Assembly: GCF_013184075.1 (NCBI RefSeq)
Contig: NZ_JABEQQ010000002.1
Span: forward strand, 186,001-250,000
Reading direction: 5' to 3'
DNA from: Lentilactobacillus kribbianus
GTDB lineage: Bacteria > Bacillota > Bacilli > Lactobacillales > Lactobacillaceae
Length of the DNA stretch: 64,000 bases
Position 1 is the stretch's first letter. Each line of letters opens with the position of its first letter. The position numbers and the translations under genes are program-made. The notes below the pieces were generated by a model. The model searched no databases and was not told the origin of the DNA. It saw only the letters and a program-made list of their open reading frames with translations. This document shows, piece after piece, positions 1 to 64,000 of the stretch.

Positions 1-34
1 TTTTGCCATTATGAGTTGATTAGGTTCTTTTTAA

Positions 35-54
35 GTCTGCTTAATCTGCTGATA
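35..54. repeat. 20-bp copy of the 3' part of the Rha-like gene
   Basis: Bases 35-54 are identical to 5015-5034 inside the Rha-like gene, and the match continues imperfectly for about 10 bases on one side. On the minus strand it would encode YQQIKQT followed at once by a stop. It is therefore probably a leftover of a duplicated or recombined gene end. Confidence 0.6.
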
Positions 55-57
55 AAA

Positions 58-82
58 GGGGTCGTAATTTGCGACTCCCTTT
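58..82 (-). terminator. Hairpin, possible minus-strand terminator
   Basis: GGGGTCG pairs with CGACTCC across a 6-7 base loop. On the minus strand it is followed by CTTTTA. A close relative of this hairpin (GGGGTCG/CGACCCC) lies at 7522-7542. The T-run is weak. Confidence 0.35.
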
Positions 83-367
83 AATTCACGGCGCTACTTT
101 TGGCGCTGGTGATTTCACTGCTTAATCTTGAACCACGAGGGAATAACGAATCGTTACACCTTTTTAGGGACTCCCAAATCTCCGCATTGATAAAAAATGT
201 TAACTTAGCTTAACAGCAAGGAGGTAAATTCTTCAAAATCTACCGATAACTACATATATTTACCTTTTTTATTTCCAACATTTTCCTACATTTTTACTTT
301 TTTGATTTCCATTAATTTCCAATAAAATTATACTGGCATTTCTGGCCGTATCCTTTGCGTAGTATGC

Positions 368-464
368 GTTACCGTCTGGCGTATAGTTAGCGTACTAAGT
401 AGCTTAACTAGTACGGTAAAAAGTAGCTCAATCAGTAACCTTAAATCTTATACAAGACGGTAAC
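368..464. repeat. 10-bp perfect inverted repeat, arms 87 bp apart
   Basis: GTTACCGTCT at 368-377 is the exact reverse complement of AGACGGTAAC at 455-464. The interval carries further GTA/TAC-rich half-sites such as GTACGGTAA. The right arm lies inside the 3' end of the small gene 441-620. This could be a protein-binding cluster or a hairpin; no function is shown. Confidence 0.45.
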
Positions 465-620
465 CATGTAAACTAAATTCACTCCGCTACTAATTAAATG
501 GGGTATGATTTTGAACACGTCTGCTCTTTCAATAAATTCATTAACTGATACATCTAAGTCAGCTAAATCAGAAACAGAATGGGCTACGTTAATTGATTTT
601 GTAAAAGTTTTTACTCTCAT
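441..620 (-). CDS. Small hypothetical protein, 59 aa
   Basis: An ATG at 620 follows AGAGGTAG on the minus strand and opens a 59-codon frame ending at TAA (441-443). The product begins MRVKTFTKSINVAHSV and contains VSVNEFIERADV. That pattern is loosely like the short DUF2758/Cse60-type proteins (a KVKxF start, then a VNEFL-like stretch), but I cannot confirm the family. It is the only gene seen downstream of the helicase gene and the iterons, where PICI-type satellites keep interference or packaging genes. Support comes from the ribosome-binding site and the compact reading frame; the function is unknown. Confidence 0.6.
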   Translation of the reverse strand: MRVKTFTKSINVAHSVSDLADLDVSVNEFIERADVFKIIPHLISSGVNLVYMVTVLYKI

Positions 621-673
621 GCGACTACCTCTTTTTAATTTCTCCGTTTTTTTAAAAGTTTAAACTTAAAAAT

Positions 674-774
674 ACGTGGTAACACGTGGTAACGTGGTAC
701 TTTCCTTGGTATATCAGTAATTACATACTAAACATATTAACGATTAGCGTGGTATAACGTGGTAACATGTGGTA
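674..774. repeat. Iteron cluster, candidate satellite replication origin
   Basis: Six copies of an 8-base iteron with consensus RYGTGGTA occur as two sets of three (674-700 and 747-774). They flank an AT-rich core of about 46 bp that contains CTTGGTATAT. The cluster lies directly 3' of the VapE-type helicase gene. In SaPI-type satellites the Rep helicase recognises iterons flanking an AT-rich stretch beside its own gene, so an origin is the best reading. An inverted second set lies at 8660-8749. Confidence 0.7.
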
Positions 775-795
775 TCTTTTCAATAATTATGATTA

Positions 796-2238
796 TTATT
801 GTTGGCTCTTTAACTGATTCATCATATCCGCATCAATTTTTCTTACATAAACCCGTTGAAAACGATTATTTATTTTTCTTCTAGACGCTTTCCAATCATC
901 TTCATTATCCATAATTAACTTAATTTTCTTTGCCTCGCTGTTGGTTCGACCGGTTAAATAGCGATCCACGGACTTATCGAAAACGACCGCCATAATTTCA
1001 GCCGATGAAGTCATTTGCATAGATTCTTTTTGGTTATCTAGTTTTTGGTCTAACCATTCTCCTAGGTCGTCCATATCGTCACCATTTTGATAACGTTGGT
1101 AATAGCTACGCTTGGTGTTGTTATTTAGTTCATTCCAGTTAGTCGGTACATCCATGTTGATGTAATCAAGAATAGCGTCTTTAACCGGATCAATTACTTG
1201 GGCTTCTTGCTGATAAACTTTAGCTTCTTGGATAGTCTGCTCGTCAAAATATAATGGTTCGCCAGCGTCCACCCAAGTCTTAACTTCTGCTAGTATTTGC
1301 AAAATGTCATCTTCATTAGGTTCAAGTGGGTTCTTAGTGGGGCGATTTACTCCGCATTTAATGGGGTAGAAACGTCTTTCACCCGTGGCATCTTTTAAGT
1401 AGTCTGTTTGGTTAGTCGTTCCAATAAAAACATTCTTGCGGGGATGATCGGTACTATAACGACCGTAACTAGCCCGATAACGATCAGAAACAGCACTGGT
1501 AAAGTTCTTCATACCTTCCAAATCTGTTTTCTTCATAGCGGATAATTCAGCAATTTCAACAATCCAACTCCCAATTAATAGCTGATAATCATCTTTACTT
1601 TTACCCATGTTCTTCATACTATCGGTGAAGTATTCCGGTGCTAGAATTCTGGTACTGGCGCTTTTTCCTAATCCTTGGCCACCCTCTAGAATAGGGATGA
1701 TGTCGAACTTGCAACCGGGATGATAAACTCGGCTAACCGCTCCAGCTAACCATTTGCGGGTAACGGTACGGGTGTAGTGGTTATTGTTAGCGCCTAAGTA
1801 GTCTATAAAATAAGTTTCGGCTCGTGGCTTGCCGTCCCATTTTTGGGCTTCAATTCGGCTCTTTAAAGGATTGATCTTATTTAATTGAGCAGTGGTCACT
1901 AGGGCATCCATGATAATATCTTGTGCAAAGGTTACTTGATAAACTCGATCTAGGTAAGAGCGAATAACCGCATTATCTGAATCAACTAGATAGCCTTTTT
2001 CTAGTCCTACTAAAGAATCGCTATGGGTTTTAATTAATTGACCTGAAAATTCATCATATTGGATTAAGTCACTTAAATGCTCATCATGCTTAAAAATCAG
2101 CTCTACATTAGTGATTGAGCTTTTATATAAACCGCCGTTAGTAGTTCGGCGTAATTGGTCTTGCCAATCATTAGCTGTATTAATCTTTTCATCACGTTTA
2201 GCACCTAATTCAGCTATTTCATCCGGTAATTTAACCAA
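796..2238 (-). CDS. VapE-family satellite replication helicase
   Basis: This 480-aa protein belongs to the virulence-associated E (VapE) P-loop helicases found in phage satellites and prophages. Residues 185-194 (EGGQGLGKSA) form Walker A, WIVEIAEL at 225-232 is the Walker B strand, FIGTTNQ at 271-277 is a sensor-like motif, and GERRF at 286-290 carries a likely arginine finger. The roughly 170-residue N-terminal part and the C-terminal tail have no motif I recognise. The gene overlaps the end of the prim-pol gene by 8 bases, so the two are probably translated together as the replication module. Iterons start about 20 bp past its stop. Helicase action at those iterons is inferred from SaPI Rep. 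Confidence 0.9.
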   Translation of the reverse strand: MVKLPDEIAELGAKRDEKINTANDWQDQLRRTTNGGLYKSSITNVELIFKHDEHLSDLIQYDEFSGQLIKTHSDSLVGLEKGYLVDSDNAVIRSYLDRVYQVTFAQDIIMDALVTTAQLNKINPLKSRIEAQKWDGKPRAETYFIDYLGANNNHYTRTVTRKWLAGAVSRVYHPGCKFDIIPILEGGQGLGKSASTRILAPEYFTDSMKNMGKSKDDYQLLIGSWIVEIAELSAMKKTDLEGMKNFTSAVSDRYRASYGRYSTDHPRKNVFIGTTNQTDYLKDATGERRFYPIKCGVNRPTKNPLEPNEDDILQILAEVKTWVDAGEPLYFDEQTIQEAKVYQQEAQVIDPVKDAILDYINMDVPTNWNELNNNTKRSYYQRYQNGDDMDDLGEWLDQKLDNQKESMQMTSSAEIMAVVFDKSVDRYLTGRTNSEAKKIKLIMDNEDDWKASRRKINNRFQRVYVRKIDADMMNQLKSQQ

Positions 2239-3028
2239 CTAGGCCACCTACTTTTTTACTTTCACGCTTCAAAATAGATTTAAAGACAGTATTCACTTCA
2301 TTATCTGGCAATGGGTCGGCTAGGGCACTATTAGCCATTAACAAGAAAGTGTAGGCGGTTTGAGAAGTGCATCCCGTAGCTAATATTTTACCGGCCAATT
2401 TAGTTAGCTCCGTATTCCGCTCGCCATTGTTAAAATTAGGCTGAATAATTTCATCTAATAATTTACCTGTCCACGTTTTAACGGTGGACTTATAACTGTA
2501 ATCACGGGATGAAGTAGGGTTAATACGGTGATTAATTTCATTGATAAGCCATTGAGGAGCTTCTTTTACATCTGTCCAGTTATTAATAGGCGTGTAATTA
2601 ATCCCGGATAATTTGCTAGGGGCTACGATAATATCATTTGTTTTTATTTCTACACCATCAAATAATTTAATAGTGTTGGGGTAGTTACTACTGGTATAAT
2701 TAAAGCTGTAAAAGTAATGAAGCCCCTTGTTGGGAGTCATTTCGATATAGGTATCTTCTGGCAAATGTTTACCTTGTTTGGATAACTTGGCCATTAATTC
2801 AATCCCATTCGTTCCGTTCTCGTGTCGGTCAATGTCTACCACGATTAAGCCGGCATTTCGTAACAGAATGCCCACATTATTGTTATTACTAGTTTGTAAC
2901 TGCTGAAACGTTTCTAGGCTAGTAGTAGCATTTTTGAACCCCTGCTGTTTGTTAGTAGGGGTTTTACTATTGGTAGCTAGTGGGAAAACAGAAAAACCTT
3001 GGTTAAATAATTCCTGTAATTGATTCAT
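2231..3028 (-). CDS. Prim-pol type DNA primase/polymerase
   Basis: The product is 265 aa if started at the ATG at 3028, which follows GAGGTAAATAAA; a longer reading to 3076 would run into the upstream gene and has no ribosome-binding site. It matches the bifunctional primase-polymerase N-terminal domain. VVDIDRH (63-69) supplies the metal-binding aspartates D65 and D67, KGLHYFY (101-107) the histidine motif, and DGVEIKTNDIIVAPS (124-138) the third motif. The C-terminal 80 residues resemble the primase C-terminal helical domain. It would make primers for satellite replication with the VapE helicase next to it. Family assignment is firm; activity is inferred. Confidence 0.88.
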   Translation of the reverse strand: MNQLQELFNQGFSVFPLATNSKTPTNKQQGFKNATTSLETFQQLQTSNNNNVGILLRNAGLIVVDIDRHENGTNGIELMAKLSKQGKHLPEDTYIEMTPNKGLHYFYSFNYTSSNYPNTIKLFDGVEIKTNDIIVAPSKLSGINYTPINNWTDVKEAPQWLINEINHRINPTSSRDYSYKSTVKTWTGKLLDEIIQPNFNNGERNTELTKLAGKILATGCTSQTAYTFLLMANSALADPLPDNEVNTVFKSILKRESKKVGGLVG

Positions 3029-3047
3029 TTTATTTACCTCATTTAAT

Positions 3048-3347
3048 TTAATCCATGTGCAAAGTTTCAAGTTCACAACTCAAAGTATCTAATTCACTAC
3101 TGGTATGACGTGCATTAGATTGTAAATACTTCAAGACGTTTTCTAATTGAAGAAGCAAATAATCATTTGCTTGCATAACTCTTTTAGTTTGTTCATCATT
3201 TACAGCGCTGTAGTCTACAACAATTTCACGTTTATCTAACAAATCGTCAATCATCTCAATTACATAGGCTGAACCATTCACCGATTCGCTTAAAGATTTT
3301 GCCTGCTCGGAAAGATTAGTAATTTTTAAGTCCATAATGTTATTCAT
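3048..3347 (-). CDS. Hypothetical satellite protein, 99 aa
   Basis: This short, acidic and helical protein begins MNNIMDLKITNLSEQ; MDLK at 3335 is an alternative start. It contains the leucine-rich run YLLLQLENVLKYLQ and ends ELDTLSCELETLHMD, so it is probably a coiled coil. The start overlaps the stop of the upstream gene by 8 bases with GGTGATTTAG ahead, which points to translational coupling. It lies between two other small unknown genes and the primase gene, where satellites often keep accessory replication or phage-interference genes. No recognised domain. Confidence 0.7.
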   Translation of the reverse strand: MNNIMDLKITNLSEQAKSLSESVNGSAYVIEMIDDLLDKREIVVDYSAVNDEQTKRVMQANDYLLLQLENVLKYLQSNARHTSSELDTLSCELETLHMD

Positions 3348-3681
3348 CTAAATCACCGCCATTTTCTAAGCTGACTAGGGTAGTTTTGATTGTTTCTTGT
3401 AAACTTCTTAGCCAGCGGTCATTATCCCAAAGCCGATCAGATAGACCGACAATCATTGTCTTACATTGATAAATAGTATTTGACCATTCATCTAATAGAC
3501 TTTCTAAGTCTTCTGAAGATAACTTTAACGGGTTAACCGGATCTGTAAAGTGGTCTAATCCTTTACCAGCTAGATCAAATGATGAGGTAATAAACTCCTC
3601 GTAGCGAACAAAGTTTTCCAAATTCCGTTGTGTATCTTTCAAATTGCTAATTAATTCAATTTTATTAATGTTTTTAGTCAT
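3340..3681 (-). CDS. Hypothetical satellite protein, 113 aa
   Basis: The start ATG at 3681 follows AAGAGGAGAAAACACAATT, a good ribosome-binding site. The protein is acidic and probably all helical (MTKNINKIELISNLKD at the front, SLENGGDLDE at the end), with a tryptophan-bearing middle (LLDEWSNTIY, RLWDNDRWLR). I recognise no family. Its size and helical character resemble its neighbours 3048-3347 and 3839-4201, so these three may be diverged members of one structural type; that is inference from composition only. Confidence 0.7.
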   Translation of the reverse strand: MTKNINKIELISNLKDTQRNLENFVRYEEFITSSFDLAGKGLDHFTDPVNPLKLSSEDLESLLDEWSNTIYQCKTMIVGLSDRLWDNDRWLRSLQETIKTTLVSLENGGDLDE

Positions 3682-3713
3682 AATTGTGTTTTCTCCTCTT
3701 ATTCGGTTACAAT

Positions 3714-3795
3714 AAAAGGCGCATTACGCATATCTCAATGCAGTTGATAGGCTGGTACTCGCCAAAGTAAACCAGTCTATTTTTTTGCGCCTTTT
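3714..3795 (+). ncRNA. Candidate structured RNA, antisense to the small-gene operon
   Basis: AAAAGGCGCA (3714-3723) pairs perfectly with TGCGCCTTTT (3786-3795). Inside, ATAGGCTGGT (3747-3756) pairs with ACCAGTCTAT (3771-3780), and a short GCAT/ATGC hairpin sits between, giving a three-way junction. The inner helix needs a G-U pair on the plus strand and would have a C/A mismatch on the minus strand, so the plus strand folds better. It ends in GCGCCTTTTTG like a terminator. It fills most of the 157-base gap between two leftward genes. Confidence 0.45.
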
Positions 3796-3838
3796 TGTCA
3801 TCGTTAATTACCTATCCTTAGTTAAAAATATTAAAATG

Positions 3839-4201
3839 CTACTTAACTTGTAGTAATTTGTAACGTCGGTTGATTTTGCGGATGTTTGACTTGATTACTG
3901 CTAAGTTTTCTTCAGCACTTTGGGCAATGTCATCATTCTTATTAATAAGTTCAACTAGGCGCTTTGTGGTTTGCTTTAATTGCCATTCCTCAAGACCACG
4001 GTAATCATCTAAATACTTTAATTGGGCTTCAATTTGAGGCTGTAATTCATTTAATACATAATCACTAGCAACAGCGTTCATTTTGGCTAATCCGTTGGCC
4101 TGAACCATTAACTTAAAGATTTTGTCGTCCAGTTGTGCAAAGGCGTTAACCACCTCGTTAGGGTAAATGTAATCTGTCAGTTGATTAGTTGAAGAAGTCA
4201 T
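3839..4201 (-). CDS. Hypothetical satellite protein, 120 aa
   Basis: The ATG at 4201 follows AGGAGGACTTTATTA. The protein is predicted mostly helical (LNELQPQIEAQLKYLDDY, EENLAVIKSNIRKINRRY) with a basic C-terminus ending YKLLQVK, so a coiled-coil or nucleic-acid-associated role is possible. No family is recognised. It sits 13 bases after the 35-aa membrane peptide gene in the same leftward operon. Confidence 0.7.
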   Translation of the reverse strand: MTSSTNQLTDYIYPNEVVNAFAQLDDKIFKLMVQANGLAKMNAVASDYVLNELQPQIEAQLKYLDDYRGLEEWQLKQTTKRLVELINKNDDIAQSAEENLAVIKSNIRKINRRYKLLQVK

Positions 4202-4214
4202 TAATAAAGTCCTC

Positions 4215-4322
4215 CTAGCTATGGAATTGCTTGCTGTAACGTCCCAATAAAATGCCTAATACTAGGGGAGTTCCTAACAGCAATATCCCAGCGAATAACT
4301 TACCTAAAATTAGATATAACAT
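4215..4322 (-). CDS. 35-aa single-span membrane peptide
   Basis: TTAGGAGGAAAAGGCT precedes the ATG at 4322 and the frame closes at TAG (4215-4217). The peptide starts MLYLILGKLFAGILLLG and ends LGRYSKQFHS: one hydrophobic span of about 27 residues followed by a short positively charged tail, hence probably cytoplasm-facing at the C-terminus. It fits tightly between two genes, with the Shine-Dalgarno sequence overlapping the upstream stop and its own stop abutting the next Shine-Dalgarno sequence. That spacing is the main evidence that it is real. A holin-like or toxin-like role is conceivable but unsupported. Confidence 0.65.
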   Translation of the reverse strand: MLYLILGKLFAGILLLGTPLVLGILLGRYSKQFHS

Positions 4323-4334
4323 AGCCTTTTCCTC

Positions 4335-4595
4335 CTAATTAGTTTCACCGATTACCGGGATGATTTTATCTTTTAGACCATAATAAGTAGTCTGCAGATC
4401 CCGTCGTGAGCCGTTTAAATTAATCTGGATACTTCTGGCCAAAGTCGTGATGTTGTCCACCTGATTATCTTTTAATCTTCCTTGGTTAACGGCTTCATTT
4501 ACCCATGTTACTAGCTGGTCTAGTTCTTGACTGACGGCGAATAAATTACGGTCACTTCTGTATAAATGATTTAACTCATCATTAAAATTATTCAT
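4335..4595 (-). CDS. Hypothetical satellite protein, 86 aa
   Basis: The start is either ATG at 4595 (MNNFNDELNHLYRSD) or GTG at 4604; the ribosome-binding site is weak (AAGAAAGAAGTG), and I prefer the ATG. The protein is small and mostly helical, with a DNLFAVSQELDQL-like front half and ends KIIPVIGETN. No recognised domain. It follows the excisionase-like gene, with a 14-mer repeat hairpin between them. Confidence 0.65.
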   Translation of the reverse strand: MNNFNDELNHLYRSDRNLFAVSQELDQLVTWVNEAVNQGRLKDNQVDNITTLARSIQINLNGSRRDLQTTYYGLKDKIIPVIGETN

Positions 4596-4644
4596 GTTGT
4601 TCACTTCTTTCTTATGGGGTAGTTACCATATGAACATTTAACAA

Positions 4645-4660
4645 ATGCCTTGCGCCGGCA
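4645..4660. repeat. ATGCCTTGCGCCGG repeat, copy 1
   Basis: The 14-mer ATGCCTTGCGCCGG at 4645-4658 recurs exactly at 8836-8849, just ahead of the integrase start. With the next two bases it forms the hairpin ATGCC/GGCAT. A weaker relative (ATGCCTTGGTACCGGC) is at 10174-10189. This copy lies just 3' of the excisionase-like gene. Confidence 0.6.
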
Positions 4661-4667
4661 TACTGAT

Positions 4668-4943
4668 TTATATTTGGTGTTCGTTGTAAAATCTATCCGC
4701 TTCCTTTTGGCTAATTCGTTGAACTCCGTTAACTAGGGATGGACGTAATCCTTGTTTGATGAATTTATTAAGGGTATTGGGGGAGATGTGCATATATTCA
4801 GCGGTCTCCGATAATGTCATCCATGGTCTAAAACTTTGTTGTTGTGAAGCCTGCTTAAAAGCATCTTGGGCGCTAACTAACATAAGTTGTTGTAGTTGCT
4901 TTAATGTTTTTTCTGAAAGCTCCAATGGTACTGAAATCGCCAT
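4668..4943 (-). CDS. Excisionase/AlpA-like HTH protein
   Basis: The protein is 91 aa with a strong AAGGAGGTTTAAATT ahead of its ATG. Residues 41-66 (WMTLSETAEYMHISPNTLNK onward) are a MerR-type winged helix-turn-helix of the HTH_17 kind, followed by the usual wing and K/R contacts (VNGVQRISQKEADRFY). In phage satellites proteins of this type act as excisionase or as an AlpA-like activator controlling int. The N-terminal 40 residues are a predicted amphipathic helix. Position in the early leftward operon after the Rha-like gene fits either role; which one is not visible. Confidence 0.8.
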   Translation of the reverse strand: MAISVPLELSEKTLKQLQQLMLVSAQDAFKQASQQQSFRPWMTLSETAEYMHISPNTLNKFIKQGLRPSLVNGVQRISQKEADRFYNEHQI

Positions 4944-4956
4944 AATTTAAACCTCC

Positions 4957-5631
4957 TTAAGCATTGACTGGCATAGATAACTGGATTTGATAAATAACGC
5001 CTTTGTTCTTTAAGGTCTGCTTAATCTGCTGATAATCATAATTTAGAGTAAGCAGGGCAATTATTAGATTCTTAACCTTATTGACGGCATCCCGCTCTTT
5101 AACACTTAGGTATTGAGTTAAACTCCGGTATTGGGGGATGTTTCGCTCTTTTCTTAACTGATTAGCATTAACGCCAAGGGCTTGCTTATAGATAAGCCTG
5201 TTAAGATTAGAATAGATATACTTATTATCAGCCAATGAACTAGCCTTAATGGCATCTCCCAAATCCTTAGAAACTACTTTGCCTTGATCGTAACTGATTC
5301 GCATTCTAGCAATTTCATCCCGCATATCACAAAAGGCGTCTACTAAGGCAACTTTAAAATTCTCAACACGTTCTGTATTTCTTAAAAGTGTTAGTAACAA
5401 AATCGCCTGTTTTTCGTTTAATATGAAAGTTTTTTCTTTATTGTCTGCGATTTTAAATCGCACTGGAGCTGACCTTTGTAGCTTTTTCATTTTTCTATTA
5501 ATTACTTTATTTACTGAACGATGTTGGATTCCCGCATACTCGGCAATAATATCGCTAGTCGTATATGGTTCAGCGTTCACATCGTTAGAATTTAGAAATA
5601 CTAGTTTGTCAGTCATGAAATTAAAGTCCAT
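4957..5631 (-). CDS. Rha-family phage regulatory protein
   Basis: The protein is 224 aa. The first ~120 residues show the pRha pattern: YTTSDIIAEYAGIQHRSV, an INRKMKKLQR basic stretch, FILNEKQAILLLTLLRNTER and LVDAFCDMRDEIARM. The C-terminal half is a separate helical domain (LRKERNIPQYRSLTQYLSVK) seen in phage antirepressor-like proteins. Such proteins are phage or satellite regulators thought to act on early gene expression or as antirepressors. The start at 5631 follows AAAGGATGG. Part of its 3' end is repeated at 35-54. Confidence 0.82.
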   Translation of the reverse strand: MDFNFMTDKLVFLNSNDVNAEPYTTSDIIAEYAGIQHRSVNKVINRKMKKLQRSAPVRFKIADNKEKTFILNEKQAILLLTLLRNTERVENFKVALVDAFCDMRDEIARMRISYDQGKVVSKDLGDAIKASSLADNKYIYSNLNRLIYKQALGVNANQLRKERNIPQYRSLTQYLSVKERDAVNKVKNLIIALLTLNYDYQQIKQTLKNKGVIYQIQLSMPVNA

Positions 5632-5659
5632 AATATAGCCATCCTTTCAATAATTTACT

Positions 5660-5690
5660 AGCTCGCTGGCTTATGCTGGCGGGCTTTTTT
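5660..5690 (+). terminator. Rho-independent terminator reading rightward
   Basis: AGCTCGCTGGC pairs with GCTGGCGGGCT (with three G-U pairs) and is followed by TTTTTT on the plus strand. It lies between two leftward genes, so it faces against the operon. It may stop antisense transcription from entering the Cro/CI control region. Confidence 0.6.
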
Positions 5691-5694
5691 GCGT

Positions 5695-5877
5695 TTAAAC
5701 GTGTAATTCTTTGGTAAGTTCATCAATCGCCTTTAGTACTCGTTCTTTGCGTTCGTCGTTTAACGGTGTCCGCAACCAAACTGAAAAGCGACTATCCGAA
5801 ATGCCTACTTTTTCTGCAACTTCCCAATTTCTTAAACGTGCTTGCTTAATTTTTGTTCTAATAGTATTATTTGACAA
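5695..5877 (-). CDS. Cro-like HTH regulator, 60 aa
   Basis: The best start is TTG at 5877, placed 7 bases after AGGGGAG; a GTG at 5916 would overlap the operator. The product starts SNNTIRTKIKQARLRNW and has a compact HTH (NWEVAEKVGISDSRFSVW) followed by a short helix, like small phage regulators that oppose CI. It is transcribed divergently from the CI-like repressor gene across a 160-bp control region with three copies of a 9-base operator candidate, which supports a genetic-switch role. Confidence 0.75.
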   Translation of the reverse strand: MSNNTIRTKIKQARLRNWEVAEKVGISDSRFSVWLRTPLNDERKERVLKAIDELTKELHV

Positions 5878-5906
5878 TTTTATCTCCCCTTCACTTTCTG
5901 ATTTTT

Positions 5907-6006
5907 TAGTGAACACTATTTAATTAAAAATATATTTTTAATGGACAAATAAATCTTAATTTATTGTTCACTATATGTCAATAATAAAAATCATTGATGT
6001 TCTCTA
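5907..6006. promoter_or_regulatory. Divergent Cro/CI control region with three operator candidates
   Basis: TAGTGAACA at 5907-5915, its reverse complement TGTTCACTA at 5965-5973, and the variant TGTTCTCTA at 5998-6006 form three half-site copies. The third lies inside the spacer of the rightward promoter TTGATG (5994-5999), 17 bases, TATTAT (6017-6022), so a repressor bound there would block the CI gene's own promoter. The leftward promoter is probably around TTGTCC near 5945. Confidence 0.6.
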
Positions 6007-6039
6007 AAAAAGCATATATTATAAAAGGGAGGTGAGTTT

Positions 6040-6945
6040 ATGGATTCCAAAATAAAATCAAATATTCCTGAGTTCTTAAAGGAAAAAGGTATTACGGTTA
6101 GCGAGTTAAGTAAGGGAACGGGATTATCTAGAACTACATTAACTGATTTGAGCAAATCAGAATACATCCCGAATAAAACTAGGATTGAAACATTAACTAA
6201 AATATCTGAATATCTTAATATTCCAATGGTTAATTTCTTTGGGATTAAAGAAGTTGGATTTGAATTAATAGAAAATTTTAGAATTTATGATGATAACTTT
6301 TTAGCAAGCAAATCGAAGCATATAAAAAAAATAGTAAATAGCAGAAAAAATGTTTCCGCCGAACCTAGAATTATCTTAGGCATAGCGTTCTTAAAAGATG
6401 CAAAAAGCGAAGATTATAAAAGTGAACAAGGCATTTATCCTACCGCTTACTTAGGTATTGAAGGAGATTATTTAAGGTTTCAATTATTGTCCAAAATGGA
6501 TCGAAGATTAATTGCTTCTTCCATTGAGGCAATAGGAGGATCAATGGAAATTTTAGATGGTAAATTTTTAACGGAAGATAACTTATATTTAAAAAATTCA
6601 TCTGAACCTAAAGAATTATATGAGCGCACGGTTTATTCTCCTAAAACTGCTGATACTTTTCTAAATTTAATTTTAAGAATTCCATTTTTTAAAAATCTAT
6701 CATCTGAATTAACTATTCCCAATCAAGAAAAAAGTTTTGTAACGAAGATTGAAGTAGCATATTCAATAATTAGATTTGCTAAAGAACCTAAACAATCTCA
6801 AAAAAATAATTTAAGCCAGTTTTACATTAAAGAAGACTCTCAAGGATTTATACAAGAACGAGGTAGTTATTTAGCTGCCGAGATTGCGAGCGCTATTTTA
6901 AATAACGATGATTTGTTTGATGTACTGGATAGTAAAAATAACTAA
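6040..6945 (+). CDS. CI-like satellite repressor
   Basis: The protein is 301 aa with a GGGAGGTGAGTTT ribosome-binding site. Residues about 13-58 are an XRE-type helix-turn-helix (ITVSELSKGTGLSRTTLTDL). The remaining 240 residues carry neither a LexA/S24 autocleavage motif nor an HExxH ImmA-type peptidase motif, and I recognise no domain. It is probably the master repressor, analogous in position to SaPI Stl: same direction as int, divergent from the early operon. Long non-peptidase C-terminal domains in such repressors sense a helper-phage protein in known satellites; that is inference here. Confidence 0.8.
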   Translation: MDSKIKSNIPEFLKEKGITVSELSKGTGLSRTTLTDLSKSEYIPNKTRIETLTKISEYLNIPMVNFFGIKEVGFELIENFRIYDDNFLASKSKHIKKIVNSRKNVSAEPRIILGIAFLKDAKSEDYKSEQGIYPTAYLGIEGDYLRFQLLSKMDRRLIASSIEAIGGSMEILDGKFLTEDNLYLKNSSEPKELYERTVYSPKTADTFLNLILRIPFFKNLSSELTIPNQEKSFVTKIEVAYSIIRFAKEPKQSQKNNLSQFYIKEDSQGFIQERGSYLAAEIASAILNNDDLFDVLDSKNN

Positions 6946-6981
6946 GCAATTAGAATATATGAATAATTTCATACTAAAAAA

Positions 6982-7002
6982 CACTAACCATATAGGATAG
7001 TG
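6982..7002. repeat. CCATATA-loop hairpin, copy 1
   Basis: CACTA and TAGTG flank a loop containing CCATATA. A related, stronger hairpin with the same CCATATA loop is at 7569-7593, and both are preceded by a run of A. Each is followed by ACGTC and AAATC, the start of the repeated leader motif. Confidence 0.5.
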
Positions 7003-7045
7003 CTTTAACGTCAACAAATCGATTAACTTACAAGGAATGAATAAG

Positions 7046-7495
7046 ATGATAAAAGTACGTAATTACTTAGTTGATGATTTGAATAAGGTCTATGATCTAT
7101 TTCAAAATACAGTTCATGTTGTTAATTCAAAAGATTATTCTGAAAATCAAATTAAGGCATGGATAAATATAGATACAACCAAGTTAAATAATAATTTACT
7201 TTCTACTCATTCTAAAGTTATTACTCAAGATAACGCTATTCTAGGTTTTGGTAATGTTGACGATACCGGCTATATAGATATGTTTTTTATTCATGCTGAT
7301 TATCAAAATAAAGGCCTTGGATCAGTATTGTTAAGTAGACTGGAATATGAAGTAAGTACTAAGCTACTTTTTGTACATGCTTCAATAACTTCACGTGCCT
7401 TTTTTGAGCATAAGGGATACCAAGTTAAACAAGAAAATCACGTTCAAGTAAGAGGGCAAAAATTTATAAACTATACAATGACAAAATCAAGATAG
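7046..7495 (+). CDS. GNAT-family N-acetyltransferase
   Basis: The start ATG at 7046 lies 10 bases after AAGGA; an ATG at 7037 is too close to that site. The 149-aa product has GNAT motif A (FIHADYQNKGLGSVLL, 81-96, with the Q-x-x-G-x-G-type acetyl-CoA loop QNKGLG) and motif B (ASITSRAFFEHKGYQ, 112-126). The substrate is unknown. It is a cargo-type gene between the repressor and the secreted protein, with its own terminator. Confidence 0.85.
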   Translation: MIKVRNYLVDDLNKVYDLFQNTVHVVNSKDYSENQIKAWINIDTTKLNNNLLSTHSKVITQDNAILGFGNVDDTGYIDMFFIHADYQNKGLGSVLLSRLEYEVSTKLLFVHASITSRAFFEHKGYQVKQENHVQVRGQKFINYTMTKSR

Positions 7496-7521
7496 TATTT
7501 TCGTAAATTAGCTAAAACTCT

Positions 7522-7554
7522 GGGGTCGTGAAATGCGACCCCCTCATCTTTTTC
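7522..7554 (+). terminator. Terminator after the acetyltransferase gene
   Basis: GGGGTCG (7522-7528) pairs with CGACCCC (7536-7542), followed by CTCATCTTTTTC. A near copy of this hairpin lies at 58-78. Confidence 0.7.
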
Positions 7555-7568
7555 TAACCAAACAAAAA

Positions 7569-7593
7569 AGTACTAGCCATATAAGCTAGTACT
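7569..7593. repeat. CCATATA-loop hairpin, copy 2
   Basis: AGTACTAGC pairs perfectly with GCTAGTACT around a CATATAA loop. On the minus strand it is followed by a run of T, so it could act as a leftward terminator. Related to the hairpin at 6982-7002. Confidence 0.5.
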
Positions 7594-7599
7594 ATATAC

Positions 7600-7663
7600 G
7601 TCCAAATCCTGAAGACTCTAAAAGCTGGTAATTAAACTTAGTTGAGGGGCTAAGATTTGGAGG
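7600..7663 (+). promoter_or_regulatory. Structured leader, copy A, sequestering the ribosome-binding site
   Basis: TCCAAATC (7601-7608) pairs with GATTTGGA (7654-7661) over 8 bp, and CTTAG (7637-7641) with CTAAG (7650-7654). The closing stem's 3' arm merges with the GGAGG Shine-Dalgarno sequence of the secreted protein gene, so folding would hide it. The internal core CTGAAGACTCTAAAAGCTGG recurs with small changes before three other genes (8790, 10277, 11626). Confidence 0.55.
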
Positions 7664-7670
7664 GTTTACC

Positions 7671-8546
7671 ATGAAGTTTAAGCATTACATATTAGCAGGC
7701 GTTACAGCTCTATCATTCGGGATGGTTGTAAATACATTAACCCCTGATACCGCATTAGGTTCTAGGTATTATCAACCATTTAAAAACGTTCGATACTCTA
7801 TGCCTGCTAGTTGGCGGGGGACTTACTATAATTCGTACGGCGATACCATGAAAGTAAACAAGTATTCTATTTATACTAATGGTCAGGCTGACTATAAGAG
7901 TAGTTGGTCAGGCTGGCGCAAACTTGCTTTTGCTAAAGTCAGCAAAAAGTACTATACACTAAACGCATATGCGACTATGGGAGCCAATAGTAGCCGTCGT
8001 TGGAAGATGTATAGAAAAGGTGGAAATACATATTTGTATCATATTGGAGCTATGAATTCCCGTGCTAAGTGGAAAAAATATGTAAAGCCAATAAAATATA
8101 AAACTGCCAAATATAATGGTTTCTATTTTGATGACTATTCATCTGCTTACCTACAAGCAGATTATGGTTCACAAAAGTTATATACTTCTTCATCTAGTGC
8201 CCAAAAGAAATCAGGAAAGCATATTACTGTAAAGAGTATTTACCACAAATATTATGCTAAATGGGACAACGAGGGTAAGGACGACGTTCTAAGAATTAGA
8301 TATGGCTCTAAAACTTATTTTATAAAAGCTAACGGCGAATTTCAGCCATATAATAGTTGGTTTGATAGTTCCATAAAAAGAATATATTCTCCGTATAGCC
8401 CTAGTTCTAAATCAAAAATTGTATTTCCACATGGAGAAAAATACTCTAAAGCTAAGTATTGGAGTAAAGTACAATATTTTCGAGGCGGGACTTTAGACAC
8501 CAATAGTTGGAAAATGAATAATGGTAAATGGGTTTCTGAATATTAA
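7671..8546 (+). CDS. Secreted basic protein, 291 aa
   Basis: The first ~30 residues (MKFKHYILAGVTALSFGM onward) form a Sec signal peptide. The mature part is very rich in Tyr, Lys, Ser and Trp and lacks cysteine, an LPxTG anchor or a catalytic motif I can name. An early segment MPASWRGTYYNSYGDT resembles the segment IPQKLRGCWRAKDNYH of the secreted protein 10727-11065, suggesting a shared small beta-barrel-like unit. The signal peptide is nearly identical to those of 10347-10694 and 10727-11065. It is controlled by leader A and followed 7 bases later by a mini tRNA-like structure. Function unknown; extracellular or surface-bound by inference. Confidence 0.75.
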   Translation: MKFKHYILAGVTALSFGMVVNTLTPDTALGSRYYQPFKNVRYSMPASWRGTYYNSYGDTMKVNKYSIYTNGQADYKSSWSGWRKLAFAKVSKKYYTLNAYATMGANSSRRWKMYRKGGNTYLYHIGAMNSRAKWKKYVKPIKYKTAKYNGFYFDDYSSAYLQADYGSQKLYTSSSSAQKKSGKHITVKSIYHKYYAKWDNEGKDDVLRIRYGSKTYFIKANGEFQPYNSWFDSSIKRIYSPYSPSSKSKIVFPHGEKYSKAKYWSKVQYFRGGTLDTNSWKMNNGKWVSEY

Positions 8547-8553
8547 GTAAACA

Positions 8554-8599
8554 TCCCTTATCTGGTGATTAAATAACGGTTCGATTCCGTTAAAGGGAT
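8554..8599 (+). ncRNA. Mini tRNA-like structure 1 (no anticodon arm)
   Basis: TCCCTT (8554-8559) pairs with AAGGGA (8593-8598) as an acceptor stem. AACGG/CCGTT (8575-8579 with 8587-8591) closes a 7-base loop TTCGATT, a canonical T-arm directly abutting the acceptor strand. Between the acceptor and T-arm is only TCTGGTGATTAAAT, reminiscent of the D-loop of tmRNA. No anticodon or D-stem fits in 46 bases. It begins 7 bases after a stop codon. A second copy with compensatory stem changes is at 11529-11572. Confidence 0.65.
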
Positions 8600-8659
8600 T
8601 AAACCAAGTAAAAAATGATTCATGCTAAATTTGCACCAATCACTTTAGTTTGATAATGT

Positions 8660-8749
8660 TACCACGTTGTACCACCAGTGTACCACGTTACCAAATCTCT
8701 AATCCCTTGGTATATAAGGGATGTACCACGATACCACGTTATACCACGT
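8660..8749. repeat. Second iteron cluster, inverted, upstream of int
   Basis: Copies of TACCACG(T), the reverse complement of the iteron at 674-774, occur at 8660, 8670, 8681, 8724, 8732 and 8742. They again form two sets of three, around a core containing CCTTGGTATAT. The core is part of a palindrome, ATCCCTT/AAGGGAT (8702-8708 and 8716-8722). This could be a second origin, an incompatibility or regulatory site for the helicase, or the trace of a rearrangement. Confidence 0.65.
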
Positions 8750-8789
8750 ATTTTATAAACTTTTAAAATTAATATATACATACATACCA

Positions 8790-8825
8790 GTCCAATCCTG
8801 ATGACTTTAAAAGCTTGGTCATCCC
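8790..8825 (+). promoter_or_regulatory. Leader motif, copy B, upstream of int
   Basis: GTCCAATCCTGATGACTTTAAAAGCTTGG is a variant of the repeated leader core (positions 8790-8818). Here GATGAC (8800-8805) pairs with GTCATC (8818-8823) to form a small hairpin instead of the long closing stem of copies A and C. The ATGCCTTGCGCCGG repeat follows at 8836-8849, before the integrase start. Confidence 0.5.
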
Positions 8826-8835
8826 GTAACATAAC

Positions 8836-8849
8836 ATGCCTTGCGCCGG
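8836..8849. repeat. ATGCCTTGCGCCGG repeat, copy 2
   Basis: This is an exact copy of the 14-mer at 4645-4658. It ends 22 bp before the integrase start codon, so a protein bound here could control int translation or transcription. The excisionase-like protein is one candidate binder, by inference only. Confidence 0.6.
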
Positions 8850-8871
8850 TACGATATGAGAGGGATAAATT

Positions 8872-10032
8872 ATGACAAATATTAAAGAGTATCAAGACAA
8901 AGACGGTAACACGTTATTTCAATTTCAGTTATATTTGGGTACTGATCCATTAACTGGAAAGAAGAAGCGAACAACCCGCCGTGGTTTTAAGACACAAAAA
9001 GAAGCCCGCCTTGCGTTATCTCGATTAGAGATTCAACTACAAAAAGGTGAGCTTAATAGTATGGCCAATCAAAATTCTACTTTTAATGAAGTATACGACT
9101 TATGGTTTACGCAATACAAGCAAACCGTTAAAGAAAGTACATGGGTGACTACTGAAAGAATATTCAGGTTACACATTACGCCAGTGTTTGGCGATTATCG
9201 TATTTCTAAGATCACTATTAGGCATTGTCAGCAAGCTATTAACGACTGGTTTAATGCTGGACTGTCAAAGTATCATACCTTTTTAAACTATGTGGGTAAG
9301 GTATTGGACTTTGCTATTAACATTGGTCTGATTAGTTATAATCCAGCTAAACGAGTGATTGTTCCTAAGAATAAGAATGATCGCTCTAGGGATAATCTGG
9401 AAAATTATTATAGCAAAGATGAACTTAAACACTTCTTTGAATGCTTACAAGATGATGACAATGCTCCGCAAGCATATCCATTCTTTAGGTTACTGGCCTT
9501 TAGTGGGATGCGTAAGGGTGAAGCTTTGGCATTGACGTGGAAAGATATTAATTTTAGGGATAACACCATTTCTATTAATAAAACTCAATCACGTGGTGAC
9601 AATGCTAAACTGGTGATTCAATCGCCTAAAACAAGGCGGTCTAATCGAAATATTTCCATTGACCCGACAACTGTCTCGGTACTTCATCATTGGCAAATAG
9701 AACAACGAAAATTACTGTTACAACTAGGCTTCAATGTGAACCAAAAAGAAAGTTATGTGTTTACTAACGAGCGGGGCGAGATGTTGCAACCGTCTAAACC
9801 CCGTAAGTGGTTAGAGCATACCTTAAACCGATATGATTTAAAACATGTAACGGTTCATGCCTTTAGACACACTTATGCAACGCTGGCGTTTGAGTCAGGT
9901 TCAAGCGTCAAAGCAGTTCAAGAACAATTAGGACACTCTAGTTACAACACTACTTTAGATATATATACAGCAGTCACTAAGCCCGTAAAAAATGAAACGA
10001 GCAACCGACTAGCTAAGTATGTAAATTTTTAG
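8872..10032 (+). CDS. int: Tyrosine-recombinase integrase
   Basis: The protein is 386 aa. The N-terminal AP2-like arm-binding region (1-60, with GKKKRTTRRGFKTQKEA) is followed by a SAM-like core-binding domain (70-165) and a catalytic domain. Catalytic residues are R214 (SGMRKGE), K253 (PKT), H329 and R332 (HAFRHT), H355 (LGHSS) and Y365 (DIYT), all present. ATG at 8872 follows GAGAGGGAT. It would integrate and, with an excisionase, excise the satellite. Same direction as the CI-like repressor, as in Gram-positive PICIs. Direct 12-bp repeats follow at once and may be arm-type sites. Confidence 0.95.
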   Translation: MTNIKEYQDKDGNTLFQFQLYLGTDPLTGKKKRTTRRGFKTQKEARLALSRLEIQLQKGELNSMANQNSTFNEVYDLWFTQYKQTVKESTWVTTERIFRLHITPVFGDYRISKITIRHCQQAINDWFNAGLSKYHTFLNYVGKVLDFAINIGLISYNPAKRVIVPKNKNDRSRDNLENYYSKDELKHFFECLQDDDNAPQAYPFFRLLAFSGMRKGEALALTWKDINFRDNTISINKTQSRGDNAKLVIQSPKTRRSNRNISIDPTTVSVLHHWQIEQRKLLLQLGFNVNQKESYVFTNERGEMLQPSKPRKWLEHTLNRYDLKHVTVHAFRHTYATLAFESGSSVKAVQEQLGHSSYNTTLDIYTAVTKPVKNETSNRLAKYVNF

Positions 10033-10054
10033 GGGTAGTCAAAGGGGTAGTCAA
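10031..10054. repeat. Tandem 12-bp repeat after int
   Basis: AGGGGTAGTCAA occurs twice back to back (10031-10042 and 10043-10054), the first overlapping the integrase stop. Short direct repeats beside int are typical of arm-type integrase binding sites; no experimental support. Confidence 0.5.
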
Positions 10055-10057
10055 ACA

Positions 10058-10082
10058 TAAAAAAATAGCCCCTAAAAGGGCT
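10058..10082 (-). terminator. Minus-strand terminator next to int
   Basis: AGCCC (10067-10071) pairs with GGGCT (10078-10082); on the minus strand it is followed by ATTTTTTTA. It would stop leftward transcription entering the integrase gene. Confidence 0.5.
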
Positions 10083-10088
10083 GCAAAT

Positions 10089-10154
10089 GCTGATATATAA
10101 GCATTGTTAGGATACGGGGGTCAGAACCAGTATACCCAACTAGTGTATATCAGC
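10089..10154. repeat. 9-bp inverted repeat in the presumed attachment region
   Basis: GCTGATATA (10089-10097) and TATATCAGC (10146-10154) flank 48 bases that include GGGGGTCAGAACC. Attachment sites normally lie just beyond the integrase, so the satellite's right junction may be here. The matching left junction is not in the window, so no core can be named. The rest of the 10083-10276 gap shows no gene. Confidence 0.3.
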
Positions 10155-10276
10155 CGTTATCATTAGCAGTTAAATGCCTTGGTACCGGCTTTTCTTATGT
10201 AATCTAATAAGTAAATTAAAAGTTATATGATGAAATTTAAAATACGTTTTTAAAACCACACAATCAAATAAGCTAC

Positions 10277-10337
10277 GTCCAAATCCTGACGACTCTAAAA
10301 GCTGGCAATTAACTTAGTTGAGGGGCTAAGATTTGGA
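10277..10337 (+). promoter_or_regulatory. Structured leader, copy C
   Basis: This is a near-identical copy of leader A: TCCAAATC (10278-10285) pairs with GATTTGGA (10330-10337), enclosing the core CTGACGACTCTAAAAGCTGG and the CTTAG/CTAAG hairpin. The signal-peptide gene starts 9 bases later. Conservation with copy A runs from the leader through the first codons. Confidence 0.55.
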
Positions 10338-10346
10338 TGATTTACC

Positions 10347-10694
10347 ATGAAGTTTAAGCAATACATATTAACGGGATTAACCGCTCTGACATTTAGTAGC
10401 ATTATGGCCACATCCAGTATTACCGCCAGCGCTCATAGTTATACTTGGTGTTTACGTCCACACTGGGTAACTACTACTAAGCGGGTTAAGATCGCAAAAA
10501 TTCACAATACTATTCCTCGTGCTTACAGTTACAAGGTCAAAAACTACACTGTAAAAAAGGAGACTCATTTAAAAATTCATCATGGATCTAGCTTTTTATG
10601 GCTATCGGAAAGTAAACTGTTCAATACCAACAGTTATTATACTTATGCTGTTTATAATACCAAAGGCCATTGGTTTAAAACCGGCATCAGATAA
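10347..10694 (+). CDS. Small secreted basic protein, 115 aa
   Basis: A signal peptide (MKFKQYILTGLTALTFSS, cleavage probably after ASA near residue 29) precedes an 85-residue basic, Tyr/His/Lys-rich mature chain (KVKNYTVKKETHLKIHHG). No catalytic or anchoring motif is visible. The signal peptide and the leader upstream closely match the 291-aa protein at 7671, while the mature chains differ, as if a common 5' unit had been joined to different bodies. Function unknown. Confidence 0.7.
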   Translation: MKFKQYILTGLTALTFSSIMATSSITASAHSYTWCLRPHWVTTTKRVKIAKIHNTIPRAYSYKVKNYTVKKETHLKIHHGSSFLWLSESKLFNTNSYYTYAVYNTKGHWFKTGIR

Positions 10695-10726
10695 TTAAAT
10701 AATTTATGTATTGGGAGTCTATCAAA

Positions 10727-11065
10727 ATGAAATTAATTAATGTTATCTTAACTGGTGTTACAGCTTTATCCTTAGGAATGATTGTTAATGCATCCACAGC
10801 CAATGCTGCTAAATGGCATACATCAGCCATCCCTCAAAAATTGCGTGGTTGTTGGCGTGCTAAAGATAATTATCATTACGTGTTTAAAATAACCAAGTAT
10901 ACATTTAAATATTCTGGTGAGAAAACAAGTAAGAAAGTCAAATGGCGTTATCTGGGAAAAAATAAATATAGTTTGAAAGACAAAAATGGATCGATTATTC
11001 ATGTTCATTATATTGGTCGCCACAAGTTAACATCAAATTCATATTGGCATACGTACCGTAAATAA
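10727..11065 (+). CDS. Small secreted basic protein, 112 aa
   Basis: ATG at 10727 follows GGGAG at a good distance; an upstream in-frame ATG at 10706 has no ribosome-binding site. The signal peptide MKLINVILTGVTALSLGM ends near TANAA. The mature ~84 residues (IPQKLRGCWRAKDNYH, FKITKYTFKYSG) look like a small beta-rich domain common in lactobacillus surface proteins, with an xRGxW-type start like the MPASWRG part of the 7671 protein. Gene 10347 ends 32 bases upstream, so they may be one transcript. Confidence 0.7.
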   Translation: MKLINVILTGVTALSLGMIVNASTANAAKWHTSAIPQKLRGCWRAKDNYHYVFKITKYTFKYSGEKTSKKVKWRYLGKNKYSLKDKNGSIIHVHYIGRHKLTSNSYWHTYRK

Positions 11066-11083
11066 TTTTTGTTACTTGCCCCG

Positions 11084-11134
11084 GCAATTTTCATGAGGAC
11101 CATGTAGCCACATAAAGAGTAAATTAAAAATTGC
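11084..11134 (+). promoter_or_regulatory. Leader hairpin before the DUF805 gene
   Basis: GCAATTTT (11084-11091) pairs with AAAATTGC (11127-11134), closing a 35-base loop just before the AAAGGAGG Shine-Dalgarno sequence. The loop starts with CATGAGGAC, which shares TGANGAC with the core of the other leaders. It may be a divergent member of that leader group. Confidence 0.35.
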
Positions 11135-11151
11135 GAAAGGAGGTGAATAAC

Positions 11152-11517
11152 ATGGTTGAATCATACAAACGTTTCTGGCATAATATTACTAATTTTTCAG
11201 GGGTTGCTAACCGATCTGATTACTGGTGGCCAATTATCATCAACTACATTTTGGGCGGAATTATTATTGCCATTATTCAATTAGTGGTTGGTCATCCTAT
11301 TGATAGCATCTATAATGTAACTGATTTTCATCTTAATATTATTTCTAAGATAGTAGCTTTTATTGTTTGGTTAGGGACTTGGTCATTAAAAGTACGTCGT
11401 TTACACGATACTAATCGTTCAGGCTGGTGGATTTTAATTAGTATTATTCCACTGATTGGTACCATCTGGTTCTTTATATTAATGGTATTACCATCCAAGC
11501 GAAGTCGCTGGAATTAA
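11152..11517 (+). CDS. DUF805 family membrane protein
   Basis: ATG at 11152 follows AAAGGAGGTGAATAAC, so the product is 121 aa. It has the DUF805 signature: a front FWHNITNFSGVANRSDYWWP segment, several hydrophobic spans, and the conserved VRRLHDTNRSGWW loop near the end, then a last span. DUF805 proteins are small inner-membrane proteins of unknown function, often mobile or multi-copy. Eleven bases after its stop begins a mini tRNA-like structure. Confidence 0.85.
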   Translation: MVESYKRFWHNITNFSGVANRSDYWWPIIINYILGGIIIAIIQLVVGHPIDSIYNVTDFHLNIISKIVAFIVWLGTWSLKVRRLHDTNRSGWWILISIIPLIGTIWFFILMVLPSKRSRWN

Positions 11518-11528
11518 AAGTAAGGGCG

Positions 11529-11572
11529 TCCCGTTTTGGTGATTAACAGCAGTTCGATTCTGCTGACGGGAT
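11529..11572 (+). ncRNA. Mini tRNA-like structure 2 (no anticodon arm)
   Basis: TCCCGTT (11529-11535) pairs with GACGGGA (11565-11571) as a 7-bp acceptor stem ending in a U-G pair. AGCAG/CTGCT (11548-11552 with 11560-11564) closes the T-loop TTCGATT. The linker is TTGGTGATTAAC. Compared with copy 1 the T-loop and the TGGTGATTAA linker are the same, while both stems change on both strands and keep pairing. The base after the acceptor is T and no CCA is encoded. Confidence 0.68.
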
Positions 11573-11625
11573 TAATGAAAAAGGAAACTGTTTTAGTTCT
11601 GGTTAGGTACTTTTTTACTTTCCAA

Positions 11626-11655
11626 GTCCAAATTCTGACGACTAAAAAAGCTGGG
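11626..11655 (+). promoter_or_regulatory. Leader motif, copy D
   Basis: GTCCAAATTCTGACGACTAAAAAAGCTGGG (11626-11655) is a degenerate copy of the repeated leader core, 54 bases after the second mini tRNA-like structure and 18 bases before a 66-aa membrane protein gene. The long closing stem is mostly lost. Confidence 0.45.
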
Positions 11656-11673
11656 AGTTTAGGGGGAATCACA

Positions 11674-11874
11674 ATGGATATAATTATTTTAATCGGCTCA
11701 ATTATTTTTGGTATAGGTATACTTATATATGTTTTAAATACTAAAGTTCGTTATGGCTTTTTTACTCATTACCAAAGTCGAAATAAAGGATTAGCTTGGA
11801 TTTCAGCGCTACTAATCATCATAGGTTTGGGAATAATTATTGTGAAAGCTTACTTAAATGGACAATTAGGTTAG
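11674..11874 (+). CDS. Small membrane protein, 66 aa
   Basis: ATG at 11674 follows AGGGGGAATCACA; an in-frame start farther upstream would overlap the tRNA-like structure. The protein starts MDIIILIGSIIFGIGILIYV, has a polar middle (KVRYGFFTHYQSRNKG) and a second span (AWISALLIIIGLGIIIV): two transmembrane helices in a hairpin. No family is recognised. Confidence 0.6.
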   Translation: MDIIILIGSIIFGIGILIYVLNTKVRYGFFTHYQSRNKGLAWISALLIIIGLGIIIVKAYLNGQLG

Positions 11875-11875
11875 G

Positions 11876-11989
11876 AAAAATTTTAATACGGATAATAAAA
11901 AATCGAACAAAGCAGATTATGATAAATTAAACAAAGGCCTTAATAAAGCCATTTCTAGTTTGATAAAAAACATTAAATATTATATTTAA
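11876..11989 (+). pseudogene. Gene remnant without a start
   Basis: An open frame without ATG/GTG/TTG and ribosome-binding site encodes a lysine/asparagine-rich tail (ADYDKLNKGLNKAISSL) ending at TAA 11987-11989. It looks like the C-terminal remains of a small gene, but it is short enough to be chance. Confidence 0.25.
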
Positions 11990-11990
11990 A

Positions 11991-12027
11991 AAAGGTAATT
12001 CTCAAAATGCTTGAGAACTACCTTTTT
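11991..12027. terminator. Bidirectional terminator
   Basis: AAAGGTA-ATTCTCAA pairs with TTGAGAA-CTACCTTT across a short loop, with A-rich and T-rich flanks on either side. It separates the rightward cassettes from the leftward gene 12032-12361. Confidence 0.75.
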
Positions 12028-12031
12028 AAAT

Positions 12032-12361
12032 TTATTCAAATGAAAGTTCAATTAAATACTTATTAGATTCAGCGATATGACCAGTAGTAATCCATAAATC
12101 ATGATAATTTTGATCCGCTTGTTTGGTTTTATCATAAAAATAATCGAGCAAATCTCCGTTGGCATCAATAAACTCTGGCGCCATTCTGTTTACTACGACT
12201 TTATGATCAGGAAAGAAACGGTCGGCGTTACTGATTTTAGTGGTATCAGCAATAAAAGCATCGATTGCATTAGTATAATAACCAGCATTAATGACTGCTT
12301 TATCGGGATGATTTTTAATATATGCAAGAACTTGAGAAATTGTGTCAGAATTACTTAGCAT
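12032..12361 (-). CDS. Hypothetical protein, 109 aa
   Basis: ATG at 12361 follows TCAGGGAGGTTCTC. The protein begins MLSNSDTISQVLAYIKNHPD and has no signal peptide or transmembrane segment. It appears a mixed alpha/beta cytoplasmic protein (VVVNRMAPEFIDANGDLL, DLWITTGHIAESNKYL). I do not recognise the family. It stands alone, leftward, between the cassette zone and the ABC exporter operon. Confidence 0.65.
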   Translation of the reverse strand: MLSNSDTISQVLAYIKNHPDKAVINAGYYTNAIDAFIADTTKISNADRFFPDHKVVVNRMAPEFIDANGDLLDYFYDKTKQADQNYHDLWITTGHIAESNKYLIELSFE

Positions 12362-12536
12362 GAGAACCTCCCTGAGATTATTTTCATTCCCATTCTAACA
12401 AAACTTGAGAAAATAGGTTAATTTTTTTCTTTATTTAGACATTTCAAGGTAAAATGATCCGTGTCATTGGTAATTGAAAAGCGTATAATAGCTTTTATCT
12501 TTTAGTATTATTTAACTCATTAATGGGGGTAAGGAA

Positions 12537-14279
12537 TTGTTTAAATTAGCAAAGTCAAGGCTGTCTTGGTGGGCAGTATTTGGGGCAGTTGTATTTATGA
12601 TTTTACAAGTTGCCTGTGATTTATTTTTGCCAACCGTCACCTCCAATATTGTTGATAAAGGAATTGCAGTCAATGATATTGGCTACATTTGGCATCAAGG
12701 ATTTCAAATGATTTTTGTATCATTCTTGGGCTTATTAGCAGCTGGTGGAAATATTTACTTAGCGGCTACTCAATCTATGAAGATGGGTCGCAATATTCGA
12801 AATGATCTCTTTACTAAAGTAATGAATTTTTCGGATGAAGATGGTAATAAGTTTGGCGAATCATCATTAGATACTAGAACTACAAATGACGTTGTTCAGA
12901 TTCAAAATGTGATGGTTCAAATTTTACGAATGATGTTAATGGCTCCGATTATGTTGATTGGTGCAGGTGTGATGGCTTACATCAAGAGCCCATCATTAAC
13001 TACTATCTTTTTAATTTCATTACCACTATTAGCAGTTTTAGTGGGAATTATTATGTATTTTGCGGTGCCTTTATTTAAGAGCCTGCAAAAGAAAACCGAT
13101 AAAATTAATTTGATTTTTCGAGAAGGTTTAACTGGTGTTCGTGTTATTCGTTCTTTTAACCAGGATGAATTTGAACAAAAACGTTTTGATGTGGCCAACA
13201 AGGATTTTGCCAAAACGGGAATGAAGGTTTTTACGATTGTTTCCTTTATTATGCCGGTAATGACGTTAATTCTTAGTTTAACTAATGCTGCCATTATTTG
13301 GTATGGTGGTAAGCTAATTGGCGTTCAAGCTTTAGAGGTGGGAAATCTAATCTCATTTATGACTTATTCCGCTCAAATCCTAATCAGTTTTATGATGTTA
13401 TCAATGATTTTTGTTTTCATTCCTAGAGCATCCGCTTCTGCAGAACGAATCAACGAAGTGCTGGATGTTGATGACACCATCAAAGATCCTAAGCAACCAG
13501 TCCCATTTGCTCAAATCAGTAAGAATAGTTCATTGGTATTTGATCACGTTAACTTTCGCTATACAGGTGCTGAACGACTATCCTTAATTGATGTTAACTT
13601 TAGCGCTAAGGCGGGACAAACAGTAGCCATTATTGGAGGAACTGGTTCTGGTAAATCAACATTGGTGAACTTAATTCCGCGGTTGTTTGATCCAGAAAGT
13701 GGTCAAATCTTGGTGAATGGGGTAACCAATAATGCAATGACACAACATGATTTGCATTCATTGATTTCGATTACCCAACAAAAAGCGGTGCTCTTCTCTG
13801 GTACAGTGCGGGAAAATATGCAATTTGGTAAACCTGACGCCACCGATGATGAAATTTGGCATGCTTTAAAAGTCGCTCAGGCTGCTGAATTCATAACTGA
13901 TGATAAGGGTGGCTTGGATTATGTTGTTGAACAAGATGGTGCTAACTTCTCCGGTGGACAACGCCAACGATTGGTAATTGCTAGAACTATCTTGAAAAAG
14001 GCATCTATTTATATTTTTGATGATTCTTTTTCAGCGTTGGATTTTAAAACCGATGCGCAATTGCGGATGAGTTTACGTGATGATGAACAGATTCAAAATG
14101 CTGTTAGTGTTATTGTGGCTCAACGAATTTCAACGGTAGCCGATGCAGATATTATTTTAGTAATGAATGAAGGTAAAGTGGTTGGCCAAGGAACGCATGA
14201 AGAATTAGTGGCTAATAATCAAATTTATCGTGATATTTTGAATTCACAAATTAAAAAGGAGGACGTAGTCGATGCCTAG
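12537..14279 (+). CDS. Heterodimeric multidrug ABC exporter, first half
   Basis: The protein is 580 aa, TTG start after GGGGGTAAGGAA. Six transmembrane helices (about 10-300) precede a nucleotide-binding domain with Walker A GGTGSGKST (367-375), signature FSGGQ (471-475) and Walker B IYIFDDSFSALD. The residue after the Walker B aspartate is Asp, not the catalytic Glu, which is how the degenerate site of heterodimeric exporters such as LmrCD, BmrCD and TM287/288 looks. Its partner starts 8 bases inside its end. It probably exports lipophilic compounds; the substrate is not deducible. Confidence 0.9.
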   Translation: MFKLAKSRLSWWAVFGAVVFMILQVACDLFLPTVTSNIVDKGIAVNDIGYIWHQGFQMIFVSFLGLLAAGGNIYLAATQSMKMGRNIRNDLFTKVMNFSDEDGNKFGESSLDTRTTNDVVQIQNVMVQILRMMLMAPIMLIGAGVMAYIKSPSLTTIFLISLPLLAVLVGIIMYFAVPLFKSLQKKTDKINLIFREGLTGVRVIRSFNQDEFEQKRFDVANKDFAKTGMKVFTIVSFIMPVMTLILSLTNAAIIWYGGKLIGVQALEVGNLISFMTYSAQILISFMMLSMIFVFIPRASASAERINEVLDVDDTIKDPKQPVPFAQISKNSSLVFDHVNFRYTGAERLSLIDVNFSAKAGQTVAIIGGTGSGKSTLVNLIPRLFDPESGQILVNGVTNNAMTQHDLHSLISITQQKAVLFSGTVRENMQFGKPDATDDEIWHALKVAQAAEFITDDKGGLDYVVEQDGANFSGGQRQRLVIARTILKKASIYIFDDSFSALDFKTDAQLRMSLRDDEQIQNAVSVIVAQRISTVADADIILVMNEGKVVGQGTHEELVANNQIYRDILNSQIKKEDVVDA

Positions 14280-16101
14280 ACCAAACCAAGCAGTAAAAAA
14301 GCCTAATAATTTTTGGCATGCGACTGCGCGCCTAATTGGCTATACCAAACGATGGATGCCGGGAATTATTATTGCAATCGTGATGGCGCTGTTAGGAGTT
14401 TACCTACAGATTGTCACCCCTAAAATCTTAGGAAAAGCTACTACCGAAATTTTTAAGGGAGTAATGGCTGGTACGGCACAATTAAAGGCCGGCATTCATA
14501 TGAGTGCTTTTCCCATTAATTTCACTAAGATCATGGATATCATTATCAAGGTCATTGTTCTGTATGTTTTAGCTGGGTTAGCTCAGTTAGTACAACAAAT
14601 TATCATGTCACGAATTTCGCAAAGTATCGTTTATCAAATGCGAAAAGATATGAAGGCTAAAATGCAACGATTACCAATCTCATTTTATGATCAACACTCT
14701 AATGGGGATGTAATGTCACGGGCCGTTAATGATATGGATAACATTAATACCATGCTTCAATCTAGTTTGACCCAAATGATTACTAGTTTTTTCATGTTCT
14801 TTGGGGTATTGTACATGATGCTTACCATTAGTTGGCAATTAACCTTGGTAGCATTAGTTACGGTGCCAGTTAGTGGATTGATTGTTGGTATTGTGGCTCC
14901 TAAATCACAGAAGTTCTTCGGTACGCAACAAAAAGAATTGGGAACTTTAAACGGTATGACCGAAGAAAGTTATGCTGGTCATAATGTGATTAAGACTTTT
15001 AATCGTGAAGAACAAACGATTGATGATTTTAAGAAACAAAATGAAAAATATTATCAAGCTTCTTGGAAGGCTCAATTTGTTTCTAGTTTTCTTTATCCAC
15101 TAATGAACTTGGTTAAAAACCTAGATTACGTGTTTGTGGCGGTTATTGGTGGGATTCAAGTAACTAAGGGACAGGTATCACTGGGTAATATTCAAGCATT
15201 TCTACAATATACCAATATGTTATCGCAACCAATTACTCAACTAGCTAGCTTGACTAACACCATCCAATCAACAATTGCTTCTGCGGAACGAATCTTTGAA
15301 ATCTTAGATGAACCTGAAATGACTGGTGAAGAAGTTGATATTCCGGTTGATCCAAACGATAAGAGCAAGATTCACTTTGAAGATGTTGATTTCTCGTATG
15401 TGCCAGATAAACCATTAATTAAACAGTTTAATCTGAAGGTTGATCCCGGTGAAATGGTAGCAATTGTGGGGCCAACTGGGGCTGGTAAGACCACCATTAT
15501 CAATTTGTTGGAACGTTTTTATGATATTAATTCCGGTTCTATTAAATTAACCGGACAAGATACCAGAGAAATAACCAGATCTGAACTACGAAGTCACATG
15601 GCGATGGTATTGCAAGAAACTTGGCTATTTACGGGAACTATTTTCGACAACATTAAGTATGGCAACGAACAGGCCAGTGAAGAAGATGTTTATGCAGCAG
15701 CTAAAGAAGCTCATGCCGATACATTTATTCGAGAATTGCCTAATGGTTATGAAACCATTTTAAATGAAAATGCAAGTAATATTTCACAAGGTCAGCGACA
15801 ATTATTAACGATTGCGCGGGCGTTCTTAGCTAATCCAGAAATTTTAATTCTAGATGAAGCTACTTCTTCAGTAGATACTCGTACTGAAAAAATGATTCAA
15901 GATGCGATGGATAGCTTATCAGCAGGGAGAACTAGTTTTGTGGTTGCTCACCGCTTGTCGACTATTCAAAGTGCTCAAAATATTGTGGTCATGAATCATG
16001 GTCAGATCATTGAAACTGGAAATCATAATGAATTAATGGCTCAAAATGGTTTCTATGCTGATCTTTATAATTCACAATTCTTAGGCAACAACCTAGAATA
16101 A
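14272..16101 (+). CDS. Heterodimeric multidrug ABC exporter, second half
   Basis: The protein is 609 aa with an N-terminal six-helix domain carrying a longer first external loop, and an ATPase domain with Walker A GPTGAGKTT, Walker B ILILDEATSSVD (catalytic Glu present) and the altered signature ISQGQ. Its intact Walker motifs pair with the partner's normal FSGGQ, while its altered signature pairs with the partner's degenerate Walker B, exactly the asymmetry of LmrD/BmrD-type subunits. ATG at 14272 follows AAAGGAGGACGTAGTCG. Confidence 0.9.
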   Translation: MPRPNQAVKKPNNFWHATARLIGYTKRWMPGIIIAIVMALLGVYLQIVTPKILGKATTEIFKGVMAGTAQLKAGIHMSAFPINFTKIMDIIIKVIVLYVLAGLAQLVQQIIMSRISQSIVYQMRKDMKAKMQRLPISFYDQHSNGDVMSRAVNDMDNINTMLQSSLTQMITSFFMFFGVLYMMLTISWQLTLVALVTVPVSGLIVGIVAPKSQKFFGTQQKELGTLNGMTEESYAGHNVIKTFNREEQTIDDFKKQNEKYYQASWKAQFVSSFLYPLMNLVKNLDYVFVAVIGGIQVTKGQVSLGNIQAFLQYTNMLSQPITQLASLTNTIQSTIASAERIFEILDEPEMTGEEVDIPVDPNDKSKIHFEDVDFSYVPDKPLIKQFNLKVDPGEMVAIVGPTGAGKTTIINLLERFYDINSGSIKLTGQDTREITRSELRSHMAMVLQETWLFTGTIFDNIKYGNEQASEEDVYAAAKEAHADTFIRELPNGYETILNENASNISQGQRQLLTIARAFLANPEILILDEATSSVDTRTEKMIQDAMDSLSAGRTSFVVAHRLSTIQSAQNIVVMNHGQIIETGNHNELMAQNGFYADLYNSQFLGNNLE

Positions 16102-16104
16102 TAA

Positions 16105-16146
16105 AAAGATGTTATTTGACAGTTAGTCAAGTAACGTCTTTTTTTG
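16105..16146 (+). terminator. Terminator after the ABC exporter operon
   Basis: AAGATGTTA-TTTGAC pairs with GTCAAG-TAACGTCTT, followed by a run of T. Confidence 0.75.
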
Positions 16147-16184
16147 TACAATAGACTTATTCAGGAAAAGAGGAGGGGAATCGA

Positions 16185-17195
16185 ATGATTGCTGAATTAA
16201 AGAATTATATTAATAAATTAATTGATCAAGAAATCATTCCGGGAGCAGAAATAGCGGTTATTACCCCTAATCAGGTAAAACAAGCAGTTTATGGTGATTT
16301 ACAAGTATATCCTGAACGAAAACCCCATCCAAAGCGAGGGTTATACGATGTTGCTTCATTAACGAAAGTTATTGCTACCACGCCGGTTATCTTGCAATTG
16401 ATTGAAAAAAAACAATTGAAGCTAACTGATCGAGTCAGTAAATACTTACCCCAATGGCGTGACTCACGACTCACAGTACGCCATTTACTAACTCATACTA
16501 GTGATGTGGTTGGTTATATCCCTAATCGTAATCAATTAGCAGCTACTGAATTAAAGCAGGCTTTATTAGGATTAAGCAGTGGTAATCAATTGGGAAAACA
16601 GGTTCGTTATCAGGATATTAATTTTTTAATGTTAGGCTGGATAGCTGAACAAATTACGGGAGAAAATATTCATCAATTGGCTACTGACCGTGTTATACGT
16701 CCGTTACAATTACCAGATGCAACTTTTGAACCTCAGTTCAGCACACTAACGGTAGTGCCCACTGCTGTCGATGAGAAACGAGGCCTTATTGAAGGGGTAG
16801 TTCATGATCCTAAAACCTTCATTTTAGGTGAACACAGTGGTGCGGCCGGTCTATTTGCGTCCTTAGAAGATTTAATTAAAGTTAGTCAATGGTTACTCAA
16901 TTGGAACAACAAAGAAATGGTACTTAGTAATCAAATGAAATTACAGTTATTTAGGGATCAAACGCCCCAACATACTAATGATCGTTCTTTTGGTTGGGAT
17001 TTACGTCATCATGAGGATGGTCATGAATATTTGGTACACACTGGTTTTACTGGTCCGGTATTAATTTTGGATAGACACCGGCAAGTAGCTCTGGCTTTTT
17101 TAACTAACCGGGTAAATATGCATGAAACCACTGCAATTTATCAACAAAAAAGAGAAAAATTAATTCAAATTTTTGCAAATAAAAAAGACGCCTAA
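16185..17195 (+). CDS. Serine hydrolase of the beta-lactamase/PBP4* family
   Basis: The protein is 336 aa, ATG after GAGGAGGGGAATCGA. It has the active-site motif SLTK (58-61), a later tyrosine motif region (RYQDINFLMLGW) and HTGFTG in place of KTG, typical of class C-like esterases and peptidases. No signal peptide is seen, so it is cytoplasmic or associated with the membrane by other means. Similar enzymes act on D-amino-acid peptides or esters; resistance to beta-lactams is not implied. Its terminator hairpin overlaps its stop and is shared with gatD coming from the right. Confidence 0.85.
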   Translation: MIAELKNYINKLIDQEIIPGAEIAVITPNQVKQAVYGDLQVYPERKPHPKRGLYDVASLTKVIATTPVILQLIEKKQLKLTDRVSKYLPQWRDSRLTVRHLLTHTSDVVGYIPNRNQLAATELKQALLGLSSGNQLGKQVRYQDINFLMLGWIAEQITGENIHQLATDRVIRPLQLPDATFEPQFSTLTVVPTAVDEKRGLIEGVVHDPKTFILGEHSGAAGLFASLEDLIKVSQWLLNWNNKEMVLSNQMKLQLFRDQTPQHTNDRSFGWDLRHHEDGHEYLVHTGFTGPVLILDRHRQVALAFLTNRVNMHETTAIYQQKREKLIQIFANKKDA

Positions 17196-17218
17196 CATTT
17201 TGCTAGGTGTCTTTTTTA
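17185..17218. terminator. Shared bidirectional terminator
   Basis: AAGACGCCTA pairs with TAGGTGTCTT around a short loop, with A-run before and T-run after. It overlaps the end of the serine hydrolase gene and abuts the gatD stop. Confidence 0.75.
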
Positions 17219-17221
17219 TTA

Positions 17222-17929
17222 TTAATAAGTAGCTGGAAGTGTCATTTCTTTAATTTGACTGAAATCAGCATCAGGATACTTACGGGTTAAAGCATTTAAT
17301 AACATCCGTTTGGCTAATTGACTATTTCTAGCCAGAATAGGGCCATGAAAGTATGAGCAATAAACGTTTTTATAAATGGCACCTTCAGTACCATCTTCAC
17401 CATTATTACCGTGGCCTTCTACTACTTCACCAAGAGGCGCTTCGCCATCACCAAGGAAGGTAATTCCCTGATGATTTTCAAAGCCATGATATTTTTCGCC
17501 GGTCTCACTATTTTGAATAACAATGTCACCGATAAAACGATTGTCATTTTGTTGTTCAGTGTAGTGATTCAAAGCGCCGATACCAGGGATTTTTTCACCG
17601 TCAGCTCCGATGTAGTAGTGACCTAATAATTGGTAACCACCACAAATAGCTAAAAGTGAACCACCATCTTCAATGAAGTTGGTCAAGTCTGCTTTTTTAG
17701 TTTCAATTAAGTCTGGTGAAATGATCGCTTGTTCAAAATCTTGACCACCACCAAAAACAGCAAAATCAAATTTATCAGGATCAAATTTATCGCCTAAACT
17801 GATTACTTCAGAAGTTACTTCGACGCCCATTTGCTTACCGAAATATTGTAAAACTAAAATATTACCAATATCACCGTAAGTATTCATTAGGTCGCCGTAT
17901 AAATGGGCAATATTTAAACTATATTGCAT
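17222..17929 (-). CDS. gatD: GatD glutamine amidotransferase of lipid II amidation
   Basis: The protein is 235 aa, a class I glutamine amidotransferase-like domain. The nucleophile Cys lies in AICGGYQLLGHYY and the catalytic His in SYFHGPILARN. GatD releases ammonia from glutamine for MurT, which amidates the D-Glu of lipid II to D-isoglutamine at the cytoplasmic membrane face. The gene directly follows murT with start and stop touching (17929), so the two are made as a complex. Confidence 0.95.
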   Translation of the reverse strand: MQYSLNIAHLYGDLMNTYGDIGNILVLQYFGKQMGVEVTSEVISLGDKFDPDKFDFAVFGGGQDFEQAIISPDLIETKKADLTNFIEDGGSLLAICGGYQLLGHYYIGADGEKIPGIGALNHYTEQQNDNRFIGDIVIQNSETGEKYHGFENHQGITFLGDGEAPLGEVVEGHGNNGEDGTEGAIYKNVYCSYFHGPILARNSQLAKRMLLNALTRKYPDADFSQIKEMTLPATY

Positions 17930-19275
17930 TATTCCATTCCTCCCTTAATAAAGCCTTGATCAGCAAACATTTTTCGTAATTGTAGCATTGCAGTATAAGT
18001 AGCGCAAATATAGACCTTTTCAGTTGGCATTTTACTGATTAGTTCAGGAACTTTGGTTAAATCTGGTTCAATAATATGTTGATCATCTGGCACACCAGCT
18101 ACTTGTAGCCGGAAGGTGATATCTTTGTAGCGTTCACCACCAGTGACAAATTGCTTAATATTTAAGTCATTTAAACGTTCAAAGTCGCCATCCCAAATCC
18201 AACTAGTATCTATCCCGTCAGCGTAATTAGCGTTCAAAAAGGCCATAAAAGAAATCGGATCTTTATCACTGGCGATGGTATCAATTACTTGATTTAAGCC
18301 CACCGGATTTTTAACTAGAATTAGGGTAACTTTTTTACCATCCACGTTGATTTCTTCTTGGCGACCAAAGATACGTTCATCTCGTTGAAATGCATTTTGA
18401 GCTTGCTTAGGTGTAACGCCCATGAAGCGGCCGACGGCATAAGCGGCTAAAGCATTATAAATGTTGTAAACACCACCGATACCAATCTTCATTGGTTCAC
18501 CGTCGATTTCAAATGATGAGGAGACAGGAGTTAGTTCAGTTAGTTTGTTTACTTGATAGTTTAATTCAGGTCGTTTGTAGCCACAGTTAGGACAGAAGTA
18601 CTTACCTAAGTTAGCATAAGTAATGAAGTGGTAATGTAAAATGTGTTGACAACGAGGACACAAGACGCCATCAGTATTGGGATCAGCCTTAATATCACCA
18701 TCAGCTTGATTATTGAATCCATAATAAATCATAGGATTAGGCAATGAAACTGAGTGAAAAATCGGAGCATCGCCGTTAGCGATAATCGTCGCATTAGGAG
18801 CTAATGCAACCCCATCCATGATTTTTTTATAAGTCGTGTAAATTTCACCATATCGATCCATTTGGTCTCGAAAAATATTAGTGAAAACAAACGCTTTGGG
18901 TTTAATATGTTGAGTAACTTTAATTACATTGGCTTCATCAACTTCCAGGACGGCTAATGGTCGTTGATTTTTGCTGCGTTTAGCAGTTAAGAAAGTGGTA
19001 ACGATGCCTTGTTCCATATTGGAGCCAGACGGATTGGTTAAAACATTTTTATATTTTTCTTTTAAAACTTGAACTGTCAAAGCGGTTGTCAACGTTTTAC
19101 CGTTAGTACCGGTAATGACAATTACATCATAATTTTTACCTAGTTCGTCTAAAATATTAGGATCTAGTTTTAAAGTTATTTTACCTGGTAACGAACTACC
19201 ACCATTTCTAAAGGTATGTAAAAACCAATAGGAGCTTTTGCCGGCAGCAGTTGCAATTGAACTTTTTAGTGACAT
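17929..19275 (-). CDS. murT: MurT lipid II isoglutaminyl synthase subunit
   Basis: ATG at 19275 is chosen because AAGGAGTG lies 6 bases ahead; an upstream ATG at 19284 lacks this. The 448-aa protein has a Mur ligase ATP loop (VITGTNGKTLTT), a Cys4 zinc ribbon (CPRCQH...CPNCGY, spaced about 28 residues) inserted in the middle domain, and the C-terminal DUF1727 domain, all hallmarks of MurT. It activates the D-Glu carboxylate of lipid II with ATP and uses GatD-derived ammonia. Confidence 0.95.
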   Translation of the reverse strand: MSLKSSIATAAGKSSYWFLHTFRNGGSSLPGKITLKLDPNILDELGKNYDVIVITGTNGKTLTTALTVQVLKEKYKNVLTNPSGSNMEQGIVTTFLTAKRSKNQRPLAVLEVDEANVIKVTQHIKPKAFVFTNIFRDQMDRYGEIYTTYKKIMDGVALAPNATIIANGDAPIFHSVSLPNPMIYYGFNNQADGDIKADPNTDGVLCPRCQHILHYHFITYANLGKYFCPNCGYKRPELNYQVNKLTELTPVSSSFEIDGEPMKIGIGGVYNIYNALAAYAVGRFMGVTPKQAQNAFQRDERIFGRQEEINVDGKKVTLILVKNPVGLNQVIDTIASDKDPISFMAFLNANYADGIDTSWIWDGDFERLNDLNIKQFVTGGERYKDITFRLQVAGVPDDQHIIEPDLTKVPELISKMPTEKVYICATYTAMLQLRKMFADQGFIKGGME

Positions 19276-19459
19276 TGTTGACACTCCTTAATTTATATCC
19301 ATAATCGTTAAAGATAAATTTTACCATATCTTGAGCGGAATGTATTATTTTGTCATTGTTCTTTGCAAAATTCAAATAAATCATTATTTGATAAAACAAT
19401 GAAATGAAGTTCGTTTTTTTGTATAATAGATAAGAATATGTCTAGGAAAAGGTGAGATT

Positions 19460-20029
19460 ATGGCTCAACTATTTTATCGGTATGGAGCAATGAACAGTGG
19501 GAAAACTATTGAAATAATCAAAGTAGCCCATAATTACGAAGAACAAAATAAAAGTGTCATTATTATGACCAGTGCAACGGATACTCGTGAAAAAAAGGGA
19601 ATGGTCTCATCACGAATTGGTTTGGAGCGCCAGGCACATGTGATTTATGATGATACTAATATTTTTGAAGCGGTTCAAGCAATTGACTCAAACGCTAGCT
19701 GTATCTTGATTGATGAATCTCAATTTTTAAGAAAAGAACACGTCTTGCAATTAGCTCAAATTGTTGATGAACTGGGAATTCCAGTTATTGCGTTCGGATT
19801 AAAAAATGATTTTCAAAATCAGCTTTTTGAAGGTTCCAAATATTTATTGTTGTATGCTGACAAAATAGAAGAAATGAAAACCATTTGCTGGTTCTGTGGT
19901 AAAAAAGCAACAATGAATTTAAGAATTCATGATGGTCGACCAGTTTACGAAGGTGAGCAGATTCAAATGGGAGGCAATGAGTCTTATTATCCGGTTTGCC
20001 GCAAGCATTATAACCACCCATTACTTTAA
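19460..20029 (+). CDS. tdk: Thymidine kinase
   Basis: The protein is 189 aa, of the usual type II TK1 length. GAMNSGKT (9-16) is the P-loop, IDESQF the metal-binding DE motif, and two cysteine pairs (CWFC, and the PVCRKHY end) hold the structural zinc. It phosphorylates thymidine to dTMP for salvage. A TATAAT box about 30 bases ahead suggests its own promoter. It heads the tdk-prfA-prmC-sua5-glyA cluster seen in lactobacilli. Confidence 0.96.
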
Positions 20030-20049
20030 AGAAAGAGGGAATCAATAGA

Positions 20050-21132
20050 ATGGACGAAATATTTGAAAAACTTCAAGCGGTCGTTGATCGCTATGATGAA
20101 TTAAACGAATTAATTAGTGATCCCGAAGTGATTGCTGATACCCAACGCTTCATGAAATTATCTAAAGAAGAAGGTAGTTTACGTGACACCGTAGCCACTT
20201 TTAAACATTATCAAGAAGTGGTCACTAATTTATCTGACGATGAAGAAATGATGCGTGAAAAACTCGATGATGATATGGCTAGCATGGTTAAGGACGAAAT
20301 TGCTGATCTAAAAGATGAAAAGGAAGATCTAGAACATCAATTAACCATTATGTTATTGCCTAAAGACCCTAATGATGACAAGAACATCATTATGGAAATT
20401 CATGGCGCTGCTGGTGGTGACGAAGGAAGCTTGTTTGCTGCTGATTTATTTGAAATGTATTCACGTTATGCTGAAAAACAAGGTTGGAAGATTGAAATCG
20501 TGGATCACAGTGATACTGAAGTGGGCGGTTTTAAAGAAATCGTTTTGATGATTACGGGTGAAAATGTTTATTCCAAGCTAAAGTATGAAAATGGGGCTCA
20601 TCGAGTTCAACGAATTCCAGCTACTGAATCAGCAGGACGAGTTCATACTTCTACTGCCACAGTTGGGGTAATGCCAGAAGCTGAAGACGTGGATATTGAA
20701 ATTGATCCTAAAGATATTCGGACCGATGTTTATCGTTCTTCTGGTGCTGGTGGCCAGCATATTAACAAGACCTCATCTGCAGTTCGAATGACACATTTGC
20801 CAACCGGAATTGTAGTAGCCATGCAAGATGAACGTTCACAACAACAAAACCGTGCTAAAGCTATGAAAATTTTAAAGGCTCGGGTTTATGATTACTATTC
20901 ACAACAAGAAAAAGATCAGTATGATGCTGAAAGAAAATCAGCAGTGGGAACTGGGGATCGTTCAGAACGAATTAGAACGTATAATTACCCACAAAACCGG
21001 GTTACTGATCATCGAATTGGCCTGACCCTTAATAAACTTGATCGGATTATGAATGGTGACATGGAAGAAATTATTGATGCCTTAGTTCTATCAGATCAAG
21101 CAGCTAAGTTGGAACAACTAAATAATGAATAG
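20050..21132 (+). CDS. prfA: Peptide chain release factor 1
   Basis: The protein is 360 aa. The GGQ motif lies in [14 protein letters not shown] and the UAG/UAA recognition region carries the PATESAGR-type loop. It hydrolyses peptidyl-tRNA at UAA and UAG codons in the ribosome. Its end overlaps prmC by 8 bases; PrmC methylates the glutamine of the GGQ, so the pair is functionally linked. This factor is the one that would end translation at the TAG inside metN. Confidence 0.97.
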
Positions 21133-22003
21133 TTCTGATGCAATGACTTTTGGTCAGGCTCGTCAATGGGCGACTAATCAGGTGATGAAACAAGCGGTTG
21201 GCGATAGCTTCGATGTTGATTTTTTATTGCGGGAACGGTTTGGCTTTTCGACAACGGAATTAATTATTAATTCTCGGGTTAAAATGACCGCCACTCAGCA
21301 AGCACAATTTCAATCAGATATTCAAGCATTATTGCAAAATAAACCGCCACAATATATTGTTGGTAAAACTCATTTTTATGGTAATGAATTTAAGGTAACC
21401 GAGGCCACGTTGATTCCCCGTATTGAAACGGCTGAATTAATTGACTGGATTCTCTCAGTTTATCCAGATCAACAGCAACCATTATCAGTGTTAGATATTG
21501 GTACTGGTACTGGAGCGATTGCGATTACGTTAAAAAAACTACGACCTAATTGGCACGTGGTAGGTAGTGATATTTCATCATCAGCCTTGGCCGTAGCTCA
21601 AAATAACGCAGCTGTTAATCAAGTTGCTGTTGATTTTGTGTTAAGTGATGTGTTTGATAATATTTCTCAGCAATATGATTTGATTGTATCTAACCCACCG
21701 TATATTGCTGAGAATGAACGAGAACTCATGGATACACGGGTATTAGAGTTTGAGCCTGCATTGGCTTTGTTTGCCCCTGACAACGGCTTAGCAATCTATA
21801 AAAAAATCGTTGCGGGGGTTAACCAGCACTTAACTGATCATGGTCAATTATTTTTTGAAATTGGCTTTCAGCAGGGACAAGCAATCACTGAAATTATGAA
21901 ACACCAATTTCCTAATAACTTAGTTGAAGTAAAACGAGACGTTGCCAAAAAGCCTCGAATGGTAAGATTAGATTTGGGGGTAACAACTGAACATGAAAAC
22001 TAA
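21125..22003 (+). CDS. prmC: Release factor glutamine methyltransferase
   Basis: The protein is 292 aa with an N-terminal helical domain and a Rossmann SAM domain: [12 protein letters not shown] binds SAM and [10 protein letters not shown] is the NPPY substrate-glutamine motif. It methylates RF1 and RF2. Overlaps prfA by 8 and the next gene by 11 bases, so it is part of a tightly coupled operon. Confidence 0.96.
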
Positions 22004-23021
22004 AATATTAAATAAAGCTACGATTAAAGAAGGCGCTGCATTGATTAACGCGGGACAGTTAGTAGCCTTTCCTACTGAAACGGTCTACGGCCTGGGTGCT
22101 GATGCAACCAATGAGGCAGCCGTTAAGCAAGTCTATGCTGCTAAGGGACGTCCTAGTGATAACCCCTTAATTGTCCACGTAGCTGATATTGAAACGGTTC
22201 AAAAATACGCACAACCATTAGATGATGCATCATTAAAATTAATGAACACATTTTGGCCTGGACCATTAACCTTAATTTTTAAGTTAAAGCCCAATGCATT
22301 ATCAAAGTCCGTGACTGGTGGATTAGATACAGCTGCATTTCGGTTTCCGGCTAATCAAGCCACTTTGGATTTGATTATTACAGCGGGGGTTCCGTTGGTC
22401 GGACCTTCTGCTAATACCTCTGGAAAACCCAGTCCGACTACGGCGAAACATGTTCTTCATGATTTAGATGGTAAAATTGCGGCAGTTGTTGACGATGGTC
22501 CAACTAAAGTAGGGGTGGAATCGACAGTATTGGATATGTCGGTGACCGTTCCTACTATATTAAGACCGGGTGGAATTGCTAAAGAACAATTAGAGACTAT
22601 CTTAGGTACCAAGGTGAATGATGAACACCATCATGTTGGCGTAACAGAAGTCCCTAAGGCTCCTGGTATGAAATACAAACATTATGCTCCCAATGCTCAA
22701 GTATATATTGTTAACGATGATAATGATTGGACAGCTGTACGTGATTGGGTTGCTGCTCAGACTAAACCGGTGGGAATTATGACCACTGATGACATTAAAA
22801 ACCAGTTGGATTGGCCGGCTAATGCGGAACTGATTTCTTTAGGAAATGATGTTATTTCCGCTAGTCATTTGTTATTTAAAGAGTTACGTGAATTTGATAA
22901 TCGAAATGATGTCGATACTATTATAGTGAAAGGGTTTGAACCAACTGGACTAGGAGCTGCTTATATGAATCGTTTGAATAAGTCAGCTGGTCAAACCTAT
23001 GTTGGTGAATTACTCAAGTAG
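21993..23021 (+). CDS. sua5: Threonylcarbamoyl-AMP synthase (Sua5 type)
   Basis: The protein is 342 aa: an N-terminal YrdC domain (FPTETVYGLGADATN, KGRPSDNPLIVHV, GPSANTSGKPSPT) plus the C-terminal Sua5 domain joined by the APGMKYKHYAP linker. It makes threonylcarbamoyl-AMP from threonine, bicarbonate and ATP for the t6A37 modification of ANN-decoding tRNAs. The long Sua5 form is usual in Firmicutes. Confidence 0.94.
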   Translation: MKTKILNKATIKEGAALINAGQLVAFPTETVYGLGADATNEAAVKQVYAAKGRPSDNPLIVHVADIETVQKYAQPLDDASLKLMNTFWPGPLTLIFKLKPNALSKSVTGGLDTAAFRFPANQATLDLIITAGVPLVGPSANTSGKPSPTTAKHVLHDLDGKIAAVVDDGPTKVGVESTVLDMSVTVPTILRPGGIAKEQLETILGTKVNDEHHHVGVTEVPKAPGMKYKHYAPNAQVYIVNDDNDWTAVRDWVAAQTKPVGIMTTDDIKNQLDWPANAELISLGNDVISASHLLFKELREFDNRNDVDTIIVKGFEPTGLGAAYMNRLNKSAGQTYVGELLK

Positions 23022-23045
23022 TAACCATTAGGGAGGTCTTTGTCA

Positions 23046-24284
23046 ATGAATTACGATTATAAGATGGATGATCCAGAATTGTGGGATGCAATTGGTAATG
23101 AAGAAAAACGTCAAGAAAACACGATTGAATTAATTGCTTCTGAAAATATTGTTTCTAATGCCGTAATGGCCGCTCAAGGATCAGTGCTAACAAATAAATA
23201 TGCTGAAGGTTATCCTGGCCATCGTTATTATGGCGGTTGTGAGTATATTGATATTGTTGAAAATTTAGCTATTAATCGAGCTAAGGAACTATTTAATGCT
23301 GAATATGTAAATGTTCAACCTCATTCAGGTTCTCAGGCTAATCAAGCAGTTTATGCTGCATTATTAAAGCCAGGCGAACGTATTTTAGGGATGAGCTTGG
23401 ATGCTGGTGGTCATTTAACTCACGGCGCCAAAGTTAGCTCATCTGGTAAGATATACGATTCATATTCATATGGTTTGGATCCACAAACCCAATTAATCGA
23501 CTATGATCAAGTAGAACAGATGGCCCTAGAAGTAAAGCCGCAAATTATTGTTGCCGGAGCTTCTGCTTACAGTAGAATTATTGATTGGCAACGTTTTAGA
23601 GAAATAGCCGATGAAGTGGGTGCTTATCTTATGGTGGATATGGCTCACATTGCTGGTCTAGTGGCCACTGGATTACATCCTAGTCCAGTGGGAATTGCTG
23701 ATGTGGTTACTACTACAACCCATAAAACCTTAAGAGGTCCTCGTGGTGGCATGATTCTAGCTAAGCAAGAATTAGCTAAAAAAATAAAATCAGCCGTATT
23801 CCCTGGTAATCAAGGGGGACCATTAGAACACGTGATTGCTGGTAAAGCAGCTGCATTTTATGAAGACCTAAAACCAGATTTTAAAGAATATACTCGCCAA
23901 ATTATTAAAAATGCTCAAGCGATGGCAACTGTTTTTGCTGAATCTGATTTAGTTTCTGTTTTAACTGGTGGTACTGATAATCACATGATGACACTAGATT
24001 TAACTAAGAGTGGCTTAAATGGTAAACAAGTGCAAGATTTATTGGATACAGTACACATTACAACCAATAAAGAAGCGATTCCGGCAGATCCATTGCCACC
24101 TTCGCAAACTAGTGGCCTAAGAATCGGAACTCCCGCAATCACTACGCGGGGCTTTAAAGAAACCGATGCAAAACAAGTAGCAGAATTGATTTTAATGGCT
24201 ATTTCACAACCTGATGATAAGGCTAATTTGAAAAAGGTCAGTGAAGGAGTACAACGACTAGTTGAACTTCATCCAATTAACTAA
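23046..24284 (+). CDS. glyA: Serine hydroxymethyltransferase
   Basis: ATG at 23046 is preferred (10 bases after GGGAGG); a TTG at 23040 is too close. The 412-aa PLP enzyme has the Schiff-base lysine in [13 protein letters not shown] and the usual [13 protein letters not shown] and [10 protein letters not shown] segments. It interconverts serine and glycine with tetrahydrofolate, feeding one-carbon units. Confidence 0.97.
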
Positions 24285-24351
24285 AATCACCAATGAAATA
24301 AAGAATGATTGTGATACAATATATGAAGAAAATTAAAAGGAGTGAAGTTTA

Positions 24352-24981
24352 ATGGGTAAATTTCAAGTTATGGATCATCCGTTGATTCAACACAAATTAA
24401 CAATGATTCGTGATAAAAATTGTGGAACTAAAGAATTCCGGGAAGTTGTTAATGAAATTGCAACATTAATGGCATTTGAAGTTTCACGAGATATGCCTCT
24501 GGAAGATGTTGATGTTCAAACACCGGAAGGCATTGCCCATGCTAAGCAAATTTCCGGTAAAAAAGTGGCAATTGTTCCAATTTTACGTGCTGGAATCGGA
24601 ATGGTAGATGGCATCTTAAACCTTATCCCCGCTGCTAAGGTTGGCCATATTGGAATGTATCGTGATGAAGAAACTTTTGAACCACACGAATATTTTGTTA
24701 AGTTACCATCTGACATTAATCAACGCCAAATTTTTGTTGTTGATCCAATGCTAGCTACTGGTGGTTCTGCCATTATGGCAATTGACGCGTTGAAAAAGCG
24801 CGGTGGTAACAATATTAAATTTGTTTGCTTAGTTGCTGCTCCTGAAGGAGTCAAAGCATTACAAGAAGCTCATCCAGATGTCGATATTTATACGGCTGCT
24901 TTAGATGAAGGCTTAAACGAGGACGGTTATATTATTCCTGGTTTAGGTGACGCCGGTGACAGATTATTTGGAACTAAATAA
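24352..24981 (+). CDS. upp: Uracil phosphoribosyltransferase
   Basis: The protein is 209 aa with the PRPP loop [11 protein letters not shown] and the uracil-binding tail [12 protein letters not shown]. It converts uracil and PRPP to UMP. AAAAGGAGTGAAGTTTA precedes the ATG. A TACAAT box near 24313 suggests a separate promoter. It is the last gene before the ATP synthase operon, as in many lactobacilli. Confidence 0.97.
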
Positions 24982-24986
24982 TTTCG

Positions 24987-25026
24987 AAAAGATAAACCTG
25001 ATAATGAGATTGGGTTTATCTTTTTT
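24987..25026 (+). terminator. Terminator after upp
   Basis: AAAGATAAACC pairs with GGGTTTATCTTT, followed by T residues. Confidence 0.75.
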
Positions 25027-25035
25027 AGTTAATTT

Positions 25036-25072
25036 CGAAAGCGTTTTTTTGACTATTTTGAAAGCGCTTTTA
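25036..25072. promoter_or_regulatory. Two cre-like boxes upstream of the ATP synthase operon
   Basis: TGAAAGCGCTTTTA at 25059-25072 is one base off the palindromic cre core TGAAAGCGCTTTCA. CGAAAGCGTTTTTT at 25036-25049 is a weaker relative. They lie 177-213 bases before atpB, so CcpA may tune the operon with sugar supply. The rest of the gap to atpB (25073-25248) should hold the promoter, which I cannot place with confidence. Confidence 0.55.
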
Positions 25073-25248
25073 ATCTTTAGATAATAATGTTTGAAAAGGA
25101 TTTCATTTTGCTTTGAAATTTAATTGTAATGGTGGTATTATTTAACTTGTATTGGTCGCAGGCTTTTGGACAAATACGATCGCATTAAAACGATGAAATA
25201 ATAATAATCGTTTTCTGCGGAATCTAAGACTGAAAGGGGTGAGAACCT

Positions 25249-25962
25249 ATGAGAGAACCGACTTCTACGTTTACATTTTTGGGCATGACTTTTAATGTTA
25301 GTAACATGGTTTCGATTACGCTAGCGTGTTTACTCGTATTTATTTTAGTATTCGCGTTGTCAAGACATATTACGCTTAAACCTGGTAAAGCTCAGAATGT
25401 ACTAGAATATATGGTTGATTTTACTAACGGTATTATTAAATCAACTATCCCGGATGGTAAAGGAAGACAGTTAGGACTTTGGTCATTTACAATTTTCTTT
25501 TTCATCTTGATTTCAAACTTGCAAGGCTTGTTATTCCATGTGGATGTTGGCGGAGTTGTTTATGTAAAGAGTCCAACTGCTGATCCATTAGTAACAATGA
25601 CATTGGCAGCAATGACGCTGTTACTCGCTCAGTTCCTGGGAGTACAACGATTAGGATATCGTAATCATTTTGGAAACTTTTTAAAGCCATTTAAGGTATT
25701 TTTCGTTATTAACTTCTTTGAAGAATTTACTAACTTGTTGACCTTAGGACTTCGTTTGTATGGGAATATTTATTCTGGTGAAATGCTTTTGGGCATGATT
25801 ACTAGTGCGGCCGTTAAAGGTGGTCTAGGAACTTCGATTGCCATGTTACCCGTAGAAATGGTTTGGCAAGGCTTCTCAGTCTTTGTTGGATGTATTCAAG
25901 CTTATGTGTTTGTTACATTGTCATCTGTATACATTTCTCGAAAAATTGAAATCGAGGAATAA
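25249..25962 (+). CDS. atpB: ATP synthase subunit a
   Basis: The protein is 237 aa and very hydrophobic, with the essential arginine in LGLRLYGNIYSGE and the C-terminal helices of subunit a. It forms the proton half-channels next to the c-ring. AAAGGGGTGAGAACCT precedes the ATG. First gene of the eight-gene atpBEFHAGDC operon. In fermenting lactobacilli this complex mainly runs in reverse to expel protons. Confidence 0.96.
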   Translation: MREPTSTFTFLGMTFNVSNMVSITLACLLVFILVFALSRHITLKPGKAQNVLEYMVDFTNGIIKSTIPDGKGRQLGLWSFTIFFFILISNLQGLLFHVDVGGVVYVKSPTADPLVTMTLAAMTLLLAQFLGVQRLGYRNHFGNFLKPFKVFFVINFFEEFTNLLTLGLRLYGNIYSGEMLLGMITSAAVKGGLGTSIAMLPVEMVWQGFSVFVGCIQAYVFVTLSSVYISRKIEIEE

Positions 25963-25984
25963 AAAATTTAGGAGGTTTTATATT

Positions 25985-26197
25985 ATGGGTGTTTTTGCAA
26001 CTGCTATTGTTATGATTGGTGCTGCTATTGGTGCATGTTTCGGTGATGCTATTGTTATTTCTAAGACTTTGGAAGGTATGACTCGTCAACCAGAAATGGC
26101 TGGACAATTACGTACTACAATGTTTATTGGTGTTGGTTTGGTTGAATCTATGCCAATCCTTTCCTTCGTTATCGCCTTGTTACTTATGAACAAGTAA
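25985..26197 (+). CDS. atpE: ATP synthase subunit c
   Basis: ATG at 25985 follows GGAGGTTTTATTA and gives the usual 70 residues in two helices. The proton-carrying Glu is in VGLVESMPIL. In helix 1 the usual glycine-rich packing motif (normally of the AxGAGIGNG kind) reads IGACFGDA, with Cys, Phe and Asp where small or neutral residues are normal; see findings. The loop EGMTRQPEM is standard. Confidence 0.95.
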   Translation: MGVFATAIVMIGAAIGACFGDAIVISKTLEGMTRQPEMAGQLRTTMFIGVGLVESMPILSFVIALLLMNK

Positions 26198-26232
26198 TAA
26201 AATCGAAAATTTAATGAAGGAGGTGCCAGTAG

Positions 26233-26737
26233 ATGTTTTCGTTTTCTGTAGTTGGAGCTCAACTTTATGTTGGTGATATGGCCTATATTGCAGTCAGCTT
26301 TATTATCTTAATGTGTCTTATCAAGCTTGTTGCCTGGAAACCGGTAACGAAAATGATGAAGGATCGTTCTGATAAAATTGCAAATGATATTGATTCTGCT
26401 GAAAAATCACGAGCGGATGCTACAAAATTGGCTGAACAACGACAAACTGAACTTGCAAGTACTCGTCAAGAGGCCTCAACCATTATTAGTGAAGCTAAAC
26501 AAACTGGTCAAAAACAAAGTGACAAGATTGTTGAAGATGCACAAAATAATGCTGCTAGTATGAAAGTTGCCGCTGAAAAAGATATCGAGCAACAACGACA
26601 AGAAGCTTTGGCTAACTCTAAAAAGGACGTTGCAAGCTTATCTATTGAAATTGCTTCCAAGATCATTTCAAAAGATCTAAATTCGGATGATCATAAGGCA
26701 CTCGTTGATTCTTATATCGAAGGGTTGGGGAAGCATA

Positions 26738-26751
<14 letters not shown>
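26233..26751 (+). CDS. atpF: ATP synthase subunit b
   Basis: The protein is 172 aa: one N-terminal transmembrane helix (about 12-35) followed by a long charged helix (DSAEKSRADATKLAEQRQ) that dimerises as the peripheral stalk. It links F1 to subunit a. AGGAGGTGCCAGTAG precedes the ATG. Its last 14 bases overlap atpH. Confidence 0.95.
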
Positions 26752-28845
<2,094 letters not shown>

Positions 28846-28863
28846 TAAAGGAGGACGATAGTA

Positions 28864-29772
28864 ATGGGAGCATCGTTAAACGATGTAAAACATCGGATTA
28901 CATCTACCAAGAAAACTCGGCAGATTACTAATGCGATGGAAATGGTTTCGCAATCAAAGCTAAACCAGATTCTCAAGCATACCAAGAACTATGATGAATA
29001 TGCTAGTAAAGTTAAATCACTAGTTTATCATCTAGCTCAGGCTCATTTGCTAGATAATCTAACAGAGTCCTCAAGTCAAGAAGATACAGCTGAAAACAAA
29101 CCTAAAAGAAGTGCATACTTGGTAATTACCTCTGATCGAGGCATGGTTGGAAGTTATAACAGTAATGTGTTACGAGAAACTAACCAGTTTATCGATCAGC
29201 ATAGTAATGGTCAAGAATACCAAATTCTAGCTATTGGTGGTACCGGTTCTGATTTTTATCATAAACGTGGTGCCAATGTTAGTTATGAATATCGTGGAGT
29301 CAGCGACGTTCCTACATTTAAAGAAGTTAGTGAGATTGTCAAAACAGCAACGGAAATGTTTGATGATGGTGATTTCGATGAATTATATGTTTGTTATGAA
29401 CATTACGTTAATCGGATTATGTCAACGTTCCGAGCAGAAAAAATGTTGCCAATTGATAGTGAAACCTTAGATAATAATGCATCCAAAGATATTCCAGTAC
29501 ATGAATTAAGTACTGACTTTGATGTAGAACCATCTAATGAAGCTGTTTTGGCTGCTATTTTGCCTCAGTATTCAGAAAGCCTCGTTTACGGAGCTATCTT
29601 GGATGCTAAGACATCTGAACATGCGTCAAGTTCAACTGCAATGAAGTCTGCTTCTGATAATGCTGACGACTTAATTGATAAGTTGGAACTACAGTATAAC
29701 CGTGCGCGTCAGGCTGCGATTACTACTGAAATCACTGAAATCACTGGTGGACAAGAAGCACTTAAAAATTAG
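28864..29772 (+). CDS. atpG: ATP synthase subunit gamma
   Basis: The protein is 302 aa; the N-terminal ([19 protein letters not shown]) and C-terminal ([18 protein letters not shown]) helices form the rotor coiled coil. It couples c-ring rotation to the catalytic sites. AAAGGAGGACGATAGTA precedes the ATG. Confidence 0.96.
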
Positions 29773-31221
<1,449 letters not shown>

Positions 31222-31233
31222 GAGGGAAACTAA

Positions 31234-31662
31234 TTGGCAGATCATCCAATGATTGAGGTTAGTATCGTTACTCCAGACGGTAAAGTATACGAACATGATG
31301 CCAATTTACTTGAAGTCGCAACACAGACTGGGCCAATTGGTATTATGCTTAACCATTTACCATTAATTGCTAATTTGGAGATTGCTGAAACTCGTGTCAA
31401 ATATGGGGATCAGGAAGATAGAATTGCGGTTAATGGTGGATTTATTGAGTTTATTGATAATAAAGCCATGATCGTTGCTGATAGTGCCGAAAATCAAAGT
31501 GATATTGATGTTGCTCGGGCTCAAAGTGCCAAGGAACGTTCTGAAGCTGAGATTAAAAAGGCCAAAGCAAAGCGTGATCAACAATCACTTGATCGAGCTC
31601 AAATTGCTTTGAGACGTGCTATTAACCGTATTAATGTTGCTAAAATTGATAAAGATCAATAA
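31234..31662 (+). CDS. atpC: ATP synthase subunit epsilon
   Basis: TTG start at 31234 after GGAGGGAAACTAA; 142 aa. The N-terminal beta-sandwich (GPIGIMLNHLPLIANL) and the C-terminal helical hairpin (ERSEAEIKKAKAKRDQ) are clear. It regulates ATP hydrolysis and ends the operon. A strong terminator follows. Confidence 0.95.
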   Translation: MADHPMIEVSIVTPDGKVYEHDANLLEVATQTGPIGIMLNHLPLIANLEIAETRVKYGDQEDRIAVNGGFIEFIDNKAMIVADSAENQSDIDVARAQSAKERSEAEIKKAKAKRDQQSLDRAQIALRRAINRINVAKIDKDQ

Positions 31663-31670
31663 TATTTACA

Positions 31671-31711
31671 AAAAAGGACTAATCAGCAGAAAGCTGATTA
31701 GTCCTTTTCAC
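31671..31711 (+). terminator. Terminator of the ATP synthase operon
   Basis: GGACTAATCAGC pairs perfectly with GCTGATTAGTCC, followed by TTTT and a later T-run. Confidence 0.85.
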
Positions 31712-31787
31712 TTTTTTATTAAGACTTCCCAAAATGACTGATATATTGAACGGGCTATGTTATAGTTATCTCGTTGGAGGTGTTTAC

Positions 31788-32018
31788 TTGAAATCAATTG
31801 GAGTTACTGCGTTAATTACACTATTAGCTTATATTATTTTTATTAGTTTGGCCTTTTGGTGTATTCAGGAATTACATATTGAAAGATACATTCCAATGAG
31901 AGCTAGACAAGGGAAATTACTTATTATTCTTTTGTCGATTTTGCTGGGATATAATGCCAGTGAATTTTTTATGTCGTTAATTGATAATATCAGAAACTTA
32001 ATTTTTTTAGTTAAATAA
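31788..32018 (+). CDS. DUF1146 family membrane protein
   Basis: TTG at 31788 follows TTGGAGGTGTTTAC, giving 76 aa, the usual length. Two hydrophobic spans (VTALITLLAYIIFISLAF and the second around LLIILLSILLGYNASEFF) flank the conserved ERYIPMRARQ-type loop. DUF1146 genes sit between atpC and murA in many Firmicutes; function unknown. A longer upstream start would overlap the atp terminator zone. Confidence 0.85.
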   Translation: MKSIGVTALITLLAYIIFISLAFWCIQELHIERYIPMRARQGKLLIILLSILLGYNASEFFMSLIDNIRNLIFLVK

Positions 32019-32051
32019 AATACTAAATTGCAATTGTAGGAGGTCCGGATT

Positions 32052-33362
32052 GTGGAAAAGATTGTGGTTCACGGTGGTAATAAATTAGTTGGAACTGTAC
32101 ATATTGATGGTGCCAAGAACGCAGTTTTACCGATTCAAGCGGCTATGATTTTAGGCAGCGAAGGTAAAAGTGTGATTTCGAATGTTCCTTTGTTGTCAGA
32201 CGTATATCTCATGAATAATGTTCTTAAATTCTTAAATGTCGACGTTGATTTTGATGAAGCCAATAATACTGTTACTTTTGATGCAACATCACAATTATCT
32301 AGTGAAGCGCCATTTGAATACGTCTCTAAAATGAGAGCATCCATCGTAGTCATGGGTCCTTTAGTCGCTCGATTGGGACATGCCAAAGTGGCCTTACCTG
32401 GTGGATGTGCGATTGGTTCACGGCCAATTGACCTACATTTAAAAGGACTTCGCGCTTTGGGAGCTCAAATTGAACAACATGCTGGTTACGTGGAAGCTAG
32501 CGCACCAAATGGTCTTTATGGTGCTGATATTTACCTTGATTTTCCAAGTGTAGGGGCTACCCAAAACATTATGATGGCGGCCACCTTGGCTAAGGGAACC
32601 ACTACAATTCAAAATGTTGCTCGTGAACCAGAAATTGTTGATTTAGCTAATGTGTTAAATAAAATGGGCGCTAAAGTCGTGGGTGCTGGTACTGAACAAT
32701 TAAGAATTGAGGGAGTACCAAGTATGCACGGGACTGAACATCGCGTTGTTCAGGATCGAATTGAAGCAGGGACATTTATGGTGGCTGGTGCTTTAACTAA
32801 AGGTGATATTTTTATTGATGGTGCTATCGCTGAACATAACCAACCTTTAATTGCTAAAATGCAGGAAATGGGAGTTATTGTTAACGAAACTGCTGAGGGT
32901 ATTCGAATTATTGGCCCTGAACACCTCAAGCCAGTAGCAGTTAAAACCATGCCTCATCCAGGATTTCCAACTGATATGCAGCCACAAATGACTATTTTAC
33001 AATTAGCTGCTGAAGGTAGTAGCTCAATGACTGAGACGGTATTTGAAAATCGGTTTATGCATTTGGAAGAATTACGCCGAATGAATGCTAAGTACAATAT
33101 TTCAGGAAGAACCGTGGTTATGGAAGGTCCAACCGATTTTAGTGGTGCTGAAGTGGCTGCTACAGATTTAAGAGCTGCAGCTGCGTTAGTACTTGCCGGT
33201 TTAGTGGCCAAAGGTTATACTCAAGTTCGCAATTTGAAATATTTAGATCGTGGGTATCATAATTTCCACCAAAAACTAGCTTCATTAGGAGCAGAAATTA
33301 AGCGTATTGATGTTCCAGAAGAAACTGAAGTAGTAGTAGAAGAAAATAAAGTTGAAAAATAA
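32052..33362 (+). CDS. murA: UDP-N-acetylglucosamine 1-carboxyvinyltransferase
   Basis: GTG start at 32052 after GTAGGAGGTCCGGATT; 436 aa. The catalytic cysteine lies in [18 protein letters not shown], and KNAVLP near the front binds substrate. It adds enolpyruvate from PEP to UDP-GlcNAc, the first committed step of peptidoglycan synthesis, and is the fosfomycin target (Cys present, so normally sensitive by family knowledge). Confidence 0.96.
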
Positions 33363-33367
33363 CGATT

Positions 33368-33402
33368 TAAGGCCAAGATTTTAACATCGTGGCCTTTTTA
33401 TT
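33368..33402 (+). terminator. Terminator after murA
   Basis: AAGGCCA pairs with TGGCCTT around a 14-base loop, followed by TTTTATT. Confidence 0.7.
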
Positions 33403-33484
33403 ATTGAAGATTTAATTGGTTTAAGATGTGAATATGCTATAATTATAAATTGAGATTAACGTACTTTTAGGAGGAAATTCGTAG

Positions 33485-34495
33485 ATGGCAAGAGATATTG
33501 GAATTGATTTGGGAACAGCAAACGTACTGATTTACGTTTCTGGTAAAGGAATTGTGTTAAACGAGCCATCGGTTGTTGCGATTGATACTAAGACCGGTAA
33601 GGTGCTTGCTGTCGGAGAAGAAGCCTACAAAATGGTGGGGAGAACTCCTAGTAATATTCGCGCAATTCGTCCACTTCGTGATGGGGTTATTTCTGATTTT
33701 GATATTACTGAAGAAATGCTCACATATTTTATTAATAAATTAAATGTTAAAGGATTTATGTCACGTCCTAAAATTATGATTTGTGCCCCAACCAACGTGA
33801 CTGAAATCGAACGTAATGCCATTATTCAAGCAGCAGAAAAAGCTGGTGGTGGTACTGTGTATCTTGAAGAAGAACCTAAAGTGGCTGCTGTTGGTGCAGG
33901 AATGGATATTTTCCAACCTCGTGGTAACATGGTCATTGATATGGGGGGCGGTACCAGTGATATTGCTGTTCTATCATTAGGTGATGTGGTTTCTAGTAAG
34001 TCTATTCGAGTTGCTGGTGATAAGATGAATAGCGAAATTGTGGCCTATATTAAACAAAATCACTCACTTCAAATTGGTGAACATACTGCTGAAAAAATTA
34101 AAATTGAAATTGGTACTGCCAAATTAAATGATGACAATCCACAGGAAATGGAAGTTCGTGGTCGTGATATGGTGACGGGAATGCCTAAATCTGTCACTAT
34201 TACCAGTAATGAAATTGCTAGTGCTATTCATGACACCATTCAATTGATTATCGATGGAGCTAAGGAAGTATTGGAAGTGACTCCACCAGAATTAGCAGCC
34301 GATATTGTTGATCGAGGCATAATGCTTACTGGTGGTGGTGCCTTGTTAACTGGCATTGATACGGTTATGGCTGATGAATTAACTGTACCAGTTATTATTT
34401 CAGAAAACCCACTTGATAACGTTGCCAAGGGTGCGGGTGTTTTGTTAGAACAATACAATAAGCATGGTAAACCAGGGACAAAGGAAGAAAAATAG
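33485..34495 (+). CDS. mbl: MreB-like cytoskeletal protein Mbl
   Basis: The protein is 336 aa with an actin-like ATPase fold: [13 protein letters not shown] (phosphate 1), [16 protein letters not shown] (phosphate 2) and [15 protein letters not shown] (adenosine). It differs from the mreB copy at 59323 and sits in the murA-mbl-rodA setting, so it is Mbl. It forms membrane-bound filaments guiding lateral wall synthesis together with RodA nearby. Confidence 0.93.
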
Positions 34496-34502
34496 GTTTT
34501 TT

Positions 34503-34778
34503 GTGAAATCATTTTTTATTTTTTGGGTTAGAGGATATCAAAGGTATATTTCTCCGCTGTTTCCACCAACTTGTCGGTACTATCCTACGTGCAGTAATTA
34601 TATGATTCAAGCCATTCAAAAACACGGGGCTATTAAGGGAATCATTATGGGGACGGCTAGGATTTTAAGATGCCATCCCTTTGTTAAGGGTGGTTACGAT
34701 CCAGTACCGGACCATTTTTCGATTCATCGAAATAAAGAAGCAGCTGCCAAGTATCGCCGGGATATGCATTTAAAATAA
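34503..34778 (+). CDS. yidD: YidD membrane protein insertion factor
   Basis: GTG at 34503 gives 91 aa; the ribosome-binding site is weak and overlaps the mbl stop, and coupling to mbl is likely. The family signature is complete: [21 protein letters not shown] with its three-cysteine set including CSNY, then [19 protein letters not shown] front amphipathic helix (FFIFWV) attaches it to the membrane. YidD assists YidC-dependent insertion. Confidence 0.92.
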
Positions 34779-34801
34779 TAGTTGAGGTGTAGAGATAAAT
34801 A

Positions 34802-35023
34802 ATGAGTAAGGCAAAAAAGAGTATTGGGGTTCAAATTAATGAAACAAAAAATGCCACTGGACAAGCGATTTCTGAAGTAGTTATTTCGGGTAATTCAATT
34901 GGCAGTGTCAAAGAACAAGATGGTAAGTTTATCATTGAAACCACTAATGGTGAAACCTACAAAGTGGCTAATTTTGATGAAGGAATCCAAGAATTGATTA
35001 AAGCTTTTCACTTACATCACTAA
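34802..35023 (+). CDS. DUF2969 family protein
   Basis: The protein is 73 aa, ATG after TTGAGGTGTAGAGATAA. A small beta-rich soluble protein (KKSIGVQINETKNATGQ, GKFIIETTNGETYKV) matching DUF2969, found in lactobacilli just ahead of rodA. Function unknown; the steady link to mbl and rodA hints at envelope growth. Confidence 0.85.
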   Translation: MSKAKKSIGVQINETKNATGQAISEVVISGNSIGSVKEQDGKFIIETTNGETYKVANFDEGIQELIKAFHLHH

Positions 35024-35041
35024 GTTGAAAGGAGAAATATT

Positions 35042-36244
35042 TTGGAAGTTAGTCGTAGAGGAAAAGATGATGCCGAATCTAGAATTGATTGGGGAATCAT
35101 TTTTTGCGTTTTGATGCTGGCCTTAATTGGTTTAGGATCAATTTATGTTGCCGCTAATCATGATTCTAGTTCCACAAGTGTGGTTAAATCAGTTATTTCG
35201 CAATTGATGTGGTATGCGATTGGGACGGTAGCAGTAGTGATTATTATGCAGTTTGATTCTGAACAGTTATGGAAAATAGCGCCTTATGCTTATGGGGCAG
35301 GTATTCTCCTTTTAGCGGCTGTGTTAATCTTTTATAGTCGTGCATATTTCGCTAATACCGGAGCTAAGAGTTGGTTTGCATTAGGACCATTTACCTTTCA
35401 ACCATCAGAAGTTATGAAGCCGGCATTTATCTTAATGATGGCTAAAGTTATTGTTGAGCATAATGATTTGTACCCAGAACGAACAACTAAAAGTGATTGG
35501 ATGTTACTGGGGAAGATGGCAATTTGGACTTTGCCAGTAGTTGTATTATTAAAATTACAAAATGATTTTGGTACTATGCTGGTCTTCTTTGCTATTTTAG
35601 CTGGTCTAATTTTGGTTTCTGGCATAACTTGGAAAATCATTTTACCAGCTTTTATTGGGGTAGCGACAATCGGAATTACAGCTTTATCATTGGTAGCAAC
35701 CGATGGTGGACGTAAAATTTTGGAAAAAGTTGGTTTTCAAGCATATCAATTTAATCGAGTGGATACCTGGTTAAAGCCACAAGCTGATACGACCAATCAG
35801 GGTTATCAACTTTGGCAAAGTATGAAAGCGATCGGTTCTGGGAGCATTTTCGGAACTGGTTTTGATAAATCACATGTTTACGTCCCGGTTCGAGAATCTG
35901 ATATGATTTTTTCTGTTATTGGAGAAAATTTTGGTTTTATTGGTAGTGCCGTATTAATTTTTCTATATTTGTTATTAATCTATCAAATGATTAAGGTAAC
36001 CTTTGAAACTAGAAATGTGTTTTATGCGTATATTTCCACCGGTGTTATTATGATGATTGTTTTCCATGTATTTGAAAATATCGGTATGAGTATTGGCCTT
36101 CTGCCTCTTACGGGGATTCCTTTGCCATTTGTCAGTGCTGGTGGTTCGGCACTAGTCGGTAATATGATTGGTATAGGGTTAGTGATGTCCATGCAATATC
36201 ATAATAAGAGCTACATGTTTGGCCAAGATAAAGAATTCTCTTAA
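35042..36244 (+). CDS. rodA: RodA peptidoglycan glycosyltransferase (SEDS)
   Basis: TTG start at 35042 after GAAAGGAGAAATATT; 400 aa with about ten transmembrane helices. SEDS motifs are seen: FQPSEVMKPAF, the catalytic Asp in VPVRESDMIFSVIGENFGF, and GIPLPFVSAGGSA. It polymerises lipid II for lateral wall growth, working with a class B PBP and MreB/Mbl filaments. Confidence 0.94.
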   Translation: MEVSRRGKDDAESRIDWGIIFCVLMLALIGLGSIYVAANHDSSSTSVVKSVISQLMWYAIGTVAVVIIMQFDSEQLWKIAPYAYGAGILLLAAVLIFYSRAYFANTGAKSWFALGPFTFQPSEVMKPAFILMMAKVIVEHNDLYPERTTKSDWMLLGKMAIWTLPVVVLLKLQNDFGTMLVFFAILAGLILVSGITWKIILPAFIGVATIGITALSLVATDGGRKILEKVGFQAYQFNRVDTWLKPQADTTNQGYQLWQSMKAIGSGSIFGTGFDKSHVYVPVRESDMIFSVIGENFGFIGSAVLIFLYLLLIYQMIKVTFETRNVFYAYISTGVIMMIVFHVFENIGMSIGLLPLTGIPLPFVSAGGSALVGNMIGIGLVMSMQYHNKSYMFGQDKEFS

Positions 36245-36250
36245 AAAGAC

Positions 36251-36279
36251 TTGACGTTATTTGTTTTTTTCAGTAGACT
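36251..36279 (+). promoter_or_regulatory. Promoter of the met T-box operon
   Basis: TTGACG (36251-36256), a 17-base spacer and TAGACT (36274-36279) form a good vegetative promoter directly ahead of the T-box leader. Confidence 0.65.
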
Positions 36280-36284
36280 AAGAC

Positions 36285-36568
36285 ACAATAATTATTAAAA
36301 ACAAATGAGAAGATGAGTAGAAGGTCAGACACTGTTTAGAGAGCTTGGTAAGGTGAAAGCAAGCCGGTAGAGATTTTCGAATATGGTCTTTGATGTTTTG
36401 TTTATTAATGAACTTGCAAGTAAATTAATAATGGTTGACGCTCATTATTGCGTTAATAGAGAAATTACTCTTAAGGCTGATTTTAATTAATCAGTAAATA
36501 AAGGTGGTACCGCGAGGTCTTTCGCCCTTTAGTTGTTGCAACAACTATGGGACGAAAGACCTTTTTGT
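36285..36568 (+). promoter_or_regulatory. T-box leader, methionine specific
   Basis: The T-box sequence AGGTGGTACCGCG is at 36502-36514. The terminator GGTCTTTCG/CGAAAGACC with T-run is at 36516-36567. The specifier loop reads GAATATGG, placing ATG (Met) at 36383-36385, with AGTA on the opposite side. Uncharged initiator/elongator tRNA-Met would thus turn on the downstream methionine transporter. Specifier and operon content agree. Confidence 0.9.
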
Positions 36569-36592
36569 TTTCCTGAGAAAGAGGTAGATTAA

Positions 36593-37345
36593 TTGATCCA
36601 ATTTGAAAATGTAGTTAAAAAATATAAAACTAAAAATGGTGTTTTAACAGCTGTAAAGGACGTTAATTTGACAATTAATGATGGTCAAATTGTTGGATTG
36701 ATTGGCTTTTCAGGAGCTGGGAAAAGCACATTGGTAAGAATGTTGGCTGGATTGGAGACACCCACATCAGGCCAGATTTTGATTAATGGAACTAATCTTT
36801 CAGCATTAAAAGGATATCAATTACGCCAAAAACGACAAAAAATTGGAATGGTTTTTCAACATTTTAATTTATTATGGTCCAGAACAGTGTTACAAAATAT
36901 TTTATTACCATTGGAAATTGCCGGAATAAACAAAACGCAACGGATGACTAGAGCACATGAATTAGCTAAGTTAGTGGGCTTATCAGAAAAAGAAAATGCT
37001 TACCCGGCTGAATTATCTGGTGGGCAAAAGCAACGAGTAGGTATCGCGAGAGCATTAGCCAATAATCCAGATATTTTAATTTCTGATGAAGCAACGAGTG
37101 CCTTGGATCCCGAAACTACTAATGAAATATTAGATTTACTTTTAAAAATCAACCAGGAAGTTAATATTACTATTTTACTAATTACTCATGAAATGCACGC
37201 GGTAGCGAAGGTTGGCTCACAAGTTGCGGTTATGGAAAATGGTCAAATAGTTGAAACTGGAAGTGTAACCGAAGTTTTTAAACATCCTAAAGAACAAATT
37301 ACTAAACAGTTTGTTGCTGATGAACTCAATGGTAAGGTGGGGTAG
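36593..37345 (+). CDS. metN: Methionine ABC transporter ATPase MetN, truncated by an in-frame TAG
   Basis: TTG start; 250 residues form a complete ATPase domain: Walker A GFSGAGKST, Q-loop, signature LSGGQ, Walker B ILISDEATSALD (with Ser before Asp). Full MetN is about 340 residues and ends in the NIL domain. Here the frame stops at TAG (37343-37345), and the same frame continues as the NIL domain in the next entry. The ATPase could still work with MetI, but methionine-sensing autoinhibition through the NIL domain would need readthrough or a separate chain. A sequencing error is also possible. Confidence 0.9.
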   Translation: MIQFENVVKKYKTKNGVLTAVKDVNLTINDGQIVGLIGFSGAGKSTLVRMLAGLETPTSGQILINGTNLSALKGYQLRQKRQKIGMVFQHFNLLWSRTVLQNILLPLEIAGINKTQRMTRAHELAKLVGLSEKENAYPAELSGGQKQRVGIARALANNPDILISDEATSALDPETTNEILDLLLKINQEVNITILLITHEMHAVAKVGSQVAVMENGQIVETGSVTEVFKHPKEQITKQFVADELNGKVG

Positions 37346-37357
37346 ACTTCAATTTCT

Positions 37358-37627
37358 GTGCCAGATCTATTAAGCAAGTATCCCAACGGTAAAATTGTTC
37401 GCTTAACGTTTGATGGTCCCAAAACGGAAATGCCCATTGTGTCTGATGTAATTCGTCAGTTTCCTGAAGTACAGTTAAATATTTTACAAGGAAGTATTCA
37501 CCAGACTCAAAAGGGGGCAATGGGTTCTTTAGACGTTCAATTAATTGGATCCGATAAAGATGTTGCTGGTGTTATTAACGAAATTAGTCGCCTAGAAGTA
37601 GAAAGCGAGGTGTTAGGACATGTATGA
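37358..37627 (+). CDS. Detached NIL domain of MetN
   Basis: The 89-residue frame (VPDLLSKYPNGKIVRLTF, LNILQGSIHQTQKGAMGS, EVESEVLGHV) is the ferredoxin-like NIL domain that binds methionine in MetN. It is in the same frame as metN, separated by TAG-ACT-TCA-ATT-TCT. A GTG at 37358 could serve for reinitiation, but AGGTGGGG lies 15 bases away, so initiation would be weak. It overlaps metI by 8 bases, keeping the operon coupling. It may be a pseudogene half, a readthrough product or a stand-alone domain. Confidence 0.8.
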   Translation: MPDLLSKYPNGKIVRLTFDGPKTEMPIVSDVIRQFPEVQLNILQGSIHQTQKGAMGSLDVQLIGSDKDVAGVINEISRLEVESEVLGHV

Positions 37628-38315
37628 CGCAACTGGTATTAAGTCATATTTTCAGTTTCAAAATGTTGATTGGCATTCAATTTGGTCGGCAACTGGTGAA
37701 ACAATTTGGATGACAATTGTTGCTGGCATTTTTGTTATTATTCTGGGGATCATTTTAGGTCTGTTATTATTTGAAACCAGGGACTCACCTAATTTTTTGG
37801 TTAAATTGATAAACTGGTTGGTCAGTATTTTGGTTAATGTCTTTCGTTCCATTCCATTTATTATTCTAATTGTTTTACTGTTGCCAATGACCAAAGATAT
37901 TATTGGCACCATTATTGGTCCTAAGGCAGCCATTCCTTCTTTAGTTATTAGTGCCGCACCGTTTTACGCTCGAATAGTAGAGTCTAATTTACGTGATGTG
38001 AGTACTGGGGTAATTGAAGCAGCGGAATCTATGGGAGCATCAAAATTAGAAATTATCGGTAAAGTTTTATTACCAGAAAGTAAACCAGCGCTAATTTCTG
38101 GAGCCACTGTAACGTTAATTTCGTTAATTTCTTATTCGGCAATGGCAGGAGCAATTGGGGCTGGTGGATTAGGAAACTTAGCCTATCAAGATGGTTTTCA
38201 ATCGAACAATAACACGGTGACCTTAGTAGCAACTATTGTGATCGTTTTAATCGTTTTTGTAGTTCAGTTGAGTGGTGATTGGTGGTCCAAATTAGTGGAT
38301 CATCGAGAAAAATAA
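37620..38315 (+). CDS. metI: Methionine ABC transporter permease MetI
   Basis: The protein is 231 aa with five or six transmembrane helices and the permease EAA loop (EAAESMGASKLEIIGKVLLPES). It forms the membrane channel for D/L-methionine with MetN. Overlap with the NIL frame suggests it once followed an intact metN. Confidence 0.94.
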   Translation: MYDATGIKSYFQFQNVDWHSIWSATGETIWMTIVAGIFVIILGIILGLLLFETRDSPNFLVKLINWLVSILVNVFRSIPFIILIVLLLPMTKDIIGTIIGPKAAIPSLVISAAPFYARIVESNLRDVSTGVIEAAESMGASKLEIIGKVLLPESKPALISGATVTLISLISYSAMAGAIGAGGLGNLAYQDGFQSNNNTVTLVATIVIVLIVFVVQLSGDWWSKLVDHREK

Positions 38316-38329
38316 TGGAGGACAAAAAC

Positions 38330-39154
38330 ATGAAAAAACAAATTTGGGATATTTTGAGCTTAATAGCATTATCAATAGGACTAGCTGGTTGTGGTAATTC
38401 CAAAAATAGTAAAGAAAACACTCTAACGGTAGGAGCTTCTAATGTGCCACATGCTCAAATTTTAAAGCATATTCAGCCGGAGTTAAAAAAAGAAGGTATC
38501 AATTTAAAAATTGTTACTTTTCAAGATTATGTAATGCCTAATAAAGCGTTAGCTAACAAGGAATTAGATGCTAATTATTTTCAACATGCTCCTTTTTTAG
38601 ATAATTGGAACCATGCTAATCATGGTGATTTAGTGAACGTAGGTAAAATTCATTTAGAACCAATTGGCATTTACTCTAAAAAAGTGAAAAACCTAAAAGA
38701 TCTTAAAAATAATTCAACTGTCTTAGTAAGTAATAATACAGCCGATTATGGTCGAGTTTTGCAATTGTTTAAAGATGCGGGCCTAATTACCATTAAAAAG
38801 GGTGTTAACATTACCGCAGCCACTTTTGATGATATTGCTACTAATCCGAAATATTTGAAATTTAAACATAATTTAGAGCCAAAATTAATGCCTCAATTTT
38901 ATCAAAATGGTGAGGGTGATGCGGTAGTCATTAATTCTAACTATGCTGTTCAAGCTGGATTAGATCCTCGTAAAGACGCCATCTCGTTAGAAAAAGATAC
39001 CTCTCCATATGCTAATATTATTGCGGTTAGAAAAGCAGATCGCAATCAACCAGCAATTAAGAAATTGGTTCAAGTATTGAAATCTAAATCAACCCAAAAA
39101 TGGATCAATAACAAGTATAAAGGTGCAGTGATTCCAGTAAAATCTGATAAATAA
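38330..39154 (+). CDS. metQ: Methionine-binding lipoprotein MetQ
   Basis: ATG at 38330 follows TGGAGGACAAAAAC, giving 274 aa. A short signal peptide ends in the lipobox LAGC (Cys about 21), so it is a membrane-anchored lipoprotein of the NlpA family (TVGASNVPHAQILKHI, DANYFQHAPFLDNW, AVVINSNYAVQAGLDP). It delivers methionine to MetI/MetN. Last gene of the operon. Confidence 0.95.
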   Translation: MKKQIWDILSLIALSIGLAGCGNSKNSKENTLTVGASNVPHAQILKHIQPELKKEGINLKIVTFQDYVMPNKALANKELDANYFQHAPFLDNWNHANHGDLVNVGKIHLEPIGIYSKKVKNLKDLKNNSTVLVSNNTADYGRVLQLFKDAGLITIKKGVNITAATFDDIATNPKYLKFKHNLEPKLMPQFYQNGEGDAVVINSNYAVQAGLDPRKDAISLEKDTSPYANIIAVRKADRNQPAIKKLVQVLKSKSTQKWINNKYKGAVIPVKSDK

Positions 39155-39157
39155 GCA

Positions 39158-39192
39158 AAAAGGAAAAGAATTCCTTCTTTTCCTTTTTTTAT
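39158..39192 (+). terminator. Terminator after metQ
   Basis: AAGGAAAAGAA pairs with TTCTTTTCCTT, followed by TTTTT. Confidence 0.8.
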
Positions 39193-39281
39193 TGACAAAA
39201 ATGTTATCGACTAATATAGTTAGTTACATGAGTGATTAACCAGTAGCGAATTGATTGATAGATAAGGGAGGTTTAACAGCC

Positions 39282-39647
39282 TTGGAGTTTAACTTTAATA
39301 GTTCTGAACCAATTTATCGGCAAGTGGCAGATCAGATCAGAGAAGCCATTTTGACGGGGAGTTTTGCTGAAGAAACTCAAATTCCTTCAACCACCGAGGT
39401 GTCCAAACAATTTCATATTAATCCGGCAACGGTGTTAAAAGGAATGAATTTATTGGTGGATGTAGGATTAATTGAAAAGAAACGAGGACTAGGAATGTTC
39501 GTGACTGCTGGCGCAAAGAACCGAATTAAGCAGCAAAAACGAGATAATTTTTATGATGATAAAGTAGCCAAATTAGTCAAAGAAGCAATTAATTTGGGAA
39601 TTTCTGCTGAAGATCTCAATCAAATGATTCAACGGGGGTATGAATAA
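39282..39647 (+). CDS. GntR-family regulator (YtrA type)
   Basis: TTG at 39282 lies 10 bases after AAGGGAGG, giving 121 aa. The winged HTH (PIYRQVADQIREAILTGS, IPSTTEVSKQFHINPATV) is followed by a short helical tail, the layout of YtrA-type GntR regulators. It begins an operon with an ABC ATPase and a membrane protein, which such regulators usually repress in response to cell-envelope stress. Confidence 0.88.
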   Translation: MEFNFNSSEPIYRQVADQIREAILTGSFAEETQIPSTTEVSKQFHINPATVLKGMNLLVDVGLIEKKRGLGMFVTAGAKNRIKQQKRDNFYDDKVAKLVKEAINLGISAEDLNQMIQRGYE

Positions 39648-40525
39648 TGAGTGTATTAGACATTAATCACGTTGGTAAAAAATTTGGCGACAAAGTAGTA
39701 TTAAGAGACATTAATTTAAGATTATCCGAAAATAAAATATATGGAGTATTAGGGCGCAACGGAGCTGGTAAAAGTACCTTATTAAATATCATGACCAATC
39801 GAATTTTTCCTTCTAACGGTAAAATTACTATTGATGGTGAACCGGTTGATAATAATGATGCTCAATTGAGTAAGATGTACTTGATGAGTGAAATTAATTT
39901 ATATCGTGATAGTGATCGGTTGAGTAAAATTATTGATGATACTGAAATGCTTTATGGCAATATTGATCGGGAATTAGTAAACGATTTAGCCACTAAATTC
40001 AATTTGGATTTAGCACAAAAATTTGGTAAGTTATCTACGGGTTATCGAAGTATTTTTAAATTAATTATAGCAATGTCTTTACCAGTAGAATACGTTTTGT
40101 TAGATGAACCGGTGTTGGGACTAGATGCTAACCACCGCGAATTATTTTATTCAGTTTTGTTGGAATCCTTTAGTCAACGACCACGAACATTTGTAATTTC
40201 CACCCATTTAATTGAAGAAATAACTAATATCATTAGTGATGTCATTGTCATTAATCAAGGTGAAGTGGTCTTAAATGATTCTGTGGAAAATGTTACGGCA
40301 AAGGCGGTGGCTGTGGTTGGTCCTACAAGTGCTGTAGATCAATACATAATGGGATTACATGTAATTGGGCATGAAAATATTGGTCAATTAAAAGCTAGCT
40401 ATGTTTTTGATGAGTTACCAGATGATCGACAAATACCTGATACAGTAACGATTACACCATTAGATTTACAAAAATTATTTATTAATTTAACTGATTACAC
40501 GGGAGGTGCTAAGGATGAAAACTAA
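39647..40525 (+). CDS. ABC transporter ATPase
   Basis: The protein is 292 aa: Walker A GRNGAGKST, Walker B YVLLDEPVLGLD, and a signature of the LSTGYRSIFK kind in place of LSGGQ, as in YtrB-like ATPases. A C-terminal ~70-residue extension follows. Its ATG overlaps the GntR stop, and its end overlaps the membrane protein gene. Probably an exporter or stress pump with the next gene; substrate unknown. Confidence 0.88.
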   Translation: MSVLDINHVGKKFGDKVVLRDINLRLSENKIYGVLGRNGAGKSTLLNIMTNRIFPSNGKITIDGEPVDNNDAQLSKMYLMSEINLYRDSDRLSKIIDDTEMLYGNIDRELVNDLATKFNLDLAQKFGKLSTGYRSIFKLIIAMSLPVEYVLLDEPVLGLDANHRELFYSVLLESFSQRPRTFVISTHLIEEITNIISDVIVINQGEVVLNDSVENVTAKAVAVVGPTSAVDQYIMGLHVIGHENIGQLKASYVFDELPDDRQIPDTVTITPLDLQKLFINLTDYTGGAKDEN

Positions 40526-41285
40526 CCGGGTAACTAAATATTTATTTAAAAAACAATTTCAATACTTATTAATGGCTTATGCTATTTTCTTCATTGTAAA
40601 TACGGTCTGGCCGCTGTTATTAGCTTTAGGAAGTGGTACATTACGATACTATTCACTTTCTAATGAATTGGGCAATACGTCATACTTCTTTTTTGTGACG
40701 ACCTTTGCGATTGCTTATTTGTCTTCAGCTACTTACGAAAATTATAAGTTTTTAATCCAAAATGGTATTTCTCGTAATACTTTTTTTAGAGGTCAAATTC
40801 AGACTACGGGATTATTAATTTTAATTGGTTCTCTAGTTAATGAAATTGATTATTGGTTAATTATTGTTCCTATAAAAGGCCAAGATAGCATTTACACTAG
40901 TTTGTACCGTTATTTTATTAGTAATCAAATTTTTAACGGTCTTTTTGAAACTGTACTTAGAATTTTAACTTCAACAGCAGTTATCGTTTCATTAATGGCG
41001 TTTGGCAGTATCTTATCCTTACTTTCTAAACGAGCTCAACGAATAACACTAATTGCCATTCCCATTATCTTAGTGGTAGGCGCAGTTTTTATGATTAGAT
41101 TATTTATAACAACTCATTTACAAGTAACTTGGCTAGAAGATGTCTTTACTTTTATTATTGGTTATAGTAAAGAAGCCGGACGATTCAATCCTATTCCTTT
41201 GGTAGTGACCGAGGTATTATGGAGTGGCTTTATGCTTTTTATCACTAAAATTTTCTTTAATAAAAAACAATTAAAACGAGAATAA
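40515..41285 (+). CDS. ABC transporter membrane protein
   Basis: ATG at 40515 follows GGGAGGTGCTAAGG; 256 aa. About six hydrophobic segments (YLLMAYAIFFIVNTVWPLLL, ITLIAIPIILVVGAVFMI), short charged ends, no extracellular enzyme domain. It is the likely permease partner of the preceding ATPase. No close family can be named from sequence alone. Confidence 0.75.
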   Translation: MKTNRVTKYLFKKQFQYLLMAYAIFFIVNTVWPLLLALGSGTLRYYSLSNELGNTSYFFFVTTFAIAYLSSATYENYKFLIQNGISRNTFFRGQIQTTGLLILIGSLVNEIDYWLIIVPIKGQDSIYTSLYRYFISNQIFNGLFETVLRILTSTAVIVSLMAFGSILSLLSKRAQRITLIAIPIILVVGAVFMIRLFITTHLQVTWLEDVFTFIIGYSKEAGRFNPIPLVVTEVLWSGFMLFITKIFFNKKQLKRE

Positions 41286-41325
41286 AAAAGTGCGTATCGC
41301 TAATTACGATACGCACTTTTATTTG
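41286..41325. terminator. Bidirectional terminator
   Basis: AAGTGCGTATCG pairs with CGATACGCACTT around a 7-base loop, with A- and T-rich flanks. It serves the ABC operon from the left and the DUF975 gene from the right. Confidence 0.8.
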
Positions 41326-41333
41326 AGCACCAA

Positions 41334-42005
41334 CTATTTAACTAAATGACGGTAAAAATTGGCGTTAGCAGCGTCCTTGTAAGGAATTACCCAAATTAAG
41401 CCAATGCCAAAAGTAATAAGACCGAGTAAATACCAACCAATAAAACTTAATTGTAAAAGAAATAAATCCATTTTGTGACCGTTCATTAATTTTCTGCTTT
41501 CAGTAATACAATCTAAAAAACTAATATCAGGATTAGACTGAATGCGATCCTTGTAGATAAAAAAGGCCATCGAATATGAATAGCTTTTGATAATCCCAGG
41601 AATAAGAAAAAGAAGTCCCCATAAAAAGGTTAAAATCATTTTGATCAAATAAATTGCTAAAGTAGAAGTAAAATATTTACGTGAAAAAGTTTGTAATCCA
41701 GAGGTGATGGGGTTATTAACTGGCTGATTAGTACGTAACCAATCTAAAAAGGAATATTGGACTCCTACGGTGGCAAATGTAATAATAGCATTAAACAAGA
41801 AGAGAATTACGCCATTAGTGCCAGTGTATTGGTTAATTAAGTTAGCAGTGACATCATTATCGGTGATTTGACCAGGGGTGTTAATGAGTGAAAATAAAAT
41901 ATTAAGTAAATAAAAGCCCAGACAAATTTTGATAGCGATTGACCAACGATTTTCGAATAGTTGGCGAACCTCATTTTTTAATTGTGAAAACGGTACGTTG
42001 TTCAT
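41334..42005 (-). CDS. DUF975 family membrane protein
   Basis: The protein is 223 aa, with several transmembrane helices and the DUF975 pattern: KNEVRQLFENRWSIAI at the front, LFLIPGIIKSYSYSMAFFI in the middle and SRKLMNGHKMDLFLLQLSF near the end. Membrane protein of unknown function common in lactobacilli. Stands alone, facing ddl across a promoter region. Confidence 0.85.
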   Translation of the reverse strand: MNNVPFSQLKNEVRQLFENRWSIAIKICLGFYLLNILFSLINTPGQITDNDVTANLINQYTGTNGVILFLFNAIITFATVGVQYSFLDWLRTNQPVNNPITSGLQTFSRKYFTSTLAIYLIKMILTFLWGLLFLIPGIIKSYSYSMAFFIYKDRIQSNPDISFLDCITESRKLMNGHKMDLFLLQLSFIGWYLLGLITFGIGLIWVIPYKDAANANFYRHLVK

Positions 42006-42065
42006 TTAATCCCTCCAATAATTTAATAACTTTAGTTTACCATACATTAAATTTCAATCCTAAAA

Positions 42066-42095
42066 TTGGCTTGGTAGCTACTTTCGTGGTATACT
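42066..42095 (+). promoter_or_regulatory. Promoter of ddl
   Basis: TTGGCT (42066-42071), an 18-base spacer and TATACT (42090-42095) lie 39 bases before the ddl start. Confidence 0.5.
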
Positions 42096-42133
42096 TAAGT
42101 TTCTGAAATATATACGAATAGGATGAGCAATCT

Positions 42134-43258
42134 ATGGAAAATAAAGAGAAGTTAAATGTTGGTTTGATATTTGGGGGAAATTCTTCCGAACATGATGTTT
42201 CAAAGCGATCAGCACATAATATTTATGATGCAATGGATAAGGATCAATATAATGTTTCCTTGTTTTTAATCACTAAGAACGGAATTTTCTTGACTTCTGA
42301 AGCTTCTAAACGAGTATTTGATGGTGAACCAGAAGATAAAATAGTTGCCGAAGAATTACCAAAATTAGATATGAATAATCCGCTTGCACCAGTGATTAAT
42401 ATTGCTAAGAGTGATTCTATTGATGTTTTCTTCCCAATTGTTCATGGTAACTTAGGGGAAGACGGAACTATCCAAGGCTTATTACGTTTGCTAAATAAGC
42501 CATATGTTGGTAGTGCCGTTCTTGGATCAGCTATGGGCTTTGATAAAGATATCACTAAAAAAATGCTTACCCTTGCCGGCATTCGTAATACCCGTTACGA
42601 ATTGTTGACGCCACAAACTGCAGAACGATTTACTTACGATGATTTAGCAGAAAAGTTAACACCAACTTTGTTTGTTAAACCAGCTAACCAAGGTTCTTCT
42701 ATTGGTATTCATAAGGTTTCTTCTACTGCTGAATATATTAGTGCCCTAGAAGATGCTTTTCGTTATGATGATAAAGTATTGGTTGAAGAATCCATTAACG
42801 GTCCAGAAGAATTAGAAATTTCTATCTTGGGTAACTTCCATCCAATTGCTTCTGTAGTTGGAGCAATTAAGGTACCTGCTGAAGATGCCTTTTATACCTA
42901 TGACAACAAATTTGTGGACGCTAGCCAAGTTAAGTTTGATATTCCTGTTGATATTCCCGAAGCTTTAGCTCAAGAAATCACTAAAATGGGATTAGATACT
43001 TTTAAGACATTAGGACTTAAAGGAATGGCCCGGATTGACTTCTTAGTATCAAACGACGGTGTTCCATATGTTGGTGAAGTTAACACATTACCAGGATTTA
43101 CTAATATTAGTCTATATCCACAAATGTGGGAAAAATCAGGTATTTCATATACCGAACTAATTGATCGCTTAATTCAATTAGGAATTGATGAATTCGATCA
43201 TCAAGCTAAAATTTTACATGATTTTAAACCATTAGACCCTAAAGATCAAGATTTATAA
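42134..43258 (+). CDS. ddl: D-alanine-D-alanine ligase
   Basis: The protein is 374 aa. GGNSSEHDVS at the front, the ATP-grasp lysine region TLFVKPANQGSSIGIH, and GEVNTLPGFT at the end are the family motifs. It makes D-Ala-D-Ala (or D-Ala-D-Lac) for the pentapeptide. The active-site residue that decides D-Ala versus D-Lac (Tyr versus Phe in the omega-loop region) falls in or near AEDAFYTYDNKF; I cannot assign it without alignment. Confidence 0.94.
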   Translation: MENKEKLNVGLIFGGNSSEHDVSKRSAHNIYDAMDKDQYNVSLFLITKNGIFLTSEASKRVFDGEPEDKIVAEELPKLDMNNPLAPVINIAKSDSIDVFFPIVHGNLGEDGTIQGLLRLLNKPYVGSAVLGSAMGFDKDITKKMLTLAGIRNTRYELLTPQTAERFTYDDLAEKLTPTLFVKPANQGSSIGIHKVSSTAEYISALEDAFRYDDKVLVEESINGPEELEISILGNFHPIASVVGAIKVPAEDAFYTYDNKFVDASQVKFDIPVDIPEALAQEITKMGLDTFKTLGLKGMARIDFLVSNDGVPYVGEVNTLPGFTNISLYPQMWEKSGISYTELIDRLIQLGIDEFDHQAKILHDFKPLDPKDQDL

Positions 43259-43263
43259 TATGT

Positions 43264-43298
43264 TAAGATTGAGGTAATTAACCTCAATCTTTTTTATT
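43264..43298 (+). terminator. Terminator after ddl
   Basis: AAGATTGAGGT pairs with ACCTCAATCTT across a short loop, followed by TTTT. Confidence 0.8.
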
Positions 43299-43320
43299 TT
43301 GAGGAGAAGTTGGAGAGCAT

Positions 43321-44733
43321 ATGAACGTAGAAAGAAAAAATAGTTTAATATGGTTAAGTTTGGTGTTTATTGGTCTTTTAAGTAGTCAATATTATGTATT
43401 AATCAATAACAAATATCACTTAACATGGTGGGGGTTAATGTTAATTGGTACCGGGCTGATAATAGCTTTGAAGCAAATATTTGAAATTTATCATAAGCAG
43501 CTAAGTTCCATAATGATTATTATCTATTGGTTGCTAGCAATTATATCTTGGACTGGGTTTAATATTGCTGGTGCTTTACCAGTGATGTTAATTCATCTAC
43601 CTGTCAACGCGGTCATGATTACATTTATGAACGAACACTTTAAGTTAATCATTTGTGGCAGCATTATGCTATTAGTTGTGGTATTAGGTCTTCTGGCGTG
43701 GCTTTTAGCCCAAGTTCAAATTATTAGTTATCAGCAGGCTCTTATTAGGTTGCTAAAATATTATTTTGGTCTGTTAATTAGTGAGACGATATTAGTACTG
43801 ATTAGTGCACTGGTGGGTTGGTCATTGAATGATTTAGTATTCATTAAGGCCTTAAATATACTATTAATTGTTGGTTTAACTGGCATGCAACTACTGTTTT
43901 TAACCAAAGTATGGCAATTGCCGATTCAGGTAACTCCAATTCAATTCGTAGGCACATTAATAGTTATTAGTATTGGTGGGTATATGGCATGGGGAATAAC
44001 TACTTGGCAGTTAAATAATCAAAATAAGCAAGAAATTATTGCCCATCGAGGTATATATAATGCTAAGCAACAACCTAATTCTATTAAGGCCTTAAAACAA
44101 ACAGCTTTAAAAAAATTTGATTATGTAGAAATGGATGTTAGAGAAACCAAAGATCATCAGTTCATTGTTGTTCATGATGATGTGCTGGGACAAAAACCGA
44201 TTGAAGATCAATCATTAAAGCAATTGCAACTACAGCATCGAATTATAAAATTTACTGATTATTTAAAGGTAGCTAATGAACAAGGACAAAAATTAATGAT
44301 TGAATTAAAACCTGGTAAATTAAATCAAGTTGGTCGGTTATTTGTTCAGCGATATAAAAATGAATTATTGAAAAATAAAAGCGTAATTGAATCTATGAAT
44401 CCGGACTACGTAAAGCAAGTAAAATATGGTTTAAATGATATTTCTGCTGGTATTATCATGACCGTTAATATTGGTGATTTAACTAAATTTACAACTGATT
44501 TTTATTCAGTTCAATATTTTGGCACGACATTACCATTTTTGGCCCAAGCAAAAAGAACTCAAAGACCAGTTTACGTTTGGACTGCAAAACGTAAATTAAC
44601 AATGGCCATTTTAAATTCATCAGCTATTGCTGGACAAATCAGTGATTATGGTGGCCAAAACCGTTATCTTACAAAAGATTATCGTCTTAATCGAGTAGCT
44701 TTATTAATTAATACCGGAATAAATTATCTTTGA
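43321..44733 (+). CDS. Membrane-fused glycerophosphodiester phosphodiesterase
   Basis: The protein is 470 aa. About seven transmembrane helices (1-235) precede a GDPD catalytic domain: AHRG, then YVEMDVRETKDHQFIVVHDD (metal and acid/base residues) and LMIELKPGK. It belongs to the GDPD group with an N-terminal membrane domain, which acts on glycerophosphodiesters or on teichoic-acid/glycolipid substrates at the membrane. The membrane domain looks shorter than in the ~590-aa versions I know from other lactobacilli. Confidence 0.88.
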   Translation: MNVERKNSLIWLSLVFIGLLSSQYYVLINNKYHLTWWGLMLIGTGLIIALKQIFEIYHKQLSSIMIIIYWLLAIISWTGFNIAGALPVMLIHLPVNAVMITFMNEHFKLIICGSIMLLVVVLGLLAWLLAQVQIISYQQALIRLLKYYFGLLISETILVLISALVGWSLNDLVFIKALNILLIVGLTGMQLLFLTKVWQLPIQVTPIQFVGTLIVISIGGYMAWGITTWQLNNQNKQEIIAHRGIYNAKQQPNSIKALKQTALKKFDYVEMDVRETKDHQFIVVHDDVLGQKPIEDQSLKQLQLQHRIIKFTDYLKVANEQGQKLMIELKPGKLNQVGRLFVQRYKNELLKNKSVIESMNPDYVKQVKYGLNDISAGIIMTVNIGDLTKFTTDFYSVQYFGTTLPFLAQAKRTQRPVYVWTAKRKLTMAILNSSAIAGQISDYGGQNRYLTKDYRLNRVALLINTGINYL

Positions 44734-44765
44734 AATCCGTAATTACTATTTAGAGGTGATTGAAT

Positions 44766-45311
44766 ATGACAAGGTGTCAATGGGCGGAAAGAAGTCCAGC
44801 ATTACTTTATTATCATGATACTTGTTGGGGAATTCCGGTATTTGATGAAAAGAAATTATTTCAAGTTCTTAGTTTAGAAGTTTTTCAGGCAGGTTTATCT
44901 TGGGAGACCGTTTTAAAGTTTGAGCCGGCATTAACTAAAATTATGTTACTAGATGATTATCCTAAGTTAGCTCAGGTAAGTCAGTCAACAGTGAAGAACT
45001 GGTTACGAGATGACAGAATTATCCGGAATGCGGCTAAAGTGCAAGCAGTTATTAATAATGCGAAGCAATTACAAAATAGTCAGCAAAATTTATTTGAAAT
45101 TACCTGGAAACCGACTAATCGAACTGTTATCGATCATTTTATTGATGAACCTATCTTAAGTAGTGATTACTATGATTTTGTTATACCGTATGTACAAGCA
45201 TTAAAAAAGATAGGTTTTAAAAGAATGGGCCCCGTTACCGTTTATAGTTATTTACAAGCAGTTGGTGTGGTTAATGATCATTTCATTTATTGTGATTATA
45301 AATATAACTGA
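44766..45311 (+). CDS. tag: DNA-3-methyladenine glycosylase I
   Basis: ATG at 44766 follows TAGAGGTGATTGAAT; 181 aa. The Tag fold is clear: RCQWAERSPALLYYHDTCWG, then FQVLSLEVFQAGLSWETVL and GFKRMGPVTVYSYLQAVG. Cys and His residues of the zinc site are present near both ends (RCQW, HFIYCDY). It removes 3-methyladenine from DNA. Confidence 0.93.
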   Translation: MTRCQWAERSPALLYYHDTCWGIPVFDEKKLFQVLSLEVFQAGLSWETVLKFEPALTKIMLLDDYPKLAQVSQSTVKNWLRDDRIIRNAAKVQAVINNAKQLQNSQQNLFEITWKPTNRTVIDHFIDEPILSSDYYDFVIPYVQALKKIGFKRMGPVTVYSYLQAVGVVNDHFIYCDYKYN

Positions 45312-45331
45312 ATTTAAATATAAAAAATAGT

Positions 45332-45360
45332 TGACATGGGCAACTTTATCACGTAGTCTT
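45332..45360 (+). promoter_or_regulatory. Possible promoter of the XRE-TPR regulator gene
   Basis: A consensus TTGACA (45332-45337), a 17-base spacer and a poor -10 TAGTCT (45355-45360). Such a weak -10 would fit regulated expression. Confidence 0.4.
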
Positions 45361-45427
45361 AACATTACAAGCTTAAGAAACCGGTTTCATTAGCTTTGGG
45401 GGAAATAACTATAACGGAGACCAATGC

Positions 45428-46351
45428 ATGAAGATAACTGGTAACAAGATTAGAAGAACTCGCTTGAAAAAGGGTATGTCTCAAAGTGAACTCGCCAAAG
45501 GCGCGTGTACTCAAGCTACCATTAGTTTGATTGAAAATTCTAACCATTGTTCTAATATTAAAATAATGGAAAAAATTTGTTCTAAATTAAATTTAGAGTT
45601 AGATGAAGTTGTGGATCTAAAAAGTCATGGTGAGCGTAGTTTGATTGAGGTTGAAGATTACATTCATAACAAAGAATGGCAACAGGCATTGGATCGATTA
45701 AAGAAAATAAATATTTTGAACCTAGAAAGTAGAAAAATGAAAGGTTGGTATGATCTTTGTGTCGCCACTGCTGATTTTGGTCTGTCTAAGGATGCGGATG
45801 ATGCTATTTATACATTTAACACGATTTTAAATGGTGATTTTTTTGATGAATTGGATTATCGTCGGACATTAACGATGATTGGCTTGGGGATGGCCTATAG
45901 TCAAAAAAATCAAATAAAACGAGCTCAAACATTTTTTGAATTGGCGTTTGACCAATTAAAAGCGATTATGGAACTTAAAAAATATGATGTTAAAAAAGTA
46001 ACAGATACATATATTTTGTTAGTTTTAGAAGTTTTCTCCATAGAAAACTTTGAGTTAACTAAAACAGTAGCCGACCATTGTATTAATAAACTGATTGATA
46101 ATGATAAAACTAAGGCTATTTGTTTAATGTATTTATTCTATGGATTTTCAGCAACTAAAATTGGAGATTTTAATATAGGAATTCAAAGCTTCTTTCGCGC
46201 TTCAGAATTACAAAAAAAGGGTAGTTTTGATTTGAATATTTTGAAAGATCAAAAATTAGATTATAAGAACATTTTTGGGAACGTTTTGGCCAAAATGGAT
46301 GAGTTTACTTGTGAAACAGTAGAAACTTTTTCCAAAAATGATCCTTTTTAA
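45428..46351 (+). CDS. XRE-family regulator with TPR-like C-terminus
   Basis: The protein is 307 aa. Residues 1-60 form an XRE HTH (GNKIRRTRLKKGMSQSELAK). The remaining 240 residues are helical repeats in the style of RRNPP/Rgg-type sensors (EWQQALDRLKKINILNL, GMAYSQKNQIKRAQTFFELA). Such proteins often bind short peptides. I looked for an adjacent small secreted peptide gene on both sides and found none, so the ligand, if any, is unknown. Confidence 0.82.
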   Translation: MKITGNKIRRTRLKKGMSQSELAKGACTQATISLIENSNHCSNIKIMEKICSKLNLELDEVVDLKSHGERSLIEVEDYIHNKEWQQALDRLKKINILNLESRKMKGWYDLCVATADFGLSKDADDAIYTFNTILNGDFFDELDYRRTLTMIGLGMAYSQKNQIKRAQTFFELAFDQLKAIMELKKYDVKKVTDTYILLVLEVFSIENFELTKTVADHCINKLIDNDKTKAICLMYLFYGFSATKIGDFNIGIQSFFRASELQKKGSFDLNILKDQKLDYKNIFGNVLAKMDEFTCETVETFSKNDPF

Positions 46352-46390
46352 CAAGAAATTTTGCCATTATTAATTTCATAAAATGAAAAT

Positions 46391-46421
46391 AAAAGCACAG
46401 CCATGACGGCTGTGCTTTTTG
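46391..46421. terminator. Bidirectional terminator
   Basis: AAAAGCACAGCC pairs with GGCTGTGCTTTT around 5 bases, between convergent genes. Confidence 0.85.
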
Positions 46422-46432
46422 GTTAATTAAAT

Positions 46433-46906
46433 TTATTTGTTAGGATCTTTAGCAGGTTCATTATCTAAGTTAGTTCTAACCACTAATACATCACATGGTG
46501 CGATACGAGTTACGTATTCAGTAACAGAGCCAATTAATAATCGTTCGACGGCATTTAAACCGGTGGCGCCAATAATGATTAGATCAATTTTGAGATTGAT
46601 TGGTAAATCTTTGGCGATAACAGACTTAGGAGCACCATATTCAATCGAGTAATCAATATCTTCCAACCCGGCAGCATGAGCTTCTTGAACATAGTTTTCA
46701 AGAGTCTCCTTAGCAGTATCACTAACTTGTTCAACCATTGAAGTATCGAAGCTAGAAATATTTTGATAGGCTCTGGTATCAATAACGTGGACTAAGTGTA
46801 GTGAGGCATGGTTCCGAATCGCAATGGCTGTAGCTTTTTTAAAGGCCAATTCTGATTCATAAGATCCATCGACTGGTACTAAAATTTGTTTATAATTCTG
46901 TAACAT
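46433..46906 (-). CDS. Universal stress protein (UspA family)
   Basis: ATG at 46906 follows GGGGTGAGTACT, giving 157 aa; a farther start at 46939 is unsupported. UspA features: ILVPVDGSYESELAFKKA at the front and the ATP-binding pattern LIIIGATGLNAVERLLIGSV TEYV near the end (G-2x-G-9x-G type). Cytoplasmic nucleotide-binding stress protein. Confidence 0.92.
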   Translation of the reverse strand: MLQNYKQILVPVDGSYESELAFKKATAIAIRNHASLHLVHVIDTRAYQNISSFDTSMVEQVSDTAKETLENYVQEAHAAGLEDIDYSIEYGAPKSVIAKDLPINLKIDLIIIGATGLNAVERLLIGSVTEYVTRIAPCDVLVVRTNLDNEPAKDPNK

Positions 46907-46978
46907 AGTACTCACCCCTATAGTATTTGTTTTCTCCATTATAAGTTACTTTTGATGAAAAACAAAATTTTACGTTCT

Positions 46979-47266
46979 TTATTTAATTTTTAACTGATTA
47001 AAGATTATAAATTGAATGATTGTTACTGAAACCATCGCTAAGATTAAAGAAATAATGATGAAAATTGAATTTTGACTGATTAAGGCAATGATTTCTAAAA
47101 TGCCAATAATTAAACATAAAATACCACCGTAAAACATGATGTTGTGTAAAGTGGGGTTTTCTTTAGGATTCATGGTCATGAAAATATTATTGCGATGCGT
47201 CAGCAAATATCCACCAATGAAGAGGGTAATGATAATAAAAATACAAACTAAAATGTTAATTAGCAC
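46979..47266 (-). CDS. Small membrane protein, 95 aa
   Basis: ATG at 47266 follows AAGGAGAATCAACGTGC. Three transmembrane spans are evident (an N-terminal ILVCIFIIITLFIGGYLL, a middle IMFYGGILCLIIGILEIIAL and a last IFIIISLILAMVSVTII). No family recognised. It lies 12 bases after rarA in the same direction, so it is probably co-transcribed. Confidence 0.7.
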   Translation of the reverse strand: MLINILVCIFIIITLFIGGYLLTHRNNIFMTMNPKENPTLHNIMFYGGILCLIIGILEIIALISQNSIFIIISLILAMVSVTIIQFIIFNQLKIK

Positions 47267-47277
47267 GTTGATTCTCC

Positions 47278-48555
47278 TTAATTATTTTTTTGTTGAGCTT
47301 GTCTTAATTTTAGATATTGATTACCTAAAGCAGTTTCGTATTTACCATTATTCTTTGGAAAATAATATTGATCGTGTTTAATTTTATTTGGTAAGTATTG
47401 TTGCTGAACCCAATCATTAGGAAAGTCATGAGGATATTGATAGGTGATGCCGCGCCCTAATTCTTTGGCACCTTTATAATGAGCGTCTTTTAATGATAGT
47501 GGAATATCACCATAATTTCCTTTTTTAATAACAGTTAAGGCATTATCAATGGCACTAATTCCCGAATTAGATTTGGGGCTTAAACATAGTTCGATAATTG
47601 TATCAGCTAAAGGGATGCGAGCCTCCGGCAATCCCAAATTTTTAGCTGCATCTACTGCAGCAACAGTGCGTTGGCAGGCCGCTGGATTAGCTAAACCAAC
47701 ATCTTCATACGCAATAACTAATAACCGTCTCATTAGACTAATTAAATCGCCGCCTTCAATTAAGCGAGCCGCATAATGTAAAGCAGCATCAGTATCAGAG
47801 CCACGAATTGATTTTTGCAAAGCTGAAATAACATCGTAATGGGCGTCGCCATTTTTGTCTTGATTTAATGATTTGCGTTGTAAGCACTCTTCAACGATAG
47901 GGAGATCAATTTTTATTACATTATTACTTGGTTCAGTTGATTTAACCGCTAATTCTAAGGCATTTAACGAGGACCGTAAATCGCCGTTAGTGGCACTACT
48001 CAAAAAATCTAGAGCATTATCTGCTAGTTGAACATTATATTCACCTAATCCCTTATTTTTATCAGTTAATGCTCGATTAATTGCGTCAGCGATATCAGCT
48101 GAAGAAAGGGGATATACTTCAAAAATTTGGGTTCTGCTACGAATGGCGGGGTTAATACTGATGTAAGGATTTTCAGTAGTGGCACCGATTAAAATAATTG
48201 AGCCATTTTCTAGTAATGGTAATAAGAAATCTTGTTTAGTTTTATCTAAGCGATGAATTTCATCTAGTAACAAAACTACGGTGCCGCTCATTTTGGCTTC
48301 TTCGGCCACAATTTGTAGATCTTTTTTACTGTCAGTTGCTGCGTTTAGAGTTCTAAAAGCATATTTAGAAGAGCCAGCAATGGCACTAGCGATACTAGTT
48401 TTACCGGTTCCTGGTGGTCCATATAAAATCATGGATGAGAGTAGCTTTGCTTTAACCATTCGGTTAATGATTTTACCCGGTCCAACCAGATGTTGCTGAC
48501 CGACTATCTCTTCAATTTTGGTTGGTCGCATTCTAAATGCTAATGGTTGCTGCAC
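47278..48555 (-). CDS. rarA: Replication-associated recombination protein RarA
   Basis: The protein is 425 aa, of the clamp-loader-like AAA+ family: Walker A YGPPGTGKTS, Walker B VVLLLDEIHRLDKTKQDF, sensor ATTENPY, and the C-terminal MgsA tetramerisation domain (GGDLISLMRRLLVIAYEDVG). It acts at stalled replication forks. GGAGGTG precedes the ATG. Confidence 0.95.
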   Translation of the reverse strand: MQQPLAFRMRPTKIEEIVGQQHLVGPGKIINRMVKAKLLSSMILYGPPGTGKTSIASAIAGSSKYAFRTLNAATDSKKDLQIVAEEAKMSGTVVLLLDEIHRLDKTKQDFLLPLLENGSIILIGATTENPYISINPAIRSRTQIFEVYPLSSADIADAINRALTDKNKGLGEYNVQLADNALDFLSSATNGDLRSSLNALELAVKSTEPSNNVIKIDLPIVEECLQRKSLNQDKNGDAHYDVISALQKSIRGSDTDAALHYAARLIEGGDLISLMRRLLVIAYEDVGLANPAACQRTVAAVDAAKNLGLPEARIPLADTIIELCLSPKSNSGISAIDNALTVIKKGNYGDIPLSLKDAHYKGAKELGRGITYQYPHDFPNDWVQQQYLPNKIKHDQYYFPKNNGKYETALGNQYLKLRQAQQKNN

Positions 48556-48612
48556 TAAAACACCTCCTTAGTTTGCTAATTGATAGCTTAATTATATCAT
48601 TTTCAAAATACA

Positions 48613-48647
48613 AAAAAAGCGCTTTGCTAAAAAGCAAAACGCTTTGT
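48613..48647 (-). terminator. Terminator after rpsD
   Basis: AAAGCG and CGCTTT arms with inner TTTGCT/AGCAAA; on the minus strand it is followed by a run of T. Confidence 0.8.
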
Positions 48648-48658
48648 AAACCTTGAAA

Positions 48659-49267
48659 TTAAAGCTTGTTGTAGTATTCAACGATTAATGATTCGTCGAT
48701 ATCTGCTTCAAGTTCATCACGTTCTGGTAAACGAACAAGTGAACCTTCAAGCTTATCAGCATCAAAGTTAACGTATTGAGGACGACCAACAACAGCATCA
48801 ACGGCATCCTTAATTACTTGCATATCTTTTGATTTGTCACGAACGCTGATAACTTGGCCAATTTTCACTTCGTATGAAGGAATATCAACACGTTTGCCAT
48901 CAACAGTGATGTGACCATGGTTTACTAATTGACGAGCTTGACGACGAGTAGTAGCCAAACCTAAACGGTAAACCACATTGTCCAAACGACGTTCCAAAAG
49001 AATCATAAAGTTAACACCAAGTTTACCTTGACGAATCTTACCGGCACGAACGAAAGTGTTTGAGAATTGGCGTTCAGTCAAACCGTACATGAAACGTAAC
49101 TTTTGCTTTTCGCGAAGTTGCATACCATATTCAGAAAGCTTTGAACGACGACCTTGACCATGTTCACCTGGTGCATAAGGGCGACGAGCCAATTCTTTAC
49201 CAGTACCGGTTAAAGAAATACCTAAACGACGTGAAAGACGCCAACTTGGACCTGTATATCTTGACAT
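48659..49267 (-). CDS. rpsD: 30S ribosomal protein S4
   Basis: ATG at 49267 follows TTGGAGGAATTTATTT, giving 202 aa starting [16 protein letters not shown], the zinc-free S4 type without N-terminal Cys residues. The S4 RNA-binding domain ([20 protein letters not shown]) is clear. S4 nucleates 30S assembly and, in Firmicutes, represses its own mRNA. Confidence 0.97.
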
Positions 49268-49440
49268 AAATAAATTCCTCCAATATTTTGTTGGAGTAAA
49301 ATAATCCAATGTAAGTTTAGTATTCGTGCATGTTGCTTTGCAATGTTCGCTCAAGCAGCCGTTGAGTTACTAATTGAACCTTTAAACAGGCAACAACATG
49401 TTGACGAGCTTACCGCTTACTGCTGCATTATTTTACACAT
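49268..49440 (-). promoter_or_regulatory. Long rpsD leader, possible S4 autoregulatory RNA
   Basis: About 170 non-coding bases precede rpsD. Readings such as TTGCAAAGCAA and GTAAGCGGTAAGC give several local hairpins. Firmicute rpsD is known to have an S4-binding leader with a pseudoknot; I have not matched the consensus base by base. Confidence 0.4.
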
Positions 49441-49451
49441 AGAGCATTGTA

Positions 49452-49925
49452 TTAGTATTTAGCAACATTGTCAATAGAATCAAGAAAGACCTCGGCTAAT
49501 TCTTCAACTAAAGCTAAATCTGTTACTGAAAAACGATCAAGCAAAGGAGAGTCAATGTCGATTACTCCAAATGGTTGACCATTGAGATAAAGAGGTACTA
49601 CCAATTCTGAATTACTGGCAGCATCGCATGCAATATGTCCGGGAAATTGGTGTACATTAGCCACCAGTTGAGATTTATTTTGCTTTAATGCGGTACCACA
49701 AACACCGTCACCATTTTTAATGTGCATGCAAGCTACTTTACCTTGAAAGGGACCTAAGATTAATTCGTCCTTATCTTTTTGATAGCGATAAAAGCCAACC
49801 CAGTTTGTGTCTGTTAATGCATCCTTAATTAAAGCACTAGTATTGGCCATGTTTGCGATCACGTCATTTTCACCAGTCAATAGTGCTGACAATTGCTTGC
49901 TCAATAAATTATTAAGTTTCTTCAT
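49452..49925 (-). CDS. Free methionine-(R)-sulfoxide reductase (GAF domain)
   Basis: ATG at 49925 follows AAGGGAGTGACCAGATAT, giving 157 aa. A single GAF domain with the three conserved cysteines of fRMsr enzymes: VACMHIKNGDGVCGTAL and HIACDAASNSELVVPL. It reduces free Met-R-sulfoxide using thioredoxin. Facing ezrA across about 160 bases. Confidence 0.88.
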   Translation of the reverse strand: MKKLNNLLSKQLSALLTGENDVIANMANTSALIKDALTDTNWVGFYRYQKDKDELILGPFQGKVACMHIKNGDGVCGTALKQNKSQLVANVHQFPGHIACDAASNSELVVPLYLNGQPFGVIDIDSPLLDRFSVTDLALVEELAEVFLDSIDNVAKY

Positions 49926-50085
49926 ATATCTGGTCACTCCCTTAAATTTGGTACGAAGAATACGGTTTCCTATGATATAATGCTTTTTAGATACTGCTAA
50001 AGAGAAAATATGATATTCATACATAATAGTTGCTTTCATTAGTAACTTTCAAGAAAAACTTTTGATTGAAGGATGGGAATCAAGG

Positions 50086-51834
50086 ATGCTAACTTTTTTA
50101 ATAATTATAGTTGCAGTTTGTTTACTAGGATTTTTAGGCTTTTTTATTTATCAACGTCAATTAGGAAAAAAGGTCACTCAATCCTATGAAGATAAGAAAA
50201 AATTATTTTCCATCCCTTTAGATGAAGAGTTCGAGCTGTCGCAAAAACTTAACTTAACGGGGGAATCACAGAAACGATATGAACAACTATTAGATGACTA
50301 TCGTGATATTCGTGAAGAAGAAATCCCACATATTGATAAACAAATTCAAAAAGTACAAGAAGATACTAAGGGCATTAATTTTATTAAAACTAACCAAGAT
50401 CGAACTGAGTTAAAAAAGGCCATCAGTTCAGTCGATAGTCGCATTAAAAATATTCAAGCGGAATTAGTTTCTTTGCAAGATTTAAACAAACAACACAGTT
50501 TGGCTACTGATGAATTAAACGATCGCTATGGGCAATTAAGACAGCAATTATTAAAACAAAACGAAGAACTAGGCGATAGCTTAGATGCTTTAGAAAAAAT
50601 GTTAGCTGGAATTGAAGCGAAGTTTGATGATTTTAATAATTTATCTAAACAAGGTGACCATGACAGCGCTGAAACAGTTTTGGCTGAATTAAATGAAGAT
50701 ACAAAACAGCTAGAAACTTATATGGAAGTTATCCCAGGACTTTACAATGAACTAAAAACGGTTTTTCCACAACAGGTGAGCGAATTAAAAAAGGCTTATC
50801 AATCATTTACGCAACGGGGTTTTAATTTTCCTAATGATAAATTTGATAGTAATATTTCGCACGTTGAAACTCAAATCAAACAAAATCATGATAATATCAA
50901 AACCCTAAAAATAGATGTAGCGACTGAAGTTAATGGTGATATTTCCAGACGAATCGATCGAATGTATCAGGTATTTGAAAACGCAATGGCTGATAAACAG
51001 GATGTTGATAAGAATACTAAGGTAATTGATAAATATTTAGATCATTTGAAAAAACAAAACGTTGATTTATCAAGACGCTTAGAACGGTTGAATATCGATT
51101 ACGTATTAGATCATCAAGAAATCGAAAATAACCGGCAGTATACTGAACAAATCAGATCCCTAGGAACAGAAGTAATCCGTCAAAAAGAATCCGTACAACG
51201 GGGAGAAGCGGTTTATAGCCAAGTCAAAGTACAACAAAAACAAATTTTAAAAAATTTAGAGCAAATTGAAAACTTACAATTGGATTTGTATGAACGGGTA
51301 AAAGGTTTTCCAGAAGAAGAGCGGTTAGCCAATCAAGCTTTAAAAGAATTTGACGTTGAAATGCGAAATAAGAAACGACGAATTCATAATTTGAATTTAC
51401 CAGGAACTCCTAAGGACTACACGGCACTTTTTAATGATGTGGTTAAAGAAATCGAACGGATGAATCAGGCCATGACATCACCTAAAGTAGATATTGAAGA
51501 AGTTTCAAAGCAACAGGTAATGATTCAATCCGATATGGATACCTTAGAGGAAGCTACCGATCAATTAATTGATGAGGCATTATTAGCGGAACAAAGTATG
51601 CAATATGCCAATCGATACATTAATATCGATAGTGCAGTGGCGACGGCTCGTCGGGATGCATATGAAGCGTTTAATAACTATGATTATGCCCGGAGCCTAG
51701 CAATCATTTCTACTGCGCTAGAAACAGTTCAAAAAGGGTCGTATCAAAAAATCGAACAAGATTATTTTACTAATAAGGAAACACAAGCTAAAATAAAATC
51801 CACTGATGATCCTAGTCCTAAAGCCGATGATTAA
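50086..51834 (+). CDS. ezrA: Septation ring formation regulator EzrA
   Basis: ATG at 50086 follows GGATGGGAATCAAGG, giving 582 aa. One N-terminal transmembrane helix (LTFLIIIVAVCLLGFLGFFI) and then spectrin-like long helices throughout (IDSAVATARRDAYEAFNNYD near the end). EzrA is a membrane-anchored negative regulator and organiser of FtsZ rings in Firmicutes. Its terminator hairpin overlaps its stop codon. Confidence 0.94.
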   Translation: MLTFLIIIVAVCLLGFLGFFIYQRQLGKKVTQSYEDKKKLFSIPLDEEFELSQKLNLTGESQKRYEQLLDDYRDIREEEIPHIDKQIQKVQEDTKGINFIKTNQDRTELKKAISSVDSRIKNIQAELVSLQDLNKQHSLATDELNDRYGQLRQQLLKQNEELGDSLDALEKMLAGIEAKFDDFNNLSKQGDHDSAETVLAELNEDTKQLETYMEVIPGLYNELKTVFPQQVSELKKAYQSFTQRGFNFPNDKFDSNISHVETQIKQNHDNIKTLKIDVATEVNGDISRRIDRMYQVFENAMADKQDVDKNTKVIDKYLDHLKKQNVDLSRRLERLNIDYVLDHQEIENNRQYTEQIRSLGTEVIRQKESVQRGEAVYSQVKVQQKQILKNLEQIENLQLDLYERVKGFPEEERLANQALKEFDVEMRNKKRRIHNLNLPGTPKDYTALFNDVVKEIERMNQAMTSPKVDIEEVSKQQVMIQSDMDTLEEATDQLIDEALLAEQSMQYANRYINIDSAVATARRDAYEAFNNYDYARSLAIISTALETVQKGSYQKIEQDYFTNKETQAKIKSTDDPSPKADD

Positions 51835-51853
51835 AAGCATCGGCTTTTTATTT
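51820..51853 (+). terminator. Terminator overlapping the ezrA stop
   Basis: AAGCCGATG pairs with CATCGGCTT, then TTTTATTTTG. The left arm is coding. Confidence 0.8.
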
Positions 51854-51929
51854 TGTTAGAATTGGTGTATTATTCTACTTTGATATAGTTATTGGAGTCG
51901 AACCAATAATTTAAAAAGAGGTTGCTAAA

Positions 51930-53075
51930 ATGATTTATTTTGATAATAGTGCTACTACTCAGGCATTACCTGAAGTGGTGGATACTTACGCTAAGGTAAG
52001 CCAATCGATTTGGGGCAATCCCTCAAGTTTGCATAATTTTGGTGGACAAGCCTTTAATTTATTAGAACAATCGCGTAAACAAATTGCCGAACTAGTTGGG
52101 GTTAATCCCGATGAAATTTATTTTACTAGTGGTGGTACTGAAGGCGATAATTGGGTGATTAAAGGCACCGCATTCGAAAAACAAGAATATGGCAAGCATT
52201 TGATTACAACGGCCGTGGAACATCCAGCGGTTCATAATTCCATGGAACAACTGAAAAAATTAGGATTTGACGTTACCTACTTACCAGTTGATGATAATGG
52301 TCAAATTTCCATTGCTGATTTAAAGGAAGCTATTCGTCCAGATACTATCTTAGTATCCGTAATGGCAGTCAATAATGAAATCGGTACTATTGAACCATTA
52401 AAAGAAGTAGCGGAATTATTGAAGCAATATCCTAAAATTCATTTTCATATTGATGCAGTCCAAGGAATTGGTAAAGGGATAATGGACAGTATTTTTAATG
52501 ATCGAGTAGATTTTGTTACTTTTTCTGGTCATAAATTTCATGCACCAAGAGGAATTGGCTTTATGTATGGTCGACGGGGACGTCGGTTAACACCATTATT
52601 GGCTGGTGGCGGGCAAGAAAAAAATCAAAGAAGTGGAACTGAAAATGTACCAGCCATTGCGGCAATGGCCAAGGCGCTTAGATTGCTATTAAGTAATGAG
52701 CAGGCCACAAACGATAATGAACGCAAAGTACGGCAAATTATTGGAGAGCATGTAAGCCAGTTTGATAAAGTGGTGATGTTTTCTAAAAACACTGATAACT
52801 TCGCTCCACATATTTTATGTTTTGCCGTTAAGGGAGTCCGAGGTGAAACTATTGTGCATGCATTTGAAGAATATAGTATTTACATTTCTACTACTAGCGC
52901 TTGTTCTTCTAAAAAACACCTTGCTTCCAGTACGTTAGCTGCTATGGACGTTCCTAGTGATATTTCTACGAGTGCTATTCGGGTTTCATTAGGAGATCAA
53001 AATACAGTAGCTGAAGCAAAACGGTTTAATGAAGTGTTTGATAAGTTATATACGGAATTTGACAAGTTAAGTTAA
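51930..53075 (+). CDS. Cysteine desulfurase
   Basis: The protein is 381 aa, of the class V aminotransferase fold: PLP lysine in FSGHKFHAPRGIGFMYGR and the active cysteine in ISTTSACSSKKHLAS. It is an IscS/NifS-type enzyme that passes sulfur from cysteine; its place 9 bases ahead of thiI shows that ThiI is a main acceptor, for tRNA 4-thiouridine. Confidence 0.93.
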   Translation: MIYFDNSATTQALPEVVDTYAKVSQSIWGNPSSLHNFGGQAFNLLEQSRKQIAELVGVNPDEIYFTSGGTEGDNWVIKGTAFEKQEYGKHLITTAVEHPAVHNSMEQLKKLGFDVTYLPVDDNGQISIADLKEAIRPDTILVSVMAVNNEIGTIEPLKEVAELLKQYPKIHFHIDAVQGIGKGIMDSIFNDRVDFVTFSGHKFHAPRGIGFMYGRRGRRLTPLLAGGGQEKNQRSGTENVPAIAAMAKALRLLLSNEQATNDNERKVRQIIGEHVSQFDKVVMFSKNTDNFAPHILCFAVKGVRGETIVHAFEEYSIYISTTSACSSKKHLASSTLAAMDVPSDISTSAIRVSLGDQNTVAEAKRFNEVFDKLYTEFDKLS

Positions 53076-53084
53076 GGAGTTTTT

Positions 53085-54302
53085 ATGCAATATTCAGAAA
53101 TCATGGTTCGCTATGGCGAACTATCAACTAAAGGTAAAAACCGAAAAGACTTTATTCGCCAATTGGGACGAAATACTAAGGCGGTATTAAAAGATTTTCC
53201 AATGGTTGAAGTTAAAGCACAACGCGATCGGATGCACGTTGATTTAAATGGTGCTGACGATAAAGTAGTAATGAACCGCTTGAAAGATGTCTTTGGTATT
53301 GAGAATTTTTCACCATCGATTCAAGTGGAAAAGGATATGCCAACCATTTCTGAAATGGTTGTGGCCATGATCAAAGAACAATTTAGGCCAGGGATGACTT
53401 TCAAAATTACCACTAAACGGCAAGATAAAAACTTTGAATTTAATACTAATCAAATTAATAATATGTTGGGTGATTATGTTTTAGATAATGTTCCTGGAAT
53501 TACAGTTTCAGTTCATAATCCAGACATCGAAATGCGGGTCGAAGTTCGCTTGAATGGGGTCTTTTTATCGTCAGAAACCATTCATGGAGCCGGTGGACTT
53601 CCAGTTGGTACTGGTGGTCGAGCAACTATGATGCTTTCTGGGGGAATTGATTCACCGGTGGCTGCTTATATGGCTATGAAACGGGGCGTTAAAATTGATA
53701 TGATTCATTTTTATAGTCCACCATATACCAGTGAACAAGCTTTAGCCAAAGCCAAAGAACTGACAGCTAAATTAACTAAATTCGGTGGCAGCATCCAATT
53801 TATTCAAGTGCCGTTTACTGAAGCCCAAGAAACCATTAAAGAGCAGATTCCAGAGGGTTACTTGATGACCATTCAAAGACGAATGATGTTACGAATTGCC
53901 GCTGAAATCACAAAACGACGGCACTGCACAGGGATTTTTAACGGTGAAGCATTAGGTCAAGTGGCTTCCCAAACTTTGGAAAGTATGATGGCTATTAACG
54001 ATGTGACTAATATGCCGGTATTACGACCACTAATTTCAATGGATAAAACAGATATTATTAAAATTGCTGAAAAAATTGATACTTATGATTTATCTATTTT
54101 GCCATATGAGGATTGCTGTACTATTTTTACACCACCTTCGCCCAAAACGCGGCCTAGCCTAGAAAAGTCAAGACTTTTTGAAGGAAATATCGATGTGGAT
54201 GATTTAGTAGAAAAATCTATTGCGAGAATGAAAATTACTGATATTCATCCCGGTGATGAATTTATGAATACTGATGTAGAAGCGTTCGCAGAACTATTAT
54301 AA
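53085..54302 (+). CDS. thiI: tRNA 4-thiouridine synthase ThiI
   Basis: The protein is 405 aa with an N-terminal ferredoxin-like and THUMP domain, then the PP-loop [20 protein letters not shown]. It lacks the C-terminal rhodanese domain, as usual in Firmicutes. [14 protein letters not shown] with two cysteines is conserved. It activates U8 of tRNA and takes sulfur from the preceding desulfurase. Confidence 0.94.
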
Positions 54303-54380
54303 AAATAAAGATTACTTATTTGCTTAACTGATTAAATTAGGATATTGTATGGTTAAGAATAGCCAAAGGAGTGATCTTGG

Positions 54381-54893
54381 ATGCAAATTACAATTGATGG
54401 AAAACAAGAATCCCTATACGGCAATCCGCCTGAAGTAGGGGATCAATTACCAAAGTTCAAATTGGAATCGGATAAACATGAATGGGTTAAAACAGCTGAT
54501 ATTATTGGTAGAATCACTGTTTTAACTACAGTTCCTGATATCAATACGCCCACTTGCAATATCGAAACTAAGCGGTTTAATCAAGAAGCAGATAGGTATC
54601 CTGATGCCCGTTTTATTACTGTTTCAAATAATACTGTTGATCAACAACGGAATTGGTGTGCCGCTGAAGGTGTTGCTAACTTGCAATTACTTTCTGATGA
54701 AGAGTTATCATTAGGATATGCCATGAAGGTTTATTTACCAAACGATGGTGAATTGGCTCGAACAATTTTTATTATTGATCAAACGGGTAAAATTGTTTAT
54801 CGAGAAATTGTTGCTGATTTAAGTGATGAACCCGATTATGCCAAAGCTTTAGCTGCTTTAAATAAAATTGCTCAACGACGTGTTGACGATTAA
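54381..54893 (+). CDS. tpx: Thiol peroxidase
   Basis: The protein is 170 aa, an atypical 2-Cys peroxiredoxin. The peroxidatic Cys is in DINTPTCNIETKRF and the resolving Cys in QRNWCAAEGVANLQ. It reduces peroxides with thioredoxin, useful in a catalase-poor lactobacillus. CAAAGGAGTGATCTTGG precedes the ATG. Confidence 0.94.
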   Translation: MQITIDGKQESLYGNPPEVGDQLPKFKLESDKHEWVKTADIIGRITVLTTVPDINTPTCNIETKRFNQEADRYPDARFITVSNNTVDQQRNWCAAEGVANLQLLSDEELSLGYAMKVYLPNDGELARTIFIIDQTGKIVYREIVADLSDEPDYAKALAALNKIAQRRVDD

Positions 54894-54904
54894 TTATTTA
54901 TTAG

Positions 54905-55133
54905 ATAAGATAGTAAGGTAATGAAGCGTTGATCAAGAGGATTAGATGGTCTTTTCTAGCTAAAGAGAAAAAACATTTGCTGAAAGTTTTTCTAGAAAAA
55001 CATTGAAGGTTGCTTGAGAGCTTTTAGGCCTATTTGGGCCAATATGAATAAAATATTAAGTGGAGTTTAATAACTCAATTTAGGTGGTACCGCGAGCATT
55101 CGTCCTATTAGTTTAGGAGGAATGCTTTTTATT
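54905..55133 (+). promoter_or_regulatory. T-box leader, valine specific
   Basis: The T-box sequence AGGTGGTACCGCG is at 55082-55094 and the terminator GCATTC/GAATGC with T-run at 55096-55131. AGTA near 54912 faces GAAGGTTG in the specifier loop, giving GTT (Val), in agreement with valS downstream. Rise of uncharged tRNA-Val would open valS expression. Confidence 0.9.
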
Positions 55134-55154
55134 TTTGAAAGGGAAGTGACTAAT

Positions 55155-57821
55155 TTGACTAAAGAAATTGAAATGTCAACTAAGTACAACCCAACTGACG
55201 TTGAAAAAGGACAATATCAACAATGGTTGGATGAAGGATTATTTAAACCCAGTGGTGATAAAAAAGCTAAACCGTATTCAATTGTATTACCCCCACCAAA
55301 TGTTACTGGTAAGCTACATTTAGGACATGCTTGGGACACGACGTTACAAGATATGATTATTCGACAAAAAAGAATGCAAGGATTTGATACTCTTTGGGTT
55401 CCCGGAATGGATCATGCAGGAATTGCTACTCAAGCCAAAGTAGAAGCTCGTTTACGTGAACAAGGAATTTCTCGTTATGATTTAGGACGCGAAAAGTTTG
55501 TAGATACAGTTTGGGAATGGAAGGACGAATACGCTCGTACCATTCACGCTCAATGGGCCAAGATGGGACTTTCATTAGATTATGGTCATGAACGTTTTAC
55601 CTTAGACGAAGGACTATCAAAAGCAGTCACTAAGGTTTTTGTGGATATGTATAACAAGGGTCTAATTTATCGTGGTGAATATATTATTAATTGGGATCCA
55701 CAAGCTAGAACTGCTTTATCAGATATTGAAGTGATTCATAAAGATGATCAAGGTGCTTTTTATCACGTTAAATATCCGTTTGCTGATAAGGATGTTGCCT
55801 ATAATGGCCAACACTATATTGAAATTGCCACTACGCGACCAGAAACCATGATGGGAGACGTGGCTGTGGCCGTACATCCTAGTGATGAACGATATAAAGA
55901 ATTAGTTGGTAAGGAAGTAATTGTGCCACTAGTTAATCGCGCAGTACCAATCATTGCTGATCAATACGTTGATCCGGAATTTGGAACCGGGATGGTTAAA
56001 ATTACACCGGCTCATGATCCTAACGATTTTCAAGTAGGTAATCGTCATAATTTGGAAAGAATTAATACAATGAATGATGATGCTACTATGAACGAAAAAG
56101 CCGGTAAGTATAACGGAATGGATAGATTTGAAGCACGAAAGGCCATTGTTAAAGATCTTCAAGATCAAGACCTCATGATTAAAATTGATCCAGTCGTTCA
56201 TTCAGTTGGTCATTCTGAACGAACTGGAGTTCAAGTAGAATCACGTCTTTCAACTCAATGGTTTGTTAAGATGAAGCCACTAGCCGATATGGCTTTAAAA
56301 AATCAAGAAACTGATGATAAAGTAAACTTTGTTCCAGAACGATTTGAAGGTACCTTTGATCACTGGATGGAAAATATTCATGATTGGGTAATTTCACGGC
56401 AATTATGGTGGGGACACCAAATCCCGGCTTGGTACAATAAACAAACGGGAGAAACCTATGTTGGTGAGAAAGCACCGGCAGATATTGAAAACTGGGAACA
56501 AGATCCAGATGTTTTAGATACCTGGTTCTCATCAGCATTATGGCCATTTTCAACAATGGGTTGGCCAGACGTAGAGTCACAAGATTATAAGCGTTATTTC
56601 CCAACTAACACTTTAGTAACTGGTTACGATATTATTTTCTTCTGGGTTTCTCGGATGATTTTCCAAAGTTTAAACTTTACTGGTGAACGACCATTTAAAG
56701 ATGTTTTATTGCATGGGCTAATTCGCGATGAACAAGGTCGTAAGATGTCTAAATCATTGGGTAATGGAATTGATCCAATGGATGTCATTGAAAAATATGG
56801 TGCTGATGCTTTGCGTTGGTTCTTATCAACTGGTACAACTCCGGGTCAAGATCTTCGTTTTAGTTACGATAAAATGGATGCAGCATGGAATTTTATTAAT
56901 AAAATTTGGAATGCTAGTCGTTACGTCATCATGAATTTAGATGGCATTGATAAACCAGAATTACCTGCAAAATCAGAATGGCAATTGTCTGACAAATGGA
57001 TTTTGGGTCGTTTAAACGAAACAGTTAACCACGTTACTCGTGAATTTGATAAGTATAACTTTGGTGAAGCTGGTCGAGCTCTTTATGATTTCATTTGGAA
57101 TGATTTCTGTGATTGGTATATCGAAATGAGTAAGGCTACTTTAACTGGTGATAATGAACAACAAAAGCGTAATACTCAAAACGTGTTAGCATATGTATTA
57201 GATCAAACTCTGAGATTATTACACCCAATTATGCCGTTTGTTACTGAAAAAGTTTGGTTAAGTATGCCTCATGTTGGTAAATCACTGGTGGTGGCAGATT
57301 ATCCGGTAGATCATCCAGAATTTAATGATGATGTGGCTCAAAAGGATATGAAAACTTTAATTGAATTGATTAAAGCCGTGCGAAATATTCGTTCTGAAGC
57401 TAATGCGCCAATGTCATCACCAATTAATTTATTGGTTCAAACTGATAGTGACAGTGTGGTTACTGTTTTAAATGAAAATCGAGATTATGTTGATCGATTC
57501 TGTCATACTGAAAAAATTGAAATTGGTAATGATTTAACTATTCCTACTTTGTCATTATCCAGTGTTATTAGTGACGCTACAATTTACATTCCATTGGAAG
57601 AATTAGTTAATTTAGATGATGAAATGAAACGACTTGATAAAGAAGCTAAGAAGTATGAAAGTGAAGTAACTCGCGCTAAAAAGAAATTAGGCAATCCTAA
57701 GTTTGTCGATAATGCTCCTGAGTCAGTGGTTACTGAACAACAAAATAAATTAGCCGATTATGAAGCTAAATTAAGTGCTACTAATGAGCGATTGGCTGAG
57801 ATTAAAGCACAACGTTCATAA
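55155..57821 (+). CDS. valS: Valyl-tRNA synthetase
   Basis: TTG at 55155 after GGGAAGTGACTAA, giving 888 aa. HIGH-type motif [14 protein letters not shown] motif [11 protein letters not shown], the CP1 editing domain between them, and a C-terminal coiled-coil arm ([20 protein letters not shown]). Charges tRNA-Val; controlled by the T-box leader directly upstream. Confidence 0.96.
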
Positions 57822-57830
57822 TCTGCACAC

Positions 57831-57867
57831 AAAAAGCTGTACGATTACTCATCGTACAGCTTTTTTA
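57831..57867 (+). terminator. Terminator after valS
   Basis: AAAAGCTGTACGAT pairs with ATCGTACAGCTTTT around a 5-base loop. folC's ribosome-binding site follows directly. Confidence 0.8.
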
Positions 57868-57881
57868 GGAGGAAATTAATA

Positions 57882-59189
57882 ATGATTGAAACCTATGAAG
57901 CCGCAGTAAGTTATATTCATAATCGTGGTCAATTTAAAAAAATTCCCACATTACAACGAATGCAAAAATTATTGGCATTACTTGATAGCCCACAGGATAA
58001 AATCAATGCAATTCATGTGGCTGGTACCAATGGAAAGGGATCAACGGTAGCATATTTACGTAATTTATTTCAAGCAGAAGGAAAAACGGTGGGCACGTTT
58101 ACGTCACCCTTTTTAATCACTTTTAACGAACGAATTAGTGTTAACGGTAATCCTATTAGTGATGCAACTATCTTGGAATTAGTTAATCAAGTTAAACCTA
58201 AGGCGGACCATTTGGATGCCACTTTAGCTGAAGGTGGCCCGACTGAATTTGAAATCATAACCGCAATGATGTTCGTTTATTTTGCTCAAAATCCTGTTGA
58301 TGTTGTTTTGATCGAAGTTGGTTTGGGCGGTTTATGGGATTCTACTAATGTTGTCAAACCTCAAGTATCAGTGATTACTACAATTGGTTATGATCACATG
58401 AGAATTTTAGGTAATACTTTGAGTGAAATAGCACAACAAAAGGCAGGAATTATTAAACAAACAGTTCCAGTAGTGATTGGCAATGTTTCTGATGCAGCTG
58501 CCTTAAAAGTTATTTTAAATACAGCCAACAAAAACCACGCTGACTCATTGATATTTAATCGAGATTTCAAAGTGGAAAATATTAAGCAATTTAATTGGGA
58601 AGAACACTTCAATTATTGTAGTGAACAATTAAACATAAATGATTTAAGTACTACTTTATTGGGTGATTATCAAGCACAAAATGCAGCCACAGCCATAACC
58701 GCTTATTTAGTTTATAAGCAACTAGCCCATGAATTGATTAATACTTCCATAATTAAACAAGGTATTTTGCAAACGACGTGGCCGGGGAGATTTGAACGAA
58801 TTCATAATAATCCCACAGTGGTGATTGACGGTGCTCATAATGTACCGGCCGTTACTGAATTGGTTACTACTTTAAAAAAACAGTTTAATCACCAAAAATT
58901 TAGAATCGTATTTGCAGCATTAGCTGATAAGCAATATCAAAAAATGATAGAGCTGCTTTTAACGGTTCCTGATGTTGAGATTTATTTAACTACCTTTGGG
59001 ACACCACATAATCGACAAAATGCTGATATGTCAAAATTAATAGATTTGACCCACCCGCAAGTTCGCTTTATTCAGAATTGGTCGGCTGCTTTAAAAACGG
59101 CAATGAATCATTCTAAAAACGGAGATTTAGTGTTAGTAACGGGATCACTTTATTTTATTTCGGATGTTAGACGTGCAGTAGTTAAATAA
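57882..59189 (+). CDS. folC: Folylpolyglutamate synthase
   Basis: The protein is 435 aa, of the Mur ligase superfamily: HVAGTNGKGST is the P-loop, EVGLGGLWDSTN and ITTIGYDHM are FolC motifs, and VVIDGAHNVPA starts the C-terminal domain. It adds glutamates to folates. In other lactobacilli radC often follows; here mreB follows directly. Confidence 0.94.
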   Translation: MIETYEAAVSYIHNRGQFKKIPTLQRMQKLLALLDSPQDKINAIHVAGTNGKGSTVAYLRNLFQAEGKTVGTFTSPFLITFNERISVNGNPISDATILELVNQVKPKADHLDATLAEGGPTEFEIITAMMFVYFAQNPVDVVLIEVGLGGLWDSTNVVKPQVSVITTIGYDHMRILGNTLSEIAQQKAGIIKQTVPVVIGNVSDAAALKVILNTANKNHADSLIFNRDFKVENIKQFNWEEHFNYCSEQLNINDLSTTLLGDYQAQNAATAITAYLVYKQLAHELINTSIIKQGILQTTWPGRFERIHNNPTVVIDGAHNVPAVTELVTTLKKQFNHQKFRIVFAALADKQYQKMIELLLTVPDVEIYLTTFGTPHNRQNADMSKLIDLTHPQVRFIQNWSAALKTAMNHSKNGDLVLVTGSLYFISDVRRAVVK

Positions 59190-59322
59190 TACCTTAAATA
59201 GCAGGGACTTTTCGGTTGTTCTATTTATTTATCGCGTCATTATGATATACTTGTTTCGTTAAACTAATAAAAATCAGATTAAAAAATGTTGTTATTAATG
59301 TGTTTAAGAAGGGATGAATACT

Positions 59323-60333
59323 TTGTTCGGACTAGGGACTAAAAATATTGGGATTGACTTAGGGACGGCCAATACCATTGTCTATGTTGATGGGAAGGGA
59401 ATTGTTCTTCGTGAACCATCAGTTGTAGCCAAAAATACAAAAACCGGAGCAGTAATTGCCGTTGGTACAGAAGCACGAGATATGATTGGTAGAACTCCAG
59501 AAAGTATCGAAGCAGTTAGACCTATGAAAGATGGGGTTATTGCTGATTATGATACCACTGTGTCAATGATGAAATATTTCATTGAAAAAGCGATTGGGCA
59601 CGGTAATGGTAAACCATACGTTATGGTTTGTGTACCAACCGGGATTACTGCCGTAGAAAAACGGGCAGTTATTGATGCTACTAGAGTGGCTGGAGCCAGA
59701 GATGCATATGTTATTGAAGAACCTTTTGCTGCTGCTGTAGGTGCTGGACTACCTGTTATGGATCCAACTGGAAGTATGGTGGTTGATATTGGTGGTGGAA
59801 CTACCGATGTTGCTACAATTTCTTTAGGTGGCATTGTTTCTAGTCGTTCAGTACGAATGGCTGGTGACAAGTTAAATGAATCTATTGCTCAGTACGTTCG
59901 GCAACATTATAACTTGTTAATTGGTGAACGAACATCAGAACAGTTAAAGTGGGATATTGGCTCTGCTTCAAAGGAAGCTGCCAAAGAACTTGAATCAGTA
60001 TCTGTACGTGGACGTGATTTAGTATCAGGACTTCCAACGACAGTTGAGGTTACTGCTGAAGATGTCAATAACGCTATCAGCGAAGGGGTTGCTGAAATTA
60101 TTGCAACCGTTAAGGATACGCTAGAAGAAACCTCGCCTGAAATTGCCGCTGACGTAATTGATCATGGTATTGTGTTAACTGGTGGTGGTGCTTTGTTACG
60201 CAACTTAGCTGAAGTTATTTCTGATGCTACTCAAGTACCAGCGTCAATTGCTGCTGAACCAATGGATTGTGTAGCAATCGGTACTGGTGAATCATTAAAG
60301 AGTATTGAGGTAATGAAGAAGAAGCAACGATAA
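59323..60333 (+). CDS. mreB: Rod-shape protein MreB
   Basis: TTG at 59323 fits best ([18 protein letters not shown], the usual MreB start; 9 bases after AAGAAGGG). An ATG at 59314 has the Shine-Dalgarno sequence touching it. The 336-aa actin-like protein has [29 protein letters not shown] and [15 protein letters not shown]. It forms filaments guiding wall synthesis with MreC/MreD from the next genes. Second actin homologue beside mbl at 33485. Confidence 0.95.
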
Positions 60334-60383
60334 GCTTCTTTTTCGTTTGCAAAAATTTTGATTATTTATGGATGGAGGCAACC

Positions 60384-61244
60384 ATGCAAAAATTTTTCTC
60401 AAACCGAAAACTAGTAATTGTTATTGTTTGCTTGATTATTAGCGGTGGGTTGATGGGTGTATCAGTTGCCATTAGAGATAAAAGTAATACTCCACCAGTA
60501 ATCCAACAAGCCGGCAATGATATTGTCGGCTTTGCTGATAGAGCAGTGGCGATGCCAATGAATGGGGTTCGACATGGTTTTGTTTCTATTAAAAATTTAC
60601 TGAACACATATGAAGAAAATGAACGGCTTAAATCAAAAGTTAATGATTTAACCCAAACCAAAGTTAAGGATGAAACCTTGACTCGTGAAAACAAGCAATT
60701 AAAACGTCAATTAAAAGTTGGTAAAACGCTTACTAGCTACAGTAAGATTAATGCAGCCGTTATTACACGTTCACCATCTTCTTGGAATAGCCAAGTAGTA
60801 ATTAACAAAGGTGAAAATGCCGGTATTAAAAAGAATATGCCGGTGATTGCTGGCAAAGGGTTAATCGGTACTATTTCAGAAGTTAATAAGACTAATAGTA
60901 AAGTGGTGTTAGTATCTAATACTGCGCAAAACTCTAATCGTTTTGCTGTTCAAATTGTTAGTTCATCAAACAAAGTGGTTAATGGTATTATTTCATCGTA
61001 TGATGCTTCAAAAAATGAGATTACGATGGGTAATATTACTTCAAAAGCTAAAATTAAAAAAGGCGATAGGGTTGCTACTAGTGGTTTAGGTGGCGTTATG
61101 CCTAAGGGAATTTATGTTGGACAAGTTTCTAAGGTAAGTGCTGATGACTATGGCTTGGCTAAAAAAGTTTATATTAAACCAGCAGCTAACCTGAATGACA
61201 TTGAAATTGTATCGGTTGCTGTTAGAGACACGGGGGTGAATTAG
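60384..61244 (+). CDS. mreC: Rod-shape protein MreC
   Basis: ATG at 60384 after GGATGGAGGCAACC, giving 286 aa. One N-terminal transmembrane helix (LVIVIVCLIISGGLMGV), a coiled coil (NERLKSKVNDLTQTKVK), and a beta-barrel pair (SPSSWNSQVVINKGEN) on the outer side. It activates the elongasome (PBP2/RodA). Confidence 0.94.
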   Translation: MQKFFSNRKLVIVIVCLIISGGLMGVSVAIRDKSNTPPVIQQAGNDIVGFADRAVAMPMNGVRHGFVSIKNLLNTYEENERLKSKVNDLTQTKVKDETLTRENKQLKRQLKVGKTLTSYSKINAAVITRSPSSWNSQVVINKGENAGIKKNMPVIAGKGLIGTISEVNKTNSKVVLVSNTAQNSNRFAVQIVSSSNKVVNGIISSYDASKNEITMGNITSKAKIKKGDRVATSGLGGVMPKGIYVGQVSKVSADDYGLAKKVYIKPAANLNDIEIVSVAVRDTGVN

Positions 61245-61247
61245 CCT

Positions 61248-61772
61248 GTGTTTAAAAAAATTTCGGCTGGTTGGGTCTTTGCAATTGGCTTGATTTTAAT
61301 GTTTTTCTTAGATGGTTCCATTAGTTTTGTTTTTTCACCAGAATTATTTAATTTTCCTAATTCTGCTGTACCGTGCTTAACGGTGTTATGGCTAGAGTTA
61401 ACGTTAATTTTTGCTGACCGAAAATCATTACATTTAATGTTTTGGGCGGCTGTAGTAGGATTTATATTTGATATGTATTACATGGGCTTACTTGGAGTAT
61501 TTGTCTTCATTTTGCCTTTGGTAATTTATTTAAGTCGAATAATTTACGAAGCATTACCGGCCAATTTTTTAAGTGGCTTTTTGGTTTACTTCATTATGAT
61601 CACGTTAGTAGAAGGGCTAAGCTGTTTTGCTAACGTGATTGTGGGCACAGCTTCAGTTAATATGGCTGATTTTTTAGTTGAAACTTTAGCGCCCACTTTA
61701 GCACTCAACCTAGTGTTGTTTGCACTGCTATATTTTCCAGTTGATGGATTGTATCGAGCAGTTAGCCGATAA
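61248..61772 (+). CDS. mreD: Rod-shape protein MreD
   Basis: GTG start three bases after the mreC stop; 174 aa with five or six transmembrane helices and FDMYYMGLLGVFVFILPLVI in the middle. Membrane partner of MreC. Low sequence conservation is usual for MreD, so location is the main support. Confidence 0.9.
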   Translation: MFKKISAGWVFAIGLILMFFLDGSISFVFSPELFNFPNSAVPCLTVLWLELTLIFADRKSLHLMFWAAVVGFIFDMYYMGLLGVFVFILPLVIYLSRIIYEALPANFLSGFLVYFIMITLVEGLSCFANVIVGTASVNMADFLVETLAPTLALNLVLFALLYFPVDGLYRAVSR

Positions 61773-61787
61773 GAAGGAGTTTTTGGA

Positions 61788-62468
61788 ATGGAAGCAGCGG
61801 TTCTTAAGGGTACCCAAAACGGATATGAACTAATTTTTGATGATCGAGCAGCCATGGAGGATGTATTTAGTACTTTAGAAAAATTACTAGATAGTCTCAA
61901 AACACAAACTATCACCTCAAATAAACAAATTTCTTTTGATATTATGGCTGGTAATCGAATTATTACTGCTAATGATCGACAACGATTGGAAACGGTATTT
62001 GCTAATTATGATACTTTTTCAATCCATAAAATCGTTTCTGACGCAATTACAAAAGAAAAGGCCAAAAGTATCAAGGAACAAGAAAATGTTCATGTGATGG
62101 CTCGAACTATTAGAAATGGTCAAGATGTTACCGTAGAAGGTGATGTGTTATTTCTAGGCCAGATTCACCAAGGTGGCAAATTATTGGTTAGTGGCAATAT
62201 CTTTGTAATGGGAAACGTCGAGGGAATTATTCAAGCTGGTTTTCCTAATGTAGAAAACAAATTTATTATTGGTGACGTTAGAAGTGCACAACAGGTTAGA
62301 ATTGGGGAGCAATTTGCCGTTATGGACGACGATATGCGTGCTAAAATAAATAGCAGAACAATTATGTATATTAATGACTTACATACATTAGAATTTGGGG
62401 AACTTAATGAACTAAAACAAATTAGTCCAAAGTTCTTTAATCAGATCGGAGGAATTACCAATGGGTAA
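61788..62468 (+). CDS. minC: Septum site-determining protein MinC
   Basis: The protein is 226 aa. The N-terminal domain is followed by the C-terminal beta-helix (GDVLFLGQIHQGGKLLVSGN, IFVMGNVEGIIQAG) that binds MinD and FtsZ. It blocks FtsZ rings near the poles. Overlaps minD by 8 bases. Confidence 0.93.
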   Translation: MEAAVLKGTQNGYELIFDDRAAMEDVFSTLEKLLDSLKTQTITSNKQISFDIMAGNRIITANDRQRLETVFANYDTFSIHKIVSDAITKEKAKSIKEQENVHVMARTIRNGQDVTVEGDVLFLGQIHQGGKLLVSGNIFVMGNVEGIIQAGFPNVENKFIIGDVRSAQQVRIGEQFAVMDDDMRAKINSRTIMYINDLHTLEFGELNELKQISPKFFNQIGGITNG

Positions 62469-63270
62469 AGCATACGTGATTACTTCAGGTAAAGGAGGAG
62501 TTGGTAAAACAACTTCGACCGCAAATATTGGTACTGCCTTGGCAATGATGGGCAAAAAAGTATGTTTAATGGATTTGGATTTGGGGTTAAGAAACTTAGA
62601 TGTAGTATTAGGTTTGGACAATCGAATTATGTACGATATTGTCGATGTCGCAGATGGTCGAGCTAAGTTGGCGCAAGCATTGGTCAAAGATAAGCGATTT
62701 GATGATTTACTTTATCTTTTACCAGCAGCCCAAAATACTGATAAAGATGCATTAAATGAAAATCAAGTAATGGATATTGTTGAAGAATTAAAACCAGAAT
62801 TTGATTATGTTTTAATTGATTGCCCAGCTGGAATCGAACAAGGATTTATGAATGCCATTGCTGGAGCAGATAGTGCAATTATTGTTACAACTCCGGAAAT
62901 ATCAGCCGTTCGTGATGCTGATCGAGTAGTCGGATTATTGGAACAAAATCCATTACAAGAACAACCTCAACTTATCATTAACAGAATTAGAAAACACATG
63001 ATGGATGATGGTTCAGTGATGGATATTGATGAAATCACTCATCATTTGGGAGTAGATTTATTGGGAGTTATTGTTGATGATGACGAAGTTATTTCAACAT
63101 CTAATCATGGTGAACCGGTAGTTTTGGATACAGATAGTTTGGCTGGTCAAGGTTATCGTGATATCGCTCGACGATTAGAGGGTGAATCAGTACCACTAAT
63201 GAATTTAGAAACGGAAACTGCAAAACCAGGATTTTGGCAACGAGTTACCGGTTGGTTTAAACGAAGCTAA
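62461..63270 (+). CDS. minD: Septum site-determining ATPase MinD
   Basis: The protein is 269 aa with the deviant Walker A GKGGVGKTTSTANIG, LMDLDLGLRNLDVVLG, and a C-terminal amphipathic membrane-targeting helix GFWQRVTGWFKRS. It recruits MinC to the membrane. No minE is present; Firmicutes usually use DivIVA instead. Confidence 0.96.
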   Translation: MGKAYVITSGKGGVGKTTSTANIGTALAMMGKKVCLMDLDLGLRNLDVVLGLDNRIMYDIVDVADGRAKLAQALVKDKRFDDLLYLLPAAQNTDKDALNENQVMDIVEELKPEFDYVLIDCPAGIEQGFMNAIAGADSAIIVTTPEISAVRDADRVVGLLEQNPLQEQPQLIINRIRKHMMDDGSVMDIDEITHHLGVDLLGVIVDDDEVISTSNHGEPVVLDTDSLAGQGYRDIARRLEGESVPLMNLETETAKPGFWQRVTGWFKRS

Positions 63271-63275
63271 ACCAC

Positions 63276-63304
63276 TTGACGGATTGATTAAAGTAGTTTA
63301 AAAT
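63276..63304 (+). promoter_or_regulatory. Promoter of the last T-box leader
   Basis: TTGACG (63276-63281), a 17-base spacer and TAAAAT (63299-63304) lie directly after minD. Confidence 0.65.
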
Positions 63305-63309
63305 TCTGC

Positions 63310-63607
63310 TATCTTAATTATATATATAATCTACGATGATCGGATAGATTTAAGCGGTGATTTAAAGAGAACCTCGTTGGGTGAGAAGAGGAAAATTACA
63401 CTTGAGTTTGCACATCCGGGAGTAATTTTTCTGAAAGTATAACTATGGTTATTTAGTAGGAAAAATCGTTGAACACGTTATTGTTGAAGTTTAGTAATAA
63501 ACTCATTGAGTTTGATTTGTATGAACAAATCAATAAATTGGGGTGGCACCACGATGTCAAAATCGTCCTCTTGGTTAATCATGATTAACCAAGAGGATTT
63601 TTTTATT
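63310..63607 (+). promoter_or_regulatory. T-box leader of an amino-acid transporter, specifier uncertain
   Basis: GGGGTGGCACCACG (63540-63553) is the T-box. The terminator is TCCTCTTGG...CCAAGAGGA plus T-run (63565-63607). Stem I and its GAGAACCTCGTTGGG apical part are visible, but the specifier loop reads TTGAGTTTGCAC rather than the usual GAAN pattern. TTG (Leu), TTT (Phe) and TGC (Cys) all fit some rule, so I leave the amino acid open. Confidence 0.8.
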
Positions 63608-63610
63608 ACT

Positions 63611-63708
63611 AAACTTATTAAGATAGTTAATGTGAATTAACTATAAATTGAGGTGGCACCACGTTGACTCGTCCTCTTGAACGTTAAAGTTCAAGAGGAC
63701 TTTTTTTA
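63611..63708 (+). promoter_or_regulatory. Second antiterminator/terminator module without stem I
   Basis: The hairpin ATAGTTAAT/ATTAACTAT (63623-63644), a second T-box GAGGTGGCACCACG (63650-63663) and a second terminator GTCCTCTTGAAC/GTTCAAGAGGAC plus T-run (63671-63707) repeat the 3' half of the T-box just upstream. There is no room for a specifier stem. It looks like a duplicated decision module. Confidence 0.8.
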
Positions 63709-63724
63709 TAAGGAGATGAATATT

Positions 63725-64000
63725 TTGGACTACATTATTTCGATTTTACCGGCTTTATTATCAGGAACAAAGATGACATTGACTATTTTTATAATTACGG
63801 GTATTGGTTCTATTTTATTGGGTGTTCTGGTCGGTCTGGGATTAATCAGTCACTTTAAGCCGTTAGTGGGGATACTTAATGTTTATGTTTGGCTAATGCG
63901 AGGAACACCGCTATTATTACAATTGATTTTTGTTTTTTACGGCTTACCACTAATTGGTATTGTTTTTCCTAGATTAGATGCAGCCTTATTGGCTTTTATT
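63725..64000 (+). CDS. Amino-acid ABC transporter permease (partial)
   Basis: TTG at 63725 follows TAAGGAGATGAATATT. The frame runs off the window after 92 codons. LPALLSGTKMTLTIFIITG and the YVWLMRGTPLLLQLIFVFYG motif are typical of the polar amino-acid (His/Gln/Cys/Arg family) permeases. The T-box leader ties it to one amino acid, not identified here. Confidence 0.88.
   Translation, partial: MDYIISILPALLSGTKMTLTIFIITGIGSILLGVLVGLGLISHFKPLVGILNVYVWLMRGTPLLLQLIFVFYGLPLIGIVFPRLDAALLAFI

Follow-up and report, generated by a model that had tools for sequence, protein, structure and literature searches.

The tRNA-like domain of tmRNA, a molecule that also has a long helix 2, comprises an acceptor, a D-loop and a T-arm and lacks an anticodon arm, and the bacterial Y RNA YrlA (RF02553), which is bound to a Ro-like protein, carries a tRNA-mimicking module. 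At the 3′ ends of MALAT1 and MEN-beta, mascRNA and menRNA (RF01684) are tRNA-like elements with a reduced D-arm, each located 3′ of another RNA. As described in excerpts of PMC11693755, two D-arm guanosines and the T-arm of mascRNA form an elbow that both RNase P and RNase Z recognise, and cutting by the two enzymes and CCA addition are known for these RNAs. In mitochondria, according to the excerpted text of PMC4394434, tRNAs located at gene borders are cut by RNase P and RNase Z. RNase P applies a 12-bp measure, and pre-tmRNA has a 12-nt stem and T-loop that it reads (excerpts of PMC10731613). Its non-tRNA substrates in bacteria include phi80 M3 RNA, P1/P7 C4 RNA, HisCD mRNA and the pbuE riboswitch, phage or mRNA sites that the available sections of PMC11143913 and PMC10731613 present as single cases.

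The window analysed here, 64,000 nucleotides of the Lentilactobacillus kribbianus genome, contains two elements, which we call mini-tRNAs, that each consist of an acceptor stem, a tiny D-arm (loop UGGU) and a T-arm (loop UUCGAUU), without an anticodon arm. The elements and the genes around them are as follows.

7671..8546, + strand: gene 5′ of mini-tRNA 1; 291-aa protein, signal-like N-terminus (by eye), no Pfam family
8553..8599, + strand: mini-tRNA 1; acceptor TCCCTT/AAGGGA, T-arm, loop TTCGATT; structural scanner and model R1
8554-8559 with 8593-8598: acceptor pairs of mini-tRNA 1; outer A8553-T8599 able to pair
8560..8569, + strand: tiny D-arm of mini-tRNA 1, AUC[UGGU]GAU; family-wide D-stem covariation
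8574-8592: T-arm of mini-tRNA 1; loop TTCGATT 8580-8586; T-stem TAACGG/CCGTTA
8872..10032, + strand: tyrosine integrase (PF00589), next annotated-size gene 3′ of mini-tRNA 1
11131..11517, + strand: gene 5′ of mini-tRNA 2; DUF805 protein
11528..11572, + strand: mini-tRNA 2; acceptor TCCCGT/ACGGGA, outer G-T; recovered by model R1 though held out
11529-11534 with 11566-11571: acceptor pairs of mini-tRNA 2
11535..11542, + strand: weak D-arm of mini-tRNA 2, UU[UGGU]GA
11547-11565: T-arm of mini-tRNA 2; loop TTCGATT 11553-11559; T-stem CAGCAG/CTGCTG
11674..11874, + strand: small ORF 3′ of mini-tRNA 2, MDIIILIGSIIFG..., within a 112-aa ORF that begins at TTG

The original prediction had located these elements at 8554-8599 and 11529-11572, and they are real at those places; a structural scanner run over the whole window gives two matches, exactly these. 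It had described a 7-position acceptor stem and a 5-bp T-stem joined by a linker, with no room for an anticodon arm. The stems and the missing anticodon arm stand, but the seventh acceptor pair does not in mini-tRNA 1, being impossible, with the T-stem held to 5, because of an A.A mismatch; the stack in both elements is best read as 6 acceptor plus 6 T-stem pairs, or 12 bp, and the linker is a small D-arm, supported by covariation across the family. The canonical tRNA traits that are present are the ∼12-bp acceptor/T stack, the T-loop, the GG in the D-loop, which in mini-tRNA 1 would dock on the T-loop, and a tRNA-type 3′ end. The cloverleaf with its anticodon arm is absent: near both elements RF00005 is without a match at E 10, no Rfam family matches the elements themselves up to E 10, and ARAGORN finds no tRNA gene in the window, missing both. 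Folding energy is weak by itself (z −1.46 for mini-tRNA 1, −3.04 for mini-tRNA 2), and mini-tRNA 1 folded with its flanks has a minimum-energy structure other than the tRNA-like one. As evidence it is too weak; the case for the elements rests on comparison.

The mini-tRNAs share the lack of an anticodon arm with the tRNA-like domain of tmRNA, but they have neither an mRNA part nor a long helix 2, and the resemblance proposed in the original prediction holds as a likeness only; ARAGORN gives no tmRNA in the window, and Rfam gives none around the elements. With YrlA they share a tRNA-mimicking module; RF02553 has no match at the window elements, and one weak row at another locus, L032, overlies true tRNAs. 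As in mascRNA and menRNA, a tRNA-like element with a reduced D-arm follows another RNA. This contrasts with other aspects of mascRNA, which is human and has an anticodon-stem equivalent, whereas the mini-tRNAs are found in bacteria and phages, have no anticodon arm and lie in many copies behind protein genes; moreover, the processing known for mascRNA and menRNA (PMC11693755, in part) is for the mini-tRNAs predicted from a sequence signature. RF01684 leaves both window stretches unmatched, as it does the elements of eight other loci; its sole row in those eight covers a true tRNA in L032. Unlike the phi80 M3, C4, HisCD and pbuE sites, as those excerpts present them, the mini-tRNAs recur as a family that covaries and has 3′ ends of tRNA type.

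Judged by comparison of sequences, the two window elements are members of a large mini-tRNA family in lactic acid bacteria, plasmids and phages; the two copies of the original prediction are correct for the window, but the family is much wider. Its members have an acceptor stem, a D-arm of 2-4 bp whose loop contains GG (mostly UGGU), a T-loop UUCRANN, a stack of ∼12 bp and no anticodon arm, and end with position 73, mostly A, then U74, with no encoded CCA. Model R1, built like R2 without the D-stem, had mini-tRNA 1 (69.2 bits) among its seeds and recovered the held-out mini-tRNA 2 at 41.9 bits, E 3.9e-8, with the whole genome searched. The scanner gave 76 distinct matches in 127 sources (947,068 bases), some overlapping and many chosen for containing such elements, against 1 match in the same sequences reversed and 1 in 1,894,136 first-order resampled bases. 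Some genomes carry several copies. With R1, at least 35 of 301 genomes match at E 0.01, tRNA-Leu and doubtful weak matches among them, and the best E is 1e-4 or lower in at least 15 of 301 (counted from the table); another genome search gave at least 25 of 295, and at least 19 remain when six tRNA-Leu genomes are removed. In a Bacillota sample, the genome of the window itself was the one match listed at E 1e-4 (at least 1 of 348). A pattern scan of genome contigs gave three stretches, with an acceptor stem only in L037 (Cyanothece), and in a sample of that phylum at least 2 of 244 match at E 1e-3. In the searches over more than 40 genomes only 17-25 candidates were scored per genome, and these counts are therefore lower bounds. 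L081/L082 and L138-L143 were recognised by eye as tRNA-Leu, false positives, and omitted from the 86-copy end and terminator counts below, while L081:1499, L056:106 and L121:2421, the last two with doubtful linkers, were dropped by hand before the 73-copy count of helix length.

The compensatory change first read from two copies extends across the family, and further covarying homologues, whose absence the original prediction had named as grounds for giving it up, are many. In alignment A6 (98 rows), 93.5% of 1423 cells are paired, compared with at most 52.3% in slid controls, and double changes occupy 547 cells against 155 in shuffles (score 0.830 against 0.190). The D-stem behaves likewise, with 96.4% of the cells that hold letters paired and double changes in all three pairs. 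Position is also conserved. In another species of the genus (G018), homologues of the 291-aa protein (38% identity) and of the DUF805 protein (63%) are each followed by a mini-tRNA, and at matching positions, between the window and G018 as between L101 and L106, the stems are altered and the pairing is kept.

Helix length and 3′ end are those of tRNA. Over 73 copies, pairing falls from 0.88 at position 12, counted from the T-loop, to 0.60 at position 13 and 0.45 at position 14; the scanner imposes the values up to position 11, and only this fall is informative. U occupies position 74 in 70 of 73 copies in one count and 83 of 86 in another, and A occupies position 73 in 51 of 86; the viral set is less strict, with U74 in 52 of 76, and still holds pieces of true tRNAs, four of them in L231 overlapping ARAGORN tRNAs. 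L227:211, also in that set, looks like a true tRNA. None of the tRNAs of the organism's own genome (44 of 45 read) encodes CCA, with A73 in 31 and U74 in 37, and the A73-U74 end is thus common to the mini-tRNAs and the CCA-less tRNAs of the host. Unlike host tRNAs, however, the mini-tRNAs mostly have U or A at position 1 and a C-rich 5′ strand, so the efficiency of RNase P on them is uncertain. Could the element instead remain uncut and act in cis in the 3′ UTR, its structure stabilising the end of the mRNA or holding off exonucleases? Its compact fold, its location just 3′ of stop codons and the terminator-like hairpins that directly follow some copies would suit such a role, but a plain hairpin would suffice for it, and it fails to predict the loss of pairing past 12 bp, the combination of GG and T-loop, or a U74 outside the helix; we regard it as quite improbable.

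As the original prediction held, the window elements lie just behind stop codons, which end at 8546 and 11517 and precede them by 6 and 10 nt. When six cluster loci are excluded, a choice made by hand once placement had been read, 30 of 43 copies have their first base −8 to 30 nt past a stop codon on the same strand (33 of 72 with all loci counted), compared with 446/14400 (3%) random positions and 252/3331 random positions outside ORFs; 17 of 72 copies lie inside predicted ORFs of at least 50 aa. The phage contig G1157 has 12 mini-tRNAs among ∼20 same-strand ORFs in its first 13 kb, 10 of them at −3 to 23 nt from a stop. A thirteenth, relaxed match there (15716) was omitted as lying inside a 382-aa ORF, though R2 scores it too. 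Outside arrays and in G1157 the elements delimit genes in a co-directional arrangement, which the arrays do not. The layout of G1157 resembles mitochondrial tRNA punctuation, which however uses true tRNAs, whereas the mini-tRNAs cannot decode and their cuts are predicted only. Terminator-like sites lie within 70 nt of 13 of 86 copies, at loci elsewhere, against 75 of 1720 in the control, and some copies may therefore mark transcript ends; in the window there is no + strand terminator-like site from either element to the next gene.

The downstream side allows two further readings. In 37 of 55 cases the nearest ORF downstream shares the strand of the element, and 18 of these 37 begin 27-60 nt 3′ of the element, as might be expected of a tRNA-shaped, riboswitch-like regulatory leader; yjdF is a known riboswitch with a tRNA-like fold (PMC9142559, in part). 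The conserved core, however, consists of tRNA elbow features only, the downstream genes are varied, and the integrase starts 272 nt from mini-tRNA 1, which makes such a leader very improbable. The integrase genes 3′ of mini-tRNA 1 and of copies in L092, L095 and L122 might point to leftovers at the DNA level, whether attachment sites, tRNA 3′ fragments from integration or a mobile repeat. Yet the longest exact matches to host tRNAs (46 distinct sequences from 30 fetched loci, in a genome with 54 tRNA matches) are 9 nt for mini-tRNA 1 and 14 nt for mini-tRNA 2, on which ground attachment site and tRNA 3′ fragment were rejected; exact repeats of at least 15 nt are absent from the window, and the covariation includes the D-arm, which a tRNA 3′ fragment would not have. 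An origin of this kind is hardly credible.

What, then, would the mini-tRNAs do? The fit of the cuts to the 12-bp ruler and the host-like 3′ end make them likely substrates of RNase P and 3′ tRNA processing, as originally suggested, and we think that RNase P and RNase Z probably excise them, in the manner of mitochondrial tRNA punctuation or of mascRNA, as dedicated punctuation marks that set mRNA ends. The predicted cuts are as follows.

Mini-tRNA 1, + strand: RNase P at 8553/8554; RNase Z 3′ of position 73 (8599), U74 being 8600; from the 12-bp ruler and end signature
Mini-tRNA 2, + strand: RNase P at 11528/11529; RNase Z 3′ of position 73 (11572), U74 being 11573; from the 12-bp ruler and end signature

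The transcript would continue past the stop codon into the mini-tRNA, whose D-loop GG and T-loop would make a tRNA-like elbow; RNase P would measure 12 bp from this elbow and cut a few nucleotides 3′ of the stop that ends the upstream gene, RNase Z would cut 3′ of position 73, and the CCA enzyme may tail the excised RNA (46 nt for mini-tRNA 1, 44 nt for mini-tRNA 2). The upstream mRNA would thereby gain a defined 3′ end near its stop codon, and the downstream message would begin at a new 5′ end. Archaeal RNase Z acting on arm-less pre-tRNAs needed a mature 5′ end (PMC7479834); our literature search found no bacterial RNase Z test on such substrates.

Alternatively, the function could lie in the excised RNA itself: as a tRNA mimic that ends in CCA and does not decode, it would bind or titrate a host or phage enzyme that handles tRNAs, and its release from mRNAs would be no more than the way it is made. 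The tRNA-like ends would suit this, as would the arrays with few genes between copies, found on an L. salivarius plasmid (10 model matches) and in related viral records. But acceptor and T-stem pairs vary freely, the only conserved identity elements being tRNA-wide ones; a comparison of acceptor stems revealed no common feature for aminoacylation identity, and copies outside arrays sit behind varied genes. We consider this reading unlikely, and no evidence for the tRNA-decoy idea of the original prediction was found in this analysis. Punctuation, rather than the excised RNA, would then be the selected function. The L. salivarius plasmid arrays are not explained by mRNA punctuation.

More tentatively, the mini-tRNAs may be a separate RNA class, a general mRNA-cutting code of phages, plasmids and lactic acid bacteria that trims each message behind its stop with essential tRNA maturation enzymes and makes hairpin-capped 5′ ends downstream, the released CCA-tailed mini-tRNAs, which some elements make in arrays, having a second role on tRNA-handling enzymes. 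RNase III sites in T7 make hairpin-capped 5′ ends in a comparable way. Punctuation by mini-tRNAs, if true, would be a dedicated, protein-free mRNA 3′-end signal in bacteria and phages, reliant on RNase P and RNase Z, and a parallel of mitochondrial punctuation with elements that are no tRNAs. It would also define, from a natural case, the minimum that the two enzymes require (elbow, 12-bp stack, U74), account for the gaps between genes in prophages and phage operons, and bring in an RNA family missed by ARAGORN and Rfam at the tested loci; our literature search found no description of such mini-tRNA elements.

Finally, two minor observations concern sequences near or resembling the elements. 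A motif, GTCCAAA..TGAnGACT..AAAAGCTG, is conserved in sequence near some copies, and was rejected as a structured leader because it has no covarying fold. Among cyanophages scanned as relatives of the viral loci, S-CBP4 and S-CBP3 (whole) and S-SM2 (in part) have no strict scanner match, and S-RIP2 (whole) has one, at 39614-39660 on the minus strand. Model R2 shows nothing there up to E 1, and we count it as a candidate rather than a family member; it lies between annotated genes, 11 nt 5′ of a start codon, and has a D-arm-like linker, the A73-U74 end and a hairpin after it.

The two tRNA-like elements of the original prediction are present, as sequences of 45-47 nt on the forward strand, each just behind a stop codon. 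They and the other features considered here are:

8553-8599, + strand, mini-tRNA element 1, 6 nt 3' of the stop codon of the 291-aa protein gene
11528-11572, + strand, mini-tRNA element 2, 10 nt 3' of the stop codon of the DUF805 protein gene
7671-8546, 291-aa protein gene, upstream of element 1
11131-11517, DUF805 protein gene, upstream of element 2
8872-10032, tyrosine integrase gene (PF00589), downstream of element 1
36296-36532 and 54920-55110, T-box leaders (Rfam)

Neither a tRNA nor a tmRNA is reported by ARAGORN within the window, and Rfam at gathering thresholds reports only the two T-boxes, both away from the minis. No Rfam family covers either element at E values up to 10, and a PK-BYV match at 11493-11529 overlaps element 2 by its first two bases only. 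The tests made do not make the minis members of any known RNA family, and among the matches listed from the open-access literature, the scope of the search, none describes such a family. Folding energy by itself is unconvincing (z -1.46 for element 1 and -3.04 for element 2), and element 1 misfolds when folded with its flanks. A phage Rha-type regulator, a Cro/CI-type HTH protein and the integrase are encoded within 5015-6945 and 8872-10032, giving this left part of the window the appearance of an integrated phage-related element.

Pattern scanning turned up look-alikes from the window's own genome (two exact), a genus member (L009), a Cyanothece contig (L037) and viral contigs. A covariance model, R1, was seeded with five natural sequences (element 1, L009, L020, L041 and L044), in whose alignment 10 of the 13 pairs show double changes; element 2, which had been held out, was recovered in a genome search with 41.9 bits (E 3.9e-8). 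The covariance-model search of Lactobacillaceae proposed with the prediction did yield further homologues, R1 matching at least 35 of 301 genomes at E 0.01, of which 15 at E 1e-4, with tRNA-Leu among the weak matches. A second model, R2, built from 35 matches, had hits at E 1e-3 in at least 25 of 295 Lactobacillales genomes; in six of these the hit is tRNA-Leu, and of the other 19 genomes seven lie outside the window's bacterial family. It matched at least two of 244 genomes in a sample around the Cyanothece contig and, at E 1e-4, at least one of 348 Bacillota genomes, namely the window's own. Within the genome samples searched, the family is concentrated in Lactobacillales; it also occurs in phage contigs. 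Five matches at E 0.05 occur in the window's own genome, and one of them is the first of three variants that form a cluster (L088). Our own scanner gave 76 distinct matches in the window plus fetched loci (947,068 bases, chosen largely for already containing such elements), compared with one in the same sequences reversed and one in 1,894,136 resampled bases; three drops and the merging of near-copies left 73.

The claimed covariation holds well beyond the original pair. When 98 matches (E up to 0.3, a few of them partial) are aligned, the 16 pairs of the three helices form in 93.5% of cells. Double changes occupy 547 cells, where shuffled alignments have 155, and the covariation score is 0.830, compared with 0.190 after shuffling; in controls with a slid structure, pairing does not exceed 52.3%. 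The absence of an anticodon arm also stands, but what had been called a linker is a D-arm: of the 98 rows 92 were examined, and 82 of these have a stem of 2 bp or more, compared with about 49% in shuffles. Its three pairs form in 96.4% of lettered cells (the D-stem columns have gaps in 21-47 sequences) and all three show double changes; the alignment follows the acceptor and T helices, and its models omit the D pairs. Across the 73 copies, the paired fraction at helix position 12 is 0.88, dropping to 0.60 at 13 and 0.45 at 14; the scanner requires 11 pairs, so that only the fall after position 12 is informative.

The ends of the minis were numbered as in tRNA, from the T-loop. Position 74, used by neither scanner nor models, is U in 70 of 73 copies (83/86 in a larger set, where position 73 is A in 51/86); U74 is weaker in the viral set (52/76), which includes some true tRNAs. 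For comparison we took 45 distinct host tRNAs from 30 own-genome loci, the T-loop being matched in 44: CCA is encoded in none of the 44, A73 occurs in 31 and U74 in 37. The minis therefore end like the host's real pre-tRNAs. ARAGORN's first base, which we read as position -1, is U in 35 of 44 host tRNAs, and position -1 is U in 37 of 73 minis. Unlike host tRNAs, minis have mostly U or A at position 1 and a C-rich 5' strand.

Besides pairing, the minis conserve the D-loop GG, the T-loop, helix length and U74, whereas their stem sequences drift. Passages of PMC11693755 and PMC10731613 describe the elbow and 12-bp helix as what RNase P and RNase Z recognise. A C after position 73 suppresses RNase Z. 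Such conservation beside drifting stems is what one would expect if selection acted on release by the two enzymes. RNase P and RNase Z would then free the mini from its transcript, CCA might be added, and the mRNA may be affected; in this reading the minis would work like tRNA punctuation and mascRNA.

Placement is consistent with such a role. Of 72 copies in context, 33 have their first base -8 to 30 nt past a stop codon of the same strand, or 30 of 43 when six cluster loci are set apart by hand, compared with 446 of 14400 random positions and 252 of 3331 outside ORFs; 17 of 72 lie within predicted ORFs of at least 50 aa, mostly small ORFs in array loci. In another species of the genus (G018), counterparts of elements 1 and 2 lie 7 and 9 nt 3' of homologous genes (38% and 63% protein identity), their stems altered yet paired, as is likewise seen between L101 and L106. 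A Pfam run on 30 window and neighbour proteins identified DUF805, DUF4352, Abi_2, DUF3862, DUF308, SpoIIM and a helicase upstream of minis, and an integrase follows a mini in four loci (window, L092, L095 and L122). On a phage contig (G1157, L250) with genes for a phage DNA polymerase and a helicase, the first 13 kb carry 12 minis interspersed with about 20 ORFs of the same strand, the opposite strand of this stretch having none. Two of the 12 need a relaxed scanner setting, and 10 of the 12 have a stop codon at a distance of -3 to 23 nt. A similar short hairpin-forming sequence lies 3' of each, then usually ATG, and the hairpin stems, read without a control, change while keeping their pairing (TGGCA..TGCCA, TGGTA..TACCA).

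What argues most strongly against a role in punctuation alone is the existence of arrays. An L. salivarius plasmid (L086) has 10 model matches within 5.2 kb, and more by scanner, and related viral records hold similar arrays. Three plasmid elements are scored as tRNA by Rfam, are absent from the ARAGORN report and have, by eye, a full D-arm and no anticodon arm; one such element lies 345 nt upstream of a ROOL RNA. A passage of PMC12286853 reports ROOL and GOLLD near tRNA islands.

Several minor observations accompany these loci. At 28523-31226 the plasmid carries in series tRNA-like genes with a D-arm but no anticodon arm, a TnpB gene and the ROOL RNA, and at 16700-17000 and 19930-20050 another repeated unit, resembling TTCTGAACCTAGTTGAATTGACATAG..TTGAAGAC, occurs in several copies. 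Longer tRNA-like elements at L088 5190-5350 and L091 13470-13550 (acceptor TGAGGTA/TACCTCA) have, by eye, inserts replacing the anticodon arm. The cyanophage S-RIP2 (L153 39614-39660, minus strand) has a candidate mini, unmatched by R2, with acceptor GGCCAGC/GCTGGTC and a D-arm-like linker; after it come ATT and a GGGTC..GACCC hairpin with the next gene's start codon in its loop. A conserved leader, GTCCAAAnnCTGAnGACTnTAAAAGCTG, precedes four window genes (7597-7635, 8786-8824, 10274-10312 and 11623-11661); the scan gave 12 distinct rows, three of them 12-13 nt 3' of a mini (L101, L106 and L110). A search for a covarying fold in it found none, and its UCC could pair with the GGAGG that follows. 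Glutamine-II riboswitches lie about 60-75 nt upstream of a mini in two marine viral contigs (L019 4248-4302 and L020 5259-5322). Finally, in L122 (7645-7692), L150 (1502-1543) and L125 a hairpin of the CCCC..GGGG type, ending in a T-rich tail, comes after the mini; an integrase follows in L122, and L150 and L125 have 3' of the mini a LexA-box-like AGAACATA stretch.

What the first reader, a model, noticed from the sequence alone, without database searches (positions are those of the whole stretch)
8554..11572. Two covarying mini tRNA-like structures in 3' UTRs of accessory genes
At 8554-8599 and 11529-11572 a 7-position acceptor stem, a linker with TGGTGATTAA and a perfect T-arm (5-bp stem, loop TTCGATT) form 44-46 nt elements with no room for an anticodon arm. 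Acceptor stems TCCCTT/AAGGGA and TCCCGTT/GACGGGA, and T-stems AACGG/CCGTT and AGCAG/CTGCT, differ in both strands yet keep pairing, while the loop and linker are the same. That is compensatory change between two copies (seen). The layout recalls the tRNA-like domain of tmRNA without its mRNA part. Both start 7-11 bases after a stop codon, so they may set mRNA 3' ends through RNase P or CCA addition, or act as tRNA decoys (inference).
Basis: partly seen in the sequence, partly recalled or inferred. Interest (0 to 1): 0.85.

Follow-up and report, generated by a model that had tools for sequence, protein, structure and literature searches.

The report
Mini-tRNA elements ending phage genes
Just after the stop codons of two prophage genes sit 45-base RNA elements shaped like a tRNA without its anticodon arm; they belong to a wider family found in phages and lactobacilli that probably lets host tRNA-trimming enzymes cut the ends of messages.

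Summary
Both elements are real, best read as a 6-bp acceptor stem, a short loop with TGG and a 6-bp T-stem with a canonical T-loop (12 bp, as in tRNA). Covariance models place them in a larger family: 44 of 301 Lactobacillaceae genomes (15 of 40 genera), none of 397 other genomes of a phylum sample, and phages including Syn5, S-TIP37, SAC12B and 521B, with up to 8 copies in one contig. Eleven of 12 pairs carry compensatory changes. Of 116 distinct elements, 63 lie at or within 20 nt after a same-strand stop codon, against 5.8 for random positions. No Rfam family matched. The model, made without archaeal sequence, also fits the mini-tRNA that abuts haloarchaeal 5S rRNA, a known tRNase Z signal. 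Best explanation: t-element-like processing signals at gene ends, cut by host RNase Z and perhaps RNase P. CCA is rarely encoded, the host has RNase Z, and 0 of 76 sampled Lactobacillaceae tRNA genes encode CCA. No transcript data were available: cleavage is inferred. A tmRNA kinship is not supported; a decoy role is not shown.

The parts
8554..8599 (+). Mini-tRNA element 1 (6-bp acceptor, TGG loop, 6-bp T-stem, TTCGATT loop, base 73 = T)
   Evidence: R1 hit E 0.008; R3 hit 1.5e-7 in own genome
11529..11572 (+). Mini-tRNA element 2, same layout
   Evidence: R1 hit E 0.008; R3 hit 7.5e-9
7671..8546 (+). 291-aa protein with signal-like start, no Pfam or PHROG family; homologues in L160 (43%) and L108 (38%) are also followed by an element
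11152..11517 (+). DUF805 membrane protein (PHROG moron category); homologues in L107, L114, L146 (62-79%) are also followed by an element
8872..10032 (+). Phage tyrosine integrase between the two element-bearing genes (prophage context)

Best explanation
Shown: a family of mostly 41-46-nt elements, each the acceptor-plus-T-arm half of a tRNA (about 12 bp of stacked helix, canonical T-loop, short linker with GG), often placed at or just after stop codons of phage and prophage accessory genes, on the coding strand. Inferred: they are t-element-like RNA-processing signals. The GG of the linker docks on the T-loop as G18/G19 do in tRNA and makes an elbow; host RNase Z reads elbow and acceptor and cuts after the discriminator base. 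This fixes the 3' end of the upstream message, removes any terminator or downstream cistron and allows CCA addition. Where the element starts beyond the stop codon, RNase P may also cut in front and free a ~43-nt mini-tRNA. In short, transcripts are punctuated gene by gene with the host's tRNA-maturation enzymes.
For: Covariation over a diverse set: 97.0% paired cells, 11 of 12 pairs changed on both sides, score 0.930 against 0.197 shuffled; in rows not used for R3 92.8% and 0.685 against 0.181. 63 of 116 elements at or within 20 nt after a same-strand stop, 5.8 expected at random positions, 6 on the opposite strand. In Haloarcula the model match ends directly at the first base of 5S rRNA in 2 of 2 matches, the place where a t-element is processed by tRNase Z in Haloferax (PMC4326828 passages). 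Where the helix ends at position 72: A73 in 31 of 44, T74 in 34 of 44, CCA encoded in 2 of 44. RNase Z in the own genome, 371 bits, over the cut-off. 0 of 76 tRNA genes in 11 Lactobacillaceae loci encode CCA. Homologous genes keep the element while its stems differ.
Against: No transcript or cleavage data. The two window elements have T, not A, at position 73 and a further pair outside (A-T and G-T), so they are not in the set of 44. RNase P signals are weak: G1-C72 in 22 of 44, A at -1 in 29 of 44. In one search, 12 of 93 elements overlap the stop codon, 6 of them with the whole stop in the acceptor, where a cut in front would remove the stop. 53 of 116 have no called stop nearby. The GG was part of my search patterns. 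A strict 12-bp ruler is not seen: outermost pair at 12 in 44, at 13 in 31, at 14 in 15, at 10-11 in 19 of 116.
Confidence: 0.6

Rival explanations
1. Stability element without a 5' cut, perhaps without any cut: the tRNA-like fold stays on the message as a 3' cap against exonucleases, like the tRNA-like 3' ends of some plant virus RNAs.
For: In 6 of 93 elements the stop codon lies wholly in the acceptor strand, also in S-TIP37 gp32, so the element must stay on a translatable message. Stable helices.
Against: A hairpin would do; it would not need the T-loop and GG conserved. The T-arm plus acceptor layout is what tRNA-maturation enzymes read (PMC4810234 passages).
Confidence: 0.2
2. Free mini-tRNA acting in trans (decoy for a tRNA-binding enzyme, toxin or defence system, or a regulator); the place after a gene only provides transcription.
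For: In L028 a promoter-like sequence (by eye) precedes the element within a tRNA array. Arrays of several elements beside a phage activator gene in L105 and L109.
Against: 63 of 116 elements are tied to stop codons, and several phage contigs carry one after each of several small genes; a trans-acting RNA would not need this.
Confidence: 0.12
3. Relic of tRNA genes or an integrase/cassette recombination site.
For: T-arm ends of tRNA genes are common integrase sites (general knowledge); an integrase lies 270 bp downstream of element 1.
Against: Stem sequences differ between copies yet keep pairing, also between copies after homologous genes; the elements lie on the coding strand (63 against 6); phage contigs hold many different copies.
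Confidence: 0.03
4. Intrinsic transcription terminator.
For: Location just after stop codons; a stable hairpin.
Against: The T-loop is near invariant and an outer helix pairs around it; the window elements are followed by TAAAC and TAATG, no T-run. 12 of 116 elements have a separate terminator-like hairpin within 70 nt (0.25 + 0.25 expected by shuffling), some only 1-3 nt further.
Confidence: 0.02

Closest known systems
Haloarchaeal t-element (mini-tRNA) before 5S rRNA, Haloferax volcanii
   Same: Same anatomy by model R3 (39.1 and 38.7 bits in Haloarcula), 3' end at the known tRNase Z site (PMC4326828 passages; PMC3296008 passages). The 2008 and 2012 papers on it were seen only as citations.
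   Different: There it makes the 5' end of an rRNA in an archaeal rRNA operon; here it follows protein genes of phages and bacteria.
t-elements of plant mitochondria, and mascRNA/menRNA of MALAT1/MEN-beta
   Same: tRNA-like structures cut by RNase P (and RNase Z for mascRNA) next to mRNA or long RNA ends (PMC4919922 passages)
   Different: Eukaryotic or organellar; the sequences and arm make-up were not compared here
Non-tRNA RNase P substrates of phages: phi80 M3 RNA, P1/P7 C4 antisense RNA
   Same: Phage RNAs cut by a tRNA-maturation enzyme (PMC11143913 passages)
   Different: R3 finds no credible copy in phi80 (one match, E 0.08, inside cI); C4 is an antisense RNA (name only)
tmRNA tRNA-like domain
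   Same: Acceptor and T-arm with a stemless D-loop (general knowledge)
   Different: No tag reading frame, no G-U at pair 3
RNase III sites of phage T7 (recalled, no call)
   Same: Host nuclease cuts between genes of a phage transcript; T7-like S-TIP37 and Syn5 carry an element before the capsid gene
   Different: Different nuclease and different RNA fold

Membership tests
t-element (tRNA-like processing signal) | tRNA-like acceptor plus T-arm fold | tested here: met
   archaeal examples fit the same model
t-element (tRNA-like processing signal) | Lies at the end of another RNA, not a tRNA gene | tested here: met
   63 of 116 at or within 20 nt after a stop codon
t-element (tRNA-like processing signal) | Cut by RNase Z and/or RNase P | not testable with these tools
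   Only indirect: CCA rare, A73/T74, RNase Z gene present
tRNA | D-arm and anticodon arm | tested here: not met
   12-14-nt linker in the window elements; no ARAGORN or Rfam tRNA match
tmRNA tRNA-like domain | G3-U70 alanine identity pair | tested here: not met
   Third pair is C-G, G-C, U-A, A-U or U-G, never G-U
tmRNA tRNA-like domain | Tag reading frame between the halves | tested here: not met
   Linker of 12-14 nt; ARAGORN finds no tmRNA
Any Rfam 15 family | Match to a described RNA family | tested here: not met
   Window at gathering score; six loci at E up to 1 and eleven at E up to 0.5: no family match to the elements other than true tRNAs and sub-threshold hits elsewhere
Intrinsic terminator | Hairpin directly followed by a T-run | tested here: not met
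   Window elements followed by TAAAC and TAATG; separate terminator-like hairpins follow 12 of 116 elements

The most novel reading that the evidence does not exclude
Phages of distant hosts (cyanobacteria, lactobacilli) punctuate their transcripts gene by gene with mini-tRNAs: host RNase Z, and in part RNase P, makes the 3' end of each message, which then carries a CCA-tailed tRNA-like cap, a bacterial-virus counterpart of mitochondrial tRNA punctuation.
Probability: 0.45. Interest if true: 0.9.

Novelty: new variant of a known kind. Interest (0 to 1): 0.8.

Why it matters
It would be an unannotated RNA family of phages and prophages that tRNA finders miss because it lacks an anticodon arm. 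If cleavage is confirmed, it shows a route by which phages make message ends with tRNA-maturation enzymes, links bacterial viruses with archaeal and organellar t-elements, and gives a compact natural processing tag. It also marks prophage accessory genes, among them superinfection-exclusion-like and abortive-infection genes.

Tried and rejected
Rejected: chance hairpin; tRNA or tmRNA; an Rfam family; attachment-site relic (stems vary and covary); intrinsic terminator. The exact pattern GGTGATTAA+TTCGATT in 397 Lactobacillaceae genomes gave 8 genomes beside the own one, none with the fold: the linker varies, so only the covariance models reached the family there. A phi80 hit (I hoped for M3 RNA) lies inside cI. 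Lactobacillus phage Bromius, similar in sequence near an element of L028, has no R2 match. A strict 12-bp ruler was not supported. A first script count of tRNA 3' ends was unusable and was redone. DNA of the window region matched only two phage records, over 2-3% of the query and within the integrase part; L035 matched none. Of the five covariation measures, two (number of pairs with a double change, number of pair types) do not clearly exceed shuffles: 24 and 132 of 500 shuffles reach them, 281 and 483, 142 and 0. Literature searches listed no paper on this class in phages; I saw listings, which were capped, and passages of seven papers. Only openly licensed papers are held, so absence from print is not shown.

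Rows dropped: copies identical in sequence and flanks were collapsed (93 elements, 118, 116); matches under 36 nt were left out; matches near a contig end or duplicated were left out (15, 28, 14 and 1 distinct matches remained from 23, 48, 19 and 1 stretches). Two of 118 had no outer helix. and 62 used stricter filters that lose weak matches.
Full report
Observation. The two elements exist as described. Read with a 6-bp acceptor and a 6-bp T-stem both pair perfectly: TCCCTT/AAGGGA with TAACGG/CCGTTA, and TCCCGT/ACGGGA with CAGCAG/CTGCTG, each with loop TTCGATT. They start 7 and 11 nt after stop codons. The pattern of linker plus T-loop was seen in 0 of 100 shuffles of the window. ARAGORN and Rfam at gathering score find no tRNA in the window.

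Finding relatives. An exact pattern search of IMG/VR with the window's linker (23 stretches) and one with a second linker met on the way, TGGTTCTTG (19 stretches), brought phage loci with the same layout. Of the distinct usable matches 6 of 15 and 13 of 14 have both stems; with scrambled linkers 0 of 28 and 0 of 1 do. A Markov-shuffled control of the loci held at that time gave no match to the structural descriptor at the printed score.

Covariance models. R1 (10 phage elements, no window sequence) finds the two window elements as its best hits in the whole genome, E 0.008 each. R2 (28 rows, 25 distinct, window included) shows 95.9% paired cells, 11 of 12 pairs changed on both sides, covariation score 0.917 against 0.209 for shuffles; sliding the partners destroys the signal. 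R3 (63 rows, 59 distinct) gives 97.0% and 0.930 against 0.197. Rows of alignment A7, not used to build R3, give 92.8% and 0.685 against 0.181. Two weaker measures (number of doubly changed pairs, number of pair types) are often reached by shuffles, except pair types. These alignments are fitted to the model and lean towards it. RNAalifold, predicting for itself on A6, returns the T-stem and five acceptor pairs, and adds a possible pair between the bases flanking TGGT/TGGA. That pair is A-T or C-G in 22 of 34 phage rows and 24 of 36 other rows, both kinds in both groups (18 rows without the motif set aside), as if a one-pair D-arm closed the loop.

Distribution. R3 at E 1e-4: 44 of 301 Lactobacillaceae genomes, 15 of 40 genera, own genome included, and only the own genome among 398 drawn from the phylum. 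The own genome holds six matches, four outside the window. R2 at E 0.1 matches 20 of 24 records behind the phage loci, with 8 full-length matches in one contig; some other matches are partial. Named phages with R3: S-TIP37 (1.2e-9), Syn5 (1.2e-7), SAC12B (2e-7), 521B (1.3e-5); weak or partial hits in P-SSP7, LP65, S-P4 and phi80; none in S-CBP4, P-TIM68, T4, lambda and phig1e. L018 and L036 resemble Synechococcus and Prochlorococcus phages; L031 has short matches to such phages; L035 matched nothing; the other phage contigs were not placed except L028 (Lactobacillus brevis phages) and L034 (faecal phages). The pattern scan of species genomes (36 stretches) gave Levilactobacillus, Lentilactobacillus, Lapidilactobacillus, Limosilactobacillus, Pediococcus, haloarchaea and scattered others; R3 matched 32 places in these loci at E 0.01, one of them part of a true tRNA (Lentzea).

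Context. Of 116 distinct elements 63 (26 of 42 in viral contigs, 37 of 74 elsewhere) lie from 7 nt before to 20 nt past the stop of a same-strand reading frame of at least 60 codons; 5.8 are expected for random positions in the same loci and 6 are seen for the opposite strand (frames were called by a simple rule, and random positions include coding sequence). In one search, 12 of 93 overlap the stop codon by 1 to 6 nt. In S-TIP37 the stop of gp32 is inside the acceptor strand. Thirty-one upstream proteins were listed; of 14 put to Pfam, nine have a family: DUF805 (2), DUF4352, SHOCT, DUF308, DUF3862, Abi_2, a non-specific endonuclease, and a helicase; five have none. PHROGs of the moron category, including superinfection-exclusion-like and abortive-infection ones, match six of the upstream proteins tested. 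Not every carrier gene is a prophage gene: L106/L110 follow a 306-aa protein that looks by eye like a reductase (not searched). In Lapidilactobacillus bayanensis a Sie-like gene and an Abi_2 gene in a row each end 7 nt before an element, near an integrase. Homologous genes keep the element in other species while its stems differ: the window DUF805 protein is 62, 65 and 79% identical to three others that carry one, and the 291-aa protein 43 and 38% to two.

Limits. There is no transcript evidence; sampling began from patterns; copies are related and were not counted as independent events; 53 of 116 elements have no called stop nearby, including arrays beside a phage activator gene in L105 and L109, which may have another role.

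Noticed in passing
window about 8787-8814, 10277-10305, 11628-11656; upstream of gene 7671 (L001:537); alignment A8: A conserved ~28-nt motif GTCCAAAnnCTGAYGACnnnAAAAGCTG upstream of accessory genes and the integrase, also in other Lactobacillaceae loci (18 aligned). In L120, L125 and L128 it starts 3 nt after a mini-tRNA. No Rfam match in the window at gathering score.
   Followed up: partly
L105:1770-2345 (own genome, near C2:31.8-32.3 kb) and L109:1660-2250: Arrays of mini-tRNA-like elements, some with longer inserts (by eye), next to a gene of the PHROG transcriptional-activator kind (L105); one in L109 (about 2188-2246) has an anticodon-arm-like hairpin but no D-stem (by eye). ARAGORN finds no tRNA there.
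   Followed up: partly
L089-L096 and L102 (same-genus genomes): An element with stems CGACTAA/ATAGTCA-type sits 49-50 nt after a ~245-aa gene at what looks like the same site in several species.
   Followed up: no
L036:1250-1297 and L036:2205-2252: Two phage elements whose linker can itself form a 3-bp hairpin (AAG/CTT and GGG/CCC, by eye), perhaps an intermediate between mini-tRNA and tRNA.
   Followed up: no
window 36296-36532 and 54920-55110: Two T-box leaders at gathering score.
   Followed up: no
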